Shown here: one piece after another, positions 1-64,000 of the stretch
Layout of the letters: each line of letters begins with the position of its first letter
Numbering within the stretch: the first letter of the stretch is position 1
Source: Lentzea albidocapillata
GTDB taxonomy: Bacteria; Actinomycetota; Actinomycetes; Mycobacteriales; Pseudonocardiaceae
Length of the DNA stretch: 64,000 bases
Assembly (NCBI RefSeq): GCF_000719115.1
Contig: NZ_JOEA01000003.1
Span: forward strand, 344,160 to 408,159
Reading direction: 5' to 3'
Translations under genes and position numbers: made by a program
Notes under the pieces: model-generated
The model's input: the letters and a program-made list of their open reading frames with translations, nothing else
What the model was told of the DNA's origin: nothing
Database searches by the model: none

Positions 1-1
1 G

Positions 2-103
2 CTGACCGCCGCGACGATCGGCACGGTGCCGGTACTGGCCGTGTTCCTGTTGTTCGGCCGTCAGATCGTCGGCGGCATCATGTCCGGCGCCGTCAAGGGC
101 TGA
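2..103 (+). CDS. Carbohydrate ABC transporter permease, C-terminal end (partial)
   Basis: Only the last 33 residues are present; the gene begins before the window. The tail has a hydrophobic stretch (VPVLAVFLLFGRQIVGG) followed by GIMSGAVKG. That ending is characteristic of the MalG-type inner-membrane permeases of CUT1 sugar importers. It stops 19 nt before a GH1 beta-glucosidase on the same strand, so import of an oligosaccharide such as cellobiose coupled to cytoplasmic hydrolysis is a reasonable inference. The assignment rests on a short tail and on context. Confidence 0.7.
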   Translation: MTAATIGTVPVLAVFLLFGRQIVGGIMSGAVKG

Positions 104-122
104 CTTTCTTTTGGAGACTGCT

Positions 123-1475
123 GTGAGCTTTCCGGACGGTTTTCGCTGGGGCGTGGCGACCTCGGCCTTCCAGATCGAAGGAGCGGCGCGGCTCGACGGC
201 CGCGGTCCGTCCATCTGGGACACCTTCGCCCAGGTGCCCGGTGCCGTCGCGTCCGGCGACACCGGGGACGTGGCGGCGGACCACTACCACCGCTGGGCCG
301 AGGACATCCAGCTGCTCGCCGGCCTGGGCGTCGACGCCTACCGGTTCTCGGTGTCGTGGTCGCGGATCCTGCCCGAGGGGCACGGCAAGGTCGAGCAGCG
401 TGGTCTCGACTTCTACCGGCGGCTCGTCGAGGCGTTGCTGGGCAAGGGGATCGAGCCCTTCCTGACGCTGTACCACTGGGACCTGCCCCAGGCGCTGGAG
501 GACGAGGGCGGCTGGCGCAACCGCGACACGGCCCACAGGTTCGCCGACTACGCCGCCATCGTGCACGCGGAACTCGGTGACGTGGTCAGGAAGTGGACCA
601 CGCTGAACGAACCGTACTGCTCCTCGATCGTGGGCTACGGCGAAGGCCGGCACGCCCCCGGCGCGCGCGAAGGTCATGGAGCGCTGGCGGCGGTGCACCA
701 TCTCCTGCTGGGTCACGGCCTCGCCGTGCAGTCGATGCGGGCGAACGGGTTGCCCGAGCAGGAGTTCGGCATCGTGCTCAACCAGTCCCCCGCCGTGCCC
801 GTGACGGACTCGCCCGCCGATGTCGCCGCCGCGAACCGCCAGGACGTCCTGCTGCGCAGGCAGTTCACGGATCCGCTGTTCGGTTCCGCCTATCCGGACG
901 AGCTGACGTCGATGTTCGGCGACATCAGCGACTTCTCGTTCCGGCAGGACGGCGACCTGGAGATCATCGGGCAGCCGCTGGGCTACGTCGGCCTCAACTA
1001 CTACTACCGGCTGCACGTCGCCGACGCACCGCACCGCGAGCCCGATCCCGCCAAGCGCACGGCGCACGACATCGGCGTCGACACGACGCAACTGCCGGAC
1101 GTCCCGCGCACCGGTATGGGCTGGCCCGTCGAACCGGCCGGCATGACGACCGCGCTGGCGGACCTCCAGGCACGGCACCCCGCCCTGCCGCCCGTCTACG
1201 TCACCGAGAACGGCTGCGTCTACCCCGACGTGGAAGGCTTCGAGGACACCGAACGCATCTCCTACCTGCGCGACCACATCGCGGCAGCGCAGGCGGCGGA
1301 CGTGGACCTGCGTGGCTACTTCTGCTGGTCGCTGCTCGACAACTTCGAGTGGGCGCACGGGTACAAGCACCGGTTCGGCCTGGTGCACGTCGACTACCAG
1401 ACGCTGGAACGCACACCGCGGGCCAGCTTCCACTGGTACCGCGACTTCATCACCGAGGCACGGCAGGACAGCTGA
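123..1475 (+). CDS. GH1 family beta-glucosidase
   Basis: This is a cytoplasmic family-1 glycoside hydrolase of 450 residues, the normal length for the family. The acid/base glutamate lies in TLNEP (E163) and the nucleophile in YVTENG (E362). The N-terminal FRWGVATSAFQIEGA and the FSVSWSRILP signature (about residues 75-84) are also intact. I chose GTG at 123 because a TTGGAG-like ribosome site lies about 6 nt upstream; an in-frame TTG at 111 is too close to that site. It follows a sugar ABC permease by 19 nt and probably forms the end of an uptake and hydrolysis operon for beta-glucosides. It faces the carotenoid cluster tail-to-tail. A role in carotenoid glycoside metabolism cannot be excluded but has no support. 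Confidence 0.93.
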   Translation: MSFPDGFRWGVATSAFQIEGAARLDGRGPSIWDTFAQVPGAVASGDTGDVAADHYHRWAEDIQLLAGLGVDAYRFSVSWSRILPEGHGKVEQRGLDFYRRLVEALLGKGIEPFLTLYHWDLPQALEDEGGWRNRDTAHRFADYAAIVHAELGDVVRKWTTLNEPYCSSIVGYGEGRHAPGAREGHGALAAVHHLLLGHGLAVQSMRANGLPEQEFGIVLNQSPAVPVTDSPADVAAANRQDVLLRRQFTDPLFGSAYPDELTSMFGDISDFSFRQDGDLEIIGQPLGYVGLNYYYRLHVADAPHREPDPAKRTAHDIGVDTTQLPDVPRTGMGWPVEPAGMTTALADLQARHPALPPVYVTENGCVYPDVEGFEDTERISYLRDHIAAAQAADVDLRGYFCWSLLDNFEWAHGYKHRFGLVHVDYQTLERTPRASFHWYRDFITEARQDS

Positions 1476-1489
1476 CCACGGGCCGCTGC

Positions 1490-2953
1490 TCACCGCCCGA
1501 GACGCTCGGCCGCCAGCCTGCCCGAGATCAGCGCAGGAGGGATGCCGACACCCGGTGTGGTGCCGCTGCCCGCCAGTACGACGTTGCCGTCCCGGAACGG
1601 CAGGTTCCCCGGCCGGAACGGACCGGTCTGGCCGAACGTGTGGGCGGCGGAGAAGGGCGTGCCGGCGGCCTGGCCGTCGCGCGCCCAGTCGTCCGGCGTC
1701 ACGACCGCGAGCGGTTCGGCGTCGACGAGGAGCTTGCGCGCCGCCATCTCGTCGACGAGTTCCTCGGCGTAGCGGTGCGCCAGCGCGTCCCAGCGCAGCG
1801 GGGCGGCGTCGAGGTTCGGGCAGGGCGCGAGCAGGTACTGCAGGTGCCTGCCTTCCGGCGCCAGCGCGGGATCGGTCAGGGTGGGCGTGGTGAGCAGCAA
1901 CGACGGATCGCTCATCAGCCTTCCCTGCCGGATGATCTCGTCGAAGGTGCCGTTCCACTTGTCGCCGAAGGAGATCGTGTGGTGGGCGAGGTCGTCGGCC
2001 ACGCGACCGGAGCTGAGGTGCACGACCACGGCGGACGGTGACCAGCGCAGGGGCACGACGCGGCGCGGTTCGCCGCGCAGCAGCCGGGTGCTCTGGGCGG
2101 GCCCGGTGGCCAGGACGACGGCGTCGCACGGGAACCGGCTGTCGGCCGTGCGCACCGCGTTCACCCGGTGACCGGTCCGTTCGAGCTCCTCGACCTCGGC
2201 GCCGTAGTGGAACAGGACCCCGGCGTCGGCTGCCGCGTCGGCCAACGCCTGCGGCACAGCGCGCATGCCGCCGCGCGGGAACCACACACCCGCAATGGTG
2301 TCCATGTAGGCGATGACGGCATAAGCGGCGAGAGCGTCCTTCGGTGCGACGCCGGCGTAGAGAGACTGGAAGGTGAAGACGCGCCGGAGGCGGTCGTCGC
2401 GCAGAAACCGTCCGACCGCCTTCGCCAGCGAGCCGAAGCCGCCGAGCCGGGCGAGCCTCACCAGATCGGGACCCACGAGGTCGAGCGGCGAGTCGAAGCT
2501 CGCGCCGATGAACCTGTCGCGCTCCACCTCGAACAGCTTCGTGAGCCACGCCCGCAGGTCGCGGTATCCCTGCGCTTCCCGGTCCCCCGCGAAGTCGCGC
2601 ACCGCCTGCTCCATGCGGTCCGCGTCGGTGTGCACGTCCAGCGCCGTGCCGTCGGAGAACGTCGCGCGGTAGGCGGGGTGCAGCGGCAGCAGCTCCAGGT
2701 GGTCCTCGCGCTTGTGACCCACCGCGGCGAAGGCGTCGTCCAGCAGTTCCGGCATCGTCAGCACGGTCGGGCCGGTGTCGATCCGGTGGCCGCCGACGTC
2801 GAGCCGGCCCGCAAGCCCGCCGGGGTGCGGGTGTCGTTCGAGGACCGTCACCTCGTGCCCCGCGCCGCGCAGGTGCAGCGCCGCCGACAGCCCCGAGAGT
2901 CCCGCCCCGACCACGACCACCCGGTCCGTGCGGCCTTTCACCACGTGCACCAC
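1490..2953 (-). CDS. crtI: Phytoene desaturase
   Basis: This FAD enzyme introduces double bonds into phytoene to give lycopene. The 487-residue protein opens with a Rossmann dinucleotide motif (VVVGAGLSGLSAALHL) followed by TVLERHPHPGG and the substrate-region RIDTGPTVLTMPE. It ends with the CrtI C-terminal signature GSGTTPGVGIPPALISGR. The GTG start at 2953 has a GAGGGGA ribosome site. It lies 10 nt downstream of crtE on the same strand, so the two are co-transcribed. It converges on the beta-glucosidase gene with 14 nt between the stops. The number of desaturation steps cannot be read from the sequence, but the lycopene cyclase genes downstream imply four. Confidence 0.95.
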   Translation of the reverse strand: MVHVVKGRTDRVVVVGAGLSGLSAALHLRGAGHEVTVLERHPHPGGLAGRLDVGGHRIDTGPTVLTMPELLDDAFAAVGHKREDHLELLPLHPAYRATFSDGTALDVHTDADRMEQAVRDFAGDREAQGYRDLRAWLTKLFEVERDRFIGASFDSPLDLVGPDLVRLARLGGFGSLAKAVGRFLRDDRLRRVFTFQSLYAGVAPKDALAAYAVIAYMDTIAGVWFPRGGMRAVPQALADAAADAGVLFHYGAEVEELERTGHRVNAVRTADSRFPCDAVVLATGPAQSTRLLRGEPRRVVPLRWSPSAVVVHLSSGRVADDLAHHTISFGDKWNGTFDEIIRQGRLMSDPSLLLTTPTLTDPALAPEGRHLQYLLAPCPNLDAAPLRWDALAHRYAEELVDEMAARKLLVDAEPLAVVTPDDWARDGQAAGTPFSAAHTFGQTGPFRPGNLPFRDGNVVLAGSGTTPGVGIPPALISGRLAAERLGR

Positions 2954-2963
2954 TGCGTTCCCC

Positions 2964-4040
2964 TCAGGTTGTTCGCGTCACGGCACGGCCGGCGAGGCGC
3001 ACCAGCTCGTGCCGCACATCGTCGGGTACGGCCGCGCGGTCCAGCGCCACCATCCCCGTTCCCGCCAGCCTCTCGATGAGCTTCTCCACAGCGGCGACGG
3101 CTCCGAGCTCGACGAGCAGTGCGCGCACGTCGTCAACGGTCCGGTCGCTGACGGTGCCACTTTCCAGGCATCGCCGGAGCAGCCTCTGCGCGGCGGGTTT
3201 GCCCTGCGCGCGAGAGAGGGCGATGGACATCAACGGCGTCCGCTTGCCCTCCCTCAGATCCTCCCCCACCGGTTTCCCGGTGGCAGAGGAGTCACCGAAG
3301 ACATCGATCAGGTCGTCTCTCAGCTGGAAGGCGACGCCGATGTCGTGGCCGTACGAGCGCAGGCAGTCCACGACGTCGTCGTCGGCTCCGGCGAGGGCGG
3401 CGCCGAGGTGCAGCGGCCGTTCCACGGTGTAGGCGGCGGTCTTCAGCGCCGCCACGCGGACGGCGTGCTCCAGCGACTCCTCACGTCGCGCGACGGCGAG
3501 GAGGTCGAGGTGCTGTCCCATGATCATCTCAGTCCGCATCGCCTGCCACGGCCCCCAGGCGCGGCTCAGTGCCTCGGCGGACAGGCCGGCGGTCACCAGC
3601 GCGTCGTCCGCCCACGCCAGCGCGAGGTCGCCGACCAGGATCGCCGCGGAGTCGCCGTACTGGCGGGCGCTCGCGGCCCACCGTTCCCGCCGGTGCCGCG
3701 CCGCGAAGGACTCGTGCACCGACGGCTTGCCCCGCCTGGTCGCCGAGCGGTCCATCACGTCGTCGTGCACCAGCGCGCAACATTGCAGCAGTTCCAGCGC
3801 CACCATCGCCCGCACCACGGCGTCCACCGGCGGCGAGCCGCCTCCCGCACGCCATCCCCACCACGCGAACGTCGGCCTGATTCTCTTGCCACCGGCGAGG
3901 ATCAGCTCCCGCAGCTCGGCGGCGAGCTCGGGAGCGAGGTCCTGCCTGGCGAGCAGGAAGTCGTGCAGTGCGCCGTCGAGCAGGACGCGGAAGTCGTCCA
4001 CCTGCGACGTGCGAGCGTCCACGCTGGTCAGCAGCGACAT
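2964..4040 (-). CDS. crtE: Geranylgeranyl diphosphate synthase
   Basis: This polyprenyl synthetase supplies C20 diphosphate for phytoene synthesis. It is 358 residues long. The first aspartate-rich motif is DDVMD (residues 93-97) followed by RSATRRG, and the second is DDLID (242-246). The GGKRIRP isopentenyl-diphosphate-binding segment is at about 50-56. Chain length is inferred from context: it sits directly upstream of crtI and divergent from crtB. It starts with ATG at 4040; the 143-bp gap to crtB must hold both promoters. The three genes form the core lycopene pathway. Confidence 0.93.
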   Translation of the reverse strand: MSLLTSVDARTSQVDDFRVLLDGALHDFLLARQDLAPELAAELRELILAGGKRIRPTFAWWGWRAGGGSPPVDAVVRAMVALELLQCCALVHDDVMDRSATRRGKPSVHESFAARHRRERWAASARQYGDSAAILVGDLALAWADDALVTAGLSAEALSRAWGPWQAMRTEMIMGQHLDLLAVARREESLEHAVRVAALKTAAYTVERPLHLGAALAGADDDVVDCLRSYGHDIGVAFQLRDDLIDVFGDSSATGKPVGEDLREGKRTPLMSIALSRAQGKPAAQRLLRRCLESGTVSDRTVDDVRALLVELGAVAAVEKLIERLAGTGMVALDRAAVPDDVRHELVRLAGRAVTRTT

Positions 4041-4183
4041 CGGCGTTCCCCCGGAAGTGGGTCGGTGTTCGGCTTTTCGAGCTAAGCAGCGCGGCAGGGG
4101 GTCTGCATGATGAGCGGCGCCGTTGTGCGAAGGGCAACTCGCGGACTTAGCGTGGAGGAACCTCCTCCGCGAAAGGACCGCTG

Positions 4184-5110
4184 ATGTCGGCTGAACGCGA
4201 ACTGGACGCCGCGGGTGTCACCGCGCCGGCGTTGCGCGACGCGTACCGGCGCTGCCGTGAGCTCAACGCACAGCACGGCCGGACCTATTACCTGGCAACC
4301 AGGTTGCTCAGCGCGGAGCAACGGCCCGCCGTGCACGCGCTGTACGGGTTCGCCCGCTGGGTGGACGACGTCGTCGACGACCTCCACAGTGGACCGGACG
4401 AGAAGTCCGCCGCGCTGCTGGCGATCGACGGACGGCTCCAGACCGCGCTGAGGGACGGGGCGACGGACGACCCGGTGCTGGCGGCGCTGATCGACACCGT
4501 GCACCGCTACGACATCCCGGTCCGGCATTTCCAGGACTTCATGGAGTCGATGCGAATGGATCTCACCGTCACCGGCTACCCCACATTCGCCGATCTCGAA
4601 CAGTACGTGCACGGATCCGCCGCCGTGATCGGCCTGCAGGTGCTGCCGGTGCTCGGCACCAGCGTGCCCCGCGAGGAGGCGGAGCCCGCGGCGGCCGCGC
4701 TCGGCGTCGCGTTCCAGCTCACCAACTTCATCCGCGACATCGGCGAGGACCTCGACCGCGGCCGGGTGTACCTGCCCGCCGACGAGCTCGCGGCGTTCGG
4801 CGTCGACCGGGAACGACTGCTGCGCGCACGGGCGGAGGGCAGGGCCGACCAGCAGGTGCGGGCCGCGCTGCGGGACCAGGTGCGCAGGGCGCGGCAGGTC
4901 TACGAGCGGGCCCGGCCGGGCATCGGCATGCTCGCGCCGCGCTCCAGGCCGTGCGTGCTCACCGCGTACCGGTTGTACGGGCGGATCCTCGACCTCGTCG
5001 AACACGCGGACTGCGACGTGCTCTCGCGCCGCGTGGTCGTGTCGAACGGCAGGCGCCTCGCCGTCGCCCTGCCCGCGCTGGCCAGGGCGGTGTTCGCCCG
5101 TGCGGCCTGA
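4184..5110 (+). CDS. crtB: Phytoene synthase
   Basis: This enzyme condenses two GGPP molecules into phytoene. The 308-residue protein carries both squalene/phytoene synthase aspartate motifs, DDVVD (61-65) and DIGED (185-189). It also has the flanking signatures HALYGFARWVD and QLTNFIRD and the YLP motif. The ATG at 4184 follows a GAAAGG ribosome site. Just upstream, GGAGG-AA-CCTCC (about 4154-4165) can fold into a small hairpin in the leader. A weak promoter candidate is TTGTGC (4123) with TAGCGT (4148) at a 19-bp spacing. The next gene, a Rieske oxygenase, overlaps its 3' end by 11 nt. Confidence 0.95.
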   Translation: MSAERELDAAGVTAPALRDAYRRCRELNAQHGRTYYLATRLLSAEQRPAVHALYGFARWVDDVVDDLHSGPDEKSAALLAIDGRLQTALRDGATDDPVLAALIDTVHRYDIPVRHFQDFMESMRMDLTVTGYPTFADLEQYVHGSAAVIGLQVLPVLGTSVPREEAEPAAAALGVAFQLTNFIRDIGEDLDRGRVYLPADELAAFGVDRERLLRARAEGRADQQVRAALRDQVRRARQVYERARPGIGMLAPRSRPCVLTAYRLYGRILDLVEHADCDVLSRRVVVSNGRRLAVALPALARAVFARAA

Positions 5111-6077
5111 GAGGATGCGTGACCGGATCCCGCTGCGGGTCTACTCCAGCCCGCCGTGGCGCGAGCAGCGGCCGACGTGGCAGGACGCCAAGCCCGCGCT
5201 GATCGAGTCGGCGCTCAAGCGCGCGACCGCGCGACCGTCCGGCAACTGGTTCGTGGCCGGCGCGAGCCGCGACGTCGTGAAGGGCAAACCGTGTGGGCGC
5301 ACCATCGCGGATCAGGAGGTCGTGCTGTGGCGCGGGCCCCACGGCGTGCTCATGGCCGGTTCGGGCTCGTGTCCGCACCTCGGCGCCCCGCTGTGCGACG
5401 GAGCCGTGGCCGAGGGCAAGCTGATCTGCCGCTGGCACGGCCTCGCGCTCGACGGCACGCGGTTCGGCGCCTGGGCGCCGTTCCCCGCGCACGACGACGG
5501 CGTGCTGGTGTGGGTCCGCCTCGACCAGGCAGGGGGCGAGGAACCCCTGTCCGCCCCGGTGCTGCCGGAGCGGCCGCCCGCGGGATCGATCGACGCGGTG
5601 GCCACGCTCATCGGCCGCTGCGATCCCGAGGACGTGGTCGCGAACCGCCTCGACCCGTGGCACGGCGCGTGGTTCCACCCCTACTCGTTCGCGAACCTGC
5701 ACGTCCTGGAGACCCCGACCGAGTCGGACGACCGCTTCCTGGTGGAGGTGACGTTCCGGCTCGCCGGCCGCGTCGGTGTCCCCGTCATCGCCGCGTTCAC
5801 CTGCCCGGAGCCGCGCACCGTCGTGATGCACATCGTCGAGGGCGAGGGTGAGGGCAGCGTCGTCGAGACGCACGCGACCCCGATCCGCGATGGCCGCACA
5901 GCGGTGGTGGAGGCGACCATCGCGCACTCGGAGCGCCCTGGGTTCGCGCTGGCCAGGCCGGTCGCGGTGGCGTTGCGGCCGGTCATGCGCTGGGCCGCGG
6001 CACGGCTGTGGCGCGACGACCTCGCCTACGCCGAACGACGGTACGAACTACGCCAGAAGGGCCGATTTCCCGACTGA
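5100..6077 (+). CDS. Rieske [2Fe-2S] non-heme iron oxygenase-like protein of carotenoid clusters (DUF5914 type)
   Basis: This is a 325-residue protein with a Rieske centre: C91-P-H93 and C110-R-W-H113. A second metal motif follows, D185-x2-H188-x4-H193, matching the mononuclear-iron part of Rieske oxygenase alpha subunits. It is therefore probably a real oxygenase and not a bare ferredoxin. The gene overlaps crtB by 11 nt, so it is translationally coupled and very likely acts on a carotenoid. Hydroxylation or oxidation of the end group is inferred. GTG at 5100 is used here; ATG at 5115 is an alternative, but its GAGAGG lies too close to serve as a ribosome site. I recall similar Rieske plus DUF5914 proteins in actinomycete carotenoid loci, but the substrate is unknown to me. 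No reductase partner gene is adjacent. Confidence 0.8.
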   Translation: MRPERMRDRIPLRVYSSPPWREQRPTWQDAKPALIESALKRATARPSGNWFVAGASRDVVKGKPCGRTIADQEVVLWRGPHGVLMAGSGSCPHLGAPLCDGAVAEGKLICRWHGLALDGTRFGAWAPFPAHDDGVLVWVRLDQAGGEEPLSAPVLPERPPAGSIDAVATLIGRCDPEDVVANRLDPWHGAWFHPYSFANLHVLETPTESDDRFLVEVTFRLAGRVGVPVIAAFTCPEPRTVVMHIVEGEGEGSVVETHATPIRDGRTAVVEATIAHSERPGFALARPVAVALRPVMRWAAARLWRDDLAYAERRYELRQKGRFPD

Positions 6078-6087
6078 GCACCCTGAG

Positions 6088-6139
6088 TTGCGTCGTTTCT
6101 GAGTCGATTTTACGATGGTGTCCCCATCAACGTCGACTC
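6088..6139 (+). promoter_or_regulatory. Promoter and nested dyad upstream of the whiB-merR operon
   Basis: TTGCGT (6088-6093) and TACGAT (6111-6116), separated by 17 bp, form a good -35/-10 pair. Overlapping and following the -10 is a nested inverted repeat. The outer arms are GAGTCGA (6101-6107) and TCGACTC (6133-6139); the inner arms are GATGG (6114-6118) and CCATC (6124-6128). Both arm pairs are perfect. The position suits an autoregulatory operator for the MerR protein encoded in this operon. It could equally be a leader hairpin. Promoter and operator roles are inferred from the bases alone. Confidence 0.55.
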
Positions 6140-6158
6140 ACCGGAGGACGTGCTCGTC

Positions 6159-6446
6159 ATGCCTGAACTGTCCCGTCTGCCTCAGCCGGTCGTGGAGTCG
6201 TGGGACTGGCAACTGGCTGGTCTGTGCCGTGGCATGGACAGCGCCTACTTCTTCCACACCCCCAACGAACGGGGCTCCGCGCGAGACCAGCGCGAGGCCG
6301 CGGCGAAGGCCATCTGCCGGCGCTGCCCGGTCATGGAAAAATGCCGATCGCACGCGCTGGAGGTGCACGAGACCTTCGGCATCTGGGGTGGACTCGGCGA
6401 GAGTGAGTTGAGGGCGATGCTGTCGAAACGCGCACGTAGAACGTGA
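6159..6446 (+). CDS. WhiB-family iron-sulfur transcription factor
   Basis: This 95-residue Wbl protein has the four cluster cysteines C23, C53, C56 and C62 (C-x29-C-x2-C-x5-C) and the GIWGG turn (74-78). A basic tail (SKRARRT) would contact DNA. Wbl proteins bind sigma-factor region 4 and respond to redox or NO. ATG at 6159 is chosen because GGAGG lies 11 nt upstream; GTG at 6150 is only 2 nt from that site. Its stop overlaps the start of the MerR gene (GTGA), so both proteins are made together. Placement inside the carotenoid cluster suggests it tunes pigment genes, possibly with a sigma factor. Confidence 0.93.
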   Translation: MPELSRLPQPVVESWDWQLAGLCRGMDSAYFFHTPNERGSARDQREAAAKAICRRCPVMEKCRSHALEVHETFGIWGGLGESELRAMLSKRARRT

Positions 6447-7306
6447 CGTACACGCCTCGCGCCGTGGCCGGCATGCTCGGCATCGCCCCCACCACGCTCA
6501 GAACCTGGGACCAGCGCTACGGCCTGGGGCCCTCCGTCCGCACCGACGGCGGCCACCGCCGTTACGAGGACGCGGACATCGAGGTGTTGCGCCGGATGGT
6601 GGGGCTGACCGCACAGGGTGTGGCGGCGTCCGCCGCGGCGGTATTGGCGCGCAAGCAGCCGGTGGCTCCGCCCGACGGCGAGCGCACTCCGATCGGCTCC
6701 GCGGCAGCCTTGATGGCACAGCAGAGTTTCCTGGGCGCCGCGAAACGTCTCGACGAACCCACGATGGCCGATCTCGCCGCGAAGCTCCTCGCCGCGCACG
6801 GTGTCGTGGCCGCGTGGGACGCGGTGTTCGTACCGGCGCTGGTCGAACTCGGCGAACTGGTCGCCGCGAGCGGTCAGGGCGTGGAGACCGAGCACCTGGC
6901 GAGCGGAAGCATCCTGCACGCACTGCGCGGGATCCCGCGCACCAGCGGTCCCGGTCCGCTCTCCGTGTTGATGTCGTGCGCACCGGACGAGCAGCATTGG
7001 CTTCCCTTGGAAGCTCTCGGCGCGGCACTGTCCGAACAGGACCGCAGGTGGGGCAACCTCGGAGCACGCGTGCCCGCCGAGGCGTTGCGCGACGCGGTGG
7101 CCCGCTTGTGTCCCCAGGTCGTGCTGGTCTGGGCGCACCGGCAGGACCTGGCGCTTCGTGTGCCGTTGGAGGAGCTCGGCACCCGCTCGGGGGCGGTGAT
7201 CGCGGTCGCAGGTTCCGGGTGGGACGGCGTGGCGCTGCCGTCGTTCGTACGCCGGCCGAAGTCCCTGACCGAGGCGATCGGGCTCGTGCTGGACCTCGTG
7301 CGCTAG
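6443..7306 (+). CDS. MerR-family regulator with B12-binding-like domains (CarH/LitR type)
   Basis: The N-terminal MerR helix-turn-helix spans residues 1-55 (YTPRAVAGMLGI, then RTDGGHRRYEDAD). It is followed by a helical domain and a Rossmann-like domain laid out as in CarH/LitR, the adenosylcobalamin photoreceptors that repress carotenoid genes in the dark. The cap motif E150-H151 is kept, and H185 (in PDEQHWLPL) lies where the lower-axial cobalt ligand is expected. The tryptophan normally ten residues before the EH pair is V140 here, so light sensing may be altered. The gene overlaps whiB by 4 nt. Its stop shares CTAG (7303-7306) with the convergent FAD oxidoreductase gene. A role in light or B12 control of the crt genes is inferred. 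Confidence 0.82.
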   Translation: MTYTPRAVAGMLGIAPTTLRTWDQRYGLGPSVRTDGGHRRYEDADIEVLRRMVGLTAQGVAASAAAVLARKQPVAPPDGERTPIGSAAALMAQQSFLGAAKRLDEPTMADLAAKLLAAHGVVAAWDAVFVPALVELGELVAASGQGVETEHLASGSILHALRGIPRTSGPGPLSVLMSCAPDEQHWLPLEALGAALSEQDRRWGNLGARVPAEALRDAVARLCPQVVLVWAHRQDLALRVPLEELGTRSGAVIAVAGSGWDGVALPSFVRRPKSLTEAIGLVLDLVR

Positions 7307-8517
7307 AAGATCTCTCCGCGCAGGTCGGCCAGCACGGCGTGCGCGGCCCTGCGCCCCGAGTGGAGTGCTCCCTGGATCGAGCTGGTGTCACGGTGATCGC
7401 CGCACACGTACCGGCGGCCGCCCGCGCGAACGGACTGCGTCAATCGGTGCGGCGCGGTCATCGCGGGGATCGCCTGCGGGATGTCGTAGCGCCGCAGGAC
7501 CTCCCACCGGCTGGTGTCCGTGCCGTACAAGCGATCCAGGTGCGTGCGCACGGCCTGCTCACCGGCTTCGCCGAGCACCGAGGCGTGCACCAGTGGGGCG
7601 AACGGCGAGTACGGGCGCGACACCTCCGACATCACCGCCGTGTTCACGACCGGGCCACCGCCCGCGTCGACGACCAGGCACCCGTCGCGTAGCGGGGACC
7701 GCGGCGGGCGGAAGTACCAGGTGGTCACGCCGTTCCAGCGGGGTTCGGCCAGGCCCGGCAGCAGGCGGGCAGCGGTCGTGCCGTCCGTCGCCACCACCAC
7801 GGCGTCGGCGTCGATCCGGCCACCCTCCTCCAGTTCCACGCCGGTGTCGTGCACGGCCCTCACCGCGGTCTCCAGCTGGACGACGTCTTTGGGCAACCGT
7901 TCCGCCATCGCCTTCGGCAACTCCCCCATGCCGAGCGCCGGCACCACGGCACCGCCTCGGGCGAAACTGCGCCACACCAGGTGGAAGAACCTCGACGACG
8001 TGCTCAGTTCCGGTTCCAGGAACACGCCGGACAGGAACGGCCGGAACACCGCCTCGACCGCACGGTCGGACATGCCCAGCCGCCGCAGTTCCTCGCGAGT
8101 CGTGCGGTCCGGCGCGGTGAGCAAGGGCCGCACCGGCCCGAAGGCGTCCGGACCCGAGAACCGGGCGATCGCCGCCACGTCCCGCGCGCTCAGGACGTGC
8201 TGGCGCACGAACCCGTCCCAGGCCGCCGGCCCGCTGCGCGGATCGGCGAGCAGGTCGTGCCTGCCGTCGTCGTGCACGAACACACCCGGCCTGAAGTACC
8301 GCAACGGGAACGGGTCCAGGCCCAGCCGCGCCAGGTCGGGGTAGGCGGGCAGCATGATCTGGAAACCGCGGTCGAACCGCACGCCGTCCTCGACGTCGGT
8401 CCGCACCCGGCCACCGACCTCGTCGCCCGCCTCGAGCACGGTGACCTCGACGCCCGCCGCCGCCAGTTCCAGCGCGGCGTTCAAGCCCGCCAGACCGGCT
8501 CCCACCACGACGATCAC
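7303..8517 (-). CDS. FAD-dependent oxidoreductase of the amine oxidase/CrtI superfamily
   Basis: This 404-residue flavoprotein opens directly with VIVVVGAGLAGLNAALELA (GxGxxG at residues 6-11). It continues with TVLEAGDEVGGRVRTD and, near the C-terminus, the FAD-contacting YVCGDHRDTSSIQGALHSGRRAA. The GTG at 8517 overlaps the crtU stop (GTGA). It is the last gene of the crtYc-crtYd-methyltransferase-crtU operon. It is shorter than typical CrtI (about 490), and its start lies right at the dinucleotide fold. It probably desaturates, isomerises or oxidises a carotenoid end group, but the reaction cannot be assigned. It ends in the CTAG shared with the MerR gene. Confidence 0.85.
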   Translation of the reverse strand: MIVVVGAGLAGLNAALELAAAGVEVTVLEAGDEVGGRVRTDVEDGVRFDRGFQIMLPAYPDLARLGLDPFPLRYFRPGVFVHDDGRHDLLADPRSGPAAWDGFVRQHVLSARDVAAIARFSGPDAFGPVRPLLTAPDRTTREELRRLGMSDRAVEAVFRPFLSGVFLEPELSTSSRFFHLVWRSFARGGAVVPALGMGELPKAMAERLPKDVVQLETAVRAVHDTGVELEEGGRIDADAVVVATDGTTAARLLPGLAEPRWNGVTTWYFRPPRSPLRDGCLVVDAGGGPVVNTAVMSEVSRPYSPFAPLVHASVLGEAGEQAVRTHLDRLYGTDTSRWEVLRRYDIPQAIPAMTAPHRLTQSVRAGGRRYVCGDHRDTSSIQGALHSGRRAAHAVLADLRGEIF

Positions 8518-10037
8518 AACGTCCTCCAGCGTCGGGCGACCGAGCGCAGCAGCGGAACGCGGCCCTCGGCCGGCACCGTCCACAGATCCGTGCCCGCGAC
8601 GCCCCAGCGGCTCAGCAGATGGTTGGCGGCGGCGAAACCGGTGGTGGCCGCGCGTTCCATCAGCGCGACCGGCAGGTCGATGCGCACCAGATCGCCCGCC
8701 ACCACGAGGAAGTCGTCCGGTGTGGTGACTCCCGGCCGCGTGGCGTACCCACCGGCCGGGAAGAGCGGGCAGTCCTCGCGCAGCTCGTGGCGTTCGTCGA
8801 CGACCCCAGCCCGTTTGGTCTCCGGGTAGACCTCGGTGAGCTGTTCCCAGAGCCGGGCGCGTGCGTCCTGTTCGTCCACATCGGACGGCAGCGCGTAGCC
8901 GTGCAGTTCCACCACGGAACCGCCCGTGCGTGCGGCCCAGGCCCGTGCCTCGTGCTCGTAGTGGTTGAGGACGCTGATGTTGTCGAGCAGGTCGTGGCCG
9001 CCGGTGCCGAGGAAACCGGGCCGGTCCGCGTCCACCGGCGTGTCCAGCCAATACCTCGACACGAGGAACCGGGGTGCGGTGCGCAGCCCGCCGACCTTCT
9101 CACGCCACGCGGCGTCGCCGAGCGCGGGCGAGCCTCCGACGAGGGCCCGCAGGCCCGGGACGTCCGCGGCGAGCACCACGGCGTCCGCCTCGATCGCGCC
9201 ATCGCCGATGGTGACGGAGAACCGCCTGTGCTCGCCCGGCAGCACGGACCTGGCCTCGGTGCCCGTGCACACCGTCGCGCCCACCAGGGCGAGGTGGCGC
9301 CTGAGCGGCTCCCACAGGCCGTGCGGGAACGGGTCCGCGGCCATGTCGAACAGCAGTCCCTCGCTGGAGCCGAGGAAGTAGATGTGGAACATCACCGCGA
9401 GCTCGGCGGCCGACATGCGGGTGGGGTGGGCGAAGAAGCTGCGGGAGAACACCTCGAAGGCGAGGGCGTGCGCGGCCTCGGGGAACCGGATCCGCTCCAG
9501 GTAGGTCGCGGCGTCGATGCCGTCGAGCTCCTCGTACACCCGTGGCACCGACACGTCGAGCAACGACAGCGCGGCCCGTGCGTTGACGTCGGGCAGGTCG
9601 CGCCAGCGGAACGTGGGGCTGCCGCGCAGGAACGCGAGGGCGTTCCACGGCACGGCCTTCGGGAGGTTCGCGAAACCGTCCCGGTGGCCGGTGGCGTGCT
9701 GCAACGGGTAGTCCGGCACTCCGACCAGCGCACGTCCGGCCGGGTCGACGCGGTCGAGCAGGGCCCGGAGGTTGTAGTACTGCCGGAAGAACGCGTGGAA
9801 GCCGCGGGTCATCGTGGCGTCGCTGCCGTCCGCGAGCCTGGTGCTCCAGCCGCCGACGCGTCCGCCCAGGTAGTCCTCCCGTTCGCACAGCACGACCTGC
9901 GCCCCGCGTTCGGCGAGCAGCGTCGCGGCGGAGAGCCCGGCGATGCCACCGCCCACCACGGCGACGACGGGGGCGGTCCCATCGAACTGCGCGCGACCGG
10001 CCGGGGCCGGGATCCGCACGGCCTTACGATCCCTCAC
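8514..10037 (-). CDS. crtU: Carotenoid phi-ring synthase (isorenieratene synthase type)
   Basis: This 507-residue FAD protein converts beta-type rings to aromatic phi rings by desaturation and methyl migration. It has the Rossmann motif VVAVVGGGIAGLSAATLLAE (about 24-43). It then has the segment GGWSTRLADGSDATMTRGFH leading into FFRQYYNLR (about 83-91), which I recognise from CrtU. GTG at 10037 overlaps the stop of the upstream methyltransferase gene (GTGA), which fixes the start. An Old reading frame extends further upstream but lies inside that gene. Together with CrtYc/CrtYd it predicts an isorenieratene-like aryl carotenoid. Confidence 0.88.
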   Translation of the reverse strand: MRDRKAVRIPAPAGRAQFDGTAPVVAVVGGGIAGLSAATLLAERGAQVVLCEREDYLGGRVGGWSTRLADGSDATMTRGFHAFFRQYYNLRALLDRVDPAGRALVGVPDYPLQHATGHRDGFANLPKAVPWNALAFLRGSPTFRWRDLPDVNARAALSLLDVSVPRVYEELDGIDAATYLERIRFPEAAHALAFEVFSRSFFAHPTRMSAAELAVMFHIYFLGSSEGLLFDMAADPFPHGLWEPLRRHLALVGATVCTGTEARSVLPGEHRRFSVTIGDGAIEADAVVLAADVPGLRALVGGSPALGDAAWREKVGGLRTAPRFLVSRYWLDTPVDADRPGFLGTGGHDLLDNISVLNHYEHEARAWAARTGGSVVELHGYALPSDVDEQDARARLWEQLTEVYPETKRAGVVDERHELREDCPLFPAGGYATRPGVTTPDDFLVVAGDLVRIDLPVALMERAATTGFAAANHLLSRWGVAGTDLWTVPAEGRVPLLRSVARRWRTL

Positions 10038-10726
10038 CGCTGCTCCTGTTCCGGCACGTGGCCGCGGAAGGTGTGCACCACACCGAGTTGCAGGCCCGGC
10101 AGCGGCGCGCTGCGCACGCCGACGAAGCCGTTGCGCCGCAACCTGTCCCGCAGCGCCGTCGCCCCGTCGAAGTCCATCACGCTGCGCCACAGGTAGGTGT
10201 AGAGCGAACGGTCGCCGGTGACCAGCCATCCCGCCGGCACGATGAACCCGCACAGCAGCGTCCACAGTGCCGTGCTTGTCAGGGAGTCGCGCACCGAGTA
10301 CTCGTGCAGCACCAGCGTTCCGCCGGGTCTCAGCAGAGCCTTGATCCGGGTGAGCGTCGCGTCCGGCTCGGGCAGGTTGCGCACCAGGTACGCGGCGAAC
10401 ACCACGTCGAACTCGCCCTCGTCCACGTCCTCGGCGCGGCTGTGCACGAACCTCACCGTGGCGGGCCAGCGCTTCTCCCGTGCCCGCGCGATCATGCCCG
10501 CCGAGGCGTCCACGGCGACGATCTCCACGCCGGGCGCGGCCGCGACCAGCGCGGCGGTGGAGGCGCCCGTGCCGCAGCCCAGGTCGAGCACCCGCATGCC
10601 GGGGCGCAGGCCGAGCGCTCGCGCGGACAGGCGCAGCGCCTGGTGATAGCCGGGGTTCAGTCCTACCAGGAAGTCGTAACCACGGGCCGCCCGGTCGAAC
10701 TTCGCCGGTACCTCAAGCTTGTTCAC
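10034..10726 (-). CDS. SAM-dependent methyltransferase of the carotenoid operon (CrtT-like)
   Basis: This class I methyltransferase has 230 residues. Its SAM site is VLDLGCGTGASTAALV (about 46-61), with VEIVAVDASAGMIARA and a C-terminal part resembling UbiE/MenG-type enzymes. It starts at GTG 10726, 14 nt inside crtYd, and ends in a GTGA overlap with crtU, so expression is tightly coupled. Streptomyces crt clusters contain a methyltransferase called CrtT in a comparable place. Methylation of a carotenoid or of an accessory quinone is inferred. The substrate is not known to me. Confidence 0.82.
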   Translation of the reverse strand: MNKLEVPAKFDRAARGYDFLVGLNPGYHQALRLSARALGLRPGMRVLDLGCGTGASTAALVAAAPGVEIVAVDASAGMIARAREKRWPATVRFVHSRAEDVDEGEFDVVFAAYLVRNLPEPDATLTRIKALLRPGGTLVLHEYSVRDSLTSTALWTLLCGFIVPAGWLVTGDRSLYTYLWRSVMDFDGATALRDRLRRNGFVGVRSAPLPGLQLGVVHTFRGHVPEQEQR

Positions 10727-11030
10727 GTGCCGGCCTTCCCCGTTCCCACAACAACAACACGGCGGTGACCATGGCGAACCCGTAGAGGAAGTCCTCCACC
10801 GGGATGTCCCACGGCACCCGCACCCCGCTGATCGCCCAGTCCGCGTACAACACGATCGGCGCGTCGAGCCTCGTCAGCCATCCGTCCACCGGCACCTGGA
10901 ACCCGAGCACGATCGCCATCGTGATCCAGTACGCCGGACGCTTGAACAAACCCGTGCGCAGCAAGAAGAACTCCAGCAGCAGCACCACGACAACCGCCGC
11001 CACCGCGGCGAACGAGTACTCCTCAACCAT
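10713..11030 (-). CDS. crtYd: Lycopene cyclase domain protein, second subunit (CrtYd-like)
   Basis: This small membrane protein of about 105 residues has three hydrophobic segments. Its signature WDIPVEDFLYGF sits near the end of the third segment and marks the C-terminal half of the heterodimeric CarRP/CrtYcYd lycopene cyclases. It overlaps the 3' end of crtYc and the 5' start of the methyltransferase gene. The start is ATG 11030 (GTG 11033 is equally possible); there is no clear ribosome site, so coupling to crtYc is likely. Both subunits are needed to cyclise lycopene. Ring type (beta or epsilon) cannot be told, but crtU implies beta. Confidence 0.87.
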   Translation of the reverse strand: MVEEYSFAAVAAVVVVLLLEFFLLRTGLFKRPAYWITMAIVLGFQVPVDGWLTRLDAPIVLYADWAISGVRVPWDIPVEDFLYGFAMVTAVLLLWERGRPAREQA

Positions 11031-11349
11031 CACGCAACCAGCGCTCGGAGTGCCCGCGCACGGCCTCGTAGGTCAGCACCGCGCAGAGCGGGATCGCCAC
11101 GAAGAACAGGACTTCCTCAATCGGCAGCACCCCACCGATCAACACCCCCGTCGTCGCCTCGGGATGAAAACTCCAATGCCCTCGCACGATCGCGACGACG
11201 TCCCAGACGGCGAGGGCGAGCAGCACGGGCGCGATGGCACGCGCCAGGTCCGGGCCACGGCGGTAGACGCCGCGTCCCATCCACTCCAGCGGCAGCGTGA
11301 TGAGCACGCATACACCCAGCACCATCAGGTATTCGTACTGGCTTCGCAT
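11023..11349 (-). CDS. crtYc: Lycopene cyclase domain protein, first subunit (CrtYc-like)
   Basis: This 108-residue membrane protein begins MRSQYEYLMVLGVCVLITLP. It contains the conserved cyclase motif LPIEEVLFFVAIPLC (about 77-91) and three predicted membrane spans. ATG 11349 is preceded by GGGAGG at 6 nt, a strong ribosome site; GTG 11352 is too close to it. It is the first gene of a five-gene minus-strand operon (crtYc, crtYd, methyltransferase, crtU, FAD oxidoreductase). The Glu-rich PxEE motif is shared by heterodimeric bacterial and fused fungal/archaeal cyclases. Confidence 0.9.
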   Translation of the reverse strand: MRSQYEYLMVLGVCVLITLPLEWMGRGVYRRGPDLARAIAPVLLALAVWDVVAIVRGHWSFHPEATTGVLIGGVLPIEEVLFFVAIPLCAVLTYEAVRGHSERWLRDG

Positions 11350-11433
11350 CACCGACCTCCCACAACGACCGTATGGGCGGCGCGACGAGTCTGCACAACG
11401 GCGAGCCGGCTTCGTCAGATCGAGGTTTCGCCG

Positions 11434-11895
11434 TCAGGTCGTTTCCGTCTTGGCGATCGCGTAGTAGGCGTCCACGGTGTCGCCGTCGATGCCCACGTAA
11501 GTGTCGATCCACGCCGCGGTGGCACGTACGAGCACCAGCACCGCGTCAAACTGCTGGTCCTCCGTCAACCTCGCCAGCACCAGGGCGACGCGCTGATCAT
11601 CACCGCACGCCAGTCCGCTCAACACCTCCGAGGCGACCTCGGCCGCCCGCGCGCAGGTCGCGTCACCCCGCGTCGCCGGCACGGAGATCGGAATGCGGAC
11701 GGACGGCTCGAGCGAGCCGCGCGGCACACCACGCAGCAGGATCGCCGCACACGTGTCGATCGCGACCACCCGCGTCCGCTCGTCCGACACCAGGCACCGC
11801 ACGGCGTCGACGGACCACAGGTGATCGCGCCTGTTGACCGCACCCACCGCGGCCAGGGTCAGTTCCCTGGCCTGCACTTCATCGAGTCGATGCAT
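11434..11895 (-). CDS. Hypothetical protein
   Basis: I do not recognise this protein of about 153 residues. It appears soluble and largely helical, with AVGAVNRRDHLWSVDAVRCLV and a long Ala/Val-rich second half ending DAYYAIAKTETT. There is no signal peptide or membrane span. ATG 11895 is chosen because AAGGAG lies about 12 nt upstream; the frame stays open to 11961. It follows the carotenoid operon on the same strand but lies upstream of it, so it could be read into that operon's promoter region. Coding is supported by length and by actinobacterial codon bias; the function is unknown. Confidence 0.6.
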   Translation of the reverse strand: MHRLDEVQARELTLAAVGAVNRRDHLWSVDAVRCLVSDERTRVVAIDTCAAILLRGVPRGSLEPSVRIPISVPATRGDATCARAAEVASEVLSGLACGDDQRVALVLARLTEDQQFDAVLVLVRATAAWIDTYVGIDGDTVDAYYAIAKTETT

Positions 11896-12109
11896 CGACT
11901 CCCGGTCTCCTTCGCGATCGGCCCCGACTGCGCCCCCGCACACGGAATTCTGTGTTGCCACAATCGCAACTCAGCCATGGTCAAACGACCGGGCTCGCGC
12001 TGCACGACGAGTGGCCCGCAGTTCACCCGTCCGCACCATCGCATTCGAGCCCACTACCCGTTCCAGATGTTGATACCATCCCGATGTTGACAACCTGGGA
12101 GGGTTAACG

Positions 12110-12697
12110 ATGGCGACGCGGCACCTCTACGTGGTCCGTCACGGCGCAGCAGATCCGTTCGGCGAGCTCACCGGTACCGGTGAACAACAGACGCACCTGC
12201 TGGGCGAGCGCCTCGCCCGGTCACCGATCGACGCCGTCCTGCACTCGCCCCTGGCCAGAGCGACGAGCACAGCCCAGATCCTGGGCGAGCACCTGCCAGG
12301 CGTCCCCGTCACCGAGGCCCCCGAACTGGTCGACCACGTACCGCACGTGCCGGCCGATCCCCCGCCCGCGTGGGCAGGTTTCTTCGACGGCTACGACGCG
12401 GCAGAAGCAGCCGCGGGCGCGGGCCTCGCCGAGTCCTTGACCGCCCGGTTCGCGCGTCCCGCCGAGACCGAGACCCACGAGGTGCTGGTCACGCACGCCT
12501 ACCAGGTGGCGTGGCTGGTGCGGCACGCCCTGGGCGCACCGCCGGACCGGTGGCTGGCGATGAGTTGCGGCAACACCGCGCTGACCGTCATCCAGTTCCG
12601 CGACGGCACGCCACCGGCCTTGCTGCTGTACAACGACATGAGCCACCTGCCGGACGAGCTGCGCTGGACGGGCTTCGGCCCAGGCACTCGACCTTGA
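12110..12697 (+). CDS. Histidine phosphatase family protein (phosphoglycerate mutase-like)
   Basis: This 195-residue protein of the histidine phosphatase superfamily has the catalytic RHG in LYVVRHGAADPFG (His about 12), then LTGTGEQQTHLLGERLA. The arginine of SPLARATSTAQIL is kept, as is the second catalytic histidine in VLVTHAYQVAWLV. The ATG at 12110 has a GGGAGGG ribosome site. Substrate cannot be predicted, since this family includes mutases and many phosphomonoesterases. Upstream, GATGTTGA occurs twice (12066-12073 and 12083-12090), a possible regulator site. It converges with the PPDK-like gene. Confidence 0.88.
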   Translation: MATRHLYVVRHGAADPFGELTGTGEQQTHLLGERLARSPIDAVLHSPLARATSTAQILGEHLPGVPVTEAPELVDHVPHVPADPPPAWAGFFDGYDAAEAAAGAGLAESLTARFARPAETETHEVLVTHAYQVAWLVRHALGAPPDRWLAMSCGNTALTVIQFRDGTPPALLLYNDMSHLPDELRWTGFGPGTRP

Positions 12698-12846
12698 ACC
12701 GCCGTCCGGCGCGCATCCCTGCCCGCACACCCGGCCGCCGCTCCGCCAACGCGCCGAAGCAGGCCCACGCTCCCTGGCCAGCCGCCACACTCCCGCAGGC
12801 GCCATGCCCCGCTTCCGTGCCGCCTGAGCACCTTCGACCACGCTCT

Positions 12847-14193
12847 TCAAGCGCCCTGGCGCCGCCGAAGCACAGCCTGCGCGGCCTCCAGACGCTCGGC
12901 CTCGTCCCGCTCCGAACAGTCCCCGGACACCTCATCGGCCCACCCCAGCAACCGGCGCAGGTGCTCGTCCGCCCCTCCCGTGACGACGCGCGGCGTGCCG
13001 AGGACGACCTCACCGCCGGTCCCGTCGATGGTCACCATCGCGGCCACGCCAACCGTGCGCCCGCCCATCGCCACCGAGTCGCTGCCCACGTGAAGGTCGG
13101 CGACACCTACGACGGCGGGTTTTCCCATCGAGCGGGCGACGACGGCCGCGTGGCTCGCCGGGCCGCCCCGCGCGGTGACGATGCCGGTGGCCGCCGCCAG
13201 GCCGCGGATGTCCTCCGGTGACGTCTCCGGACGCACCAGGACGACCGGGCCGTCGGCGGCCATGCGCACCGCCTCGTCGGAGGTGACCGCCACCCTGCCC
13301 GCCGCCACTCCCGGGCAGACGCCCAGTCCGCGTGCGATGACGTCGGCATCCGGTGCGATCCGGGGTACGCGGACGTGCCGGAGGTGGTGCGGCGCCACCC
13401 GCAGGAGTGCGTCGTCGCGGGTGATCGCACCGGCGTCGGCCAGGTCGGTGGCGAGGCGGACGGCGGCGGCGCCGGTGAACCTGCCCGGCCGCACCTGCAG
13501 CAGCCACAACACGCCCGACTCGAAGGTGAACTCGACGTAGCACGCGTCGCGGTAATGCTGTTCGATGCGGCTCAGGGCGTCGAGCAGGTCTCGCCAGACC
13601 GCGGGTTCACGGTCCGCGATCGTGTGCAGGGGCAGTGTCAGCGTCCGGCCGGAGACGACGTCGTCGCCCTGGTGTCCGAAGAGGACTTCGCCGAACGGCA
13701 CGTTCTCGCCTGTGCCGGGGTCGCGGCTGAACGCGACGCCGGAGCCGCTGCGGTCGTCGCGGTCTCCGAAGACCATCCGCTGCACGACCACGGCCGTACC
13801 CAGGTCGTGCGGGATGCCGTGGAGGGTGCGGTAGGTACGGGCGCGGGGCGTGTTCCACGACGCGAACACCGACTTCAGCGCCTCGTCGAGCGAGTCCGGC
13901 GTGAGGCGGAGGTTGAGGATCGTGTCCATCATGCCGGGCATCGACACGGCGGCCCCGGAACGCACCGAGACCGTCGACGGTCCCAGGACTTCGATGGCGG
14001 AGGCCAGTTCGTCGGCGAGATCGCCGGGAAGCCGGCCCGTGCGGAGGAAGACCCGGCAGGCCTCGGTGGTGACGACGAAACCGGCTGGCACCGGCAGGCC
14101 GAGGCGGTGCAGCAGCACGAGGCCGTGAGCCTTGCCGCCGACGACTTCCGGCGGTTCGCCGAGCGCGCCCGACAGGTGCCTCACCCACTCCAT
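12847..14193 (-). CDS. PPDK-like protein with only ATP-binding and phosphohistidine domains
   Basis: This protein resembles pyruvate phosphate dikinase, but at 448 residues it is half the usual 870-900. The nucleotide-binding part carries the family signature SVRSGAAVSMPGMMDTILNL (about 76-95) and the LHGIPHDLGTAVVVQRMVFG block. The swivelling domain has TARGGPASHAAVVARSMGKP with the phospho-accepting histidine H348. The C-terminal PEP/pyruvate barrel is absent, and the protein ends with a charged helix. Phosphohistidine formation should be possible, but the final acceptor is unknown. ATG 14193 overlaps the upstream regulator gene by 13 nt. This is a stand-alone two-domain enzyme, not a frameshift remnant: the frame ends cleanly and no barrel is encoded downstream. 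Confidence 0.8.
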   Translation of the reverse strand: MEWVRHLSGALGEPPEVVGGKAHGLVLLHRLGLPVPAGFVVTTEACRVFLRTGRLPGDLADELASAIEVLGPSTVSVRSGAAVSMPGMMDTILNLRLTPDSLDEALKSVFASWNTPRARTYRTLHGIPHDLGTAVVVQRMVFGDRDDRSGSGVAFSRDPGTGENVPFGEVLFGHQGDDVVSGRTLTLPLHTIADREPAVWRDLLDALSRIEQHYRDACYVEFTFESGVLWLLQVRPGRFTGAAAVRLATDLADAGAITRDDALLRVAPHHLRHVRVPRIAPDADVIARGLGVCPGVAAGRVAVTSDEAVRMAADGPVVLVRPETSPEDIRGLAAATGIVTARGGPASHAAVVARSMGKPAVVGVADLHVGSDSVAMGGRTVGVAAMVTIDGTGGEVVLGTPRVVTGGADEHLRRLLGWADEVSGDCSERDEAERLEAAQAVLRRRQGA

Positions 14194-14789
14194 CGCGCGA
14201 TTCCCAACGTGGCGAGCAGGTCCTCGTGCAGTTCCGCCCAGATCGTGTGGAACGAGTCGATGGCGTCGGCCAGGCGCTCCAACTCCCCCGCCTGAGCGCG
14301 GTCCAGGGCTTCGGACAGGCGAGCGTCGTAACGGCCGAACCGGGGCACGGCGGCGGCCAGAGCGGCGATCACCACGACGGCACGCGCGTGGAAGTCGGTG
14401 AACAAGGCGAGGACGCGGGCGTCGTAGGCGGTGTCGCTGTGGTCGTTGATGGTCGTGACGCCGTCGGTGGACCGGACCTGCCACGCCGTGCACAGGTCGA
14501 GCAGTTCGGGGTTGAGCACGAGGAACGCGTCGAACGCCTCGGCGAGCGCGGGACGGGTGCCGGCCGACTCCAACTCGGCCTTGGTCCGCGCCGCGTTGGC
14601 GGACCGGCCGGACTCCGTCAGCGCCCACCCCCCGAAACCCCTGTGGTGCGTGACGAGACCGGCGACCGCGAGATCGATCAGCTCGGACTCCACATCGGAC
14701 TCGTCGAGCCCCGTGAACGACGCCACGCGGGTGAGTCCGGTGGTACCGACGCAGCGCAACGCGTGCAGCACCAGCAAATCTCTGCTCAC
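14181..14789 (-). CDS. Winged-helix-like regulator coupled to the PPDK-like gene
   Basis: The 202-residue protein starts like a MarR/helix-turn-helix domain (LLVLHALRCVG, then LDESDVESELIDLAVAGLVTHHRG, then WALTESGR). A helical C-terminal domain of about 130 residues follows, containing ELLDLCTAWQVR. It starts with GTG 14789 in a GTGA overlap with the TetR-like gene and overlaps the PPDK-like gene by 13 nt. All three genes are therefore one translational unit. The N-terminal resemblance to winged helices is by eye. A partner or adaptor role for the phosphotransferase is as likely as DNA binding. Confidence 0.65.
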   Translation of the reverse strand: MSRDLLVLHALRCVGTTGLTRVASFTGLDESDVESELIDLAVAGLVTHHRGFGGWALTESGRSANAARTKAELESAGTRPALAEAFDAFLVLNPELLDLCTAWQVRSTDGVTTINDHSDTAYDARVLALFTDFHARAVVVIAALAAAVPRFGRYDARLSEALDRAQAGELERLADAIDSFHTIWAELHEDLLATLGIARWSG

Positions 14790-15862
14790 GACGTCGCCTC
14801 CCGCCGACGTGCACCAGCCGCATGGCCGGCACCGCGGCCGTGGGCACGCGCGACGATCACGCCGTCCCGCACGCTGACCGCGGACTCGGTGTCGTCGCAG
14901 GGATCGGTGACACCGATCGCGGACGCCACCAGCGCGTCGTCGTCGAGCATCAGCCGGACGTGCTGCCAGACCTCGGGCGCGAACACCCGCCTCAGACAGC
15001 CGACGGCGTCCGTCACCCGGAGCCGGACGAGGCGCCCTGTCTCCTCCTGATCACCGGTGACGATGGCCAGCGTGACCTGTTCGCCGGGCTTCGCGGACCG
15101 CACAGCCTCCTCGGCCGCGCCGAGACGACTCGCGCCCAGCACCACCACCAGTCCGTTCGCGAGGCCGACCCGCTCACCGCTGATCTGGTCGACGAGACCT
15201 TCGGGCGCGGTCCAGGCGTCCGCACACGTGCGCGCCGGGGCGACGTACGGCAGGTGCGGTGGCGCCCAGGTGTCCTCCAGGTCGATCTCGGCCATGTGCC
15301 TGCACGCGTGCGCGACGTCGAACGGGTCACCGAACCCCGGCGACGTCTCGGCCCGGTGACCGGCGCCGTCCAGCATCGTCAGCACCAGTTCCGCCAGCCG
15401 CACCCGCCGGGCCGGTGCACCCCGTTCGAGGGCGATGGCCAGCAGCAACGCCTCCAGCCGCGCGAGCTGCGCCAGCACGGCCGGACCGCGTTCGTCCTCG
15501 AAGACCCCGTCCAGCGACCGCAACTGCAGCCGCCCGCCCGGCGCCGCGTCGCCCACCAATGGCAACCGTTCGAGCCAGACCCTCGCGAACACCCCGAGCG
15601 CGTCGACTCGCGATGTCGGCGACACCGTCGCCTGCGGCTCACCCCCAGACGCCTTCCCGACCAGGTCGATCAGCACCGCCAGGTACAGCGCCCGTTTGCT
15701 CGGGAAGTTCGAGTACACCGCCCCACGGGTCAGCTCCGCCCGTTCGGCGATCCGGTCGACCTTCGCCGGCACGAAACCGTGCTCGGCGAACTCCTCCCGT
15801 GCCGCCGCCAGCACCGCGGCACGCGTACGCGCCTGCTGCTGCACCCGAGTCAGCCGAACCAT
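14786..15862 (-). CDS. TetR-family regulator with a long C-terminal domain
   Basis: Residues 1-60 are a clear TetR helix-turn-helix (TRAAVLAAAREEFAEHGF, then AELTRGAVYSNFPSKRALY). A standard ligand domain reaches about residue 195. A further domain of roughly 150 residues follows, with VLGASRLGAAEEAV, VTLAIVTGDQEETGRLVRL and a final VRDGVIVARAHGRG, reminiscent of redoxin-like folds but without cysteines. The total of 358 residues is far above the usual 190-230. ATG 15862 has GAGGAG five nt upstream. The gene leads an operon with the winged-helix-like and PPDK-like genes. A perfect palindrome at 15889-15903 just upstream is a likely autoregulatory operator. Confidence 0.82.
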   Translation of the reverse strand: MVRLTRVQQQARTRAAVLAAAREEFAEHGFVPAKVDRIAERAELTRGAVYSNFPSKRALYLAVLIDLVGKASGGEPQATVSPTSRVDALGVFARVWLERLPLVGDAAPGGRLQLRSLDGVFEDERGPAVLAQLARLEALLLAIALERGAPARRVRLAELVLTMLDGAGHRAETSPGFGDPFDVAHACRHMAEIDLEDTWAPPHLPYVAPARTCADAWTAPEGLVDQISGERVGLANGLVVVLGASRLGAAEEAVRSAKPGEQVTLAIVTGDQEETGRLVRLRVTDAVGCLRRVFAPEVWQHVRLMLDDDALVASAIGVTDPCDDTESAVSVRDGVIVARAHGRGAGHAAGARRREATS

Positions 15863-15888
15863 CGCCACTCCTCGCCGAGCGCAATCGA

Positions 15889-15903
15889 GATGTTCTGAAC
15901 ATC
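15889..15903. promoter_or_regulatory. Palindromic operator candidate upstream of the TetR gene
   Basis: GATGTTC-T-GAACATC is a perfect inverted repeat with 7-bp arms, centred 34 bp upstream of the TetR start. TetR regulators usually bind such sites next to their own gene. A partial copy (TGAACAT, within 18409-18422) lies about 125 bp upstream of the secreted-protein gene start at 18286, hinting at a second target. Assignment is by position and symmetry only. Confidence 0.55.
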
Positions 15904-15961
15904 CAGATTACCTTAACGTCCGAGTTGCGGCTTGGCGGGAGCAGGTCCACACCCAGCGGGC

Positions 15962-18286
15962 TCAGCCCAGCACGCAGAGCAGTGAACAGGCCTTCGCGGA
16001 CGACCACTCGCTGTACAGGCGGCCGGCACCGACCGGCGTGTACTTCGCCTTCGCCTTGTTGGTCAAGGGGAACAGCGATAGCAACGCGTACGTCGAGCAG
16101 TGGACCACGTTCGACTCACCGGGCTGCAGCGTGAACGGCCCGGTCCGGCAGGCCGGTTCCACGTCGTCGACCACGTAGGCGTCGACGATCGGGATCGGGC
16201 CGTTGTTCGTCACGGTGACCCGCCAGTACGCGGTGGCGTTCAGCAGGCCGAGGACGCCCACGGGTGCTTGCTTCACCCACGGACCAGAGCCGCCCGCCTT
16301 GCAGTTGGCCGGCGTGTACGAACCGCAGATCTCCTTGTTCACCAGCACGTTCGGCAGGCACGCGGTTCCTGGCGCGACCTGACGGGTCACCGTGTTGGAC
16401 GAGAAGCCGCCGGTCGCGTCGGTCCCGTTCGCCGTGTTCGCGACGGACGTGACCGCGCACTCCGCGGAGATCGTGGTGCGGAAGCACATCTGTGGCGGGT
16501 CACCGTTGAACTCCACGGCCAGGGACGGCTGGTTGCCGCCGCCGAAGTCCGCGGCGTTGTTCAGCACGAGCGACGCGGTGAGCGTCAGCGAACCGGCGGT
16601 GACGCCGGTCAGGTCCACCGTGCCGTCCAGGGCGAACCCCGGTGTGGCAACAGGGTTCCCACCACCGTCCACGGCCTTCACTGTCGACGCGCCGAAGTTC
16701 ACGTTCGCTGGTGTCATGCCGATGAGCCGTGCTTTGCTGTAAGTGGTGGTGTGCGGTTGTCCGTCGCAGTAGAACTGCGAGGGGTTGAGCGACACGGAGG
16801 CGCCGCTGCGAACGCAGGGCGACGCCCCCGTGTCAGGATCCAGTGAGAACAGCACGCCCGCGTCTCCCAGCCCGAGCAGACAGCCGGTGGGAGCGTCGTA
16901 GGCGTAGCCGTAATCTCTCGTGATGCCGTTGTTGACCGTCGGATGTGTGATGCGCGATGGCATTCCGGCGCACGACGTCCCGGTGCTCCAGTCGTGGCAC
17001 ACCGTCGCGCCCACGTACGGGCCGCTCCAGATACCGAAGTAGCTGCGCACGCGGTCTCCGGTGCGCACCACCTCCGGGGTGAACACCCAGGTGTGGCTCT
17101 CCAGCGCGCCCATGCCACCGGACAGCGGCGAACCGTCGATGGCGTAACAGGTGGTGACGTTCGTGGCTCCGGACGTGCTCGCGCACGCACCGGTCTCCTC
17201 ACCCGTTGTGCTGTAAGCGGTGTAGGCGTTGTAGGTGTAGTTGGCCGGGGGGCCGAGCGTCTTCGGGGCCGGCCAGCCCGCGCACGCGCTCGTCGTACCG
17301 GGGTCGAAACAGCCCATCATGGGCACACCGCTGCCGTACAGCGACGACGACGCGAACAGCTTGCCTCCGGCGACGGCCAGCGCGCCGAGGTAGTAGCCGC
17401 CGTGGTCGGTGAACGGCACGATCGGCGCGTAGGGCTGGCCCCCGCACGGGCTCTGCGTGGCGGTCGTCCAGCACACCACGTGCCCGGAGTTCGCCACGCC
17501 GTAGAGGTTTCCGCCGACCTGGACGAGTCCCGCCATCTCGAACGTCTGCCCGGTCCGGTTCATCAGCGGCCAGTAGCCGCAGTTGCCCGGCGCGGCGAGG
17601 TCGAGGCAGCCGACGCCGATCGAGGACGCCGTGGTGGCCGAGTAGTACACGCGGGCGGGGTTCGCCGGGTCGCGGACGTACTGCGGCGCGAGGGGGCTGG
17701 AGATGTCGCCCGTGTACCCCGTCCCGAGCGGGCCGGGCGCGGTGTTGAGCGGCTTCGGCCACGGACCGCCCGCACAGAGCGAGCTCGTCGCGAGATCGGT
17801 GCACACCAGCTTCGGATCGGTGAGACCCAGGTGGTGGTAGACGTTCCACGCCTGCAGGCGCCCGTCCGGCGTGCGGTGCAGCATCGGGATGAAGCCGTCA
17901 CCGCCGGTGCTGCTCGCGCTGGCCCGCACCGGCGGCGTCAGCACGCTGGAGAACGACTTGCCTCCGTTGCGCACGTCGGGGTGTGTGGCGGTGACCGGGT
18001 TGCCCTCGGTGCCGGTCCAGCCCGGCGGCACCTGCAGCGAGCCGGCCAGCAAGGTCTGGCCCGCGCCGATGGGGTCGGTGATCGAAGCGGCACCGTTGGC
18101 ACCGTTCGGGTAGGACACGACCCAGGAGGCGACATCGCCGTGGGAGGCGGGATCGGACACGCCCTGCACGGACTTGGTGAGAGTGGACACGGGCGGCTGA
18201 GCGGCCACGGGTACTGCGGCGGTGAGCGTGCTGCCAGCGAGCACGCCCGCTAGCACCATCGCCGGCAAACGTCTTCGCACGAGCAT
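15962..18286 (-). CDS. Large secreted protein of unknown function with DUF11-like repeat regions
   Basis: The 774-residue protein has a Sec signal peptide (RRRLPAMVLAGVLAGSTLTA, then AVPVAAQ, cleavage about residue 29). It then has an isopeptide/DUF11-like segment (STLTKSVQGVSDPASHGDVA). A middle portion of about 400 residues is rich in Gly, Tyr and Cys, where phrases such as CAGGPWP, CAGWPAP and CAGMPSR recur; this may be a beta-propeller of irregular repeats. The C-terminal part (about 600-774) has a second DUF11-like domain with VTVTNNGPIPIVDAYVVDD. There is no LPXTG or membrane anchor, so it is probably released or wall-associated. ATG 18286 has a GAAGGG ribosome site. The function is not recognised. 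Confidence 0.78.
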   Translation of the reverse strand: MLVRRRLPAMVLAGVLAGSTLTAAVPVAAQPPVSTLTKSVQGVSDPASHGDVASWVVSYPNGANGAASITDPIGAGQTLLAGSLQVPPGWTGTEGNPVTATHPDVRNGGKSFSSVLTPPVRASASSTGGDGFIPMLHRTPDGRLQAWNVYHHLGLTDPKLVCTDLATSSLCAGGPWPKPLNTAPGPLGTGYTGDISSPLAPQYVRDPANPARVYYSATTASSIGVGCLDLAAPGNCGYWPLMNRTGQTFEMAGLVQVGGNLYGVANSGHVVCWTTATQSPCGGQPYAPIVPFTDHGGYYLGALAVAGGKLFASSSLYGSGVPMMGCFDPGTTSACAGWPAPKTLGPPANYTYNAYTAYSTTGEETGACASTSGATNVTTCYAIDGSPLSGGMGALESHTWVFTPEVVRTGDRVRSYFGIWSGPYVGATVCHDWSTGTSCAGMPSRITHPTVNNGITRDYGYAYDAPTGCLLGLGDAGVLFSLDPDTGASPCVRSGASVSLNPSQFYCDGQPHTTTYSKARLIGMTPANVNFGASTVKAVDGGGNPVATPGFALDGTVDLTGVTAGSLTLTASLVLNNAADFGGGNQPSLAVEFNGDPPQMCFRTTISAECAVTSVANTANGTDATGGFSSNTVTRQVAPGTACLPNVLVNKEICGSYTPANCKAGGSGPWVKQAPVGVLGLLNATAYWRVTVTNNGPIPIVDAYVVDDVEPACRTGPFTLQPGESNVVHCSTYALLSLFPLTNKAKAKYTPVGAGRLYSEWSSAKACSLLCVLG

Positions 18287-18481
18287 GATCCCTTCGGTGG
18301 CGGGTTCGTTCGGGAACTGACCGCCGACGCTAGGGACGTCCTCTGTGCGGGAAAAACCCCCTCACCCGCGTGCACGTGATGTCTGCACCATCAGACCAAT
18401 GTGCGAATGCTGAACATGTGACCGGACAAGAGATTCCATTTCGTTGCCGAATCAAGTTTCACCTGAACGCCACTGAAACGC

Positions 18482-20854
18482 CTATGCGAGAAGCGAATGC
18501 TCGCGGTGCGGGGTCCAGCGCAGGTGCACGGTGCGGTCGGGCGGGTCGGCTCGCAGCAGGGACAACCGCGGCCGGACGGCGTCGGTGCGCGCGGACGGCG
18601 GCTTGCGGCTGCCGGCGCGGTACTGGACCGGCCACTCGGCCCGGTAGCCCTGTTCGGCCGCCGCGTGCAGCGTCCAGTGCGGGTCGTACAGGTGCGTGCG
18701 CCCGATCGCGCACAGGTCCGCGCGGCCCGCCAGCAGGATGGAGTTGACGTCGTCGTAGGAGGCGATGGCGCCGACCGCGATGACGGCCGCGCCCGTGACC
18801 TCGTGGCGGATGCGGTCCGCGAACGGCGTCTGGTAGCTGCGGCCGTACGCAGGGCGCTCGTCCGCCGTGACCTGGCCGGTGGAGACGTCGATCGCGTCCG
18901 CGCCGTGGGCGACGAACGCGCGGGCGATCTCCACGGCGTCGTGCTCGGTGTTGCCGCCGTCGACCCAGTCGGTCGCAGAGATGCGCACGATCATCGGGCG
19001 CTCGGCCGGCCACACGGCACGGACGGCGTCGAACACTTCCAGGGGGAACCTCAGCCGGTTGGCCAGCGAACCGGCGTACTCGTCCGTGCGCTGGTTCGCG
19101 ATCGGTGAGAGGAACGAGGACAACAGATAGCCGTGCGCGCAGTGCAGTTCGAGCAGGTCGAACCCTGCTTCGGCACCACGTTCCGCAGCCGCGACGAACT
19201 CCGCGGTGATCCGGTCCAGATCCTCGCGAGCGGCCTCGGCGGGGATCGGCGATCCGGGGCCGTACGGCAGCGGAGATGGGCCGATGACGTCCCAGTTGCC
19301 CTCGGGCAGCGGTTCGTCCATGCCCTCCCACATCAGGCGGGTGGAGCCCTTGCGGCCGGAGTGGCCGAGTTGCAGGCCGATGCGGGCGGTGCTCCGCTCG
19401 TGCGCGAAGGCCACGATCCGGGCCCAGGAGTCGCGCTGCTCGTCGGTCCACATACCGGTGCAGCCGGGCGTGATGCGGCCCTCGGACGAGACGCAGACCA
19501 TTTCGGTCATCACCAGTCCCGCGCCGCCCATGGCCTTCGACCCCAGGTGGACGAGGTGGAAGTCGCCCGGCACGCCGTCGACGGCGGAGTACATGTCCAT
19601 CGCCGAGACGATCACGCGGTTCTTGAGTTCCAGCTGTCCCAGGCGGAACGGCTGGAACATCGCCGGGGCCGTGCTCCGGAGTCCCTGGGAGGCGGCGAAG
19701 GCGGCGTCGACGCGGTCGGCGAACTCCGGGTCGCGGGTGCGCAGGTTGTCGTAGGTGATCCGGCGCGAGCGCGTGAGCAGGTTGAAGCAGAACCGGGTCG
19801 GCTCCTGCTCCGCGTACATGCCGATGTTCTCGAACCACTCCAGGGACGCCTGGGCAGCCCGCTGGGTCGACTCGACGACGGGGCGCCGCTCGGTCTCGTA
19901 GGCCGTCAGCGCGGTCTCGACGTCACGGTGTTCGTGCAGGCACGCGGCGAGGGCGAGCGAGTCCTCCATCGCGAGTTTGGTGCCCGAGCCGATCGAGAAG
20001 TGCGCGGTGTGCGCGGCGTCGCCCACGAGGACGACGTTGCCGTGGTGCCACCGTTCATTGCGCACGGTGGTGAAGCTGAGCCACTTCGAGTTGTTGGCGA
20101 ACACCTGGTGGCCGGCCAGCTCCTCCGCGAACAGCTCGCGGATCCGCTGGACGGCGTGTTCGTCCGAGACACCCGGCGCGAACTCCTGGGCGGTGTCGAA
20201 ACCGGCGCGGCGCCACACGTCCTCGTGCATCTCGACGATGAACGTGGAACCGCTGTCGGAGTAGGGATAGCCGTGGACCTGCATGGTCCCCCACGGCGTG
20301 TCCTTGATGAAGAACTGGAACGCCTCGAAGACCAGATCCGTGCCGAGCCACATGTACTTGTTGCGGCGCGGGTCCACAGTGGAACGGAAGACGTCCGGGA
20401 AGGACTGCCGCACCAGCGAGTTGACGCCGTCCGCGCCGACCACGAGGTCATGTGACGCGCTCAGGACTTCCGCGGCGGGCGCGGGCGTCGAGAAGTGCAC
20501 GACCACGCCGAGATCGCGGCACCGCCGCTGGAGGAGACCGAGCAGTTCCTTGCGGCTCATCGCGGCGAACCCCTGCCCGCCCACGGTGTGGCTCTCGCCG
20601 CGGTAGTGGATGTCGATGTCCGTCCAGCGCGCGAACCGGCGTGACATTGCCTCGGCGAACTCCGGGTCGGCGTTCTCGATCCCGCCGAGCGTCTCGTCGG
20701 AGAACACCACGCCGAAGCCGAACGTCACGTCGGCAGCGTCGCGTTCCCAGATGGTGACATCATGCGAAGGGTCGAGCTGTTTCATCAGCGCGGCGAGGTA
20801 GAGCCCACCGGGGCCGCCTCCGACGATCGCGATCTTTCTGGCTGCGATCCTCAT
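18482..20854 (-). CDS. Aryl-CoA monooxygenase/reductase fusion (2-aminobenzoyl-CoA or salicylyl-CoA 5-hydroxylase type)
   Basis: This two-domain flavoenzyme has 790 residues. The N-terminal half is a class A flavin monooxygenase: GGGPGG at about 12-17, VVGADGVNSLVRQ, and GDAAHTAHFSIGSG. The C-terminal half, from about 400, is an Old Yellow Enzyme barrel with FQPFRLGQLELKNRVI, LQLGHSGRKGS and HCAHGYLLSSFLSP. This architecture is that of 2-aminobenzoyl-CoA monooxygenase/reductase and of proteins annotated bifunctional salicylyl-CoA 5-hydroxylase. It would hydroxylate and partly reduce a CoA-activated aromatic ring. Its ATG (20854) overlaps the ligase stop (ATGA). It is the last gene of a four-gene operon. 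Anthranilate and salicylate cannot be told apart from sequence; the RidA gene nearby favours an amino substrate. Confidence 0.88.
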   Translation of the reverse strand: MRIAARKIAIVGGGPGGLYLAALMKQLDPSHDVTIWERDAADVTFGFGVVFSDETLGGIENADPEFAEAMSRRFARWTDIDIHYRGESHTVGGQGFAAMSRKELLGLLQRRCRDLGVVVHFSTPAPAAEVLSASHDLVVGADGVNSLVRQSFPDVFRSTVDPRRNKYMWLGTDLVFEAFQFFIKDTPWGTMQVHGYPYSDSGSTFIVEMHEDVWRRAGFDTAQEFAPGVSDEHAVQRIRELFAEELAGHQVFANNSKWLSFTTVRNERWHHGNVVLVGDAAHTAHFSIGSGTKLAMEDSLALAACLHEHRDVETALTAYETERRPVVESTQRAAQASLEWFENIGMYAEQEPTRFCFNLLTRSRRITYDNLRTRDPEFADRVDAAFAASQGLRSTAPAMFQPFRLGQLELKNRVIVSAMDMYSAVDGVPGDFHLVHLGSKAMGGAGLVMTEMVCVSSEGRITPGCTGMWTDEQRDSWARIVAFAHERSTARIGLQLGHSGRKGSTRLMWEGMDEPLPEGNWDVIGPSPLPYGPGSPIPAEAAREDLDRITAEFVAAAERGAEAGFDLLELHCAHGYLLSSFLSPIANQRTDEYAGSLANRLRFPLEVFDAVRAVWPAERPMIVRISATDWVDGGNTEHDAVEIARAFVAHGADAIDVSTGQVTADERPAYGRSYQTPFADRIRHEVTGAAVIAVGAIASYDDVNSILLAGRADLCAIGRTHLYDPHWTLHAAAEQGYRAEWPVQYRAGSRKPPSARTDAVRPRLSLLRADPPDRTVHLRWTPHREHSLLA

Positions 20855-22437
20855 GTCAGCACCTCGTCCTCGACGATCTTGCGGAGTGCGAAGCGCTGCA
20901 GCTTGCCGCTGGCGTTGCGCGGCAACGACGTGCGGAACCGCACCTCGCGCGGGTACTTGTAGGGCGCGATGGTCCGCTTCACGTGGTCCTGGATCTCCCT
21001 GGCCTTCGCGTCGGAGCCCGGCACGCCGTCGCGCAGCACCACGAAGGCGCAGACGACCGCGCCGCGTTCGTCGTCGGGCTTGGCGACGACAGCGGACTCC
21101 AGCACGTCCGGGTGGGTGTCGATGGCCTCCTCGACCTCGGGGCCGCCGATGTTGTAGCCGGAGGAGACGATCATGTGGTCGCTGCGGGCGTGGTAGTGGA
21201 AGTAGCCGTCCTCGTCGCGGTGGAAGACGTCACCGGTGACGTTCCAGCCGTCCACCACGTAGTCCTTCTGCCGCTCGTCGTCGAGGTAGCGGCAGCCGAC
21301 GGGGCCGATCACGCCGAGGCGTCCCTGCTCGCCGGGGCCGAGTTCCTCGCCGTCGGGGCCGAGCACGGTGGCGCGGTAGCCCGGCACCGGTTTGCCGGTG
21401 GAGCCGGGCCGGATGTCGTCACCGGCGGCAGAGATGAAGATGTGCAACAGCTCCGTGGCGCCGATGCCGTCGATCACCTTCAGCCCCAGCCGATCCCGCA
21501 GCCGTTGCCAGGTCTCCTGGGGGATGTGCTCGCCGGCCGACACCGCGGTCCGCAGGCCGCCGAGCTTCGCCTCGATGCCCTCGCGCAGGATCGCCTTGTA
21601 CGCGGTCGGCGCCGTCGCGAGCACCGTGACTCCGTGCTGTTGCACGAGGTCCGCGACCTGGGCGGGCGTGGCGGCCTCGGTCAGCAGGGCGCAGGCACCG
21701 GCCCGCAGCGGGAAGACGACGAGCATGCCCAGGCCGAACGTGAAGGCGAACGGGGCGGTGCAGGCGACGACGTCGTCCTCGGTCAGCCGCAGCACGTGCC
21801 GGCCGAAGGTGTTGTCGATGGACAGGACGTCGCGGTGGAAGTGCGCGGTGATCTTCGGTGTGCCGGTGCTGCCGGACGTCGGCGCCAGCAACGCCACGTC
21901 GTCGGCGGCGGTGTCCACGGCGGTGAACTGCCCCGACCTGGTCGCGGCGAGCACCTGGAGGTCGTCGTAGTCCACCACGGTCAGCGACGGCAGGTCTCGG
22001 ACGTCCTCCGTGAACCGCTGGTCCACCAACGCGATCGACGGACGGGTGCGCTCGACGATCGGCGCGAGTTCGCGGGTCCTCAACGCGGCCATGGTCGTCA
22101 CCACGACACCGCCCGCCTTGAGGACGCCGAGCCACGCGGCCACGGTCCACGGGTTGTTGGGCGAGCGGAGCAGAACCCGTTGTCCTGGAACGAGACCGAG
22201 CTCTTCGGTCAGCACCTGGGCCACCTGGTTCGCGCGGGTCAGCAACTCGCCGTAGGACCACGTCTCCCCCGCCGGCGTGCGCAGCGCGGGGCGGTCGGGG
22301 CCGAACCTCGCCACCGGGACGTCGATGAGCTCGGTGGCGGCGTTGAGCCGGGCCGGGTAGTCCAGTTCCGGCGTCGTGAACTCGATGGCAGGCCACAGCG
22401 CCGCGGGAGGTAAGTGGTCGCGAGCGAAGGTGTCCAT
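20851..22437 (-). CDS. Benzoate-CoA ligase family aryl-CoA synthetase
   Basis: This 528-residue adenylate-forming enzyme activates an aromatic acid to its CoA thioester. Motifs are LLAPTSGSTGTPK (phosphate loop), GIGATELLHIF, a YHARSDHMIVSSGYNIGGPEVEE hinge (A8, given here in part) and PRNASGKLQR with the catalytic lysine. The segment around GATELLHIFISA is typical of the benzoate/2-aminobenzoate-CoA ligase subgroup. ATG 22437 has GAAGGA nine nt upstream; the frame extends to 22668, but that part lies inside the thioesterase gene. It is coupled to the monooxygenase/reductase gene by an ATGA overlap. Confidence 0.9.
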   Translation of the reverse strand: MDTFARDHLPPAALWPAIEFTTPELDYPARLNAATELIDVPVARFGPDRPALRTPAGETWSYGELLTRANQVAQVLTEELGLVPGQRVLLRSPNNPWTVAAWLGVLKAGGVVVTTMAALRTRELAPIVERTRPSIALVDQRFTEDVRDLPSLTVVDYDDLQVLAATRSGQFTAVDTAADDVALLAPTSGSTGTPKITAHFHRDVLSIDNTFGRHVLRLTEDDVVACTAPFAFTFGLGMLVVFPLRAGACALLTEAATPAQVADLVQQHGVTVLATAPTAYKAILREGIEAKLGGLRTAVSAGEHIPQETWQRLRDRLGLKVIDGIGATELLHIFISAAGDDIRPGSTGKPVPGYRATVLGPDGEELGPGEQGRLGVIGPVGCRYLDDERQKDYVVDGWNVTGDVFHRDEDGYFHYHARSDHMIVSSGYNIGGPEVEEAIDTHPDVLESAVVAKPDDERGAVVCAFVVLRDGVPGSDAKAREIQDHVKRTIAPYKYPREVRFRTSLPRNASGKLQRFALRKIVEDEVLT

Positions 22438-22463
22438 GGGTGAAGTCCTTCCCGGGCGGCGGG

Positions 22464-23363
22464 TCAGGAAGCGCGGATCATGCCCTCCTGGGCAACGGTG
22501 GCGAGGTGGAGGCCATCGCGGGTGAAGAAGCGGCCGTGGCCGAGTCCCCGGCCCGCGTCGGCGGCGACGGCCTCCTGCACGTAGAGGAGCCAGTCGTCGA
22601 TCGGACCCTCGCGGTGGAACCACATCGCGTGGTCGAGGCTCGCGGTGACGAGGCCCGGCCGGGCCCACGGCAGGTCGAGGACCCGCAGGACGGGCTCGAG
22701 GATCGTGTAGTCGCAGACGTAGGCCAGTGCGGCGAGGTCACGCTGGGCGTCGGTCAGGCCGTCGACCGGGCGCAGCGCGTCGAACGGCTTGATCCACACG
22801 GCCTGGTGCGGGACCTTCTCGCCTTCGACCGCGAGGTAGACCGGGCCGGGCGCGTGCCGCATGTCGAAGCTGCGGCCGCCGGACCAGTAGGCCTTCGACT
22901 CCTCGGTCATCGAACCGCCGGAGCGTCCCGCGAGGAAGTCCGCGGAGCTTTCCAGCTCGTCCGGGCCTGGCAGGTCGCCGGTGAACTCGGTCCGATACCC
23001 GCCGCCCGGCTCGCCCGCGGCGAAGTTCGCGAGGCAGGCGTAGAGGGGCTTGCCGTTCTGGTAGCCGCGGACCTGCCGGGTGCTGTAGCCGCGGCCGTCG
23101 CGCAGCAGCTCGACCTCGTACCGCACCTGGGCGCCGATGTCGGCCGGGCGCAGGAAGTAGCTGTGCATCGAGTGCAGCGTCTTGCCGTCCGTCACCGAAC
23201 GCATGGCGGCGGCTGCGGCTGCGGCGACCAGGTCCCCGCCGTAGGCCTTGGGCCACGGGCAGGGCTGGGTGACGGCGGTGAAGGCGAGGTCGAAGTGCTC
23301 CGGATCGGCCTTCTCCAGCGCGATGGCCTCGGTGAAGATCGCCGAAGTCGGCACGGGCGTCAT
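22464..23363 (-). CDS. Acyl-CoA thioesterase II (TesB-like)
   Basis: This 299-residue double-hotdog thioesterase is of the TesB/ACOT8 group. It has WPKAYGGDLVAAAAAAA and LHSMHSYFLRPADIGAQVRYEVE in the first hotdog. The second contains LVTASLDHAMWFHRE, with the catalytic Asp of SLDHAMW. It starts with ATG 23363 overlapping the cupin stop (ATGA) and ends 26 nt before the ligase gene. In this operon it may release free acid from a dead-end aryl-CoA or from a pathway product, and so protect CoA pools. It could alternatively catalyse an obligatory step; the sequence does not decide. Confidence 0.88.
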   Translation of the reverse strand: MTPVPTSAIFTEAIALEKADPEHFDLAFTAVTQPCPWPKAYGGDLVAAAAAAAMRSVTDGKTLHSMHSYFLRPADIGAQVRYEVELLRDGRGYSTRQVRGYQNGKPLYACLANFAAGEPGGGYRTEFTGDLPGPDELESSADFLAGRSGGSMTEESKAYWSGGRSFDMRHAPGPVYLAVEGEKVPHQAVWIKPFDALRPVDGLTDAQRDLAALAYVCDYTILEPVLRVLDLPWARPGLVTASLDHAMWFHREGPIDDWLLYVQEAVAADAGRGLGHGRFFTRDGLHLATVAQEGMIRAS

Positions 23364-23842
23364 CGGCTCAGCCAGTCGCGCAGGTCCTCGTCCGGCACGT
23401 CGTCGAGGTTCACGACGATGTTCTCCGGCGTCCGCGTGGTCATCCACGTGAGCGACTTGTTGCGGTCGAGGTTGCACTCGATGTGCGGCATGAACGGCGG
23501 CACGAACACCCAGTCACCCTCCTCCATGTCGACGTAGTCCTCGAACTTCTCCCCGAAGTAGATTCGCGCCCGGCCGGACAGCACGTAGCCGCCGGTCTCG
23601 GCCTCGCCGTGGTGGTGGGTGACCGAGCGGTAGCCCGGTTCGTTGGTGACCTTCCCGAACCACAGCTTCGTCGCCGGGGTGTGCTGGATGCTCACCCCCG
23701 AGATCCGGATCGCACCGCCGGAGTTCGCGGTGTCCGGGTTCTCGGCACCGCCGCGCGTCACGACCGGCGCGACCAGGCCGCTGGGCAGCCGGTACATCGA
23801 GTTGTCGCCGTCGAGCTGGTACTTGCTCAGGTCGGGCTCCAT
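23360..23842 (-). CDS. Cupin-domain protein of the aryl-CoA operon
   Basis: This 160-residue single cupin has metal-ligand motif 1 in VTHHHGEAETGGYVLSGRARIYFG (quoted in part: THHHGEAETGGYVLSG) and motif 2 in FVPPFMPHIECN. The metal site thus appears complete (His-x-His, Glu and a later His). It is too short for gentisate 1,2-dioxygenase (about 350 residues, two cupins). It could be a small ring-cleavage dioxygenase, an isomerase or a binding protein. It is the first gene of the minus-strand operon. No ribosome site precedes the ATG at 23842, which fits leaderless translation from the divergent promoter. Confidence 0.82.
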   Translation of the reverse strand: MEPDLSKYQLDGDNSMYRLPSGLVAPVVTRGGAENPDTANSGGAIRISGVSIQHTPATKLWFGKVTNEPGYRSVTHHHGEAETGGYVLSGRARIYFGEKFEDYVDMEEGDWVFVPPFMPHIECNLDRNKSLTWMTTRTPENIVVNLDDVPDEDLRDWLSR

Positions 23843-23882
23843 ATCTCGTATTCTTCACGACCGTCAGATAGTGTCAATACTC
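23843..23882. promoter_or_regulatory. Compact divergent promoter between the cupin and RidA genes
   Basis: Only 40 bp separate the two start codons. On the minus strand TTGACA (23877-23872) is a perfect -35, with a poor -10 (AGAATA) 17 bp on; start of transcription would fall at or next to the cupin ATG. On the plus strand TAGTGT (23869-23874) is a fair -10 placed so that transcription would start at the RidA ATG. Neither ATG has a ribosome site. A PaaX dimer bound here would block both operons. The promoter positions are inferred. Confidence 0.4.
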
Positions 23883-24299
23883 ATGAGGCCAGCAGCAGTG
23901 AACCCGGCCAGCCTTCCGGCGCCGAGCGGCTACTCCCACGGCACCCTCGCCGGCAACACCCTCCACCTCGGCGGGCAGACCGCCCTGGACGCCGACATGA
24001 AGATCGTTCCCGGTGGCATCGTCGAGCAGTTCCGCCAGGCGTTCGGCAACGTGCTGGCGACGTTGCGCGCGGCCGGGGGCGAACCGGAGGACCTGGTCAG
24101 CATCACGATCTACCTCACCGACATCCCGGACTACCAGGCTCACGGCAGGGAGATCGGCAAGGTGTGGCGCGAGCTCGCCGGCCCCGTCTACCCGGCCATG
24201 GCGGGCATCGGCTGCACCGCGCTGTGGCAGCCGGAAGCACTGATCGAGATCCTCGGCGTCGCCGTGATCCCGGAAGACCGGCTGGTCAGGCCCAGCTGA
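23883..24299 (+). CDS. RidA family enamine/imine deaminase-like protein
   Basis: This 138-residue RidA/YjgF protein has VNPASLPAPSGYSHG, NTLHLGGQTALDAD, ITIYLTDIPDY and a C-terminal AGIGCTALWQPEALIEI. The arginine that defines true RidA deaminases (in ...R-A.. near residue 105) is not evident here, so hydrolytic activity is uncertain; many pathway-linked Rid proteins lack it. ATG 23883 matches the usual N-terminus. GTG 23898 is an alternative with GAGG nine nt upstream. Divergent from the aryl-CoA operon, it may act on an unstable amino-cyclohexene product of the monooxygenase/reductase. It is followed 58 nt later by the FAH-family gene. Confidence 0.85.
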   Translation: MRPAAVNPASLPAPSGYSHGTLAGNTLHLGGQTALDADMKIVPGGIVEQFRQAFGNVLATLRAAGGEPEDLVSITIYLTDIPDYQAHGREIGKVWRELAGPVYPAMAGIGCTALWQPEALIEILGVAVIPEDRLVRPS

Positions 24300-24357
24300 A
24301 TCGATAGCGCTTTCATGATCTACGCAACGTGAACGCGATAGTCGAGGAGGTTCGCGG

Positions 24358-25230
24358 GTGAAGCTCGCTTCTGTGACGGTCGGCGGCGTCCGTCGTGGCG
24401 GTGTCGTCGACGGGGAGTCGATCGCGCTGCTGTCGTGCACGGTCGATGACGTCGTGCGGGGCGCTCCGGTCGAGACCGGCGAGGTCCTGCCGCTGGCGGA
24501 AGTGCGGCTGGAGGCGCCGCTGCACCGGTTCAACCGCGACATCCTCTGCACCGGCTGGAACTACTGGGACCACTTCGAGGAGTCCGCCGGCAAGCGCGAG
24601 GGTCAGGACCCGGTCTCCCGTCCGCTGCGCCCGACCTTCTTCACCAAGGGCCCGGACACGGTCGTCGGGCCGCACGACGCCATCGCCTACGACCCCGGGT
24701 TGTCCCAGAAGTGGGACTACGAGGCCGAGATCGCGATGGTCATCGGGCGCGACGGCCGTTCGATCCCGGAGGAGAAGGCGCTGGACCACGTGTTCGGCTT
24801 CCTCGTCGCCAACGACGTTTCGCAGCGCGATCTCCAACGCGCGCACGGCGGCCAATGGCTCAAGGGCAAGAGTCTCGACGCCACGATGCCGCTCGGACCG
24901 TGGCTGACCACCGTCGACGAGATCCACGACCTCGGCGGGCTGCGGGTCCAGTGCGAGGTCAACGGTGTCCTGCTGCAGGACGCGACCAGCGCGCAGATGG
25001 CGTTCTCCTTCGCGCGGATCATCGCCGAGCTCAGTCACGGCATGACCCTGCGCGCCGGCGACGTGATCCTGACCGGCACTCCCAGCGGCGTCGGCAACGC
25101 CCGCGAACCGCAGCTCTTCCTGCGCGACGGCGACGTCGTGGTCACGCGCGTCAGCGGCTTGGGCGAACTGCGCAACACCGTCACGCTGACCGACCTCGCC
25201 GGGCCGGGCGTTAAGCTCGCCGGCAGCTGA
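24358..25230 (+). CDS. Fumarylacetoacetate hydrolase family protein
   Basis: This 290-residue FAH-fold enzyme has the metal-binding glutamates in WDYEAEIAMVIG and the aspartate in VANDVSQRDLQRAHGGQW. It also has KSLDATMPLGPW and the family ending VILTGTPSGVGNAREP. FAH enzymes hydrolyse or hydrate beta-diketo acids or oxo-dienoates after ring opening, acting as cytoplasmic dimers with Mg2+. GTG 24358 has GAGGAGG eight nt upstream. Position between RidA and PaaX suggests it acts late in the aryl-CoA pathway. Fumarylpyruvate hydrolysis (gentisate branch) is one possible reaction. Confidence 0.9.
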   Translation: MKLASVTVGGVRRGGVVDGESIALLSCTVDDVVRGAPVETGEVLPLAEVRLEAPLHRFNRDILCTGWNYWDHFEESAGKREGQDPVSRPLRPTFFTKGPDTVVGPHDAIAYDPGLSQKWDYEAEIAMVIGRDGRSIPEEKALDHVFGFLVANDVSQRDLQRAHGGQWLKGKSLDATMPLGPWLTTVDEIHDLGGLRVQCEVNGVLLQDATSAQMAFSFARIIAELSHGMTLRAGDVILTGTPSGVGNAREPQLFLRDGDVVVTRVSGLGELRNTVTLTDLAGPGVKLAGS

Positions 25231-25264
25231 TCAAGGTGAGGAGAGGGCACTGAACGTCGCGGAC

Positions 25265-26089
25265 ATGACCGTGGAAGCCGCGGCTCCCGCCGGTCGCGAC
25301 CGGCTCGGCCCGCTCATCATCACGATCTTCGGCCTCTACGCGCGCGGCGAGCACAACTGGCTCTCCGTGGCCTCCGTCGTCCAGCTCATGGCCGACCTCG
25401 GCGTGGACGGCCAGGCCGCCCGGTCCTCAATCTCCCGCCTGAAGCGCCGGGGCGTCGTCCGGGCCGAACGCCGCGACGGCGCCGGCTACGCCCTGGCCGA
25501 GTCCACACTGGAGACCCTGGCCGAGGGCGACACCCGCATCTTCGAACGCCGCCGGGCCACCACCGAGGACGGCTGGCTCGTGGTCGTGTTCTCCGTGCCC
25601 GAGTCCGAACGCGAGAAGCGCCACGCCCTGCGCACCAGCCTGACCCAGCTCGGCTTCGGCACCACGGCCCCCGGCGTGTGGGTGGCACCGGGCAACCTGG
25701 CCACCGAGACCCGCCGCACCCTGGAGCGCCGCGGGTTGTCCGAGTACGTGGACATCTTCACCGGCGACCACTTCGCGTTCGGCGACCTGCGCTCCAAGGT
25801 CCGCGCCTGGTGGGACCTGGACGAACTGGCCGACCTGTACGCCGACTTCCTGCGCCGCCACCGCCCCGTCCTGGATGCCGGCATCACCTCACCCGAGCAG
25901 GCGTTCCAGACGTACGTGCCGATGCTCACCGCGTGGCGCCGCCTGCCGTACAGCGACCCCGGCCTTCCTCTCTCGCTGCTGCCTCCCGGCTGGAACGGCG
26001 TCACGGCCGAGGCCCTGTTCGAGCAGCTCAACACCACTTTGAGCGCACCTGCCCGCGAACACGCGCTGGCCGTGATTCACGGCCGTTAG
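25265..26089 (+). CDS. PaaX-family transcriptional repressor
   Basis: This 274-residue GntR-like winged-helix protein of the PaaX family has RLGPLIITIFGLYARGEHNW, then QAARSSISRLKRRGVVRAERR (DNA-binding helix), and the PaaX C-terminal domain with WWDLDELADLYADFLRRHRP. PaaX proteins are displaced by aryl-CoA thioesters, which fits a locus that starts with an aryl-CoA ligase. The ATG at 25265 is unusually far (17-25 nt) from GAGGAGAGG; a CTG at 25250, in frame and 4-6 nt behind that site, may be the true start. It ends in a convergent overlap with the VanY-like gene. Confidence 0.9.
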   Translation: MTVEAAAPAGRDRLGPLIITIFGLYARGEHNWLSVASVVQLMADLGVDGQAARSSISRLKRRGVVRAERRDGAGYALAESTLETLAEGDTRIFERRRATTEDGWLVVVFSVPESEREKRHALRTSLTQLGFGTTAPGVWVAPGNLATETRRTLERRGLSEYVDIFTGDHFAFGDLRSKVRAWWDLDELADLYADFLRRHRPVLDAGITSPEQAFQTYVPMLTAWRRLPYSDPGLPLSLLPPGWNGVTAEALFEQLNTTLSAPAREHALAVIHGR

Positions 26090-26613
26090 CCGGCGTTGCT
26101 CTGCGGCTGCGGACACTGGCCACCAGGCGTCGTCAGCAGCTCGAAGTGCCACATCTCGTTGGCGTAGGCCTGGCACAACCCGTAGTCCGAACCGTGCTGG
26201 ATGAGCCAGTCGTCGGCGTTCGTCGGCCCGATGTCGATCGCCTTGCCCGTGACGTGCGCGGACTTGTCCGGCGGGTGCACCCACCGCCGCGCTTCCTTCT
26301 CGCTGCGGTACAGCTCGACGGCCTCGTCCAGCAGCCGCTGCTGGTACTCCGGGCTGCGCCAGCCCGACGTCACCCGCAACTCGACCCCGGCGAGCTTCGC
26401 GTCCGCCGCCGCCTTCCGCATGGCGGCGAGCAGCGCGGGATCGAGGCGGGCGATCGCGGCGTGCTTGTCGTCGTCCAGCGAGATGCTCTCGTTCTCCGGG
26501 ATGCTGCCGTCTTCGGTCATCTTCATCTGGAGGCTCGCCGCCTGCGGTCCGGCGGGTGCGCAGGCCGTCACCACCGCGAGCAGGAGCACCGTCCAAATTC
26601 CTTTACCAGTCAC
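26086..26613 (-). CDS. D-Ala-D-Ala carboxypeptidase-like lipoprotein (peptidase M15, VanY type)
   Basis: This 175-residue protein has a lipoprotein signal: MTGKGIW, a hydrophobic run, and lipobox VTAC with C18. The M15 zinc peptidase motifs are intact: SAHVTGKAIDIG (S-x-H-x2-G-x-A-x-D) and EMWHFEL, with the R of RVTSGWRSPEYQQRL. It should sit on the outer face of the membrane and trim peptidoglycan stem peptides. Its stop (TAA, 26086-26088) overlaps the PaaX stop tail-to-tail. It is not part of the aryl-CoA pathway. Confidence 0.88.
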   Translation of the reverse strand: MTGKGIWTVLLLAVVTACAPAGPQAASLQMKMTEDGSIPENESISLDDDKHAAIARLDPALLAAMRKAAADAKLAGVELRVTSGWRSPEYQQRLLDEAVELYRSEKEARRWVHPPDKSAHVTGKAIDIGPTNADDWLIQHGSDYGLCQAYANEMWHFELLTTPGGQCPQPQSNAG

Positions 26614-26662
26614 GACTTCGAGCGTTCAGGAGCGATGTCGCCGGACGGCCAGCGGAATGTGC

Positions 26663-26676
26663 TCGTTGTGCAACGA
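26663..26676. promoter_or_regulatory. Palindrome between the VanY-like and glutathione peroxidase genes
   Basis: TCGTTG-TG-CAACGA is a perfect inverted repeat with 6-bp arms in the 132-bp divergent intergenic region. It lies 50 bp from the minus-strand start and 70 bp from the plus-strand start. It could be a regulator site for either gene. No regulator is encoded next to it, so the binder is unknown. Confidence 0.35.
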
Positions 26677-26745
26677 ACCGTCGACAGCAGGCGGACCTGG
26701 ACTGGCCGCTCCCGGTGAGCGGGAGGCATGAACTACGTTGGTGGC

Positions 26746-27231
26746 ATGGAGATCTACGACATCCCGGTCCAGACGCTCGCGGGCGAGCCCGGCGACCTGA
26801 GCGCGGTGCGGGGCAAGGTGGCGCTGGTCGTCAACGTCGCCTCCCGGTGTGGCCTCACCCCGCAGTACGCGGGTCTGGAGCGGTTGCAGGAGAAGTACGG
26901 GACCGAGGGTTTCTCCGTGGTCGGCTTCCCGTGCAACCAGTTCATGGGCCAGGAGCCGGGCACGTCCGAGGAGATCGCCACGTTCTGCTCGGCCACCTAC
27001 GGGGTGTCGTTCCCCCTGTTCGAGAAGATCGAGGTCAACGGGCCGGACCAGCACCCGCTCTACCAGGAGCTGACGAAGCACGCGGACGCCGACGGGACCG
27101 CCGGTGACGTGCAGTGGAACTTCGAGAAGTTCCTCGTCTCGCGGGATGGTCAGGTCATCGCCCGGTTCCGGCCGCGCACCGAGCCCGAGGACGCCGTGAT
27201 CACCGAGGCGATCGAGGCCGCGCTGCGGTAG
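26746..27231 (+). CDS. Glutathione peroxidase family protein (thioredoxin-dependent peroxidase)
   Basis: This 161-residue protein has NVASRCGLTPQYAGLERL with the peroxidatic cysteine, GFPCNQFMGQEPG with the tryptophan/glutamine region and resolving cysteine, and WNFEKFLV with the catalytic Trp and Asn. Cysteine replaces selenocysteine, as usual in bacteria, where thioredoxin or mycothiol systems reduce it. ATG 26746 matches the family N-terminus (MEIYDIPVQTL). ATG 26728 is also in frame, but GGGAGG lies only 2-3 nt before it. It protects against organic peroxides in the cytoplasm. Confidence 0.9.
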   Translation: MEIYDIPVQTLAGEPGDLSAVRGKVALVVNVASRCGLTPQYAGLERLQEKYGTEGFSVVGFPCNQFMGQEPGTSEEIATFCSATYGVSFPLFEKIEVNGPDQHPLYQELTKHADADGTAGDVQWNFEKFLVSRDGQVIARFRPRTEPEDAVITEAIEAALR

Positions 27232-27325
27232 CACTGCGAGTCGTCCTTGTCCCACCAATAGATATCTTGTCGCGCCACGGCGGCCGGCGGAACGTTGAAC
27301 GCCCTACTTCATCCTGATGTAACGG

Positions 27326-28177
27326 TCAGGCGAAAGTCTTCGCCAGCACCTTGTTCACGTGATCGGCGATCTCGTCGGCCGCCTCCTCCAGGGCGAAGTG
27401 ACCGGTGTCGAGCAGCACGACCTCGGCGGAGGGCACGTCCCGGCGGTAGGCCTCGGCGCCGGCCGCGACGAAGAACGTGTCGTTGCGGCCCCAGACGGCG
27501 AGGACGTGTGGCTGCCGTTCGCGCAGCCAGGCCTGCCAGGACGGGTAACGGCCGGGGTTGGTCTGGTAGTCCCACAACAGGGACTTCATGTAGTCGGCGC
27601 GGCCGGGCAGGTCGATGACGGCCTGGTCGGCCAGCGCCTGCTCGGGGTCGATGTTCTCGGGGTCCTTCGCGCCCACCAGCCACTGGTGCCGCGTGCCCTC
27701 CAGGCTGACGACCCAGTCGACGGCGTCCTGGTACTTGGCCTTCTCGCTCCACCACGCGTTCAACGCCTCGGCATCGGGGCCGAAGCCTTCGACGTAGGCG
27801 TTGCCGTTCTGCGTGATCACGGCCTGGACGCGCCGGTCGTGCTCGAGCGCGATCCGGAAGCCGACGGGCGCGCCGAAGTCGAACATGTAGACGGCGTAGT
27901 CGCCGATGCCGAGCAGGTCGATGACCTGGCCCGTGACCTCGGCCAGCCGGTCGAACGTCGGGACGCCGGGCAGCGGGTCGGACGAGCCGAAGCCGGGGTA
28001 GTCGATCGCGACGACGTGCCAGTCGGAGGCGAGGCGGTCGATCAGCCGCACGTAGGCGCGGGTGCTCGACGGAAAGCCGGGCAGCAGCACGATGACGGGC
28101 TTGCTCGCGTCACCGGCCTCGCGCACGAACACCTTCAGGCCGTCGACCTCGACGTGGCGGTGGCGAATCGCGGGCAT
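27326..28177 (-). CDS. Alpha/beta hydrolase with aspartate nucleophile (epoxide hydrolase/dehalogenase-like)
   Basis: This 283-residue protein has the oxyanion-hole loop LLPGFPSSTRAY, nucleophile elbow MFDFGAPVG (Asp as nucleophile), acid in WGRNDTFF and histidine in DTGHFALEE. An aspartate at the elbow places it with epoxide hydrolases and haloalkane/haloacetate dehalogenases and not with esterases. The ATG at 28177 has a GAGGAGA ribosome site. It is divergent from a CGNR-type regulator gene, with repeated CGTTAG half-sites between them, so it is probably the regulator's target. Confidence 0.87.
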   Translation of the reverse strand: MPAIRHRHVEVDGLKVFVREAGDASKPVIVLLPGFPSSTRAYVRLIDRLASDWHVVAIDYPGFGSSDPLPGVPTFDRLAEVTGQVIDLLGIGDYAVYMFDFGAPVGFRIALEHDRRVQAVITQNGNAYVEGFGPDAEALNAWWSEKAKYQDAVDWVVSLEGTRHQWLVGAKDPENIDPEQALADQAVIDLPGRADYMKSLLWDYQTNPGRYPSWQAWLRERQPHVLAVWGRNDTFFVAAGAEAYRRDVPSAEVVLLDTGHFALEEAADEIADHVNKVLAKTFA

Positions 28178-28222
28178 GTCGTTCTCCTCGTGTCGTCCTA
28201 ATGGATAGCACGACCGTATACA

Positions 28223-28293
28223 CGTTAGGTCGCGCGCTGCAAGCGTTCCTGGCGAGAATCTGCTAACGTCTCGATCGTTGCTTCAACCGTTAG
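28223..28293. promoter_or_regulatory. CGTTAG/CTAACG operator cluster
   Basis: Three copies of one hexamer lie in the 124-bp divergent region: CGTTAG (28223-28228), CTAACG (28263-28268) and CGTTAG (28288-28293). The last two form an inverted repeat separated by 19 bp, ending 8 bp before the CGNR-regulator start. The arrangement fits autoregulation plus control of the alpha/beta hydrolase gene. This is inferred from repetition and position only. Confidence 0.5.
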
Positions 28294-28301
28294 GAGACGG
28301 C

Positions 28302-28886
28302 GTGGCCGCGACCTTGCCCGAGTTCCAGGCGGCAGGCTTCCCCATGGGCGCCGAGCCGCTCGTGGCGCTCGACCTGGTGGACACGCACGCGCTGTGCCTG
28401 GACCCGGTCCGGGACCTGCTCGCGGACGAGGCCGGGCACGCGACCTGGTGGGCGCTGCAGGCAGATCGGCTGCCCGGCGCGGCGCCGCCGCCGATGAGCG
28501 CGACCCGCCGGCTCCGAGCGGTGCTGCGGGAGTTGTTCGACGCCCACCTGACCCAGCGCACGCCTGATCCGGCACTGATCGCGGACCTCAACGCCGTCGC
28601 CGCCGCGGTGCCCACAAGCCCGCATCTCGACGGCTGGGGAGCCGAAGCGCGAGCAGGGGTCCGGTGGCACGACGACTACAACGGCCACCCCGCGCTGGCC
28701 GCGATCGCGGGCGAGGCGATCCGGCTGCTGGCCGACCGGAAACGGCTGGACATGTTGCGCGCGTGCGCCAACCCGGCGTGTTCGATGTTGTTCCTGGCGG
28801 AGAACAAGCGCCGGGTCTGGTGCGCTGCCAACGTGTGCGGCAACCGGGCCCGGGTCGCCCGGCACTACGAGCGCACGCGCGCCTGA
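28302..28886 (+). CDS. CGNR zinc-finger (ABATE) transcriptional regulator
   Basis: This 194-residue protein has an N-terminal ABATE-like ligand domain (PLVALDLVDTHALC, then RRLRAVLRELFDA). Its C-terminal CGNR zinc finger has CANPACSMLFL and then VWCAANVCGNRARVARHYER. The cysteine pairs C-x4-C and C-x4-C (with the CGNR motif) are intact. GTG 28302 is preceded by GGAG at 5-6 nt; an earlier TTG lacks a site. It probably represses itself and the divergent hydrolase gene and releases DNA on binding a small hydrophobic ligand. Confidence 0.88.
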   Translation: MAATLPEFQAAGFPMGAEPLVALDLVDTHALCLDPVRDLLADEAGHATWWALQADRLPGAAPPPMSATRRLRAVLRELFDAHLTQRTPDPALIADLNAVAAAVPTSPHLDGWGAEARAGVRWHDDYNGHPALAAIAGEAIRLLADRKRLDMLRACANPACSMLFLAENKRRVWCAANVCGNRARVARHYERTRA

Positions 28887-28965
28887 TCGTCCACATCGGA
28901 CGAGACCCCTCACGAACGCACCGCTGAGGTCACCCGTCCGTGCACACGGGGTAGCGTGCCGCCGC

Positions 28966-29682
28966 ATGAGTGCGCGCTTCCAGGAACTCGACTACCGCCA
29001 GACCCCGCTGGGTGAGCTGAGCCTGCGCCGCCGGCTCGAACCCGGCACCGGCAGGGAGATCCACGAGATCAAGCTCAACGAAGAGTTCCTGATGTCGAGC
29101 CTGTTCACCGTCGCCGAGGTCGAACTGGCCCACCTCGCACTCGCGGAACTGTCCGGGGACTCGCTGAACGTGGTCGTGGGCGGCCTCGGTCTCGGCTACA
29201 CGGCACAGACGGTGCTGGAACACTCGAACGTCGGCTCGCTGCTGGTCGTCGACGCCCTCGGCGAGGTGATCGAGTGGCATCAGCAGGGCCTCATCCCCGC
29301 CGGGAGGACGCTGGCGGCCGACGAGCGGTGCCAGCTGGTCCACGGCGACTTCTTCGCCCTGACCCGCTCCGGAGAGGGTTTCGACGCGGCGGCGCCGGGC
29401 AGGCTGTTCGACGCCATCGTCGTCGACATCGACCACTCACCACGCCACCTGCTGCACCCGTCCAATGCCGACTTCTACACCGCCGAAGGCGCTCAGCGCC
29501 TCGCCGCGCTGCTCACGCCCGGCGGGGTGTTCGCGTTGTGGTCCAACGACCCGCCCGAGGACGAGTACGCCGCCACTCTCGCCACGGTCTTCACCGACGT
29601 GCGGGCCGAGGTCGTCACCTTCCCGAATCCGCTGCAGGAAAGGGATTCGACGAACACCGTCTACCTCGCGCGGCGCCGCTGA
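28966..29682 (+). CDS. Spermidine synthase-like methyltransferase-fold protein
   Basis: This 238-residue protein has a Rossmann-like core: LNVVVGGLGLGYTAQTVLEH (about 65-84), LLVVDALGEVIEWH, and FDAIVVDIDHSPRHLL. It resembles the catalytic domain of spermidine synthase and related actinobacterial proteins annotated only as such. The polyamine-binding residues cannot be verified. ATG 28966 starts it. Its last 68 nt overlap a VOC gene on the other strand. Confidence 0.75.
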   Translation: MSARFQELDYRQTPLGELSLRRRLEPGTGREIHEIKLNEEFLMSSLFTVAEVELAHLALAELSGDSLNVVVGGLGLGYTAQTVLEHSNVGSLLVVDALGEVIEWHQQGLIPAGRTLAADERCQLVHGDFFALTRSGEGFDAAAPGRLFDAIVVDIDHSPRHLLHPSNADFYTAEGAQRLAALLTPGGVFALWSNDPPEDEYAATLATVFTDVRAEVVTFPNPLQERDSTNTVYLARRR

Positions 29683-30343
29683 CCTCGGTGGCCGACCTCC
29701 CCGCAGAGCTCGGCATCCGCTCACGCGCCGAGCCGGCCGGCTGCCCTGACGCCCACGCGAACCCGTCGGGGTCGGTGAAGTCGCCGGCGCCGATCATCAC
29801 GATCCGGTGCGAACCCGAACCCTCGGGCGCCACCCCGGCGTCCTTGGCGAGCGCGCGCCGCCGGTATAGCCCCAGCTTCACGGTGCCGGCCGCGGCGAAC
29901 TGGACGTACATGCGGCCGAAGCTCTTCTCCACGGTGAAGCCCTGGTCGACGTAGCACTGCCTGCTCGCGGCAATGTCCGTCGTGCCGAGCAGCAGCACGA
30001 CGTCACCGATCTGCCCGGTGGCCGGTCCGGTGTTCTCCTTCGCCGAGGTCGCGACCTTCCAGATGGTGCCGTCCGGCGCCTGCACGACCCCGCCGTAGCC
30101 CCACATCGACTTCCCGGCTGGCTTGAGCACGGTCGCGCCGGCGTCGAGCGCGCCGCCGATCAGCAGGTCGACGTCCGCGGGCTGCGCCACCGTGAGGGAC
30201 AGGGTGAAGCCGCGGAAGCCGGTGGCCGGTTCCTGCGAGGCCCGCAGGCGCAGCCGGGAGCCGAGCCCGAAAGCGTTGGCGTAGAAGCGTTCGGCGGCAG
30301 CAAGGTCGGCCACTTCGAGGGTGATCGCGTCGAATGAGGTCAT
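29615..30343 (-). CDS. VOC (glyoxalase/bleomycin-resistance) family protein
   Basis: This 242-residue protein contains two vicinal-oxygen-chelate units: FDAITLEVADLAAAERFYANAF with APDGTIWKVATSA, then DVVLLLGTTDIAASRQCYVDQGF with DPDGFAWAS. The last roughly 35 residues (from SARERMP) are low-complexity and extend over the spermidine synthase-like gene by 68 nt. The folded part thus ends before the overlap, and the tail may simply be read-out until a stop. The metal ligands look incomplete, so an enzymatic role is uncertain. Confidence 0.75.
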   Translation of the reverse strand: MTSFDAITLEVADLAAAERFYANAFGLGSRLRLRASQEPATGFRGFTLSLTVAQPADVDLLIGGALDAGATVLKPAGKSMWGYGGVVQAPDGTIWKVATSAKENTGPATGQIGDVVLLLGTTDIAASRQCYVDQGFTVEKSFGRMYVQFAAAGTVKLGLYRRRALAKDAGVAPEGSGSHRIVMIGAGDFTDPDGFAWASGQPAGSARERMPSSAGRSATEVSGAARGRRCSSNPFPAADSGR

Positions 30344-30397
30344 GCCGGAAACGCTAGGCGCCGCCCTGGGACCGATGCTTCTCGATTCCTGACCGGC

Positions 30398-31327
30398 TCA
30401 CGGCAGCAACCGCGGCACCACCCGCACATAGATGACCATGCCGACCACCTCGACCAGTGTCTGTGTCACCACCACAACCCCGGCTACGTCACCGGGCAAC
30501 GCCAGCGCCAGCGGCAGCACCACCAGCGAGTTGCGCGTGGCCCCCGTGAACACGATCGCGCGACCCGACGCCACGTCCAGGCGGACCACCTTCGCGACGG
30601 CCGGCCCGGCGAAGGCCATGACCACGAGGAACACCACGTAGAACGGCACCACCCGCGCGACCTGCGGCAGGTCGTCGCCGAGCTTCGGCACCTGCGAGGC
30701 CACCACCGTGAACAGGGTCGCGGCCATCAACGGCACCATCGTGGTACTGATCGCGCCGATGATCCGCTCCGCCCTGGCCTGGGTGAGCCACGCCAGCGTC
30801 AGCGGGATCGCGATCAGTACCACGAACGCCTCGACGAACGGCCCGGGTTCGACGACGGCCAGGTCAGAGCCGAGAAAGAGCCACAGGTAACCGGGCAGCA
30901 GCACCATCTGCGCGAGCAGCAGCAACGGCGTGGCCGCGAGCAGGCGCCGGCTGTCACCGCCGGCCAGTCCGCTGAACACGATCACGTAGTCGACGCACGG
31001 CGTGAGGAGAACCAACAGCACGCCCAGCCGCACGGCCTGATCGTCCGGCAGGAACGCGAAGAGCGCGGCGACCACCAACGGCACAACCACGAAGTTCACG
31101 ACGAGAGCGGCCCCGAGGAACCGCCCCGCCCGCAGCGAACGCCCGAGTTCGGCCACCGGCACCTGCAGGAACGTCACGTACAGCAGGACCGCCAGCACGG
31201 GATTGATGGCGTGTTCGAGGGCAGGGCCGGCATCGGGGGCCGCCCAGCCGGCCACCCCTCCCGCCGCCAGCGCGCCGAGGTAGACGGCGACCTGGTGACG
31301 TTCCAAGCCCGCGACGAACCCCGGCAC
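30398..31327 (-). CDS. BASS/ACR3-family transporter (arsenic resistance-like)
   Basis: This 309-residue membrane protein has about ten hydrophobic helices. The family signature LLTPCVDYVIVFSGLAGGD carries the conserved cysteine at the helix break that in ACR3 arsenite exporters is essential. GATRNSLVVLPLALALP forms the second broken helix. Arsenite efflux is the usual annotation for this subgroup. There is no ArsR or arsenate reductase gene nearby, so the substrate is uncertain. Confidence 0.8.
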   Translation of the reverse strand: MPGFVAGLERHQVAVYLGALAAGGVAGWAAPDAGPALEHAINPVLAVLLYVTFLQVPVAELGRSLRAGRFLGAALVVNFVVVPLVVAALFAFLPDDQAVRLGVLLVLLTPCVDYVIVFSGLAGGDSRRLLAATPLLLLAQMVLLPGYLWLFLGSDLAVVEPGPFVEAFVVLIAIPLTLAWLTQARAERIIGAISTTMVPLMAATLFTVVASQVPKLGDDLPQVARVVPFYVVFLVVMAFAGPAVAKVVRLDVASGRAIVFTGATRNSLVVLPLALALPGDVAGVVVVTQTLVEVVGMVIYVRVVPRLLP

Positions 31328-31407
31328 AGCACCCCCCGATCAGATGATCAGGACGATATCGGCAGCGGGCAGGACGGCGAGCAGGCCACCGATCGACGAC
31401 GCCTGGA

Positions 31408-31791
31408 TCACCCGTCCCGCTCCAAGGCTGTGTCCATCCGGAGGAACTCGGTGATGCGAAGCGCCTTGGGTGGCCGTTTCACCTCGACGGCCAGCGCCTC
31501 GAACGCCTCCGCCTCGCTCACCACGCGCGGCGCGGTCACCTCGACCTCCTCTCCGTTGATCGTGAGCTTCGCCTGCCCGGCTGCTAGCACGTTGCGGACC
31601 CAGTCCGAACGCGAGCCGTAGACCAGGACGACCAGGTAGCCACCCTCGACCGGGTGCGCCTCCATCGGGGTGCGGTAGGGCATTCCCGAACTGCGGCCGA
31701 CGTGGGTGAGCACCGCCCACTTGCCGCTCTTCACCGCGCGCGGGTTGAACACGCGCTTGTTGATGTGACCCCACCATCTGGGCATAGGCAT
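31408..31791 (-). CDS. Deazaflavin (F420)-dependent nitroreductase family protein
   Basis: This 127-residue split-barrel protein of the Ddn group has the features VLTHVGRSSGMPYRTPMEA and YLVVLVYGSRSDWVRNVLAAG, where the conserved W-x2-N contacts F420. ATG 31791 has AGGAG behind it. F420H2-dependent reduction of quinones or enones is known for the family; the specific substrate is unknown. It is divergent from the SUKH-like gene by 63 nt. Confidence 0.87.
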   Translation of the reverse strand: MPMPRWWGHINKRVFNPRAVKSGKWAVLTHVGRSSGMPYRTPMEAHPVEGGYLVVLVYGSRSDWVRNVLAAGQAKLTINGEEVEVTAPRVVSEAEAFEALAVEVKRPPKALRITEFLRMDTALERDG

Positions 31792-31854
31792 GTCGGACTC
31801 CTCTCCTGCTCCAAGACGCGATCGGGGGCCGAGTTGTTGAAGTAGCGTGCGCGC

Positions 31855-32397
31855 GTGGAGATCACTGAAGACCGCGCCTTCCCCGCCGCGCTGACCGCGC
31901 TCAGCGGCATCGGCTTCCCGTGGGAGTACGACGAGAAGACCGACGAACCCTCGCCGAGCAACATTGACTACGAGCCGTACCAGGAGTTCGAGTCCGCGGA
32001 GGAGACGACCGACTGGATCAGGTCGTGGACGGGCAACAAGGACATGGACGGCGACGCGTTCCGGACGTTCGGGCAGGACGGCACCGGTGGGCTCGCCGTG
32101 CTGTGGCTGGTGCGGGAGGGGCCGCTGACCGCGCAGCCCGTCGTGTTCTTCGGGTCGGAGGGTGAGGTCGGGCCCGTCGCGTCGAGCCTGGGCGAGTTCC
32201 TCTGGTTGCTCGCGGGCGGCGTGGGGCCGCTGGAGGCCGTCCAGTTCGGGGCGGACAGCGGTGTGCCGAACGCGGAACTGCGGGCGGTCGCGGAGAAGTA
32301 CTCCGGGATCGGGCCGCGCACCCCGGCTGAGGTGCTGACGGCCGCGCGCCAGGAGTTCCCCGGCTTCGTGGAGACCGTGGACTCCTGGTGCCGCTAG
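31855..32397 (+). CDS. SUKH/SMI1-like hypothetical protein
   Basis: This 180-residue acidic protein has no signal peptide. The centre, GQDGTGGLAVLWLV followed by QPVVFFGSEGEVGPVASSLGEFLWLLAGG, resembles SUKH-type proteins, which often act as immunity or adaptor proteins. No toxin gene is adjacent. It starts with GTG 31855 and has no strong ribosome site. Its stop overlaps the GT87 stop by 4 nt tail-to-tail. The fold assignment is by eye. Confidence 0.65.
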   Translation: MEITEDRAFPAALTALSGIGFPWEYDEKTDEPSPSNIDYEPYQEFESAEETTDWIRSWTGNKDMDGDAFRTFGQDGTGGLAVLWLVREGPLTAQPVVFFGSEGEVGPVASSLGEFLWLLAGGVGPLEAVQFGADSGVPNAELRAVAEKYSGIGPRTPAEVLTAARQEFPGFVETVDSWCR

Positions 32398-33506
32398 AAG
32401 CCGACGGCTGAACGGGATTCCAGGCGGGAGTCCCGTTCGACCTTGCCCCGCACGACACTTCGCCAAGCGCACCAGCCGAGGAACGCGAGGCCCAGCCAGA
32501 CATAGGCGTTGCCGGCGACGTGCTGCCACCACGTCCACGCCAGTTCCCGGTCGCCCGCCGTGGGCAGCAGCCAGTGCGGGCCGACCGCGAACACCGCCGC
32601 GACCGCGATCCGCACGCGGCCGTTCACCAGCAGCAACGCGGGCGCGATCCACACCCAGTGGTGCGACCAGGACACCGGCGAGATCAGCAGACCCGCTGCC
32701 GCGACCGCGACGACGGCGGTGAGGTCGTCGCGCAGCCGGGGCAACAGCACGACGGTCAGCACGAGCACCGCCGCGACGGCGGCGAACCACACGACCTCGG
32801 GTGCCCCGAGCCGGAACAACAGTCCCCGCAACGACTGGTTCGCGCTGTAGGCGAGGCCGCCGACGCGCTCCGGGTCGAGCATCGCGTGGAACCAGAACTG
32901 CTTCGACTGCCCCGGTGCCACGACCCAAGCGAGCAGACCGCACCCCGCGAACGCCGCCGCGGCGGTCAGCGTGGGCCGCCATCGCTTGCGGGACAGGAAG
33001 AACAGCACGAAGATCGCCGGGGTCAGCTTGATCGCGGCGGCCACTCCGATGAGCAGGCCGCGTGGCCACGGGGTGCGCGGCAGCAGGCAGTCGGCGGCGA
33101 CCAGGCCGAACAGGATCAGGTTGACCTGACCCATGTCGAGAGTGATCCGCAGTGGTTCGAGCAGCAGGCACAGCGCGACCAGGCCGAGACCCGTGCGGAG
33201 GTTCGGTGCCGCCACGAGGCAGGCTGCCGTGAAGAGTGCGATGCCCACCGCGGTGAACACCAAAGCGTTGAGCGGCAATGGAAACGGGGTCAGTCCGCTG
33301 AACAGCATCGCCGCGAACGGCGGGTAGGTGAACGGCAGGCCCCTGGGGCCCTGGAAGTCTGCGGTGTAGAGGTCGGTGCCCGCCTGCCACGCTTCTCCGC
33401 CCGCGAGGTAGACCCGCAGGTCGAGCACGCCGTCACCGAAGCTGCGCGCGCACACCCAGACGAGCACGCAGGCGGCCACGGCGACCCAGCAGATCCGGCG
33501 GGTCAT
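32394..33506 (-). CDS. GT87-family (DUF2029) polyprenol-phosphate-mannose mannosyltransferase-like protein
   Basis: This 370-residue integral membrane protein has roughly ten spans. An early acidic/aromatic segment (LDLRVYLAGGEAWQAG, then DLYT) and LPFTYPPFAAMLFS match the GT-C fold of GT87 enzymes. LDMGQVNLILFGLVAADC and AAAIKLTPAIFVLFFL are family hallmarks. GT87 enzymes transfer mannose or arabinose from polyprenyl phosphates to glycolipids outside the membrane. ATG 33506 overlaps the VanZ stop (ATGA). Confidence 0.85.
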   Translation of the reverse strand: MTRRICWVAVAACVLVWVCARSFGDGVLDLRVYLAGGEAWQAGTDLYTADFQGPRGLPFTYPPFAAMLFSGLTPFPLPLNALVFTAVGIALFTAACLVAAPNLRTGLGLVALCLLLEPLRITLDMGQVNLILFGLVAADCLLPRTPWPRGLLIGVAAAIKLTPAIFVLFFLSRKRWRPTLTAAAAFAGCGLLAWVVAPGQSKQFWFHAMLDPERVGGLAYSANQSLRGLLFRLGAPEVVWFAAVAAVLVLTVVLLPRLRDDLTAVVAVAAAGLLISPVSWSHHWVWIAPALLLVNGRVRIAVAAVFAVGPHWLLPTAGDRELAWTWWQHVAGNAYVWLGLAFLGWCAWRSVVRGKVERDSRLESRSAVGF

Positions 33507-34042
33507 CGTGCCGCCGCCCGGTCACGCAGGGCCACCACACCAGCCGCGAGAGCCGCCGCCACGACGGCTCCCGCGCTGTTGTTGAAGAAGTCCTGCGTCT
33601 CACACAACCCTCGCCCGGTGAGCGGTTGCACGATCTCGATCGCCGCACTCAACGCCACCGCCGACCCCAGCACCGCGAGCGGCCGCCGCGTCGCGAGCAC
33701 CGCGCAGAACACCAGCGGCACGAACAGCAGCGCGTTCAACAGCTCGTTCGAACCGTGCAACGAGAAGCCGCTGAGGTGGCAGAGTTCTTGGCCGGGCTCG
33801 GATGCCCAAGCCGGCAGCGTGCGCGAGAAAGTCACGCCCAGCACGACACCCAGCGAGATTCCCGCCAGCACCGAGGGAACCGGCCGCCAGCGGTAACTCC
33901 GAGCCACCCGCCACGCACCCCAGCCCAGCGCGCCGGCCCCGACCACCACTCCGCCCGCGATGAGCGGGTTCGCCAACGCCGCGAGCACCGCTTCGAACGC
34001 CCACCCCACCTGATCCAGCACAGCCCAGAACCCTTCGTCCAC
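33503..34042 (-). CDS. VanZ-like membrane protein
   Basis: This 179-residue protein has four hydrophobic helices. The VanZ signature region SNELLNALLFVPLVFCAVL is followed by SAAIEIVQPLTGRGLCETQDFFNNSAGA. VanZ-family proteins can lower teicoplanin binding, but most members have no known role. It starts with GTG 34042 and is coupled to the GT87 gene by 4 nt, suggesting a shared envelope function. Confidence 0.83.
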   Translation of the reverse strand: MDEGFWAVLDQVGWAFEAVLAALANPLIAGGVVVGAGALGWGAWRVARSYRWRPVPSVLAGISLGVVLGVTFSRTLPAWASEPGQELCHLSGFSLHGSNELLNALLFVPLVFCAVLATRRPLAVLGSAVALSAAIEIVQPLTGRGLCETQDFFNNSAGAVVAAALAAGVVALRDRAAAR

Positions 34043-34161
34043 ACCGAAATCCGATGTGGACGAGCCTGCTGTCCGGTGGGGTGCCGCCGGATCGGCCCGA
34101 CGGCCTCAAGATCATGGCCGCCGAGCCAGACTCAGGGCTCGAACTGGCCGAACGGCCATGG

Positions 34162-34788
34162 TCAGTCGGCCACCACGTGCGCGCGGAACGCCCACGCGAC
34201 GATCTCGACGCGGTTGCGCGCCCCCACCTTCGCCTGCACCGACGCCAGGTAGGCCTTCACCGACGACACCGAGACCTTCAGCGAGGCCGCGATCTCGTTG
34301 TTGCTCAAGCCTTTCGCCACGTGCCGGACGACGTCCAGCTCACGCGGGTTCAGCACCTGAGCATCGGCGCTCGCCACCGGCGGCACCGATCGGCGCAGCA
34401 CCCGCAGCACCACCTGGGGCGACACCAGGACGTCACCCCTCGCGGCCGATCTCACGGCCTCGGCCAGCAAACCGGGACTCGCGTCCTTCGTGAGGAACCC
34501 GCACGCGCCGAGGTCCAGCGCCTTGTTCAGCACCTCGTCGCTGTCGAACGTCGTCACGACCACGACACGGGTGTGCGGGGCGAGCTGCCGCGTGACCTCC
34601 AGGCCGTCGAGCCCCGGCATCCGGACGTCCACCAGGCACACCCGCGGCTCGAGTTCGCGAGCCCGCTGGACCGCGCTGATCCCGTCCGCGACGTCGGCGA
34701 CCACGCTGATGTCGGGCTGCGCCTCCAGGATCAGCCGGAACCCGGCCCGCACCATGTCCTGGTCCTCGGCGATGAGCACGGAGATCAC
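34162..34788 (-). CDS. NarL/LuxR-type response regulator
   Basis: This 208-residue protein has a receiver domain with D54 in VCLVDVRMPGLDG, Thr in VVTTFD and Lys in FLTKDAS. It is followed by a LuxR helix-turn-helix (LNPRELDVVRHVAKGLSNNE, then VSVSSVKAYLASV). GTG 34788 overlaps the kinase stop (GTGA), which fixes the start. The open frame runs far upstream through the kinase gene and is a shadow there. Targets are not evident. Confidence 0.92.
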   Translation of the reverse strand: MISVLIAEDQDMVRAGFRLILEAQPDISVVADVADGISAVQRARELEPRVCLVDVRMPGLDGLEVTRQLAPHTRVVVVTTFDSDEVLNKALDLGACGFLTKDASPGLLAEAVRSAARGDVLVSPQVVLRVLRRSVPPVASADAQVLNPRELDVVRHVAKGLSNNEIAASLKVSVSSVKAYLASVQAKVGARNRVEIVAWAFRAHVVAD

Positions 34789-35801
34789 GCGCGCACCTCC
34801 AGCGGCAGCTCGGCGGTGACCAGCCAGCCTTCTCCGGTCGGGCCCGCGAAGAACCGCCCGCCCAGCTCGTGCACCCGTTCGCGCATGCCCACCAACCCGA
34901 ACCCGCCCGAATGCGAAGGTCTCACCGTTCCATTGTCCACAACGGACAGCAGTACCAGGTCCGAGGTCAGCCGCACGTCCACCTCCACGCTCGTGGCGTC
35001 GAAAGCGTGCTTGCGGGCGTTGGTCAACGCCTCCTGGACGAGCCGCAGCACCGATCGTCCCAGCTCCGGCCGCACGTCCGCGGTCAGTTCGACGTTCGCC
35101 CGCACCGGCAGGCCCGACCTCTCCGCGAGCTGGTGCAGATCGGCCGTGAGATCGGTGGTCGCGCCGGCGGCCCCGTTGTCCCGCAACGTCCTGACCATCG
35201 CGCTCATCGCCCCCAACGCGTCCGTGCCACCCTCGACTATGCCCGGCAGCATCGCGCACGCCTTGTCCTTGTCCTGCGCCGCCACCACAAGCGCGGCCTG
35301 CGCCTGCACCAGCATGCCCGTGACGTGGTGTGCCACCACGTCGTGCAGTTCCCGGGCCATGTCGAGGCGTTCGTCGCGCCGGACCCGTTCCTCCGCGGCC
35401 GCTGCCAACGCCGACCGTGACCGTTCCCGCATCCGCAACAGCAGCCCGCCCGCGGCCATGATGATGAACAGGATCAGCATCAGCTGGACAGCGTCCGCGC
35501 GGGACAGCGAAATGTGCGGACGGTAGAACGCGGCGTGTTCGGCGACGAGTACGAGTGCCAGGATCGACGGCACGGCCACGAGCACCGGTGTGCGCCACGC
35601 GTGCGCGAACACGAGAACCAGCACGACCGTCGACTCGGCGACCGTGTACACCGGGTTGTCGAACCACGTCTCGCCGACGCCGGGCCCGCTGATCAGGTGC
35701 AGCGCCCGGCCGAAGCCGATGATCCGCCCCGTGACGACGAACACGGCGGCGAACATGACGACGGTGGCGATGATGAGCGGCCTGCGGCGAAGTTCCCCCA
35801 T
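34785..35801 (-). CDS. Sensor histidine kinase (HisKA_3, NarL-partner type)
   Basis: This 338-residue kinase has about four N-terminal membrane helices and short loops, so it likely senses a membrane signal. The dimerisation box is ERLDMARELHDVVAHHVTGM, with the phospho-accepting histidine in ELHD. The ATPase part has LVQEALTNARKHAFDA (N box), VVDNGT and GGFGLVGMRERV (G boxes). ATG 35801 is preferred to GTG 35831. It is translationally coupled to the response regulator downstream. Confidence 0.9.
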   Translation of the reverse strand: MGELRRRPLIIATVVMFAAVFVVTGRIIGFGRALHLISGPGVGETWFDNPVYTVAESTVVLVLVFAHAWRTPVLVAVPSILALVLVAEHAAFYRPHISLSRADAVQLMLILFIIMAAGGLLLRMRERSRSALAAAAEERVRRDERLDMARELHDVVAHHVTGMLVQAQAALVVAAQDKDKACAMLPGIVEGGTDALGAMSAMVRTLRDNGAAGATTDLTADLHQLAERSGLPVRANVELTADVRPELGRSVLRLVQEALTNARKHAFDATSVEVDVRLTSDLVLLSVVDNGTVRPSHSGGFGLVGMRERVHELGGRFFAGPTGEGWLVTAELPLEVRA

Positions 35802-35869
35802 CCGGCCGATCCTAGGAGCAGGCGCGACCACCTGCCTCGACCGTCCAGCCGAGGCGGATGGCCAGATGG

Positions 35870-37105
<1,236 letters not shown>

Positions 37106-37172
37106 CTAGGACTCGCCGAGCATCAGGTCCATCTCACAATTCCACGCTCGCTGTTCGGAAATACTGCACAGC

Positions 37173-38042
37173 ATGACGCTGAATCCGTGGCGCCTGCGCC
37201 TGCTCAGCCAGCTCGACGCGCTGGGCACCGTGCGGGCCGTGGCGCAGGCCGCGAACCTGAGTGCTTCGAGCGTGTCCCAGCAGCTCGCGGTGCTCGAGAG
37301 CGAGACGCGCACGCAGTTGATCGAACGGACCGGGCGGCGCGTGCGGCTCACGTCGGCCGGGCTCATCCTGGCGAGGAGGGCTCGGTCGATCCTCGACCAG
37401 ATGGACGCCGTCGAGGCCGAGTTGAGAGGCCTGAACGACGAACCGTCGGGCCTCATCCGGCTCGGCGCGTTCCAGAGCTCCATCCACACGCTCGCCGTAC
37501 CCGCGATCCAGGCCCTCCGGCACCCGCACCTCGACGTCGAGATCGTGGAACTGGAACCGCACGCCAGCATGCCCGCGCTGCTCGCCGGGGAGGTCGACGT
37601 GATCATCACGACCACCGACTTCGTGGAGCTGCCGGTACCGGGCGACATCGACGTGGTGCCGCTCGGCCAGGACCCGATCGTGCTGGTCACGCCGCCGAAC
37701 CACCCCGCGGCCGATGTCGCCGCGTGCAAGGACGAGCCCTGGGCGTTCGACATCCCCGGCTCGTACATGGCGAAGCTGGCGACGCGCCTGTGCCGGCAGT
37801 CGGGCTTCGAGCCACGCGTGGTCGGCCGGTTCAGCAACTACATGCTCACGCTCAAGCACGTCGAGGCCGGTCTGGCGGTCGCGGTGCTGCCCGCGCTGGC
37901 CGTCGACCGCAGGTTCGACGTGGTCACGAGGGAGCTTCCGATGACGAGAAGGATCACAGCCGCCGTGCGCCGTGACTCGCGCGCCGCGATCACCGTCGTG
38001 CTCGACGCCCTGCATACTCGGTCGCAGTCGGACGAGAGGTGA
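37173..38042 (+). CDS. LysR-family regulator divergent from dgdA
   Basis: This 289-residue LysR protein has its helix-turn-helix at about 15-45 (GTVRAVAQAANLSASSVSQQ, then VLESETRTQLIERTGRRVRLT). The effector domain runs from GLIRLGAF onward. In Burkholderia, DgdR, also LysR-type, controls dgdA; the same role is inferred here from divergent placement. The 76-bp gap would hold both promoters. Confidence 0.9.
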   Translation: MTLNPWRLRLLSQLDALGTVRAVAQAANLSASSVSQQLAVLESETRTQLIERTGRRVRLTSAGLILARRARSILDQMDAVEAELRGLNDEPSGLIRLGAFQSSIHTLAVPAIQALRHPHLDVEIVELEPHASMPALLAGEVDVIITTTDFVELPVPGDIDVVPLGQDPIVLVTPPNHPAADVAACKDEPWAFDIPGSYMAKLATRLCRQSGFEPRVVGRFSNYMLTLKHVEAGLAVAVLPALAVDRRFDVVTRELPMTRRITAAVRRDSRAAITVVLDALHTRSQSDER

Positions 38043-38184
38043 TCCGGAGCAAGGCTGGTCACCCGCCTAGGGCGTGTCCCGTAAGTCCGTTCGATGAGAG
38101 TCACGGTCGAGAGTCCCGGAGGCGGTGCCGCCGCGACGGCCTCATACCGGGCGTATTCGGGCGTTGATCTGGGAGGCTGGAACC

Positions 38185-41100
38185 GTGCGCGTGGCATTGC
38201 TGGGCCCGACGACCGTCGAGACCGAGGACGGCACACCGGTCGACATCGGTGGTGCCCGCGTCCGCATGCTCGTCGCACGCCTCGCGCTCGACCCCGGCCG
38301 CCCGGTGCCGACGACGACGCTGATCGACGACCTCTGGGGCGAGCAGCCGCCCGCCGACGCCATGAACGCGCTGCAGTCGCTCGTGTCGAGGCTGCGCAAG
38401 GTCTGCCCGGTCGCGCTGGAACCGGGCGGCTACCGGCTGGGCGTGACGACCGAGGACGTCGACGTCTTCCGGTTCGAACGGCTGCGCGCCGCGGGCCGGT
38501 TGGACGAGGCGCTCGCGCTGTGGCGTGGTGACGCGCTGGCCGACGTGCGGGAGGCGCCGTTCGCCGCGCCGACGGCCTCCCGGCTCGAAGAAGCACGCCT
38601 GTCCGCGCAGGAAGACCGCGGCGAACTCGACGTCGCGGCGCTGACCGCGTTGCACGAGAAGCACCCGCTGCGCGAACGCCTGGCCGGGCTGCTGATGAGG
38701 GCGTTGTGCGCGCAGGGCAGGCAGTCCGACGCCCTGCACGTCTATGCCGAGGTCCGCGGCCGGCTCGCCGACGAACTGGGGGTCGATCCCTCACAGGAAC
38801 TGCAGGACGTCCACCTCGCGGCACTGCGCGGCGAGCTCGGGCCGCGGCCGGTGACCGACCGCTTGCCGATGCGGCTCACCAGCTTCGTCGGGCGCGACGA
38901 CGAGCTCGCGGAGATCGCCGGACTGCTCGGCCGGGCCCGGCTGGTGACGCTGGCCGGGCCCGGCGGCGCGGGCAAGACACGGCTCGCCACCGAGGTCGCG
39001 GCGCGGCATCCGTTGCACGGCAAGGGCCGCGTGTGGTTCGCGGCGCTGGCCGGCGTCCGGGCGGCGGAGGACCTCGCCGGTGCGGTGCTCAGCGCGTTCG
39101 AGGTGACGTTCGCCGGGGATCCGCGGCGGCGGGCCAGCGAGGGCATGGACCGGATCGCCGAGGTGCTCGGCGCCGGGGAGTCGTTGCTGGTGCTGGACAA
39201 CTGCGAGCACCTGATCGGGGCGGCGGCCGAGTTCACCACCGAGCTGCTGCGGCGGGTACCGAACCTCCGCGTGCTCGCGACCAGCAGGGAACCGCTCGCG
39301 ATCGACGGCGAGTCGCTGTGCCCGATCGGCCCGCTCGCCGTGCCCAACGGCCAGGCGGACGTGTCCGCGTTCGGCGCGGTGCGGCTGTTCCTCGACAGGG
39401 CGAGCGCGGTGAAGCCCGGGTTCCGGCTCGACGGGTCCACTGTGGACGACGTGAGGATGATCTGCCGCAGGCTCGACGGCATGCCGCTCGCGCTGGAACT
39501 GGCGGCGGCGCGGCTGCGGTCGATGACGGTCCGGCAGATCACCCAGCGCCTGGACGACCGGTTCCGGTTGCTCACCTCGGGCAGCCGCACCGCGCTGCCG
39601 CGCCAGCGCACGTTGCGCGCGGTCGTCGAGTGGAGCTGGGACCTGCTGACCGAGGAGGAGCTGCTGCTGGCCCGGCGGTTCGCGGTGTTCCCCGCCGGCG
39701 CCGACCTCGCCGCGATCGAGGCCGTCTGCCTGCCGGACCCGATCTACGTGCTCACGTCGCTGGTCGAGAAGTCCATCGTGGACGTCATCGAGATCGAGGG
39801 CGAGCCGCGGTACCGGATGCTGGAGACGATCCGGGTCTACGCGGCCGAACAGCTCGACGCGTCCGGCGAGAAGCGGGAGGTCGTCGGCCGGTTCCGGCGC
39901 TACTACCGCGAACTGACCGCGCGCTGGGAGCCGCTCACCCGCACCGCGCGGCAACTCGAGGCGATCGACGTCTACGAGGCGGAGCAGGACAACGTCGTGG
40001 CGGCGTTGCGCGGAGCGATCGACGACCACGAGGTCGAGCTGGCGGCGGACCTGCTCGGCGGCACGTTCTGGTACTGGCTCGTCAAGGGCGACAACGAGCG
40101 CGCGGAGATGTCGGTGCGCGACGTGCTCGCGCTCGGCGACCTGCTGCCCGCCGACCGCTTCGCGACGTTCCGGGCCATGCAGCTCATCATGGCCGCCGTG
40201 CCAGGGGTGACGGACGTGGCGGAGGCCGCGGCGGTCATCGAGAACTGCGTGAGCTCCGGCGCCGTCCAGAAGTACCCGACGCTCGCGATCGCGCTGCCCA
40301 TGCTCGCGTTCCTCAGCCAGAACGCCGAACTGGCGCGGCGCGAGGTGCAGCGGGCGGCGGCGAGCGAGGACCCGTGGGCCAGGGCGAGCGCGGAGTGGGC
40401 GCACAGCTTCATGCTGGTGGACGACGGTGACCTGGAAGGCGCGGAACAGGCCCGCGACCGCGCGTACGACCAGTTCACGGCCATCGGCGACCGGTGGGGT
40501 TCGGCGATGACGCTCGGCATGAAGGCCGCGTTCGTCTCGCAGACCGGTGACAACCAGGCGGCGATCGACCTCTACCAGCGCGGGCTGGAGGTGGCGACGG
40601 AGCTGCGGTCGCAGGACGACGCCGCGCAGCAGCGGTGGCGGCTCGCGGTGGAGTACGCGCGCATGGGTGATCACGCTGCGGCCGCGCGCGAGGTGGTCGC
40701 GGCGGAGCAGTTCGTCCGGGACGCCGGCAACGACCTGCTGTCCACGATGCTCGGCTACGCGAAGGCCGAGGTCGTGCTGCGCGCGGGCAGGATCGAGGAG
40801 GCACGCGCGCTGAGCGTCTCGTTCACCCGGCGCGCCACCAGGCCGTCCGTGCTCGGGTCGCTCGTCGCGGAGTGGGTGGCCATGCTCGACGCGCGCATCG
40901 CGCTCGCCGACGGCAGGTTCGGCGACGCCGAGGCGTTCACCGCGGTGGCCGTCGAGACGACGTCGGAACGCGGCGACATGCCGGATCTCGCGACGGTGAC
41001 GGAACTCCTGGCCCAGGTGCGGCACCGGCAGTGCCGCGACGACGCCGCGCGGCGGCTGACGGCGCTCGCCCAGCTCCTCCGCGGGCGGCTCGACATGGGT

Positions 41101-41214
41101 GATCCGGACGTGCGGCGCCTCGTCGCCGAACTGGGCGAGCCCGCACCGCTGACGATCACCAAAGCCGAGGCGCTGCAACGGGTGCGCGAAGAGGCGGGCC
41201 TCAGCACCGGCTGA
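38185..41214 (+). CDS. SARP/BTAD-type regulator with NB-ARC ATPase and TPR-like domains
   Basis: This 1009-residue protein has an N-terminal OmpR-like winged helix (VRVALLGPTTVE, then RVRMLVARLALDPGRPV, then LIDDLWG). A BTAD helical domain follows to about 245. The NTPase has Walker A GPGGAGKTRLA and Walker B LLVLDNCEHLIG (about 272-355). Helical TPR-like repeats extend to the end. This is the large AfsR-like architecture that controls secondary metabolism in actinomycetes. GTG 38185 has GGGAGG eight nt upstream; the frame opens earlier at 38125. A DrrAB-type exporter lies convergent downstream; no biosynthetic genes are within reach except other regions of the window. Confidence 0.9.
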   Translation: MRVALLGPTTVETEDGTPVDIGGARVRMLVARLALDPGRPVPTTTLIDDLWGEQPPADAMNALQSLVSRLRKVCPVALEPGGYRLGVTTEDVDVFRFERLRAAGRLDEALALWRGDALADVREAPFAAPTASRLEEARLSAQEDRGELDVAALTALHEKHPLRERLAGLLMRALCAQGRQSDALHVYAEVRGRLADELGVDPSQELQDVHLAALRGELGPRPVTDRLPMRLTSFVGRDDELAEIAGLLGRARLVTLAGPGGAGKTRLATEVAARHPLHGKGRVWFAALAGVRAAEDLAGAVLSAFEVTFAGDPRRRASEGMDRIAEVLGAGESLLVLDNCEHLIGAAAEFTTELLRRVPNLRVLATSREPLAIDGESLCPIGPLAVPNGQADVSAFGAVRLFLDRASAVKPGFRLDGSTVDDVRMICRRLDGMPLALELAAARLRSMTVRQITQRLDDRFRLLTSGSRTALPRQRTLRAVVEWSWDLLTEEELLLARRFAVFPAGADLAAIEAVCLPDPIYVLTSLVEKSIVDVIEIEGEPRYRMLETIRVYAAEQLDASGEKREVVGRFRRYYRELTARWEPLTRTARQLEAIDVYEAEQDNVVAALRGAIDDHEVELAADLLGGTFWYWLVKGDNERAEMSVRDVLALGDLLPADRFATFRAMQLIMAAVPGVTDVAEAAAVIENCVSSGAVQKYPTLAIALPMLAFLSQNAELARREVQRAAASEDPWARASAEWAHSFMLVDDGDLEGAEQARDRAYDQFTAIGDRWGSAMTLGMKAAFVSQTGDNQAAIDLYQRGLEVATELRSQDDAAQQRWRLAVEYARMGDHAAAAREVVAAEQFVRDAGNDLLSTMLGYAKAEVVLRAGRIEEARALSVSFTRRATRPSVLGSLVAEWVAMLDARIALADGRFGDAEAFTAVAVETTSERGDMPDLATVTELLAQVRHRQCRDDAARRLTALAQLLRGRLDMGDPDVRRLVAELGEPAPLTITKAEALQRVREEAGLSTG

Positions 41215-41222
41215 AGCCCGCC
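41193..41222 (+). terminator. Hairpin at the end of the SARP gene
   Basis: GGCGGGC (41193-41199) and GCCCGCC (41216-41222) form a perfect 7-bp G+C stem with a 16-nt loop spanning the stop codon. It lies in the 13-bp gap between two convergent genes, so it may stop transcription from both sides. There is no U-tract, as is common in high-GC actinobacteria. Confidence 0.4.
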
Positions 41223-41227
41223 CTTGA

Positions 41228-42001
41228 TCACACGCGCCTGCGGTAGGCCCACATCGCCAGCGGGAAGAACACCGCGACCGCGCCCGCCATCCAGATCAGC
41301 GATCCGATGAGCGGCCCGGCGATCGCGCCACCGTTGAGCAACCCGCGCAGCGCGTCCGACATCAGGCTGACCGGGCTGATGTCCGCCCACGCCTTCAGCC
41401 AGCCCGGCATCGTCGAGGTGCCGACGAACACGTTGCTGCCGAACGTCAACGGCATGATCAGCACGATCATGATGCCCTGCACGGCCTGCGGGGTCTTGAG
41501 CAGCATGCCCACGAACACCGACGCCCAGCAGAAGCACAGTCCGAACGCGATCGCGAGCCCCGCCGCGATCAGCAGCTCCGCCGGTCCCGTCTGCACCCGG
41601 TAGCCCATGACCGTGGCGATGATCAGCAGCACCACGACGCACACCACGTACCGCACGACGTCCGCCAGCACCGCGCCCACCAGCGGCGCCGACCTCGCGA
41701 TCGGCATCGCGCGGAACCTGTCGAAGACGCCCTTGGAGACGTCCGTGTTCAGCTGGACGCCCGCGGTCATGCTGGCCTGCAGGATGTTCATCACCAGGAT
41801 GCCCGGCACGAGCATCTGCAGGTAGGCGTCCGTGTTCCCGGCGAGCGCGCCACCGAAGAGGTAGGTGAACATCACCAGCAGGATGATGGGCGCGATCGTC
41901 ACGTCCGCCAGCTGCTCGGGGTTCTTGCGGATCTTGAGGATGCCCCGCCAGGCCAGCGCGAAGCCGTGGCGCACTCCCCTGTCCAACGCGATCGTGCTCA
42001 T
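41228..42001 (-). CDS. ABC-2 type permease (DrrB-like)
   Basis: This 257-residue membrane protein has six predicted spans. It has the DrrB-like N-terminus (FALAWRGILKIRKNPEQLADVT) and the conserved SKGVFDRFRAMPIARSAPLVG stretch (quoted in part: KGVFDRFRAMPIARSAP), with WADISPVSLMSDALRGLL near the end. It pairs with the ATPase gene just upstream (4-nt overlap) to form a drug- or lipid-export complex. Confidence 0.9.
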   Translation of the reverse strand: MSTIALDRGVRHGFALAWRGILKIRKNPEQLADVTIAPIILLVMFTYLFGGALAGNTDAYLQMLVPGILVMNILQASMTAGVQLNTDVSKGVFDRFRAMPIARSAPLVGAVLADVVRYVVCVVVLLIIATVMGYRVQTGPAELLIAAGLAIAFGLCFCWASVFVGMLLKTPQAVQGIMIVLIMPLTFGSNVFVGTSTMPGWLKAWADISPVSLMSDALRGLLNGGAIAGPLIGSLIWMAGAVAVFFPLAMWAYRRRV

Positions 42002-42948
42002 ACCAGGCTCCCCTCGTTCCGCTTGCCGGTGAGCGAGAGGAAGACCTCGTCGAGCGAGGGCAGCCGCAGCGCCAGTTCGTCCGCGGTGATGCCGGCCTCG
42101 TCGAGCTTGCGGACCAAAGTGGACAGCAGCACCGGGTCGTTCACCGGTGCCGTCAGCAGTCCCGTGTCGTCGTCCCTGGTCGGCCGGACACCGGTCAGGT
42201 CACCGAGAATCCGGTACACCACGTCGAGATCGAGCAACGACGTCGGCCGCACCTGCAGCGTCTGCCCGCCCACGCGCCGCTTCAGCTCGTCCGGCCTGCC
42301 CTCGGCCACGACGCGGCCGTGGTCGAACACCGTGATCGAGTCCGCGAGCTGGTCGGCCTCCTCCAGGTACTGCGTGGTGAGCAGGACCGTCACGCCGTTC
42401 GCGACGAGCTTGCGCACCACCGCCCACACCTCGTTGCGGGCGTGCGGGTCCAGCCCGGTGGTCGGTTCGTCCAGGTACAGCACGGACGGGTTGCCGACGA
42501 GGCTGGCCGCGAGGTCGAGCCGCCGGCGCATACCTCCCGAGTACGTCTTGGCGGCCCGTCCCGCGGCGTCGGTGAGTTCGAACCGCTCCAGCAGTTCGGC
42601 GGCCTTCGCCCGTGCCCCCGCACGGGAGAAGTCGAGCAGGCGGGCCAGCAGCACCAGGTTCTCTCGACCGGAGAGGTCCTCGTCCACCGACGCGTACTGC
42701 CCAGTCAGTCCGATCAGCGACCGGACCGCCCGTGGGTCCTTCACCACGTCATGGCCGTGGACCGTGGCGTGCCCCGCGTCCGGGCGCAGCAACGTGGCCA
42801 GCACCCGCACCGCCGTGGTCTTGCCCGCGCCGTTCGGCCCGAGCACCCCCACGACCTTCCCCTCCGGCACCTCGAGGTCCACGCCGTCCAGCGCCTTGGT
42901 CTCCCCGTAGTGCTTGACCAGGCCTTCTGCCCTGATCGCGAGCGCCAT
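41998..42948 (-). CDS. ABC transporter ATP-binding protein (DrrA-like)
   Basis: This 316-residue ATPase has Walker A GVLGPNGAGKTTAVRVLATL (about 34-53), signature TYSGGMRRRLDLAASLVGNP, and Walker B VLYLDEPTTGLDP. A C-terminal extension of the daunorubicin-resistance type (LPSLDEVFLSLTGK) follows. The ISLTGQYASVDEDLSGRENL region typical of DrrA is present as IGLTGQYASVDEDLSGRENL. It energises the adjacent DrrB-like permease. The exported compound is unknown. Confidence 0.92.
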   Translation of the reverse strand: MALAIRAEGLVKHYGETKALDGVDLEVPEGKVVGVLGPNGAGKTTAVRVLATLLRPDAGHATVHGHDVVKDPRAVRSLIGLTGQYASVDEDLSGRENLVLLARLLDFSRAGARAKAAELLERFELTDAAGRAAKTYSGGMRRRLDLAASLVGNPSVLYLDEPTTGLDPHARNEVWAVVRKLVANGVTVLLTTQYLEEADQLADSITVFDHGRVVAEGRPDELKRRVGGQTLQVRPTSLLDLDVVYRILGDLTGVRPTRDDDTGLLTAPVNDPVLLSTLVRKLDEAGITADELALRLPSLDEVFLSLTGKRNEGSLV

Positions 42949-43013
42949 CGTTCCTCCCTGTGTTCAGGAGGAACTGTGCGCCGCACCGCTGGCAGACCGC
43001 GCACAGCGCGCTG

Positions 43014-44126
43014 TCAGCGGCTGGCAGCCATCCTGCGCACGGCCTCGGTGATGATCTCGGGCGAGGTGCCGATGTTGAACCGGACGTGGCCCGCTCCCCC
43101 GCTGCCGAACCCGGCGCCCGACATCAGGGCGACCTTGCCCCGCTCGACGAAGAACGCGGCCGGGTCGTCGCTGATGGCCCGGCAGTCGAGCCAGGCCAGG
43201 AAGGTTGCATCGGAGGGTTCGTAGCCGATCTCGGGCAGGTGCTCGGTGAGCAGGTTCTTCAGGAGCTTCCGGTTGTCGTCGAGCCCGGCCAGCAGGGCGT
43301 CGAGCCACTCGCCGCCGTGCCTGAGCGCGGCCGCGTGCGCGATGGTGCCGAAGTGGCTCGGTCCGTGGCTGACCTCCTCGGGCAACCTCGCGAGGTCGTC
43401 GGTGCCGGAGATCGCGACGGCTGCCCGCATGGCCGCCAGGTTCCAGCCCTTCGACGCGGACATGAGCGACATCCCGTTCTCGTCGACGCTCAGGTACGGC
43501 ACGAACCGGGTGCCCCTGGAGACGAGCGGGGCGTGGATCTCGTCGGCGATCACGCGAACGCCGTACGTCTCGGCCAGCCGCGCGAGGGCCGTCAGCTCCT
43601 CTGCGGTGTGGACGGTGCCCGTCGGGTTCTGCGGGTTGCACAGCAGGTACACCGGACGATCGGCTTTGACGTGCTGGAACGTCCGCTCCAGCACCTCCAG
43701 GTCGAGGCGGCCGTGCCGCAGCGGCGCCTCGACGACCGCGCGGCCCATGCTCCTGACGAACAGGTAGAACGGCGGGTACACCGGAGGGCTGACGATCACG
43801 GGGGCGCCGGGCCCGGACACCAGCCTGATCAGCTCGACGATGCCGAGCATCACGTCGGACACGAGCGCCGTGCGTTCCACCGGGAGGTTCCAGCCCCAGC
43901 GCTCTTCCGCGAACGCCGCGAGCGCCTCCTGGTAGTGGGTACCGGCCGGGTAGCCGGTGTCGCCGAGGTCCAGGGCCTCGATGACGGCCTGCCTGACGGG
44001 CTCAGCCAGGTCGACGTCCATCTCGGCCACCCACAACGGCAGCACGTCGTCCGGGAACTGCCGCCACTTCACGCTCGTGCGCCGCCGTAACCGTTCCAAG
44101 GACACCTGGGTCAGCGGGTTCAGCAT
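43014..44126 (-). CDS. MalY/PatB family PLP-dependent C-S lyase or aminotransferase
   Basis: This 370-residue class I/II aminotransferase-fold protein is of the MalY/PatB group. It has [20 protein letters not shown] at the start, TGYPAGTHY, and [26 protein letters not shown] carries the PLP Asp, and [14 protein letters not shown] the Schiff-base lysine. PatB/MalY enzymes act as cystathionine beta-lyases. ATG 44126 is preferred over an upstream TTG. A strong hairpin separates it from the gene upstream on the same strand, so it probably has its own promoter. Confidence 0.9.
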
Positions 44127-44195
44127 GAAACCCAACGTAGGTCACCCGGGATGAGCAGTCACGTTGTGCGCGGTGATCTGCTTCGGCCAAGCAAA

Positions 44196-44230
44196 GAGGG
44201 GCCCCGCCGGCACATGCCGGCGAGGCCCTC
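44196..44230 (-). terminator. Strong hairpin between the peptidase and PatB/MalY genes
   Basis: The arms 44196-44212 and 44215-44230 pair over about 14 bp around a tiny CA loop, with the core GCCGGCA/TGCCGGC perfect. It lies 13 nt past the stop of the secreted peptidase gene on the minus strand, where a terminator is expected. A run of A residues on the plus strand (GCAAAG, 44191-44196) gives a short U-rich tail. Confidence 0.7.
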
Positions 44231-44242
44231 CCGAAATCGAAC

Positions 44243-45721
44243 TCAGGCGAACGGCGACTTGTCGACGCCGCACGTCTTCTGCACAGGCAGCACACCGGTG
44301 AACAGGTACTCCCGCTTCACCTTCTCCGCGCACGCGCTGCGCACGAACATGGAGGTGTGCCCGTGACCCTCGACGGTCAGGAACCCCGTGCGGGCCATCT
44401 CCGCGGCACCGTCGCGGGCACCGTGCAACGGCGTCGACGGGTCGAACCTGCTGTTGATGAACAGGATCGGCGCCGACGTCCAGCGGTTCCACGGCCCGGT
44501 GTAGCGGTCGTCGTCACGGCCCTGCCAGAACGCGCAGGCCATCATGTCGAACACCACCGCACGGCCCCAGTACGGCACGCGCTGGTCCTCGCTCCTGCCG
44601 TACTTCGAGTACACGGCCGGGTCGCGCGGGAAGTTGCTGTCCGAGCACTGCACGGCGTTGAAGCCCTCGAAGCGGTTCGTGACGTAGTCGGCCGACGCGG
44701 TCGTCAGCGAGGCCGGCGCCTCCCAGACGCCCTGCAGCACCCGAGCCGTGTCCTGCCAGGTGTCCGGCTGCGCCAGCGCGTCCCAGACGAGGCTGATCAG
44801 CGAGACGCGGTCGAATCGGCCGTCCGGCGTGGTGACCGGGGACGCGGTCACGCGAGCGACCAGGTCCGCCCACTTCTGCTTGAGGTCGCCGCCCGCGAAC
44901 GCGCAGTTCGCGCCCGGTGCCGCGCACAGCTTGAGGAACTGGTCGAACGTCTCGGCGACACCGCGCGGCACGTCCTGGCGGGTGTCCAGCGGCACGGTCG
45001 TGCCCTGGTCGCCGTGCCCGGTGGCGTTGCCGATGAAGTCGAGGGAGCCGTCGAACGCGAGCGCGCGGACCTTGTCCGGGAACATGTTCGCGTAGATCGC
45101 GCCGAGGTGCGTGCCGTAGGAGATGCCGTGGTACGTCAGCTTCTTGTCGCCCACCGCCTTGCGCAGCAGGTCGAGGTCGCGGGCCGTGTTCGCGGACGAG
45201 ACGTGGTCCAGCAGGTCGCCGGACTTCTCCTCACACCGCCGGACGAACTCGCGGTAGCCGTCGTAGAACGCGGGTTCCTCCGCCGCGGTGTCCGGGTAGA
45301 CCGGGATGGAGTTGAGGAACTGCTGCTGTTCCTCGACGCTGTCGAAGCAGCGCACGGTCGCCGAACGGCCGATGCCGCGCGGGTCCCACGACACCACGTC
45401 GAAGCGCGACCTCAGTTCGGACGAGAACAGCCACTCCCACTTGCCGCGAGCCCGCAGTCTGTCCACACCGGACGCTCCGGGACCGCCGAAGTTCACGAAC
45501 AACGAGCCGATCCGCTTCGCCGGGTCGGTCGCGGGCAGTCTGATCAGCGCCAGATCGATCTTCGCGCCGGACGGCCGGTCGTAGTCCAGCGGCACCTTGG
45601 CCGTCGCGCACTGGAACCCGTCCTGGCAGTCCTGCCAGGAGAGAACCGGCGCCTGTTCGGTTGCCACCGCGGCCGGCGCCAGCCCGATGAGCAGCGCGGC
45701 CGTCAACAACAGTGATTTCAC
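44243..45721 (-). CDS. Secreted tripeptidyl aminopeptidase-like alpha/beta hydrolase (SlpD/E, TAP family)
   Basis: This 492-residue protein has a Sec signal (KSLLLTAALLIGLAPAAVA). Motifs are FVNFGGPGASGVD (oxyanion hole), DVVSWDPRGIGRS, nucleophile elbow YHGISYGTHLGAIY (Ser), and a TAP-like C-terminal domain with INSRFDPSTPLHGARDGA (Asp) and VEGHGHTSMF (His). Such Streptomyces enzymes release tripeptides from secreted proteins. Several paired cysteines suggest disulfides outside the cell. The gene ends in a terminator-like hairpin. Confidence 0.9.
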   Translation of the reverse strand: MKSLLLTAALLIGLAPAAVATEQAPVLSWQDCQDGFQCATAKVPLDYDRPSGAKIDLALIRLPATDPAKRIGSLFVNFGGPGASGVDRLRARGKWEWLFSSELRSRFDVVSWDPRGIGRSATVRCFDSVEEQQQFLNSIPVYPDTAAEEPAFYDGYREFVRRCEEKSGDLLDHVSSANTARDLDLLRKAVGDKKLTYHGISYGTHLGAIYANMFPDKVRALAFDGSLDFIGNATGHGDQGTTVPLDTRQDVPRGVAETFDQFLKLCAAPGANCAFAGGDLKQKWADLVARVTASPVTTPDGRFDRVSLISLVWDALAQPDTWQDTARVLQGVWEAPASLTTASADYVTNRFEGFNAVQCSDSNFPRDPAVYSKYGRSEDQRVPYWGRAVVFDMMACAFWQGRDDDRYTGPWNRWTSAPILFINSRFDPSTPLHGARDGAAEMARTGFLTVEGHGHTSMFVRSACAEKVKREYLFTGVLPVQKTCGVDKSPFA

Positions 45722-45795
45722 ATGAAGCTCCCCAGTTTCGACCTCTCGACCACGAAGACGCCGACGAGATCAATCTGGTTGCCTCCTGGTGAGCG

Positions 45796-46545
45796 TCAAC
45801 CGTTCAACGCGTGCGTCGCCGTCGCCCCTCCGTCGACCACGAACTCCCCGCCCGTGCAGTAGGCACTGTCGTCACTGGCCAGGAACAGCACGACGTTCGC
45901 GACGTCCTCCGGCTGCCCGATCCGCCGCAGCGCCAGCTTCTTCCCTATCGGCGAGACGTCGATAGGCCGGCCCAGTGCCTCGCTGACCATCGGGGTGTCG
46001 ATGGCGCCGGGATGCACGGAGTTCACCCGGATCCCGTGCTGTCCCAGTTCCATCGCGGCGACCTTGGTCATGCCGCGGATCGCGAACTTCGACGCCGTGT
46101 ACGCCACCAGGTACGGCATGCCGCCCAGGCCCTCGACCGACGACACGTTCACGATCGACCCGCCGCCGGCCTGCTTCATCGACGACACGACCGCACGCAT
46201 GCCGAGGAACGTGCCGACCTGGTTGATGCCGATCACCCGCTGGTAGTCGGCGAGCGTGGTGTCGGCCAGGGCGGAGAAGTGCAGGATGCCGGCGTTGTTC
46301 ACGAGAACTGTGACGTCGCCGAATGTCGCGACGGTGAACTCGACGGCGTCCGCCCACCCGTCCTCCGAGGACACGTCCAGGTGGCAGTACTCGGCACCGA
46401 GTTCGGCCGCGAGTTCCTTGCCCTGGTCGTCGAGGACGTCGGTGATCATCACCCGCGCGCCCTCGGCGGCGAACCGGCGTGCCGCGGCCGCGCCCTGACC
46501 CCGGGCGGCGCCGGTGATCAGGGCGACCTTTCCGTCCAGCCGCAT
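45796..46545 (-). CDS. Short-chain dehydrogenase (hydroxysteroid dehydrogenase-like)
   Basis: This 249-residue classical SDR has cofactor motif TGAARGQG (about 11-18), NNAG, catalytic Ser in VNVSSVEG and YTASK (Tyr and Lys). The C-terminal part GGEFVVDGGATATH is typical. Asp in ITDVLDD after beta-2 points to NAD. The sequence resembles 3-alpha/20-beta-hydroxysteroid dehydrogenases, which fits the sterol island. It is the last gene of a minus-strand operon (ADH, SDR, ALDH, SDR) and directly abuts the ALDH gene. Confidence 0.88.
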   Translation of the reverse strand: MRLDGKVALITGAARGQGAAAARRFAAEGARVMITDVLDDQGKELAAELGAEYCHLDVSSEDGWADAVEFTVATFGDVTVLVNNAGILHFSALADTTLADYQRVIGINQVGTFLGMRAVVSSMKQAGGGSIVNVSSVEGLGGMPYLVAYTASKFAIRGMTKVAAMELGQHGIRVNSVHPGAIDTPMVSEALGRPIDVSPIGKKLALRRIGQPEDVANVVLFLASDDSAYCTGGEFVVDGGATATHALNG

Positions 46546-48051
46546 CTACATCATCTCGTCGGTCAGAGGCATCATCACGGTCTTGAGCTCGGTGTAGGCC
46601 TCGTAGGCGCTCTGCCCGCCCTCGCGGCCCAGTCCCGACTGCTTGTAGCCGCCGAACGGGATGTGCGGTTCGAGCTGGAAACCGTTGATGCCGACCATGC
46701 CGACGCGCAGGGCCTTCGAGACGCGGAACGCGCGGCGGACGTCGTTGGTGTAGACGCCGGCGCCCAGGCCGTACTCGGTGTCGTTCGCGATGCGGACGGC
46801 TTCTTCCTCGTCGTCGAACGGCACGACGGTCAGCACCGGCCCGAAGATCTCGTCACGCGCGATGGCCATGTCGTTGTTGGCGTCGGCGAAAATCGTTGGT
46901 GCGACGAAGTTCCCGGACGCGTAGTCGCCGTCGAGCCGGGTGCCGCCGGTGACCAGGCGGGCGCCCTCCTCCTGGCCGCGCTCGATGTAGCCGAGCACGC
47001 GTTCGAGCTGCTTGCCGTTGATCAGCGGGCTGGCCAGCACGGCGGGGTCGAACGGGTCGCCGAACGTCACCGCGCCCGCGAGCATCTGTGCCATCGCGAT
47101 GAACTCGTCCTGCGCGTCCCGCTGCACCAGCGCCCGCGTGTGCGCCACGCACGCCTGGCCGGACAGACCCATCGTGACCATGCCCATGCAGGTCATCGCG
47201 GCGAGGCCGACGTTCGGGGCGTCCGCGAACACGATCGCCGGCGACTTCCCGCCCAGCTCCAGCGACACGCGCTTCATCGTCCCGGCGGAGGCCTCGACGA
47301 TCCGGCGGCCGATGGCGCGGCTGCCGGTGAAGCTGATCTTGTCAACGCCGGGGTGGGTGATCAGCGCCTCGCCGGTCGGGTTGCCGGGGCCGGTGACGAG
47401 GTTGACGACGCCCTCCGGCAGCCCGGCCTCGATCAGCAGCTCGACCATGCGGATCACGCAGAACGACGCGTACTCCGACGGCTTCACCACGACCGTGCAG
47501 CCGGCCGCCAGCGCGGGCGCGAGTTTCTGGGCGAACAGCACGAACGGCGCGTTCCACGGCAGGATCGCCGCGACGACACCGACCGGTTCGCGGAACGTCA
47601 TAGCGAGGTGGTCGCCGCCCTGGTACGGCGGCAGGGTCTGACCGCCGACCTTGTCGATCCAGCCCGCGTGGTGGTCGAAGATGTCCGCCGCGATGCCGAC
47701 CGAGGTGGCGTAGATCTGGCCGAACGACAGCGGCACGCCGTTGTCCAAAGCCTGCAGTCCGCGCAACTCGTCCGAGTGCTCCCGCAGCAGGTCTCCGTAC
47801 CTGCGCAGGATCTTGATGCGCTCGCCTGCCCGGCTGCGCGGCCAAGTGCCCTCGTCGAACGCCTTGCGGGCCGCACGCACCGCCTCGTCCACGTCCTGCA
47901 CCGAGGCGACGGCGAAGCTGCCGATCTCCTCGCCGGTGGCGGGGTGGTGGTGGGTCCAGGTCTCGTCGGTCTCGCGGAACTCGCCTCCGATGAGGAGCCG
48001 GCCGTCCTTGAGGCCCAGCGTCTCGCGGTGCGGTTGGACGGTGAGCGTCAC
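46546..48051 (-). CDS. Aldehyde dehydrogenase
   Basis: This 501-residue NAD(P)-dependent aldehyde dehydrogenase has ILPWNAPF, VVKPSEYA, FTGSRAIGRRI, LELGGKSPAIV (general-base Glu) and GQACVAHTR (nucleophilic Cys). KQSGLGREGG closes the site. It sits between two SDR genes and behind an alcohol dehydrogenase gene. Oxidation of a sterol side-chain alcohol through aldehyde to acid is a plausible combined task, inferred from order. Confidence 0.92.
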   Translation of the reverse strand: MTLTVQPHRETLGLKDGRLLIGGEFRETDETWTHHHPATGEEIGSFAVASVQDVDEAVRAARKAFDEGTWPRSRAGERIKILRRYGDLLREHSDELRGLQALDNGVPLSFGQIYATSVGIAADIFDHHAGWIDKVGGQTLPPYQGGDHLAMTFREPVGVVAAILPWNAPFVLFAQKLAPALAAGCTVVVKPSEYASFCVIRMVELLIEAGLPEGVVNLVTGPGNPTGEALITHPGVDKISFTGSRAIGRRIVEASAGTMKRVSLELGGKSPAIVFADAPNVGLAAMTCMGMVTMGLSGQACVAHTRALVQRDAQDEFIAMAQMLAGAVTFGDPFDPAVLASPLINGKQLERVLGYIERGQEEGARLVTGGTRLDGDYASGNFVAPTIFADANNDMAIARDEIFGPVLTVVPFDDEEEAVRIANDTEYGLGAGVYTNDVRRAFRVSKALRVGMVGINGFQLEPHIPFGGYKQSGLGREGGQSAYEAYTELKTVMMPLTDEMM

Positions 48052-48059
48052 AGCTCCTC

Positions 48060-48908
48060 CTAGAGCGACATCGTGTCCGTGCAGGCGAAAGTCCTTTGTG
48101 GATCGCGATCGGCGAAGTAGCCGTCGAGATCGGTGAACGCGCCGAACTTCTGCTCGACGGTCGGTGGTGCCATCAGCGCGACCATGCCGCCGTGCACGAC
48201 GAACACCTGGCCGTTGATCCTGTCGCCGGACGGTCCGGCCAGGTGCGCAACGAACTTGGCGACGTGCTCGGGCGCCAGCGAGTCGTCGCCCGCCGGTGCG
48301 TCACCGAACACGTGCGCGGTCATCTGGGTGCGGGCTCGTGGGCAGATCGCGTTGGCGCGCACGCCGTAGCGGCTCGTGCCACGAGCGGTCGCCACGGTCA
48401 GCGCCGCGATCCCCGCCTTGGCCGCCGCGTAGTTGGCCTGGCCCTCCGAGCCGAGCAGGAACGCCTCCGACGAGGTGTTCACGATCCGCGCGTAGACCGG
48501 TTCGCCGGCCGTCTTCGACTGCTGCTTCCACAACGCGACCGCGTTGCGCGACAACAGGAAGTGGCCGCGCAGGTGTACCCGCACGACCAGGTCCCACTCC
48601 TCGTCGGTCATGTTGAACAGCATCCGGTCGCGCAGCACGCCCGCGTTGTTCACGACGACGTGCAGCCCGCCGAACTGCTCCATCGCGGCGGTGACGAGGG
48701 CGTCGGCGGTACTCCGCTCGCCCACGTCACCCTCGACCACGACGCACTTCGCGCCCAGCTCGTCGATCTCGGCCGCAGCGGAGTCGGCCGAGCCCGGCAG
48801 GTCGTTGAGCACGATCGACGCACCGGCCCTCGCGAGCTCCAGCGCCTCCGCGCGGCCGAGCCCGGCACCGGCGCCGGTGACCACGGCGACCTTCCCCGAA
48901 AGGTCCAC
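48060..48908 (-). CDS. SDR of the Rv3502c/17-beta-HSD4 type
   Basis: This 282-residue SDR has TGAGAGLGRAEALELARAGA, NNAGVLRDRMLFNMTDEEWD, catalytic Ser in VNTSSEAF and YAAAK. NNAGVLRDR and the LNDL acidic residue are typical of the MFE-2/17-beta-hydroxysteroid dehydrogenase type 4 group. In mycobacteria the counterpart next to fdxD and fadE26 (Rv3502c, Hsd4A-like) oxidises 3-hydroxyacyl-CoA side chains or 17-hydroxysteroids. The next gene in the operon is the ALDH, 8 nt on. Confidence 0.88.
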   Translation of the reverse strand: MDLSGKVAVVTGAGAGLGRAEALELARAGASIVLNDLPGSADSAAAEIDELGAKCVVVEGDVGERSTADALVTAAMEQFGGLHVVVNNAGVLRDRMLFNMTDEEWDLVVRVHLRGHFLLSRNAVALWKQQSKTAGEPVYARIVNTSSEAFLLGSEGQANYAAAKAGIAALTVATARGTSRYGVRANAICPRARTQMTAHVFGDAPAGDDSLAPEHVAKFVAHLAGPSGDRINGQVFVVHGGMVALMAPPTVEQKFGAFTDLDGYFADRDPQRTFACTDTMSL

Positions 48909-48917
48909 AAGAGACTC

Positions 48918-50003
48918 CTAATCGAACAGAATGACCTGACGGATCAGCGATCCACCGCCACGCAGGGCCTGCAGGCCCTCGTTCACGTCCTCGAGCCTGA
49001 TCCGTTTGCTGATCATGCCTTCGAGGTCCAGCCGGCCCTGCCGCCACAGCGCGATCATGCGCGGGATGTCGCGGCGGAAGTTCGCCGTCCCGTAGAACGA
49101 GCCGTGCAACGTCTTGTCGTGCAGGAAGAGTTCCTGGGCGCTGAACGACACCATCGCGTCCGCCCGGCCCGCGCCGACGACGACCGTGTGGCCACCGCGA
49201 CGGGTCAGGTCCCATGCCTGGCGGATCGTGGCGGGCAGGCCCACCACGTCGAACACGTAGTCGAAGCCCATGCCGAAGTTCAGCTGGTTGTTCAGGTCCA
49301 CGACACCGTCCGGCGTCGTCGCATGCGTCGCGCCGAACTTCTGCGCCACCTCATGCTTTTCGAGCACCGGGTCGACCGCGACGATCCGTGCGGCGGCGGC
49401 GAGCCGGGCACCCTGGATCACCGCGACACCGACACCACCGCAGCCGATCACGGCGACGCTGGAACCCGGTTCGACCTTCGCGGTGTTGAGCACGGCCCCG
49501 ACTCCAGTGAGAATGCCGCACGACAGCAGAGCCGCGATCTCCCACGGCACGTCGTCGTCGACCTTCACGGCGGCATCGGCCGGAACGACCATCTCCTCGG
49601 CGAACGCGCCGAGCCCCGCGTACCCGAAGGCCGGGTTGCCACCGACGACGAACCTCGGTGACGTGAACGCGGAGATGGTGTGCACGAGGCACAGATGCGA
49701 TTGGCCCGTAACGCATTGGGCGCACTTGCCGCACGGCGGCACGAACGTGATCGCCACGTGGTCGCCGACCGCGAGCGACGTCACGGCGCTCCCGATCTCG
49801 ACGATCTCACCGGCGCCTTCATGGCCGACGACGCCGGGCGTCAGGGCCGGCAGCGTTCCGTCCATTGCGGACAGATCACTGTGGCACACCCCGCACGCCT
49901 TGATCCTGATGCGGATCTCCTGCGGCCCCACCGGGGCCGTGGTCACGTCGTCGCGGAGCTCGAGCTTGTCGTCGCCTACCTGGTTGAGCACGGCTGCCTT
50001 CAC
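48918..50003 (-). CDS. Zinc-dependent alcohol dehydrogenase
   Basis: This 361-residue MDR protein of class III/benzyl alcohol dehydrogenase type has catalytic-zinc ligands in CGVCHSD and GHEGAGE. The structural-zinc cysteines are in PPCGKCAQCVTGQSHLC. The cofactor site is VAVIGCGGVGVAVIQGA with Asp in AVDP (NAD). GTG 50003 has GAGGAG eight nt upstream; GTG 50012 is too close to it. It leads the four-gene minus operon and has a KstR-like site 47 bp upstream. A role in side-chain alcohol oxidation is inferred. Confidence 0.9.
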   Translation of the reverse strand: MKAAVLNQVGDDKLELRDDVTTAPVGPQEIRIRIKACGVCHSDLSAMDGTLPALTPGVVGHEGAGEIVEIGSAVTSLAVGDHVAITFVPPCGKCAQCVTGQSHLCLVHTISAFTSPRFVVGGNPAFGYAGLGAFAEEMVVPADAAVKVDDDVPWEIAALLSCGILTGVGAVLNTAKVEPGSSVAVIGCGGVGVAVIQGARLAAAARIVAVDPVLEKHEVAQKFGATHATTPDGVVDLNNQLNFGMGFDYVFDVVGLPATIRQAWDLTRRGGHTVVVGAGRADAMVSFSAQELFLHDKTLHGSFYGTANFRRDIPRMIALWRQGRLDLEGMISKRIRLEDVNEGLQALRGGGSLIRQVILFD

Positions 50004-50049
50004 CGGTATCACTCCTCGCTGAGCTCACGGCCTAGTGCCTGTCGCACAC

Positions 50050-50063
50050 TAGAATCTGTTCCT
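50050..50063. promoter_or_regulatory. KstR-type operator (weak), upstream of the alcohol dehydrogenase operon
   Basis: TAGAATCTGTTCCT matches the KstR pattern TnnAACnnGTTnnA except for AAT in the left half and a final T. It lies 47 bp upstream of the ADH start. It is the weakest of five such sites in the island, but it is well positioned. Confidence 0.5.
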
Positions 50064-50080
50064 GTTCGTGACAAGGCCCA

Positions 50081-50272
50081 TCAGCGTGAGAGGCGCAGTG
50101 CGCCCATGGGACACGAGGCGACGGCGCGTTCCGCCAGAGCCTCCTCCCCGCTGGCCAGCTCACCGTCCCGGATCTGCAGAACCTCGTCATCGTCAAGGTC
50201 AAACACCTCGGGCAGGATTGACATGCACTCCCCGTGCGCCTCGCACAGCGAAGGGTCGACGCCGACCTTCAT
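50081..50272 (-). CDS. fdxD: Ferredoxin, [3Fe-4S] type (FdxD-like)
   Basis: This 63-residue ferredoxin has C10-x2-H13-x2-C16 and C54-P, the three-cysteine pattern with histidine in the fourth-ligand place seen in ferredoxins serving P450s and related oxidases. Its position next to fadE26 matches Rv3503c (fdxD) beside Rv3504 in M. tuberculosis. It is divergent from fadE26 and shares the perfect KstR-type site at 50293-50306. No P450 gene is in the window, so the electron partner lies elsewhere. Confidence 0.9.
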   Translation of the reverse strand: MKVGVDPSLCEAHGECMSILPEVFDLDDDEVLQIRDGELASGEEALAERAVASCPMGALRLSR

Positions 50273-50292
50273 CGCGGCCTCCTGACATCAAG

Positions 50293-50306
50293 TAGAACTT
50301 GTTCTA
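50293..50306. promoter_or_regulatory. KstR-type operator (perfect palindrome) between fdxD and fadE26
   Basis: TAGAACTTGTTCTA is a perfect 14-bp palindrome matching TnnAACnnGTTnnA. It sits 12 bp before the fadE26 ATG and 21 bp before the fdxD ATG, so one site can block both genes. KstR is released by 3-oxo-cholestenoyl-CoA in mycobacteria. Confidence 0.85.
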
Positions 50307-50317
50307 GAGTAGCGGTC

Positions 50318-51478
50318 ATGCGCATCGGTTTCACGCCCGAACAGGAGCAGTTGCGCCAGGAGTTGCGGGCGTACTTCGCCGCGCTCATGACGCCCGAACG
50401 CAGGGCCGGGCTCGCCGGTGGCGGCGACTACGGCGACGGCGCGGCCTACAAGGACACCGTCCGCCAGATGGGCCTGGACGGCTGGCTGACCATCGGCTGG
50501 CCGGAGGAGTACGGCGGCCGTGCCCGCCCGATGATCGAGCAGCTGATCTTCCTGGACGAGGCGTCCGCGGCCGGCGCCCCGGTGCCGTTCCTGACGCTGA
50601 ACTCCATCGGCCCGACGATCATGTCCCTGGGAACGCCCGAGCAGAAGGCCTTCTACCTGCCGAAGATCGCGTCCGGCGAGCTCCACTTCGCCATCGGCTA
50701 CTCCGAACCGGAGGCGGGCACCGACCTCGCGGGCCTGCGCACGCGGGCGGTCCGCGACGGTGACGAGTACGTCATCAACGGCCAGAAGATGTGGACGAGC
50801 CTCATCCAGTACGCCGACTTCGTCTGGCTGGCGTGCCGCACCGACCAGGAATCGCAGCGGCACAGGGGTTTGAGCGTCATCATGGTGCCGACCTCCGCTC
50901 CCGGCTTCTCCTGGACGCCCGTGCCGACCATGTCCGGGCCGACGACCAGCGCCACCTTCTATGACGACGTGCGGGTGCCCGCGGCGAACCTCATCGGCGA
51001 GGAGCACAAGGGCTGGAAGCTCATCACCAACCAGCTCAACCACGAACGCGTCGCCCTCTGCTCGGCCGCGCCGCTGCAGACCGCACTGCGCGAAGTTCGT
51101 CAATGGGCGGACGAAACCGGTGCCGTGAAACAGGAGTGGGTGCGCCTGCACCTCGCCCGCGTGCACGCGAAGACCGAGTTCCTCAAGCTCATCAACTGGC
51201 GGATCGCGTCCGGTTCCGACGAGGCACCGTCACCGGCGGAGGCCTCCGCGACCAAGGTGTTCGGCACCGAGTTCGCGACCGAGGGCTACCGGCTGCTGAT
51301 GGAGGTGCTGGGCGCCAACGGAATCGTGCGCACGGGCTCCGCGGGAGCCCTGCTGCACGGCCGCGTGGAACGCATGCACCGGTCGTCGCTGATCCTGACG
51401 TTCGGCGGCGGCACCAACGAGATCCAGCGGGACATCATCGCGCGGGTGGGCCTCGGGTTGCCTGCCGTGCCTCGGTAA
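50318..51478 (+). CDS. fadE26: Acyl-CoA dehydrogenase, FadE26-like (ChsE4 subunit)
   Basis: This 386-residue acyl-CoA dehydrogenase has IGYSEPEAGTDLAGLRTRAV (FAD loop), INGQKMWTS, and FGGGTNEIQRDIIARVGLGLP at the C-terminus. In mycobacteria FadE26 and FadE27 form an alpha2-beta2 enzyme that dehydrogenates the sterol side-chain CoA ester. ATG 50318 is used; the frame opens earlier, but a KstR-type site lies just upstream. The fadE27-like gene follows after 9 nt. Confidence 0.9.
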   Translation: MRIGFTPEQEQLRQELRAYFAALMTPERRAGLAGGGDYGDGAAYKDTVRQMGLDGWLTIGWPEEYGGRARPMIEQLIFLDEASAAGAPVPFLTLNSIGPTIMSLGTPEQKAFYLPKIASGELHFAIGYSEPEAGTDLAGLRTRAVRDGDEYVINGQKMWTSLIQYADFVWLACRTDQESQRHRGLSVIMVPTSAPGFSWTPVPTMSGPTTSATFYDDVRVPAANLIGEEHKGWKLITNQLNHERVALCSAAPLQTALREVRQWADETGAVKQEWVRLHLARVHAKTEFLKLINWRIASGSDEAPSPAEASATKVFGTEFATEGYRLLMEVLGANGIVRTGSAGALLHGRVERMHRSSLILTFGGGTNEIQRDIIARVGLGLPAVPR

Positions 51479-51487
51479 GGAGACTCC

Positions 51488-52402
51488 GTGGACTTCACCC
51501 TGACCGAGGCGCAGCGCGAGCTGGCCGCGCTGACCCGCAAGATCCTCGACTCGTCCGACACGCCGTGGCTCGACCTGGTCAAGTCGGGCGTCGTGCCGGA
51601 GCAGCCCGACGAGTTCGGCGTGCTGGAACAGTGCTCGGTGCTGGTCGAACTGGGTCGTGCGGTCTCCCCCGTGCCTTACCTGCCCACGACGGTCGCGGCG
51701 TCGGCGCTCGCGGAGTTCGGAACTCCGGACCAGCGCGACCGCTGGCTGAAGCAGGGACTAGTGCTGTCCGTCGCGCTGTCAGAAGCCGGCGGCGTGAAGA
51801 CGACGGTGCCGTTCGCGTCGGAAGCGGCCGCGTTCCTGGTGGCGCACGACGGGCAGGTGTTCCTCGTCGAGGCGGAGCAGCTGGAGATCACCCCGCAGGA
51901 ACTGGTCGACGGCTCGGACGCGGGGTGCTTCACGTTCTCCGGCACCGGCGAGGTGGTGCCCGGCCTGTCGCTCGACTGGCTGATCACGCGGTACACGCTG
52001 GGATTGTGCGCTCTGCAGCTCGGCGTCACCGAACGCGCACTGGAGCTGACGGCCGAGTACGCCCGCACCCGCGTGCAGTTCGACCGGCCGATCGGCAGCT
52101 TCCAGGCCGTGGCGCAACGTCTGGCTGATGCGTACATCGACGTCGCGGCGATCCGGCTGACCCTCTGGCAGGCCGCCTGGCGCCTGGCGGAAGGCCTGGA
52201 CGCGGCGCAGGAGGTGGCGACGGCGAAGTTCTGGGCCGCCGACGCCGGGCACCGCGTGGCGCACACCGCCGTGCACGTCCATGGCGGCACCGGCATCGAC
52301 ATGAGCCACGACGTGCACCGCTACTTCACGGCGGCGAAGCGCAACGAGTTCGAGCTGGGCGGGGCGACCGCCCAGCTCCTGAAACTCAGCGCAGCTTGGT
52401 GA
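51488..52402 (+). CDS. fadE27: Acyl-CoA dehydrogenase-like, FadE27-like (ChsE5 subunit)
   Basis: This 304-residue partner subunit is shorter than full acyl-CoA dehydrogenases (about 380). The N-terminal helical part has AVSPVPYLPTTVAASALAEFG. The C-terminal part has RTRVQFDRPIGSFQAVAQRL and VHVHGGTGIDMSHDVHRYF. Such short proteins work only with FadE26-type partners, consistent with the 9-nt spacing. It starts with GTG 51488. The end overlaps the nitronate monooxygenase gene (minus strand) by 17 nt. Confidence 0.88.
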   Translation: MDFTLTEAQRELAALTRKILDSSDTPWLDLVKSGVVPEQPDEFGVLEQCSVLVELGRAVSPVPYLPTTVAASALAEFGTPDQRDRWLKQGLVLSVALSEAGGVKTTVPFASEAAAFLVAHDGQVFLVEAEQLEITPQELVDGSDAGCFTFSGTGEVVPGLSLDWLITRYTLGLCALQLGVTERALELTAEYARTRVQFDRPIGSFQAVAQRLADAYIDVAAIRLTLWQAAWRLAEGLDAAQEVATAKFWAADAGHRVAHTAVHVHGGTGIDMSHDVHRYFTAAKRNEFELGGATAQLLKLSAAW

Positions 52403-53474
52403 GGCGTTCGACCGTCGCGTCGAACTCCGCCAGCAGGTCCGCCATCACCTCGGCCACCGGCCTGACCTCGTTCATCCGCCCGACGACCTGGCCGACCGGC
52501 ATCGAGACCACGGACGGGTCGTCGGACCGGGCGATGCGCAGGTGCGCCTCGCTGACCAGCAGGTTCTGCAACGGCATCGGCAACGGCTCCGGTGCCTCCG
52601 CGGACGTCCACGCCTCGGTCCACCGCGTCTTCAGCAACCGCGCCGGTTTGCCGGTGTAGATGCGGGTGCGGACGGTGTCGCTGGACCCGGCGGCGAGCAA
52701 CGCCTCCTGCGTGCTGGAGTTCCCGAGCGTGTACTCGGCGGTGGTCAGCCAGTACGAGCCCATCCAGACGCCGGACGCACCGAGCGCCATCGCGGCGGCG
52801 GCCTGCCGTCCCGAACCGATACCCCCCGCGGCAAGCACGGGGACGTCCACCGCGTCGACGATCTCCGGCACCAGCACCATCGTCGCGACCTCGCCGGTGT
52901 GTCCACCCGCCTCATAGCCCTGGGCCACCACGACGTCGACGCCGTTGGCCACGTGCCGGCGAGCGTGTTCGGCCCTGCCCGCCAGCGCGGCCACCGGCAC
53001 ACCGGCCGCGTGCACCTGCTCGATGACGTCGGTGGGCGGTGAGCCGAGGGCGTTCGCGATGAGCCGGATCGGGTGTTCCAGGGCCACGTCGACGTGCGAC
53101 CGCGCCACCGAGTGCAGCCAGCCGAGTACGCCCTCGCCGCCCTCGCCGTCGGGCAGCGGTGGCACGCCGAGCTTCAGCAACGTCTGTTGCACGAACTCCT
53201 TGTGGCTCTGCGGGATCAGCCCGGCCAGGTCGATCTGCGTGCCCTCCTTCGGCACGGTGGCGGGCATGACGATGTCGACGCCGTACGGCTTGCCGTCGGT
53301 GTTCTCGTCCATCCACGTCAACGCGCGGTCGAGGTCCTCCGCGTCGTTGAACCGCACGCACCCGAGGACACCGAGCCCGCCCGCCCGGCTGATCGCCGCC
53401 GCCACGTGCTCGGACGGCGTGAAGCCGAAGACGGGATGTTCGATGCCCAGCTCGTCACACAGGCTGGTGCGCAT
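52386..53474 (-). CDS. Nitronate monooxygenase/2-nitropropane dioxygenase family protein
   Basis: This 362-residue FMN TIM-barrel protein has the start LGIEHPVFGFTPSEHVAAAISRAGGLGVLG. VVAQGYEAGGHTGEVATMVLVP carries the catalytic-His region (AGGHTG), and VLAAGGIGSGRQAAAAMALGA binds phosphate. In mycobacterial cholesterol regulons a similar protein (Rv3553) is linked to ring degradation. The start lies 20 nt inside the fadD19 3' end, so it is translationally coupled to fadD19. Confidence 0.88.
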   Translation of the reverse strand: MRTSLCDELGIEHPVFGFTPSEHVAAAISRAGGLGVLGCVRFNDAEDLDRALTWMDENTDGKPYGVDIVMPATVPKEGTQIDLAGLIPQSHKEFVQQTLLKLGVPPLPDGEGGEGVLGWLHSVARSHVDVALEHPIRLIANALGSPPTDVIEQVHAAGVPVAALAGRAEHARRHVANGVDVVVAQGYEAGGHTGEVATMVLVPEIVDAVDVPVLAAGGIGSGRQAAAAMALGASGVWMGSYWLTTAEYTLGNSSTQEALLAAGSSDTVRTRIYTGKPARLLKTRWTEAWTSAEAPEPLPMPLQNLLVSEAHLRIARSDDPSVVSMPVGQVVGRMNEVRPVAEVMADLLAEFDATVERLTKLR

Positions 53475-55041
53475 GATCCTCCACGTGGCGCTTCGCCCAC
53501 TGGTAGTCGGGTTTGCCGCTGGGGGTGCGGCCTATCTCGGCGACGAGCCACAACGACCGCGGCACCTTGTAGCCGGCGAGGGTCTCGCGGACGTGGGCGT
53601 CCAGTTCGGACAGTGTCGGTGTCGCGCCGTCGCGCGGCTGGACGATCGCGCCGACGCGCTGGCCTAGCAGGTCGTCCGCGATGCCGATCACGAGCGCGTC
53701 GAACACGTCCGGGTGCGACTTCAGCACCCCCTCGACCTCCTCGGGGAACACCTTCTCGCCGCCGGTGTTGACGCAGGTGTTGCCGCGCCCCAGCAACGTG
53801 ATGTCGCCGTCCTCCTCGAACCGGGCGAAGTCACCGGGCACGGTGAACCGCCTGCCGTCGACCTCGACGAACATCCGCGCGGTCTTCTCGGGGTCCTTGT
53901 AGTAGCCGAGCGGGATGTGCCCGCCGCGCGCCAGCTTGCCGATGACGCCGGGCTTCGGCTCCAGCTTCTTGCCGTCCTCGTCGATGACGATGGTGTCCTC
54001 GTTGAGCTTCACCTTGGTGCCGTCGGTCTTCACGATCTCCTTGGGCACCGCGCCGATGCCGGTGGACCCGGTCTCGCTCGACCCGATCGACTCCAGCAGC
54101 GTCGTGTGCGGCAGGTGTTCGTGGTACTGCTTCTTCACGGTGTAGGAGAACAGGGCGGCACTGCTGTTGAGGATGTACAGCGACGAGCCGTCGTACGTGC
54201 CGCGCTGGAACTCCTCGATCAGCGGCCGGCCCATCGCGTCGCCGGTGATGACGGCGACCTGGACCTTTTCCCTTTCGATCACCCGCCAGATCTCGGCGGG
54301 GTCGAACTTGGGCACCAGCACCACGGTGCTGCCGCTGAACAACGCGCCCAGCACGGCCCACTGCGCCGCGCCGTGGATCAACGGCGGCAGGCACAGCCTG
54401 ACCAGGCCGTAGTCCTTGCCCGCCTTGGCCTGCTGCCACTCGTCCGTCAGCCGTTCGCCGGTAACGAAGTCGATGCCGCCGCCGAGCGTGCGCCACACGT
54501 CCTCGTGCCGCCACATCACGCCCTTGGGCATGCCGGTCGTGCCACCGGTGAACAGGATGTAGAGGTCGTCGGGGCTGCGCGACTCGAAGTCCCGTTCACC
54601 GGACTCCTCGGCGAGTGCCGTTTCGTAGTCGGCACCGGCGAAATCCTCGTCCGTCTCGTCGTCGATCACGACCGTGTGGCCGGGCGCGCCGACCTCCGCG
54701 ACCAACGGCGAGTACCGCCGTTCGTGTACGAGAGCGGTCAGATCGGCTTCACCGAAGAGGTATTGCAACTCGTTCTTGGTATAGCGATAGTTCACGTTGA
54801 TGGCCACGGCGCGCAGCTTGAAGACCGCGAGCATGGCTTCGACGAGTTCGATCGAGTTGCGCGCGTAGAGCCCCACGTGCGCACCCTGCGTCACGCCGTT
54901 CTTTGCCAGGTGGTGAGCCAGTTTGTTGGCTCGCGACTCAAGCTCGGCGTAGGTGACCCGCTTGGACCCGCACACGAGCGCGGTCCTGTCGGGCACGGTG
55001 TCGGCGGCGTGTTCAACGAGGTCTGCGACGTTGAGGGCCAT
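53455..55041 (-). CDS. fadD19: Steroid side-chain acyl-CoA synthetase FadD19
   Basis: This 528-residue adenylate-forming enzyme loads CoA on sterol side chains. It agrees closely with M. tuberculosis FadD19 as I recall it: PDRTALVCG, FTGGTTGMPKGVMWRHEDVW (phosphate loop region), GDAMGRPLIEEF, IGSSETGSTG, GRGNTCVNTGGEKVFPEEVE, and GYKVPRSLW with PSGKPDYQWAK (catalytic Lys). FadD19 is required for C-24-branched sterol side chains in Rhodococcus. ATG 55041 is used. A KstR-type site lies 12 bp upstream, shared with the divergent echA19. Confidence 0.93.
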   Translation of the reverse strand: MALNVADLVEHAADTVPDRTALVCGSKRVTYAELESRANKLAHHLAKNGVTQGAHVGLYARNSIELVEAMLAVFKLRAVAINVNYRYTKNELQYLFGEADLTALVHERRYSPLVAEVGAPGHTVVIDDETDEDFAGADYETALAEESGERDFESRSPDDLYILFTGGTTGMPKGVMWRHEDVWRTLGGGIDFVTGERLTDEWQQAKAGKDYGLVRLCLPPLIHGAAQWAVLGALFSGSTVVLVPKFDPAEIWRVIEREKVQVAVITGDAMGRPLIEEFQRGTYDGSSLYILNSSAALFSYTVKKQYHEHLPHTTLLESIGSSETGSTGIGAVPKEIVKTDGTKVKLNEDTIVIDEDGKKLEPKPGVIGKLARGGHIPLGYYKDPEKTARMFVEVDGRRFTVPGDFARFEEDGDITLLGRGNTCVNTGGEKVFPEEVEGVLKSHPDVFDALVIGIADDLLGQRVGAIVQPRDGATPTLSELDAHVRETLAGYKVPRSLWLVAEIGRTPSGKPDYQWAKRHVEDHAHQPV

Positions 55042-55052
55042 GGCAGACAAAG

Positions 55053-55066
55053 TAGAACGTGTTACT
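55053..55066. promoter_or_regulatory. KstR-type operator between fadD19 and echA19
   Basis: TAGAACGTGTTACT matches TnnAACnnGTTnnA except the last base. It is 12 bp from the fadD19 start and 50 bp from the echA19 start and can serve both promoters. A KstR site in this same intergenic gap (Rv3515c-Rv3516) would be expected from the mycobacterial regulon. Confidence 0.75.
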
Positions 55067-55115
55067 GTTCCCGACAATCCCCCGTGCGGTCAGACTCGAT
55101 CCAGGAGGCGCGCGA

Positions 55116-55907
55116 ATGACGACCACGACGGAACCACATGCCTTGGTGGAGTTGGCCGGCAACGTCCTGGTCGTCACGATGAACCGCCCAGAGGTCCGCA
55201 ACGCCCTGTCCGGCCCCATGCTGGCCATCATGAAGGAGGCGTGGGACCGGGTGGACTCCGATCCGGACGTCCGCGTCTGCATCCTCACCGGCGCGGGCGG
55301 AGCGTTCTGCGCGGGCGCGGACCTCAAGGCGATGACGTCCAACCACCCCAGCGAAAACGCCGGCAAGTTCGACTTCTCCGTCATCGAACCACTGCTCAAA
55401 GGACGTCGATTGACGAAACCACTGATCGCCGCGGTGGAAGGCCCGGCGGTCGCCGGTGGCACGGAAATCCTGCAGGCGACCGACATCCGCGTCGCCGGCG
55501 AGAGCGCGCGGTTCGGTGTCTCGGAGGCACGCTGGGGCCTGTTCCCCCTGGGCGGCTCGGCGGTCCGGCTGCCACGCCAGATCCCCTACACCGTCGCGGC
55601 CGACCTCCTGCTGACGGGACGGCACATCCGGGCGGCGGAGGCCAAGGAGATCGGGCTGATCGGGCACGTGGTGCCGGACGGTCAGGCTTTGGACAAGGCG
55701 TTGGAACTGGCCGCGCTCATCACGGCCAACGGGCCCATCGCGGTGCAGAAGATCCTGCAGACCATGCGGGAGACCGAGGTCATGCACGAGAACGAGGCGT
55801 TCACAGTGGACGCCCGGCTCGGCATGGAGGTGTTCTCCAGCGAGGACGCCAAGGAAGGGCCGCGGGCGTTCGCGGAGAAGCGCAAGCCGGAGTTCAAGGG
55901 CCGGTAG
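55116..55907 (+). CDS. echA19: Enoyl-CoA hydratase EchA19
   Basis: This 263-residue crotonase-fold enzyme has [31 protein letters not shown] (oxyanion hole), and [40 protein letters not shown] is followed by the ending [17 protein letters not shown]. It strongly resembles M. tuberculosis EchA19, which hydrates unsaturated steroid-CoA esters. ATG 55116 has AGGAGG eight nt upstream. It pairs divergently with fadD19, as in Rv3515c-Rv3516. Confidence 0.93.
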
Positions 55908-55935
55908 CCTTCTGCGCTTGGGACCTGTCGTATTC

Positions 55936-57642
55936 TCACACGTCGTTGGCCGCGATGTACCCGAACGTCATGGCGGGCCCGATCGTCGACCCCGCCCCGG
56001 CATAACTCCGCCCCATCACGGCCGAACTGACGTTGCCCGCCGCGTACAGCCCGGGGATCACCGACCCGTCCGGCCGCCGCACACGGGCACGCGCATCCGT
56101 CACGAGACCGCCCTTGGTGCCGAGGTCGCCCGGCACGATCTTGAAGGCGTAGAACGGCGGCGCCCACAGCGGGGCCAGGCACGAGTTCGGGAAGACGGCC
56201 GGGTCCGTGTAGTAGTGGTCGTACGCGCTGTCGCCGCGCTTGAAGTCGGGGTCGCGACCGCTCAGGGCCTGGTTGTTGAACCGGCTGACGGTCGACCTCA
56301 GGTTCGCGCCGGGCACGCCGATGGCCGAGGCCAGGCCGTCGAGCGACCAGTTCTTCACCACGGCACCGGACTGGTACCAGCCGTCCGGCAGCGGCAGGGC
56401 CGGTGCCACGTCGGCGAACAGGTACCTGTTGCGGTAGTTCTGGTCGACGACGAGCCAGGCCGGGATGCACGGGTCTGCCGGATTCTTGTCGTACATCACG
56501 TGCACGACGTCGCTGTAGGGCGCGGCCTCGTTGACGAAGCGGCGGCCGGCCGCGTTGATCATCAGGCCGCCGGGCAGCGTGCGTTCGGCGAGACAGAAGT
56601 ACGGGGTGCCGGGCACCGGGATCGCGGGGCCCCACCAAGCGTCGTCCATCAGGTCGAGCGCCGCGCCCGCCCGCTGGCCCGCGCGGTGGCCGTCGCCGGT
56701 GTTCTCCTTCGCGCCGACCGTCCACTGAGTACCGATCGGCTGGCGTTGGTACTGGGCGCGCATCGCCGCGTTGTGTTCGAAGCCGCCGGAACCCATGATC
56801 ACGCCACGTCGTGCGCGCACGGCACCGCGTGAGGTCAGCACGCCCTTGACGGCGCCGTTCTCCACGATCAGGTCTGCCAGACCGGTGTTCAGCCACACCG
56901 GGACGTTCGACTGCATCAGACCGGCCCGCAGCCCGCCGGCCAGCGCCTGGCCCATGGTCAGCGGCTTCTGCCCGGCCAGGGCGGCCGCGGTGCCGCGCGC
57001 CAGGGCAGCGGCCGCGGTCGCCGCGCCCTTCGCGTTGACCAGGGCCAGCGCGAGCCACTTGTAGTCCGCGCCGTAGATCACCATGCCGGCCGGTGTGGCC
57101 AGGTAGGGGGCGTTCAGGTTCGCCAGCTCGGCGCCGAGGACGCGGCCGTCGAGCATCTCCGGCTCGATCGAACGGCCCTTCACGATGCCGCCGGGGTACT
57201 CCGGGTAGTAGTCGCTGTAGCCGTCCATGTGCCGGAAGCGCAGCGGGCTGTTGCGCATGACGAACGAGATCATCTGCGGCCCGTAGGTCAGGTAGGCCTG
57301 CTGCCGCACGAGCGGGATGTCGCCGACGACCGCCGCCAGGTACTGCGCGGCCTTCGCGGGCGTGTCCGGAATGCCCGCCGCCAGGATCACCTCGTTGTTG
57401 GGGATCCAGATGCCCGCGCCCGAGCGAGCGGCCGAGCCGCCGTAGGTCGGCGCCTTCTCCACGACCACGCAGCTCAGGCCGCGTTTGGCGGCGGTCAGCG
57501 CGGCGGTCATGCCGGCCGCGCCCGCGCCGACCACGACGACGTCGAACTCGCCGAGATCGGCGGAGGCGGTGGCGGGTTTGACCAGTCCGGAGGCCAGCGC
57601 GAGACCGGCTCCGGCGAGCACCTGACGGCGGTTCAGGTTCAC
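55936..57642 (-). CDS. kstD: 3-ketosteroid delta-1-dehydrogenase-like flavoprotein with a Tat signal
   Basis: This 568-residue FAD protein has a Rossmann fold VVVVGAGAAGMTAALTAAKRG and the KstD features GGSAARSGAGIWIPNNEV, MGSGGFEHN, and SYAGAGSTIGPAMTFGYIAA. The N-terminus VNLNRRQVLAGAGLALASGL, followed by an ATASA cleavage site, is a convincing twin-arginine signal (R5-R6). It may therefore act outside the membrane, unlike the standard cytosolic view of KstD. GTG 57642 overlaps the stop of the upstream flavin-like gene (GTGA). The operon starts at the KstR-type site at 59630. Confidence 0.88.
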   Translation of the reverse strand: MNLNRRQVLAGAGLALASGLVKPATASADLGEFDVVVVGAGAAGMTAALTAAKRGLSCVVVEKAPTYGGSAARSGAGIWIPNNEVILAAGIPDTPAKAAQYLAAVVGDIPLVRQQAYLTYGPQMISFVMRNSPLRFRHMDGYSDYYPEYPGGIVKGRSIEPEMLDGRVLGAELANLNAPYLATPAGMVIYGADYKWLALALVNAKGAATAAAALARGTAAALAGQKPLTMGQALAGGLRAGLMQSNVPVWLNTGLADLIVENGAVKGVLTSRGAVRARRGVIMGSGGFEHNAAMRAQYQRQPIGTQWTVGAKENTGDGHRAGQRAGAALDLMDDAWWGPAIPVPGTPYFCLAERTLPGGLMINAAGRRFVNEAAPYSDVVHVMYDKNPADPCIPAWLVVDQNYRNRYLFADVAPALPLPDGWYQSGAVVKNWSLDGLASAIGVPGANLRSTVSRFNNQALSGRDPDFKRGDSAYDHYYTDPAVFPNSCLAPLWAPPFYAFKIVPGDLGTKGGLVTDARARVRRPDGSVIPGLYAAGNVSSAVMGRSYAGAGSTIGPAMTFGYIAANDV

Positions 57643-58094
57643 GGGTTCACTCCAGACATCGTCTTCCGGTGGTCCCAGCTGGCGATCTTGGTCGGACGGA
57701 AGATCACGGCGACGCGCCTCGACATCGCCTTGCGCAGGGCTTCGCGGGCTTCGGGATCGTCCCCGACCTCACCGAAGTTGCGTTCCACCACGGCGTCCAC
57801 GACCCGGCCGAGGTCCGGCGTGAACTCGGTGACGCCCTCCATGTGCACGCCGCGCAGCTGGTCGTAGGTCTCCCCCGCCTCGGCCAGCACGCTGCAGCGC
57901 GGATCGCGTTGCAGGTTCAGGATCTTCTGCGACTTGCGGTCCGTGCAGAACACGAGCTCGCCGTCCACCCACGCGAACCACATCGGCGCGAGGTGCGGCA
58001 GGCCGTTGCGGCCGATGGTGGCGACGATCAACGTCTTCTGGCCCTGGAGAAAAGTCTCGACCTCGGCCGGCGTCATCCTGATGAGGTCACGCAC
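57639..58094 (-). CDS. PPOX-class F420/flavin-dependent split-barrel protein
   Basis: This 151-residue split-barrel protein has VATIGRNGLPHLAPMWFAWVDG, TDRKSQKILNLQRDPRCSVL and RVAVIFRPTKIASWDHR. It is related to pyridoxamine-5'-phosphate oxidases, and actinobacterial forms often use F420. GTG 58094 has AAGGAAG eight nt upstream and overlaps the preceding ligase gene by 8 nt. It may reduce or protect a steroid intermediate; the activity is not known. Confidence 0.85.
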   Translation of the reverse strand: MRDLIRMTPAEVETFLQGQKTLIVATIGRNGLPHLAPMWFAWVDGELVFCTDRKSQKILNLQRDPRCSVLAEAGETYDQLRGVHMEGVTEFTPDLGRVVDAVVERNFGEVGDDPEAREALRKAMSRRVAVIFRPTKIASWDHRKTMSGVNP

Positions 58095-59619
58095 CGCTTG
58101 AACTTCCTTCTTGGCTGCGCAGCTTTCGCTTGTACAACTTGCCGTTCGGGTCGCGCGGTAGTTCGGCGAGATACTCGATCGTCCGTGGCAGCTTGAACTT
58201 CGCCAAGCGCGTCCGCGCGAACTCCAGCAACTCCTCGGTCAGTTCCTCGGAAGCCTCGACCCCGTCCGCGGGCTGCACCACGGCCTTGATCGCCTCGCCC
58301 CAGTCCGGATGCGGCACTCCGAACACCGCCACGTCCGCGACCTTCGGGTGGCAGATCAGTTCGCCCTCGATCTCCGCCGGGTAGATGTTCACACCACCAG
58401 AGATGATCATGTCGTTCTTGCGGTCGCACAGGAACAGGTAGCCGTCCTCGTCCAGATAGCCGATGTCCTGCAACGTGAACAGCTTGCCGACGCGCGCGGC
58501 CCGGGTCTTCTCCGCGTCCTTGTGGTACTCGAACGTCGCGTCGCCCATCCGCATGTAGACCAGGCCCTGCTCGCCGACGGGCAGCTCGGTGCCGTCCTCG
58601 CCGAGAATCTTGATCTCGGACGTCGGCCACGGCAGACCGACCGATCCAGGCTTGCGCAGCCACTCCTGAGCGGTGATCGCGGTGCCACCGCCCTCAGTGG
58701 CCGCGTAGTACTCGATCACGACCGGCCCCCACCAGTCGAGCATGCGGCGCTTGACCTCCAGCGGGCACGGCGCCGCGCCGTGGATCATCGCGCGCAGCGA
58801 ACCTATGTCGTACTTGGCTTTCACGTCGTCCGGCAGAGCCAGCAACCGGTGGAACTGGGTCGGCACCATGTGGCTGTGGGTGACCTTGTGGCGTTCGATC
58901 AGCCGCAGCATGTCCTCCGGCGCCCAGTGGTCCATGAGCACGGTGGTGTGGCCGAGCTGGATCGAGATGACGACGAAGTTGAGCACCGCTGTGTGGTAGA
59001 GCGGCGACCCACACAGGTGCACGTGCCCGTCGTGCGGCTTGATGCCGAAGATGCCGAAGAACCAGGCGGCGGAGGGCGGCACGACGTCCGGGTCGGCGCC
59101 GGTCAACGGCCTGCGCACTCCCTTGGGGCGGCCGGTCGTGCCGGAGGTGTAGAGCATCGGCGACCCCATGGTGCGGCCGTCGGGCCTGCCTTCCTCGCCC
59201 TCGCCGAGCTTCGCCAGAGGCGTGAAGTCCGTGATCTCACCGACGGCGAACCTCGCCTCGGCCGGAAGGCCCGCTGCGGCTTCGACGGCCGCCGCGGCGA
59301 ACCGTTCGTGGGCGACGAAAGCCTTGGCACCGCTGTCCTGCACGAGGTACGCGACCTCGGCCCCGGTCAGGTGCCAGTTGGCCATCACGACGTAGAGGCC
59401 GGTCTGGTAGGCGGCGAAGTACACCGCCACCAGGTCGGCGCTGTTGGGCAGCATCAGCACGATGCTGTCGCCGGGTTCGAGCCCCAGGGCCCGGAACCCG
59501 CGTCCGTAACGGTTCGCGGTGCCCGCGAGCTCCGAGTAGGTGATCTCTCGACCACTCGGATCGACCAGCGCGGTCAGGTCCGGCTGATCGGCAGCGATGT
59601 TCCAGAGTCCTGTGACCAC
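58087..59619 (-). CDS. Acyl-CoA synthetase of the sterol island
   Basis: This 510-residue adenylate-forming enzyme has MLYTSGTTGRPKGVRRPL (phosphate loop region), EYYAATEGGGTAIT, LCDRKNDMIISGGVNIYPAE (hinge) and LPRDPNGKLYKRKL (catalytic Lys). It heads the operon FadD, PPOX protein, KstD, with a KstR-type site 11 bp before its GTG. A steroid or propionate-type side-chain acid is the likely substrate. It did not match FadD17 or FadD19 closely, so the exact function is open. Confidence 0.9.
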   Translation of the reverse strand: MVTGLWNIAADQPDLTALVDPSGREITYSELAGTANRYGRGFRALGLEPGDSIVLMLPNSADLVAVYFAAYQTGLYVVMANWHLTGAEVAYLVQDSGAKAFVAHERFAAAAVEAAAGLPAEARFAVGEITDFTPLAKLGEGEEGRPDGRTMGSPMLYTSGTTGRPKGVRRPLTGADPDVVPPSAAWFFGIFGIKPHDGHVHLCGSPLYHTAVLNFVVISIQLGHTTVLMDHWAPEDMLRLIERHKVTHSHMVPTQFHRLLALPDDVKAKYDIGSLRAMIHGAAPCPLEVKRRMLDWWGPVVIEYYAATEGGGTAITAQEWLRKPGSVGLPWPTSEIKILGEDGTELPVGEQGLVYMRMGDATFEYHKDAEKTRAARVGKLFTLQDIGYLDEDGYLFLCDRKNDMIISGGVNIYPAEIEGELICHPKVADVAVFGVPHPDWGEAIKAVVQPADGVEASEELTEELLEFARTRLAKFKLPRTIEYLAELPRDPNGKLYKRKLRSQEGSSSGA

Positions 59620-59629
59620 ACCCTCAAAG

Positions 59630-59643
59630 TAGAACGCGTTTCA
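59630..59643. promoter_or_regulatory. KstR-type operator upstream of the acyl-CoA synthetase-KstD operon
   Basis: TAGAACGCGTTTCA fits TnnAACnnGTTnnA at every fixed position. It lies 11 bp before the GTG of the acyl-CoA synthetase gene. It also falls just past the 3' end of the LLM gene (stop at 59645). Confidence 0.8.
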
Positions 59644-59644
59644 C

Positions 59645-60673
59645 CTACTGACAAGCCTCCGACAAGGCCTTGATCGAGGCAACGTCGCGGCATCCGACGA
59701 GCAGTGTCGTGACGCCGGCCTTCTCCCACCGGCGAACCTCCTCGCGCACGTGCTCCGCATTGCCGACGATGCTGATCTCGGCCACCAACTCGTCCGGAAC
59801 CACCTGCGCCGCCTCGTCCTTGCGCCCGGCCTGGAAGAGCCTGCCGACGTCCTCGACGACCTCGCCGTATCCCATGCGGGTGAACACCTCTGCGTGGAAG
59901 TTCATCCCCGGCGCACCCATTCCGCCGATGTACAAAGCGACGAACGGCTTCAGCATCGCCCGCACGGCCGCCGGATCGTCCGTCACGACGACCTGGCAGG
60001 TGGCCGCGACCTCGAAGTTCTCCCTGCTACGGCCAGACTTCGCGAAGCCTTCGTCCAGCCACTCGTCGTACATGCCGGCGAGCCGCGGCGCGTAGTAGAT
60101 GGCGAGCCACCCGTCCGCGATCTCCGACGTCAGCGCGACGTTCTTCGGACCCTCCGCGCCGAGCCAAATGGGCAGGTCAGCACGCAGCGGGTGGGTGATG
60201 GGCCTGAGCGGTTTGCCGAGCCCCAGAGCGCCAGGCCCCTGATAGGGCAACGGGTAGTGCGGGCCGTCGTTGCGGACCGGCGCCTCACGGGCCATCACCT
60301 GCCGCAGGATCGACACGTACTCCCTGGTCCTGGCCAGGGGTTTCGCGAACGGCCGTCCGTACCAGCCCTCCACGACCTGCGGACCGGACACGCCCAGGCC
60401 GAGCACGAACCGCCCGCCGGAGAGGTGGTCCAAAGTCAGCGCGTGCATCGCGCAGGCAGCCGGCGTACGGGCCGACATCTGCACGACGGACGTACCGAGC
60501 CGCACCCGCGAAGTCTCGGAACCCCACCACGCCAACGGTGTGAACGCGTCCGAGCCCCACGCCTCGGCGGCAAACACCGCGTCGAAGCCGAACTCCTCCG
60601 CCGCCGCCACGAGTTCGGCGGCGTTCTGAGGCGGACCGGCGCCCCAGTACCCGAGCTGCAGACCGAGCTTCAT
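59645..60673 (-). CDS. LLM-class F420-dependent oxidoreductase (Rv3520c-like)
   Basis: This 342-residue luciferase-like monooxygenase has a TIM barrel start MKLGLQLGYWGAGPPQNAAE. FAAEAWGSDAFTPLAWW, LDHLSGGRFVLGLGVSGPQVV and RADLPIWLGAEGPKNVALT are the F420-type features. Gene order beside a DUF35 gene and ltp4/ltp3 is the same as Rv3520c-Rv3523. It is divergent from the DUF35 gene, with a KstR-type site between. A hydride-transfer role in side-chain degradation is inferred. Confidence 0.9.
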   Translation of the reverse strand: MKLGLQLGYWGAGPPQNAAELVAAAEEFGFDAVFAAEAWGSDAFTPLAWWGSETSRVRLGTSVVQMSARTPAACAMHALTLDHLSGGRFVLGLGVSGPQVVEGWYGRPFAKPLARTREYVSILRQVMAREAPVRNDGPHYPLPYQGPGALGLGKPLRPITHPLRADLPIWLGAEGPKNVALTSEIADGWLAIYYAPRLAGMYDEWLDEGFAKSGRSRENFEVAATCQVVVTDDPAAVRAMLKPFVALYIGGMGAPGMNFHAEVFTRMGYGEVVEDVGRLFQAGRKDEAAQVVPDELVAEISIVGNAEHVREEVRRWEKAGVTTLLVGCRDVASIKALSEACQ

Positions 60674-60695
60674 GCACCCATCTTGCCACCATTTC

Positions 60696-60709
60696 GAGAA
60701 CCTGTTTCA
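60696..60709. promoter_or_regulatory. KstR-type operator between the LLM and DUF35 genes
   Basis: GAGAACCTGTTTCA matches TnnAACnnGTTnnA except for the first base. It lies 9 bp from the GTG of the DUF35 gene and 22 bp from the ATG of the LLM gene. One site can control both directions, including the ltp4-ltp3 operon. Confidence 0.7.
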
Positions 60710-60718
60710 CTTTGATCT

Positions 60719-61663
60719 GTGACTCGGCCGCTGAGTGCTCCGCTCGACGTTGGCTTCGACTACACGCGCTCCCTCGGCCCGACGCTGGGCCGGTTCCTCT
60801 CGGATCTCCGCCGCCGCAAGGTGACCGGGATCCGCGGCAGTGACGGGCGCGTGCACGTGCCGCCGCTCGAGTACGACCCCGTGACCGCCGAACGTCTGCA
60901 CGAGTTCGTGGACGTGACGGCGACCGGTGTCGTGCGCGGGTGGTCGTGGATCCCCGAGCCCCTCGAAGGACAGCCGCTCGACCGGCCGTTCGCGTGGGCG
61001 CTCATCCAGCTCGACGGCGCGGACACCGCGCTGCTGCACGCCGTCGACGCGGGTTCACCGGACCGGATGGCGACCGGAACACGCGTGCGCGCAAGGTGGC
61101 GCGGCGAACGCGTCGGCGCGATCACCGACATCGAGTGCTTCGAGATCTCCGACGAGCCGGCCGACCCGCCCACGGAAGCCGACGACGTCACGATGGTTAC
61201 GACGCCGGTGAACCTGCACTACACCCACTCCGCGTCACCGACGGAGGACCCGTTCCTGCGTGGTCTCATGGAAGGCAGGCTGATCGCCCAGCGCTGCCCG
61301 GTGTGCGAGAAGGTCTACTTCCCGCCGCGCCCGGCCTGTCCCGTGGACGGCGTGCCGACGACGGACCAGATCGAGCTGTCCGACCACGGCACCGTCACGA
61401 CGTACTGCGTGGTCAACGTGCCGTTCCTCGGCCAGCGCATCCCGCCGCCCTACGTCTCGGCGTACGTGCTGCTCGACGGCGCCGACATCCCGTTCCTGCA
61501 CCTGCTGCTCGGCGTCGCGCCCGAGGACGTCCGGATGGGCATGCGTGTGGAGGCGGTCTGGAAGCCGCGCGAGGAGTGGGGCCCGACGATGCAGAACATC
61601 GACCACTTCAAGCCGTCCGGCGAGCCGGACGCGCCGTTCGACTCCTACTCCCAGCACCTGTGA
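60719..61663 (+). CDS. DUF35 OB-fold/zinc-ribbon protein, partner of the Ltp thiolase-like aldolases
   Basis: The 314-residue protein is a double unit. An N-terminal OB-fold half (about 1-140) lacks zinc ligands. The C-terminal half has rubredoxin-like C193-x2-C196 and C207, with Asp at 210 in the fourth place, followed by an OB fold (HGTVTTYCVVNVPFLG). It corresponds to Rv3521. DUF35 proteins bind SCP-x-like thiolases and aldolases to form active complexes, as in Ltp2-ChsH. GTG 60719 is used, and ltp4 follows after 7 nt. Confidence 0.9.
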   Translation: MTRPLSAPLDVGFDYTRSLGPTLGRFLSDLRRRKVTGIRGSDGRVHVPPLEYDPVTAERLHEFVDVTATGVVRGWSWIPEPLEGQPLDRPFAWALIQLDGADTALLHAVDAGSPDRMATGTRVRARWRGERVGAITDIECFEISDEPADPPTEADDVTMVTTPVNLHYTHSASPTEDPFLRGLMEGRLIAQRCPVCEKVYFPPRPACPVDGVPTTDQIELSDHGTVTTYCVVNVPFLGQRIPPPYVSAYVLLDGADIPFLHLLLGVAPEDVRMGMRVEAVWKPREEWGPTMQNIDHFKPSGEPDAPFDSYSQHL

Positions 61664-61670
61664 GGCTCGC

Positions 61671-62726
61671 GTGCGTGACATAGCGGTAGTCGGCTTCGCG
61701 CAGACGCCCTGCGTGCGCGAGACCGACGGCACCACCAACGGTGTCGAGATGCTGGTGCCGATCTTCCACGAGGTGCTCGGCGGGCTCGGAATCACCAAGA
61801 CCGACATCGGGTTCTGGTGCTCGGGCTCCTCGGACTACCTGGCCGGGCGCGCGTTCTCGTTCGTCTCGGCGGTCGACGCGATCGGCGCCTTCCCGCCGAT
61901 CGCCGAGTCGCACGTCGAGATGGACGCCGCGTGGGCGCTCTACGAGGCGTGGGTGAAGCTGCTCTGCGGCGAGATCGACACCGCGCTGGTCTACGGCTTC
62001 GGCAAGTCCTCGGCCGGGCAGCTCCGCCGGGTCATGGCGATGCAGCTCGATCCGTACCTCGTGACACCGTTATGGCCGGATTCTCTTGGCCTGGCGGGCA
62101 TCCAGGCACGTATGGGCATCGAGAACGGCCTGTGGGACGAACGCGCGATGGCCTCTGTGGCCGCGCAGAGCCGTTCCGCCGCCCTGTCGAACCCGCTCGC
62201 CCAGCTGTCCGGCGAGGTCGGCGCCGACGAACTGCTGGCCCTCCCCTACGTCGCGGATCCGTTGCGGCGGCACGACTGCGCGCCGATCACCGATGGTGCG
62301 GCGACGATCGTGCTTGCGGCAGGCGACAAAGCGCGGGAGCTGTGCGAACGTCCGGCGTGGATCACCGGTTTCGAACACCGCGTCGACTCGCCGTCGTTCG
62401 GCACGCGCGACCTGACGACTTCCCCCTCTGCCGTGGCGGCCGGCAAGGCGGCGGGCGCCGACGGCGTCCAGGTGGCGGAGCTGCACGCGCCGTTCACCCA
62501 CCAGGAAATCCTGCTGCGTCAGGCACTCGGGCTCGGTGACGACGTCACCGTGAACCCGTCGGGCGGCGTGCTGGCGGGCAACCCGATGTTCGCGGCCGGG
62601 CTGGCGCGCATCGGCGAGGCCGCACGCAGGATCCACGACGGCTCGGCGACCAAGGTCCTCGGCCACGCCACCAGCGGGCCGTTGCTCCAGCAGAACCTCG
62701 TCTGCGTGATGGAAGGGCGTGAGTGA
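61671..62726 (+). CDS. ltp4: SCP-x-like thiolase/aldolase Ltp4
   Basis: This 351-residue thiolase-fold protein (Rv3522-like) starts VRDIAVVGFAQTPCVRETDG. DTALVYGFGKSSAG covers the region of the usual nucleophile, but no cysteine is there, so classical thiolysis is unlikely. HAPFTHQEIL, VNPSGGVLAGNPMFAAG and GHATSGPLLQQN complete the fold. Ltp3 and Ltp4 are needed in Rhodococcus for C-24-branched side-chain cleavage, thought to be a retro-aldol step. GTG 61671 fits the 7-nt spacing after the DUF35 gene. Confidence 0.92.
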   Translation: MRDIAVVGFAQTPCVRETDGTTNGVEMLVPIFHEVLGGLGITKTDIGFWCSGSSDYLAGRAFSFVSAVDAIGAFPPIAESHVEMDAAWALYEAWVKLLCGEIDTALVYGFGKSSAGQLRRVMAMQLDPYLVTPLWPDSLGLAGIQARMGIENGLWDERAMASVAAQSRSAALSNPLAQLSGEVGADELLALPYVADPLRRHDCAPITDGAATIVLAAGDKARELCERPAWITGFEHRVDSPSFGTRDLTTSPSAVAAGKAAGADGVQVAELHAPFTHQEILLRQALGLGDDVTVNPSGGVLAGNPMFAAGLARIGEAARRIHDGSATKVLGHATSGPLLQQNLVCVMEGRE

Positions 62727-63868
62727 TGCGACCGGCAGCAGTGGTCGGCACCGGCCAGACGCACCACGCCGCGAAACGCCTCGACGTGTCGATGGCGGGC
62801 CTGTGCCGCGAAGCGATCGACCGCGCGATGGCTGACGCCGGCGTGGACTGGTCCGACATCGACGCCGTGGTCCTCGGCAAGGCACCGGACCTGTTCGAGG
62901 GCGTGATGATGCCCGAACTGTTCCTCGCGGACGCGCTGGGCGCGGTCGGCAAACCGTTGCTGCGCGTGCACACCGCCGGTTCGGTCGGCGGCAGCACGGG
63001 CAACGTCGCCGCCAGCCTGGTGCAGTCCGGCGTGCACGACCGCGTTTTGGCCGTGGCGTTCGAGAAGCAGTCCGAGTCGAACGCGATGTGGGCGCTGTCC
63101 GTGCCGACACCGTTCACCATGCCCGTGCACGCGGGCGCGGGCGGCTACTTCGCGCCACACGTGCGTTCCTACATCCGCCGAGCCAGCGCTCCCGAACACA
63201 TCGGCGCGATGGTCGCGGCCAAGGATCGGCGCAACGGTGCCAAAAACCCCTACGCACACCTGAAACAGCCGGACATCACCGTCGAGTCGGTGCAGGCCTC
63301 CACCATGCTGTGGGACCCGATCCGGTACGACGAGACGTGTCCGTCCTCGGACGGCGCCTGCGCGGTCGTCATCTCGGCGGAACCGACGTCGGGCCAGGCC
63401 GCCTGGATCCGCGCGACCGCGATGCGCACCGAGCCCACGACGTTCGCCGGACGCGACCAGGTCAACCCGCAGGCGGGCCAGGACGCCGCCAGGGCGTTGT
63501 GGAAGCAGGCGGGCATCACCGACCCGCTGTCCGAAGTGGACGCCGCCGAGATCTACGTGCCGTTCTCGTGGTTCGAGCCGATGTGGCTCGAGAACCTCGG
63601 TTTCACCGACATCGGGCAGGGCTGGAAGCTCACCGAGGCGGGCGAGACCGAGATCGGCGGCCGCCTGCCGGTGAACCCGAGCGGCGGCGTGCTGTCGTCC
63701 AACCCGATCGGCGCCTCCGGCCTGCTGCGCTTCGCCGAAGCGGCCATGCAGGTCATGGGCACCGCGGGAGACCACCAGGTCGACGGCGCGCGGGTCGCGC
63801 TGGGCCACGCGTACGGCGGTGGTTCGCAGTTCTTCGCCATGTGGGTCGTCGGATCGGAGAAGCCTTGA
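62726..63868 (+). CDS. ltp3: SCP-x-like thiolase/aldolase Ltp3
   Basis: This 380-residue thiolase-fold protein (Rv3523-like) has AAVVGTGQTHHAAKRLD, GKAPDLFEGVMMPELF, VHTAGSVGGSTGNVAASLVQ and VLAVAFEKQSES at the usual nucleophile site (no Cys). VNPSGGVLSSNPIGASGL is followed by GHAYGGGSQFFAMWVVGSEKP. ATG 62726 overlaps the ltp4 stop by one base; GTG 62723 is also possible. The stop codon TGA lies within TTGA at 63865-63868, which is the inferred right terminus of an IS605-type element. Confidence 0.92.
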   Translation: MRPAAVVGTGQTHHAAKRLDVSMAGLCREAIDRAMADAGVDWSDIDAVVLGKAPDLFEGVMMPELFLADALGAVGKPLLRVHTAGSVGGSTGNVAASLVQSGVHDRVLAVAFEKQSESNAMWALSVPTPFTMPVHAGAGGYFAPHVRSYIRRASAPEHIGAMVAAKDRRNGAKNPYAHLKQPDITVESVQASTMLWDPIRYDETCPSSDGACAVVISAEPTSGQAAWIRATAMRTEPTTFAGRDQVNPQAGQDAARALWKQAGITDPLSEVDAAEIYVPFSWFEPMWLENLGFTDIGQGWKLTEAGETEIGGRLPVNPSGGVLSSNPIGASGLLRFAEAAMQVMGTAGDHQVDGARVALGHAYGGGSQFFAMWVVGSEKP

Positions 63869-63960
63869 CTTCTCCCTGCCCTGACGGGCAGGGATTCCCA
63901 CCCGCCGTGCGGCGGGTAGCGCTTACGCGCTGTGCCTCACGGCACGGGGTTCCTGTTTCA
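63865..63960 (-). ncRNA. Putative TnpB guide RNA scaffold (omega RNA/reRNA)
   Basis: On the plus strand four perfect stems follow one another: CCCTGCCC/GGGCAGGG (63874-63893), ACCCGCCG/CGGCGGGT (63900-63917), GCGC/GCGC (63919-63930) and GTGCC/GGCAC (63932-63945). In TnpB elements the RNA overlaps the end of tnpB, folds like this up to the element end, and carries a guide from the flanking DNA. Here the 20-nt guide would be GGCTTCTCCGATCCGACGAC, the reverse complement of 63845-63864, in ltp3. The upstream end is a guess. Confidence 0.6.
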
Positions 63961-64000
63961 CTGCCGATCGCGGAAGGGAGGACCCTTGCCGTCTGACATC
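63923..64000 (-). CDS. tnpB: TnpB-like RNA-guided nuclease/transposase, C-terminal end (partial)
   Basis: The minus-strand frame reads DVRRQGSSLPRSAVKQEPRA, then VRHSA and TAA (63923-63925). The AVKQEP ending is a common tail of actinobacterial TnpB (OrfB) proteins. Only 25 codons are inside the window, so the catalytic RuvC residues cannot be checked. Its stop lies inside the hairpin series of the presumed guide RNA. Confidence 0.7.
   Translation of the reverse strand, partial: DVRRQGSSLPRSAVKQEPRAVRHSA

Follow-up and report, generated by a model that had tools for sequence, protein, structure and literature searches.

IS200/IS605-type TnpB elements at operon junctions of Actinomycetota, with ends that look like a translation patch

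A TnpB element of the IS200/IS605 type reaches with its right end into the window, by which we mean the whole 64,000-nucleotide stretch of Lentzea albidocapillata DNA analysed here, and fills its last 136 bases (63865-64000, minus strand). The insertion lies where an ltp3-like gene and its downstream neighbour overlap, stop codon on start codon, and the element's two ends taken together resemble a translation patch, as they do at many unrelated operons. Neither the overlap nor the pairing of the ends was seen in the initial annotation. TnpB elements are small mobile elements known for RNA-guided DNA cutting, and the present one belongs to the known IS200/IS605 kind; judging from the sequences compared, the new part would be an in-frame stop codon combined with a start signal at the paired ends. 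A translation patch at operon junctions is the likely reading of this arrangement. No description of stop or ribosome-binding signals at the ends of TnpB elements was found among the top-ranked papers of searches in the open-licence PMC literature.

The element at the ltp3 stop codon

The ltp3-like thiolase gene (62723..63868, plus strand; an open reading frame with a Pfam Thiolase_C_1 match at 2.7e-32) receives its stop codon from the element. Its TGA (63866-63868) falls within the terminal TCAA (63865..63868, minus strand), an IS608-type cleavage-site motif that reads TTGA with the ltp3 stop on the plus strand, and 21 empty alleles place the element end exactly at 63865, bearing out the terminus first proposed. 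Further inward on the minus strand come the terminal hairpin CCCTGCCC-TGAC-GGGCAGGG (63874..63893), a GAAT directly 5' of it (63894..63897) in the position of the IS608 right guide sequence, and three more perfect hairpins (63901-63916, 63918-63931 and 63932-63945; sequence and predicted fold, as for the terminal one), presumably a guide-RNA scaffold. All four hairpins are present as initially described, as is the AAGTCAA at the ltp3 stop, which abuts the ltp3 flank. The minus strand of 63845-64000 gave a folding z of -4.39, with 0/200 shuffles folding as well. Transcripts over tnpB ends are known in haloarchaea as sot RNAs, and the sense overlapping transcript family sot0042 of Rfam weakly matched 63873-63987 on the minus strand (29.1 bits against a cut-off of 88, E 6.9e-6).

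The C-terminal end of tnpB occupies 63923..64000 on the minus strand (stop codon at 63923-63925), and the gene runs past the contig end. Its last 25 residues (the final 75 bases of the contig), already recognized as a TnpB-like C-terminus, share 88% identity with P0001, a TnpB of 414 aa whose open frame lies at another place in the same genome. P0001 carries the Pfam domains OrfB_IS605 (2.3e-26), Cas12f1-like_TNB (2.9e-25) and HTH_OrfB (2.1e-17). Residues D198, E282 and D364, which we take to be the putative RuvC catalytic D-E-D residues, are invariant in 18 aligned relatives, three proteins from the macB site described below included.

The right-end block recurs in the same genome with 98%, 90% and 77% identity over 136, 136 and 150 bases, each time up to the query end, and is therefore not a chance feature. 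Two weaker same-genome relatives (73% and 69% identity) lie at L013:3252-3590 and L014:4630-4907, where no tnpB match was found; the one at L014 sits within what reads as a permease gene. Contig C3 stops inside the element, at window position 64000, where a repeat interrupts the assembly: contigs C3 and C17 end in almost identical right ends, and C27 and C30 in almost identical first parts of tnpB (residues 4-85). From the tnpB start, C30 continues into a luciferase-like monooxygenase gene (Pfam Bac_luciferase), the downstream neighbour of ltp3 in relatives. This gene has a single near-full-length copy in the genome (98%; a second match spans 24 bases), which assigns the left end on C30 to the window's element; a left end had been expected beyond 64000. 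The middle of this tnpB copy is absent from the assembly. Open full-length tnpB genes, also anticipated, occur in close relatives in the same genome (C17, C5) and at the ltp3 site of G022, where the frame spans 419 aa.

Among 24 same-genus genomes, the ltp3 site is empty in 21, which have no hairpin block after ltp3 and in which the stop and the next start overlap at NTGA; it is filled in G000 and G022. In the remaining genome, G020, other sequence follows the ltp3 end and contig C29 stops 74 bases later (L303), perhaps because of another insertion. The filled allele reads ltp3 flank, TTGAC ... GGAGGCCATG, GTGAAG. Nothing is duplicated or lost, and the last codons of ltp3 and the GTG of the next gene are both kept. 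The insertion point thus lies between the ltp3 flank and RTGA, the host-strand TTGA closes ltp3 at its old last codon, and a GGAGG at the left end stands five bases ahead of the intact downstream start codon. Truncation of ltp3 by the element was rejected, since empty alleles end at the same codon (one codon later in 2 genomes). The left end is flanked by TTCAC here and by TCAY (tnpB strand) across the family, and not by the TTGAC-like motif that the initial annotation had foreseen. It is short in the window copy, with 29 bases from tnpB to the junction against 119 in the copy near ligA. The tnpB genes at the ltp3 sites of G000 and G022 are 95% identical (246 bases), and the ltp3 and ligA copies of G000 96%; either one insertion or two would fit these sequences.

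By analogy with known TnpB systems, a presumed 20-nt guide (63845..63864, minus strand) would be antisense to the ltp3 end, the flank to which this role had been assigned from the start. In 20 of the 21 empty alleles (G001 fell outside the search pattern) the guide matches 18-20 of 20 bases, and the bases before its target are TTCAC in 7, TTCAT in 9, TTCAA in 2 and ATGCT in 2. The filled allele separates this motif from the target and would therefore be spared from cutting. Homing through a guide from the ltp3 end is plausible. A proposed pairing of scaffold and guide (GGAGAAG with CTTCTCC) fared less well: the complementarity itself exists (7/7), yet it was rejected as a family feature, since among 71 other copies, with duplicates counted and TnpB identity of 60% or more, the best match was 3-6/7; six of them reach 6/7, one being the G022 copy, which has the same guide. 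The 7/7 seen in the window only is accordingly taken as a chance fit.

Other junctions of the same neighbourhood deserve mention. The ltp4-like/ltp3 junction of the window (62723-62726) is a GTGA stop/start overlap, the type of site that these elements occupy. Relatives of the element lie between a ChsH2-like gene and an ltp4-like gene in Actinoplanes regularis (L129:1311-4720) and between an ltp4-like and an ltp3-like gene in Nocardia testacea (L131:1255-4801), in each case at a different junction of apparently the same steroid operon (ltp4 being named here by likeness to the window's gene, not by family match).

Insertion sites across the genus and the wider family

Empty alleles were also available at a phoD site (21 empty, 1 filled, 2 uninformative), an epoxide hydrolase/AlkZ-like site (22 empty, 2 filled) and a macB site within an ABC ATPase/MacB-FtsX pair (15 empty, 8 filled or scarred, 1 uninformative). 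All four sites, ltp3 included, share the same exact junction and lack a target duplication, and in 13/13 of their filled alleles GGAGG lies 4-5 bases before the start codon. The copy near ligA, the fourth close one in this genome, has the same GGAGG end and does not lie at a stop/start overlap.

At the macB site, the element, a partial element or a scar was found in 8 of 23 informative genomes (loci L272, L274, L275, L277, L279, L286, L287 and L288). Five of these alleles keep tnpB with short ends, one is partial (894 bp left), and two are scars of 218 bp and 101 bp without tnpB. A TGA stop at the upstream end and a GGAGG 4-5 bases before the start are present in 8/8, both scars included; in the 218-bp scar a T-to-A change at the first position of TTGA leaves the TGA intact. 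Among the 15 empty macB alleles, none has GGAGG within 16 bases of the start, and three have GGAG 7 bases before it. In the TnpB tree, the five intact macB-site proteins group in a single clade (support 99/99, from a bootstrap that had not fully settled). The usual hairpin is missing from the left ends of these elements, and their tnpB genes are constrained (dN/dS 0.15-0.27 in ten pairs). Presence at the site is scattered over the genus: a tree built from four host loci needs 8 changes, and the shuffle mean is 6.9 (uninformative G017 scored as empty). Both repeated transfer by homing and old gains followed by replacement with empty alleles could account for this scatter. One permease/permease junction is filled in two species, L090 (G017) and L101 (G010), whose TnpBs there are not sisters in the TnpB tree; this points to repeated insertion or to replacement at that site.

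The survey of the wider family drew on 25 genus-level matches, 51 matches from 297 family genomes, at least 80 loci of named genomes and 16 more stretches. A right-end junction with enough flank was available at 133 loci; 132 elements yielded 123 sites once site duplicates were merged, and 105 actinobacterial sites were tested after exclusion of 18 others (16 from cyanobacteria, one from Burkholderia and one from Gemmatimonadetes). Loci L069, L070 and L112 were excluded from clustering, which places the left ends of the window's element (L070) and of the ligA copy (L069) outside the counts; the former passes the downstream test and the latter fails it. Sites were divided by TnpB identity to P0001 into classes of at least 70% (26 sites), 60-70% (35) and below 60% (44). 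The upstream test scored the codon periodicity of the 240 bases before the right end as coding or not, and in which frame. The downstream test asked for a frame starting at the RTG of GGAGG-N4-7-RTGA, the pattern by which left ends were defined.

In the closest class, all upstream flanks that code (16/16) share the frame of the element's TGA (P = 3.5e-13 against 1/6), and 10 of the 26 flanks were not scored as coding. At 60-70% identity the count is 9/14, with two flanks in other frames and three antisense (P = 8.8e-5 against 1/6); below 60% it is 14/18, with four in other frames (P = 2.0e-8 against 1/6). An in-frame stop codon is thus the rule in the close family wherever the flank codes. The GGAGG-N4-7-RTGA pattern is present at 15/26, 3/35 and 20/44 sites of the three classes, in descending order of identity; a downstream frame starts at its RTG in 13/15, 2/3 and 12/20 of these, and both ends fit in 10/15, 1/3 and 6/20. 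As background, 21 of 757 RTGA sites in the window pass the upstream test, 190 the downstream test and 11 both, and 30/941 pass both in 18 related stretches around ltp3, which are not mutually independent. The 11 close sites without the pattern comprise five that were placed by hand with weaker motifs and six that were not placed. Neighbouring gene functions vary widely and include thiolase, epoxide hydrolase, PhoD, an ABC transporter, branched-chain permeases, alpha-amylase, a WYL regulator and sigma factor, and an FAA hydrolase and acetaldehyde dehydrogenase.

Across 31 close copies, no block within the last 50 bases is better conserved than GGAGG, and the same is true of the 13 with short left ends. 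Part of this conservation is by construction, as a G[AG]AGG pattern served to find 25 of the 31 rows; neither the scars nor the 13 alleles positioned by empty-site comparison are subject to this selection effect. Across 18 left ends the Shine-Dalgarno match averages 3.9 against 1.5 in random stretches, a weak measure because these ends were placed by eye.

A probable translation patch and its rivals

From its sequence, GGAGG has both the composition and the distance of a Shine-Dalgarno sequence. The element, inserted exactly at an RTGA stop/start overlap, splits ltp3 from the luciferase-like monooxygenase gene, and its TTGA end gives the upstream gene a stop codon. We propose that its GGAGG, acting as a Shine-Dalgarno sequence, would replace the termination-reinitiation coupling lost on insertion, so that the element would do little harm inside operons. 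That an insertion in an RTGA overlap restores the stop, supplies a Shine-Dalgarno sequence and leaves the operon largely unharmed appears quite probable to us. Survival of harmless insertions, as opposed to a special choice of target, would suffice to explain how often overlap sites are occupied. A coding flank means that TnpB would take a conserved gene end as its guide and could with it cut the empty alleles of relatives, which would favour its retention or spread.

A rival account invokes survivor bias and coincidence: a TCAY target and a TCAA end would by themselves make overlap insertions harmless, and GGAGG would be only a part recognized by the transposase, with no role in translation. 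The excess of in-frame upstream genes can be explained by survivor bias alone, and GGAGG is kept in the ligA copy, away from a gene start. The ends of IS200/IS605 elements are bound via subterminal hairpins and short guide sequences (PMC5934647), and the left end may need the GGAGG stretch. Against this stands the persistence of GGAGG at the right distance from the start in short left ends, where most of the usual end is gone, and in the scars without tnpB, a persistence that transposition cannot account for. The joint retention of TGA and GGAGG in the scars looks, at the level of sequence, like host selection for the patch after the death of the element. We consider the purely coincidental account rather unlikely.

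Two further alternatives concern the fate of the elements. The window copy might be a dead remnant with a broken tnpB, in which nothing is guided by ltp3; its tnpB middle is unassembled and its left end shortened (29 bases). Both assembled ends of this tnpB are nevertheless open and close to intact relatives, the G022 copy at the same site has an open frame, and the collapse of two copies with 96-98% identity during assembly would be expected to leave such a gap, which makes a remnant unlikely. It is also conceivable that the host has co-opted the junction TnpBs as RNA-guided regulators of the surrounding operon, in the manner of TldR proteins, which are known for lost nuclease residues. The macB site, with decayed ends while tnpB remains constrained in five genomes, speaks for such a role, but the putative catalytic residues are invariant, and no loss of nuclease residues was seen in the 18 aligned relatives, macB-site proteins among them. 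Moreover, a filled allele separates the guide target from the flanking motif, and tnpB has been lost in 2/8 macB alleles while the patch stays. Regulatory domestication is on this evidence very improbable. The translation patch is our preferred reading of the paired ends.

Relation to known elements and implications

With tnpB-only members of IS200/IS605 the present elements share the OrfB/TnpB domains, insertion 3' of a fixed short motif and the absence of a target duplication. They differ in the GGAGG left end before start codons and in the concentration of sites at stop/start overlaps. They also lack tnpA, which was found neither at close copies of the element nor in the complete copies looked at; three genes for the Y1 transposase TnpA (PF01797) lie elsewhere in the genome, on C4, C14 and C22. 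The right end resembles that of IS608 in its GAAT, hairpin and terminal TCAA, IS608 having TCAA as right cleavage site and GAAT as right guide (PMC5934647), whereas the flanking motif is TTAC in IS608 and TCAY in the elements described here. Elements of the ISDra2 and SisTnpB kinds likewise combine TnpB domains with a hairpin-rich right end by the presumed guide flank and a motif at the other end; in the present elements, the presumed guide is a conserved coding-gene end at site after site. For Sulfolobus, a right-end motif is described that differs from the cutting motif and so spares the element (PMC11043419).

The nearest precedent is the IStron, also a tnpB-carrying insertion made harmless to genes. 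An IStron is a group I intron fused to an IS200/IS605-type element, and many of them open with a stop codon in the reading frame of the host gene (PMC4227781). IStrons self-splice inside genes, whereas the elements described here occupy gene junctions and bring a stop codon and a ribosome-binding site; no intron family was among the three Rfam matches (E up to 1) in window 63600-64000. Tight coupling in translation has been described for short stop/start overlaps (PMC10666635), and the insertion target is exactly such a four-base overlap. By splitting it, the element should end the coupling and offer a separate ribosome-binding site in its place.

It is possible, if on balance a little doubtful, that these elements represent a broad Actinomycetota class of TnpB elements specialised for operon junctions, with ends shaped as a translation patch, guides taken from conserved coding sequence and homing between species. 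The GGAGG/stop arrangement provides a simple signature for finding more of them, and it carries a warning for annotation, as the stop codon of a gene beside such an element may belong to the element. For homing, a conserved gene end should make a more valuable guide than variable intergenic DNA. Sites at conserved gene ends normally cost the host a gene, a cost that would disappear with ends that restore the stop codon and bring their own ribosome-binding site. If this is true, these elements would move by homing from one species to another into gene ends that are closed to ordinary insertions.
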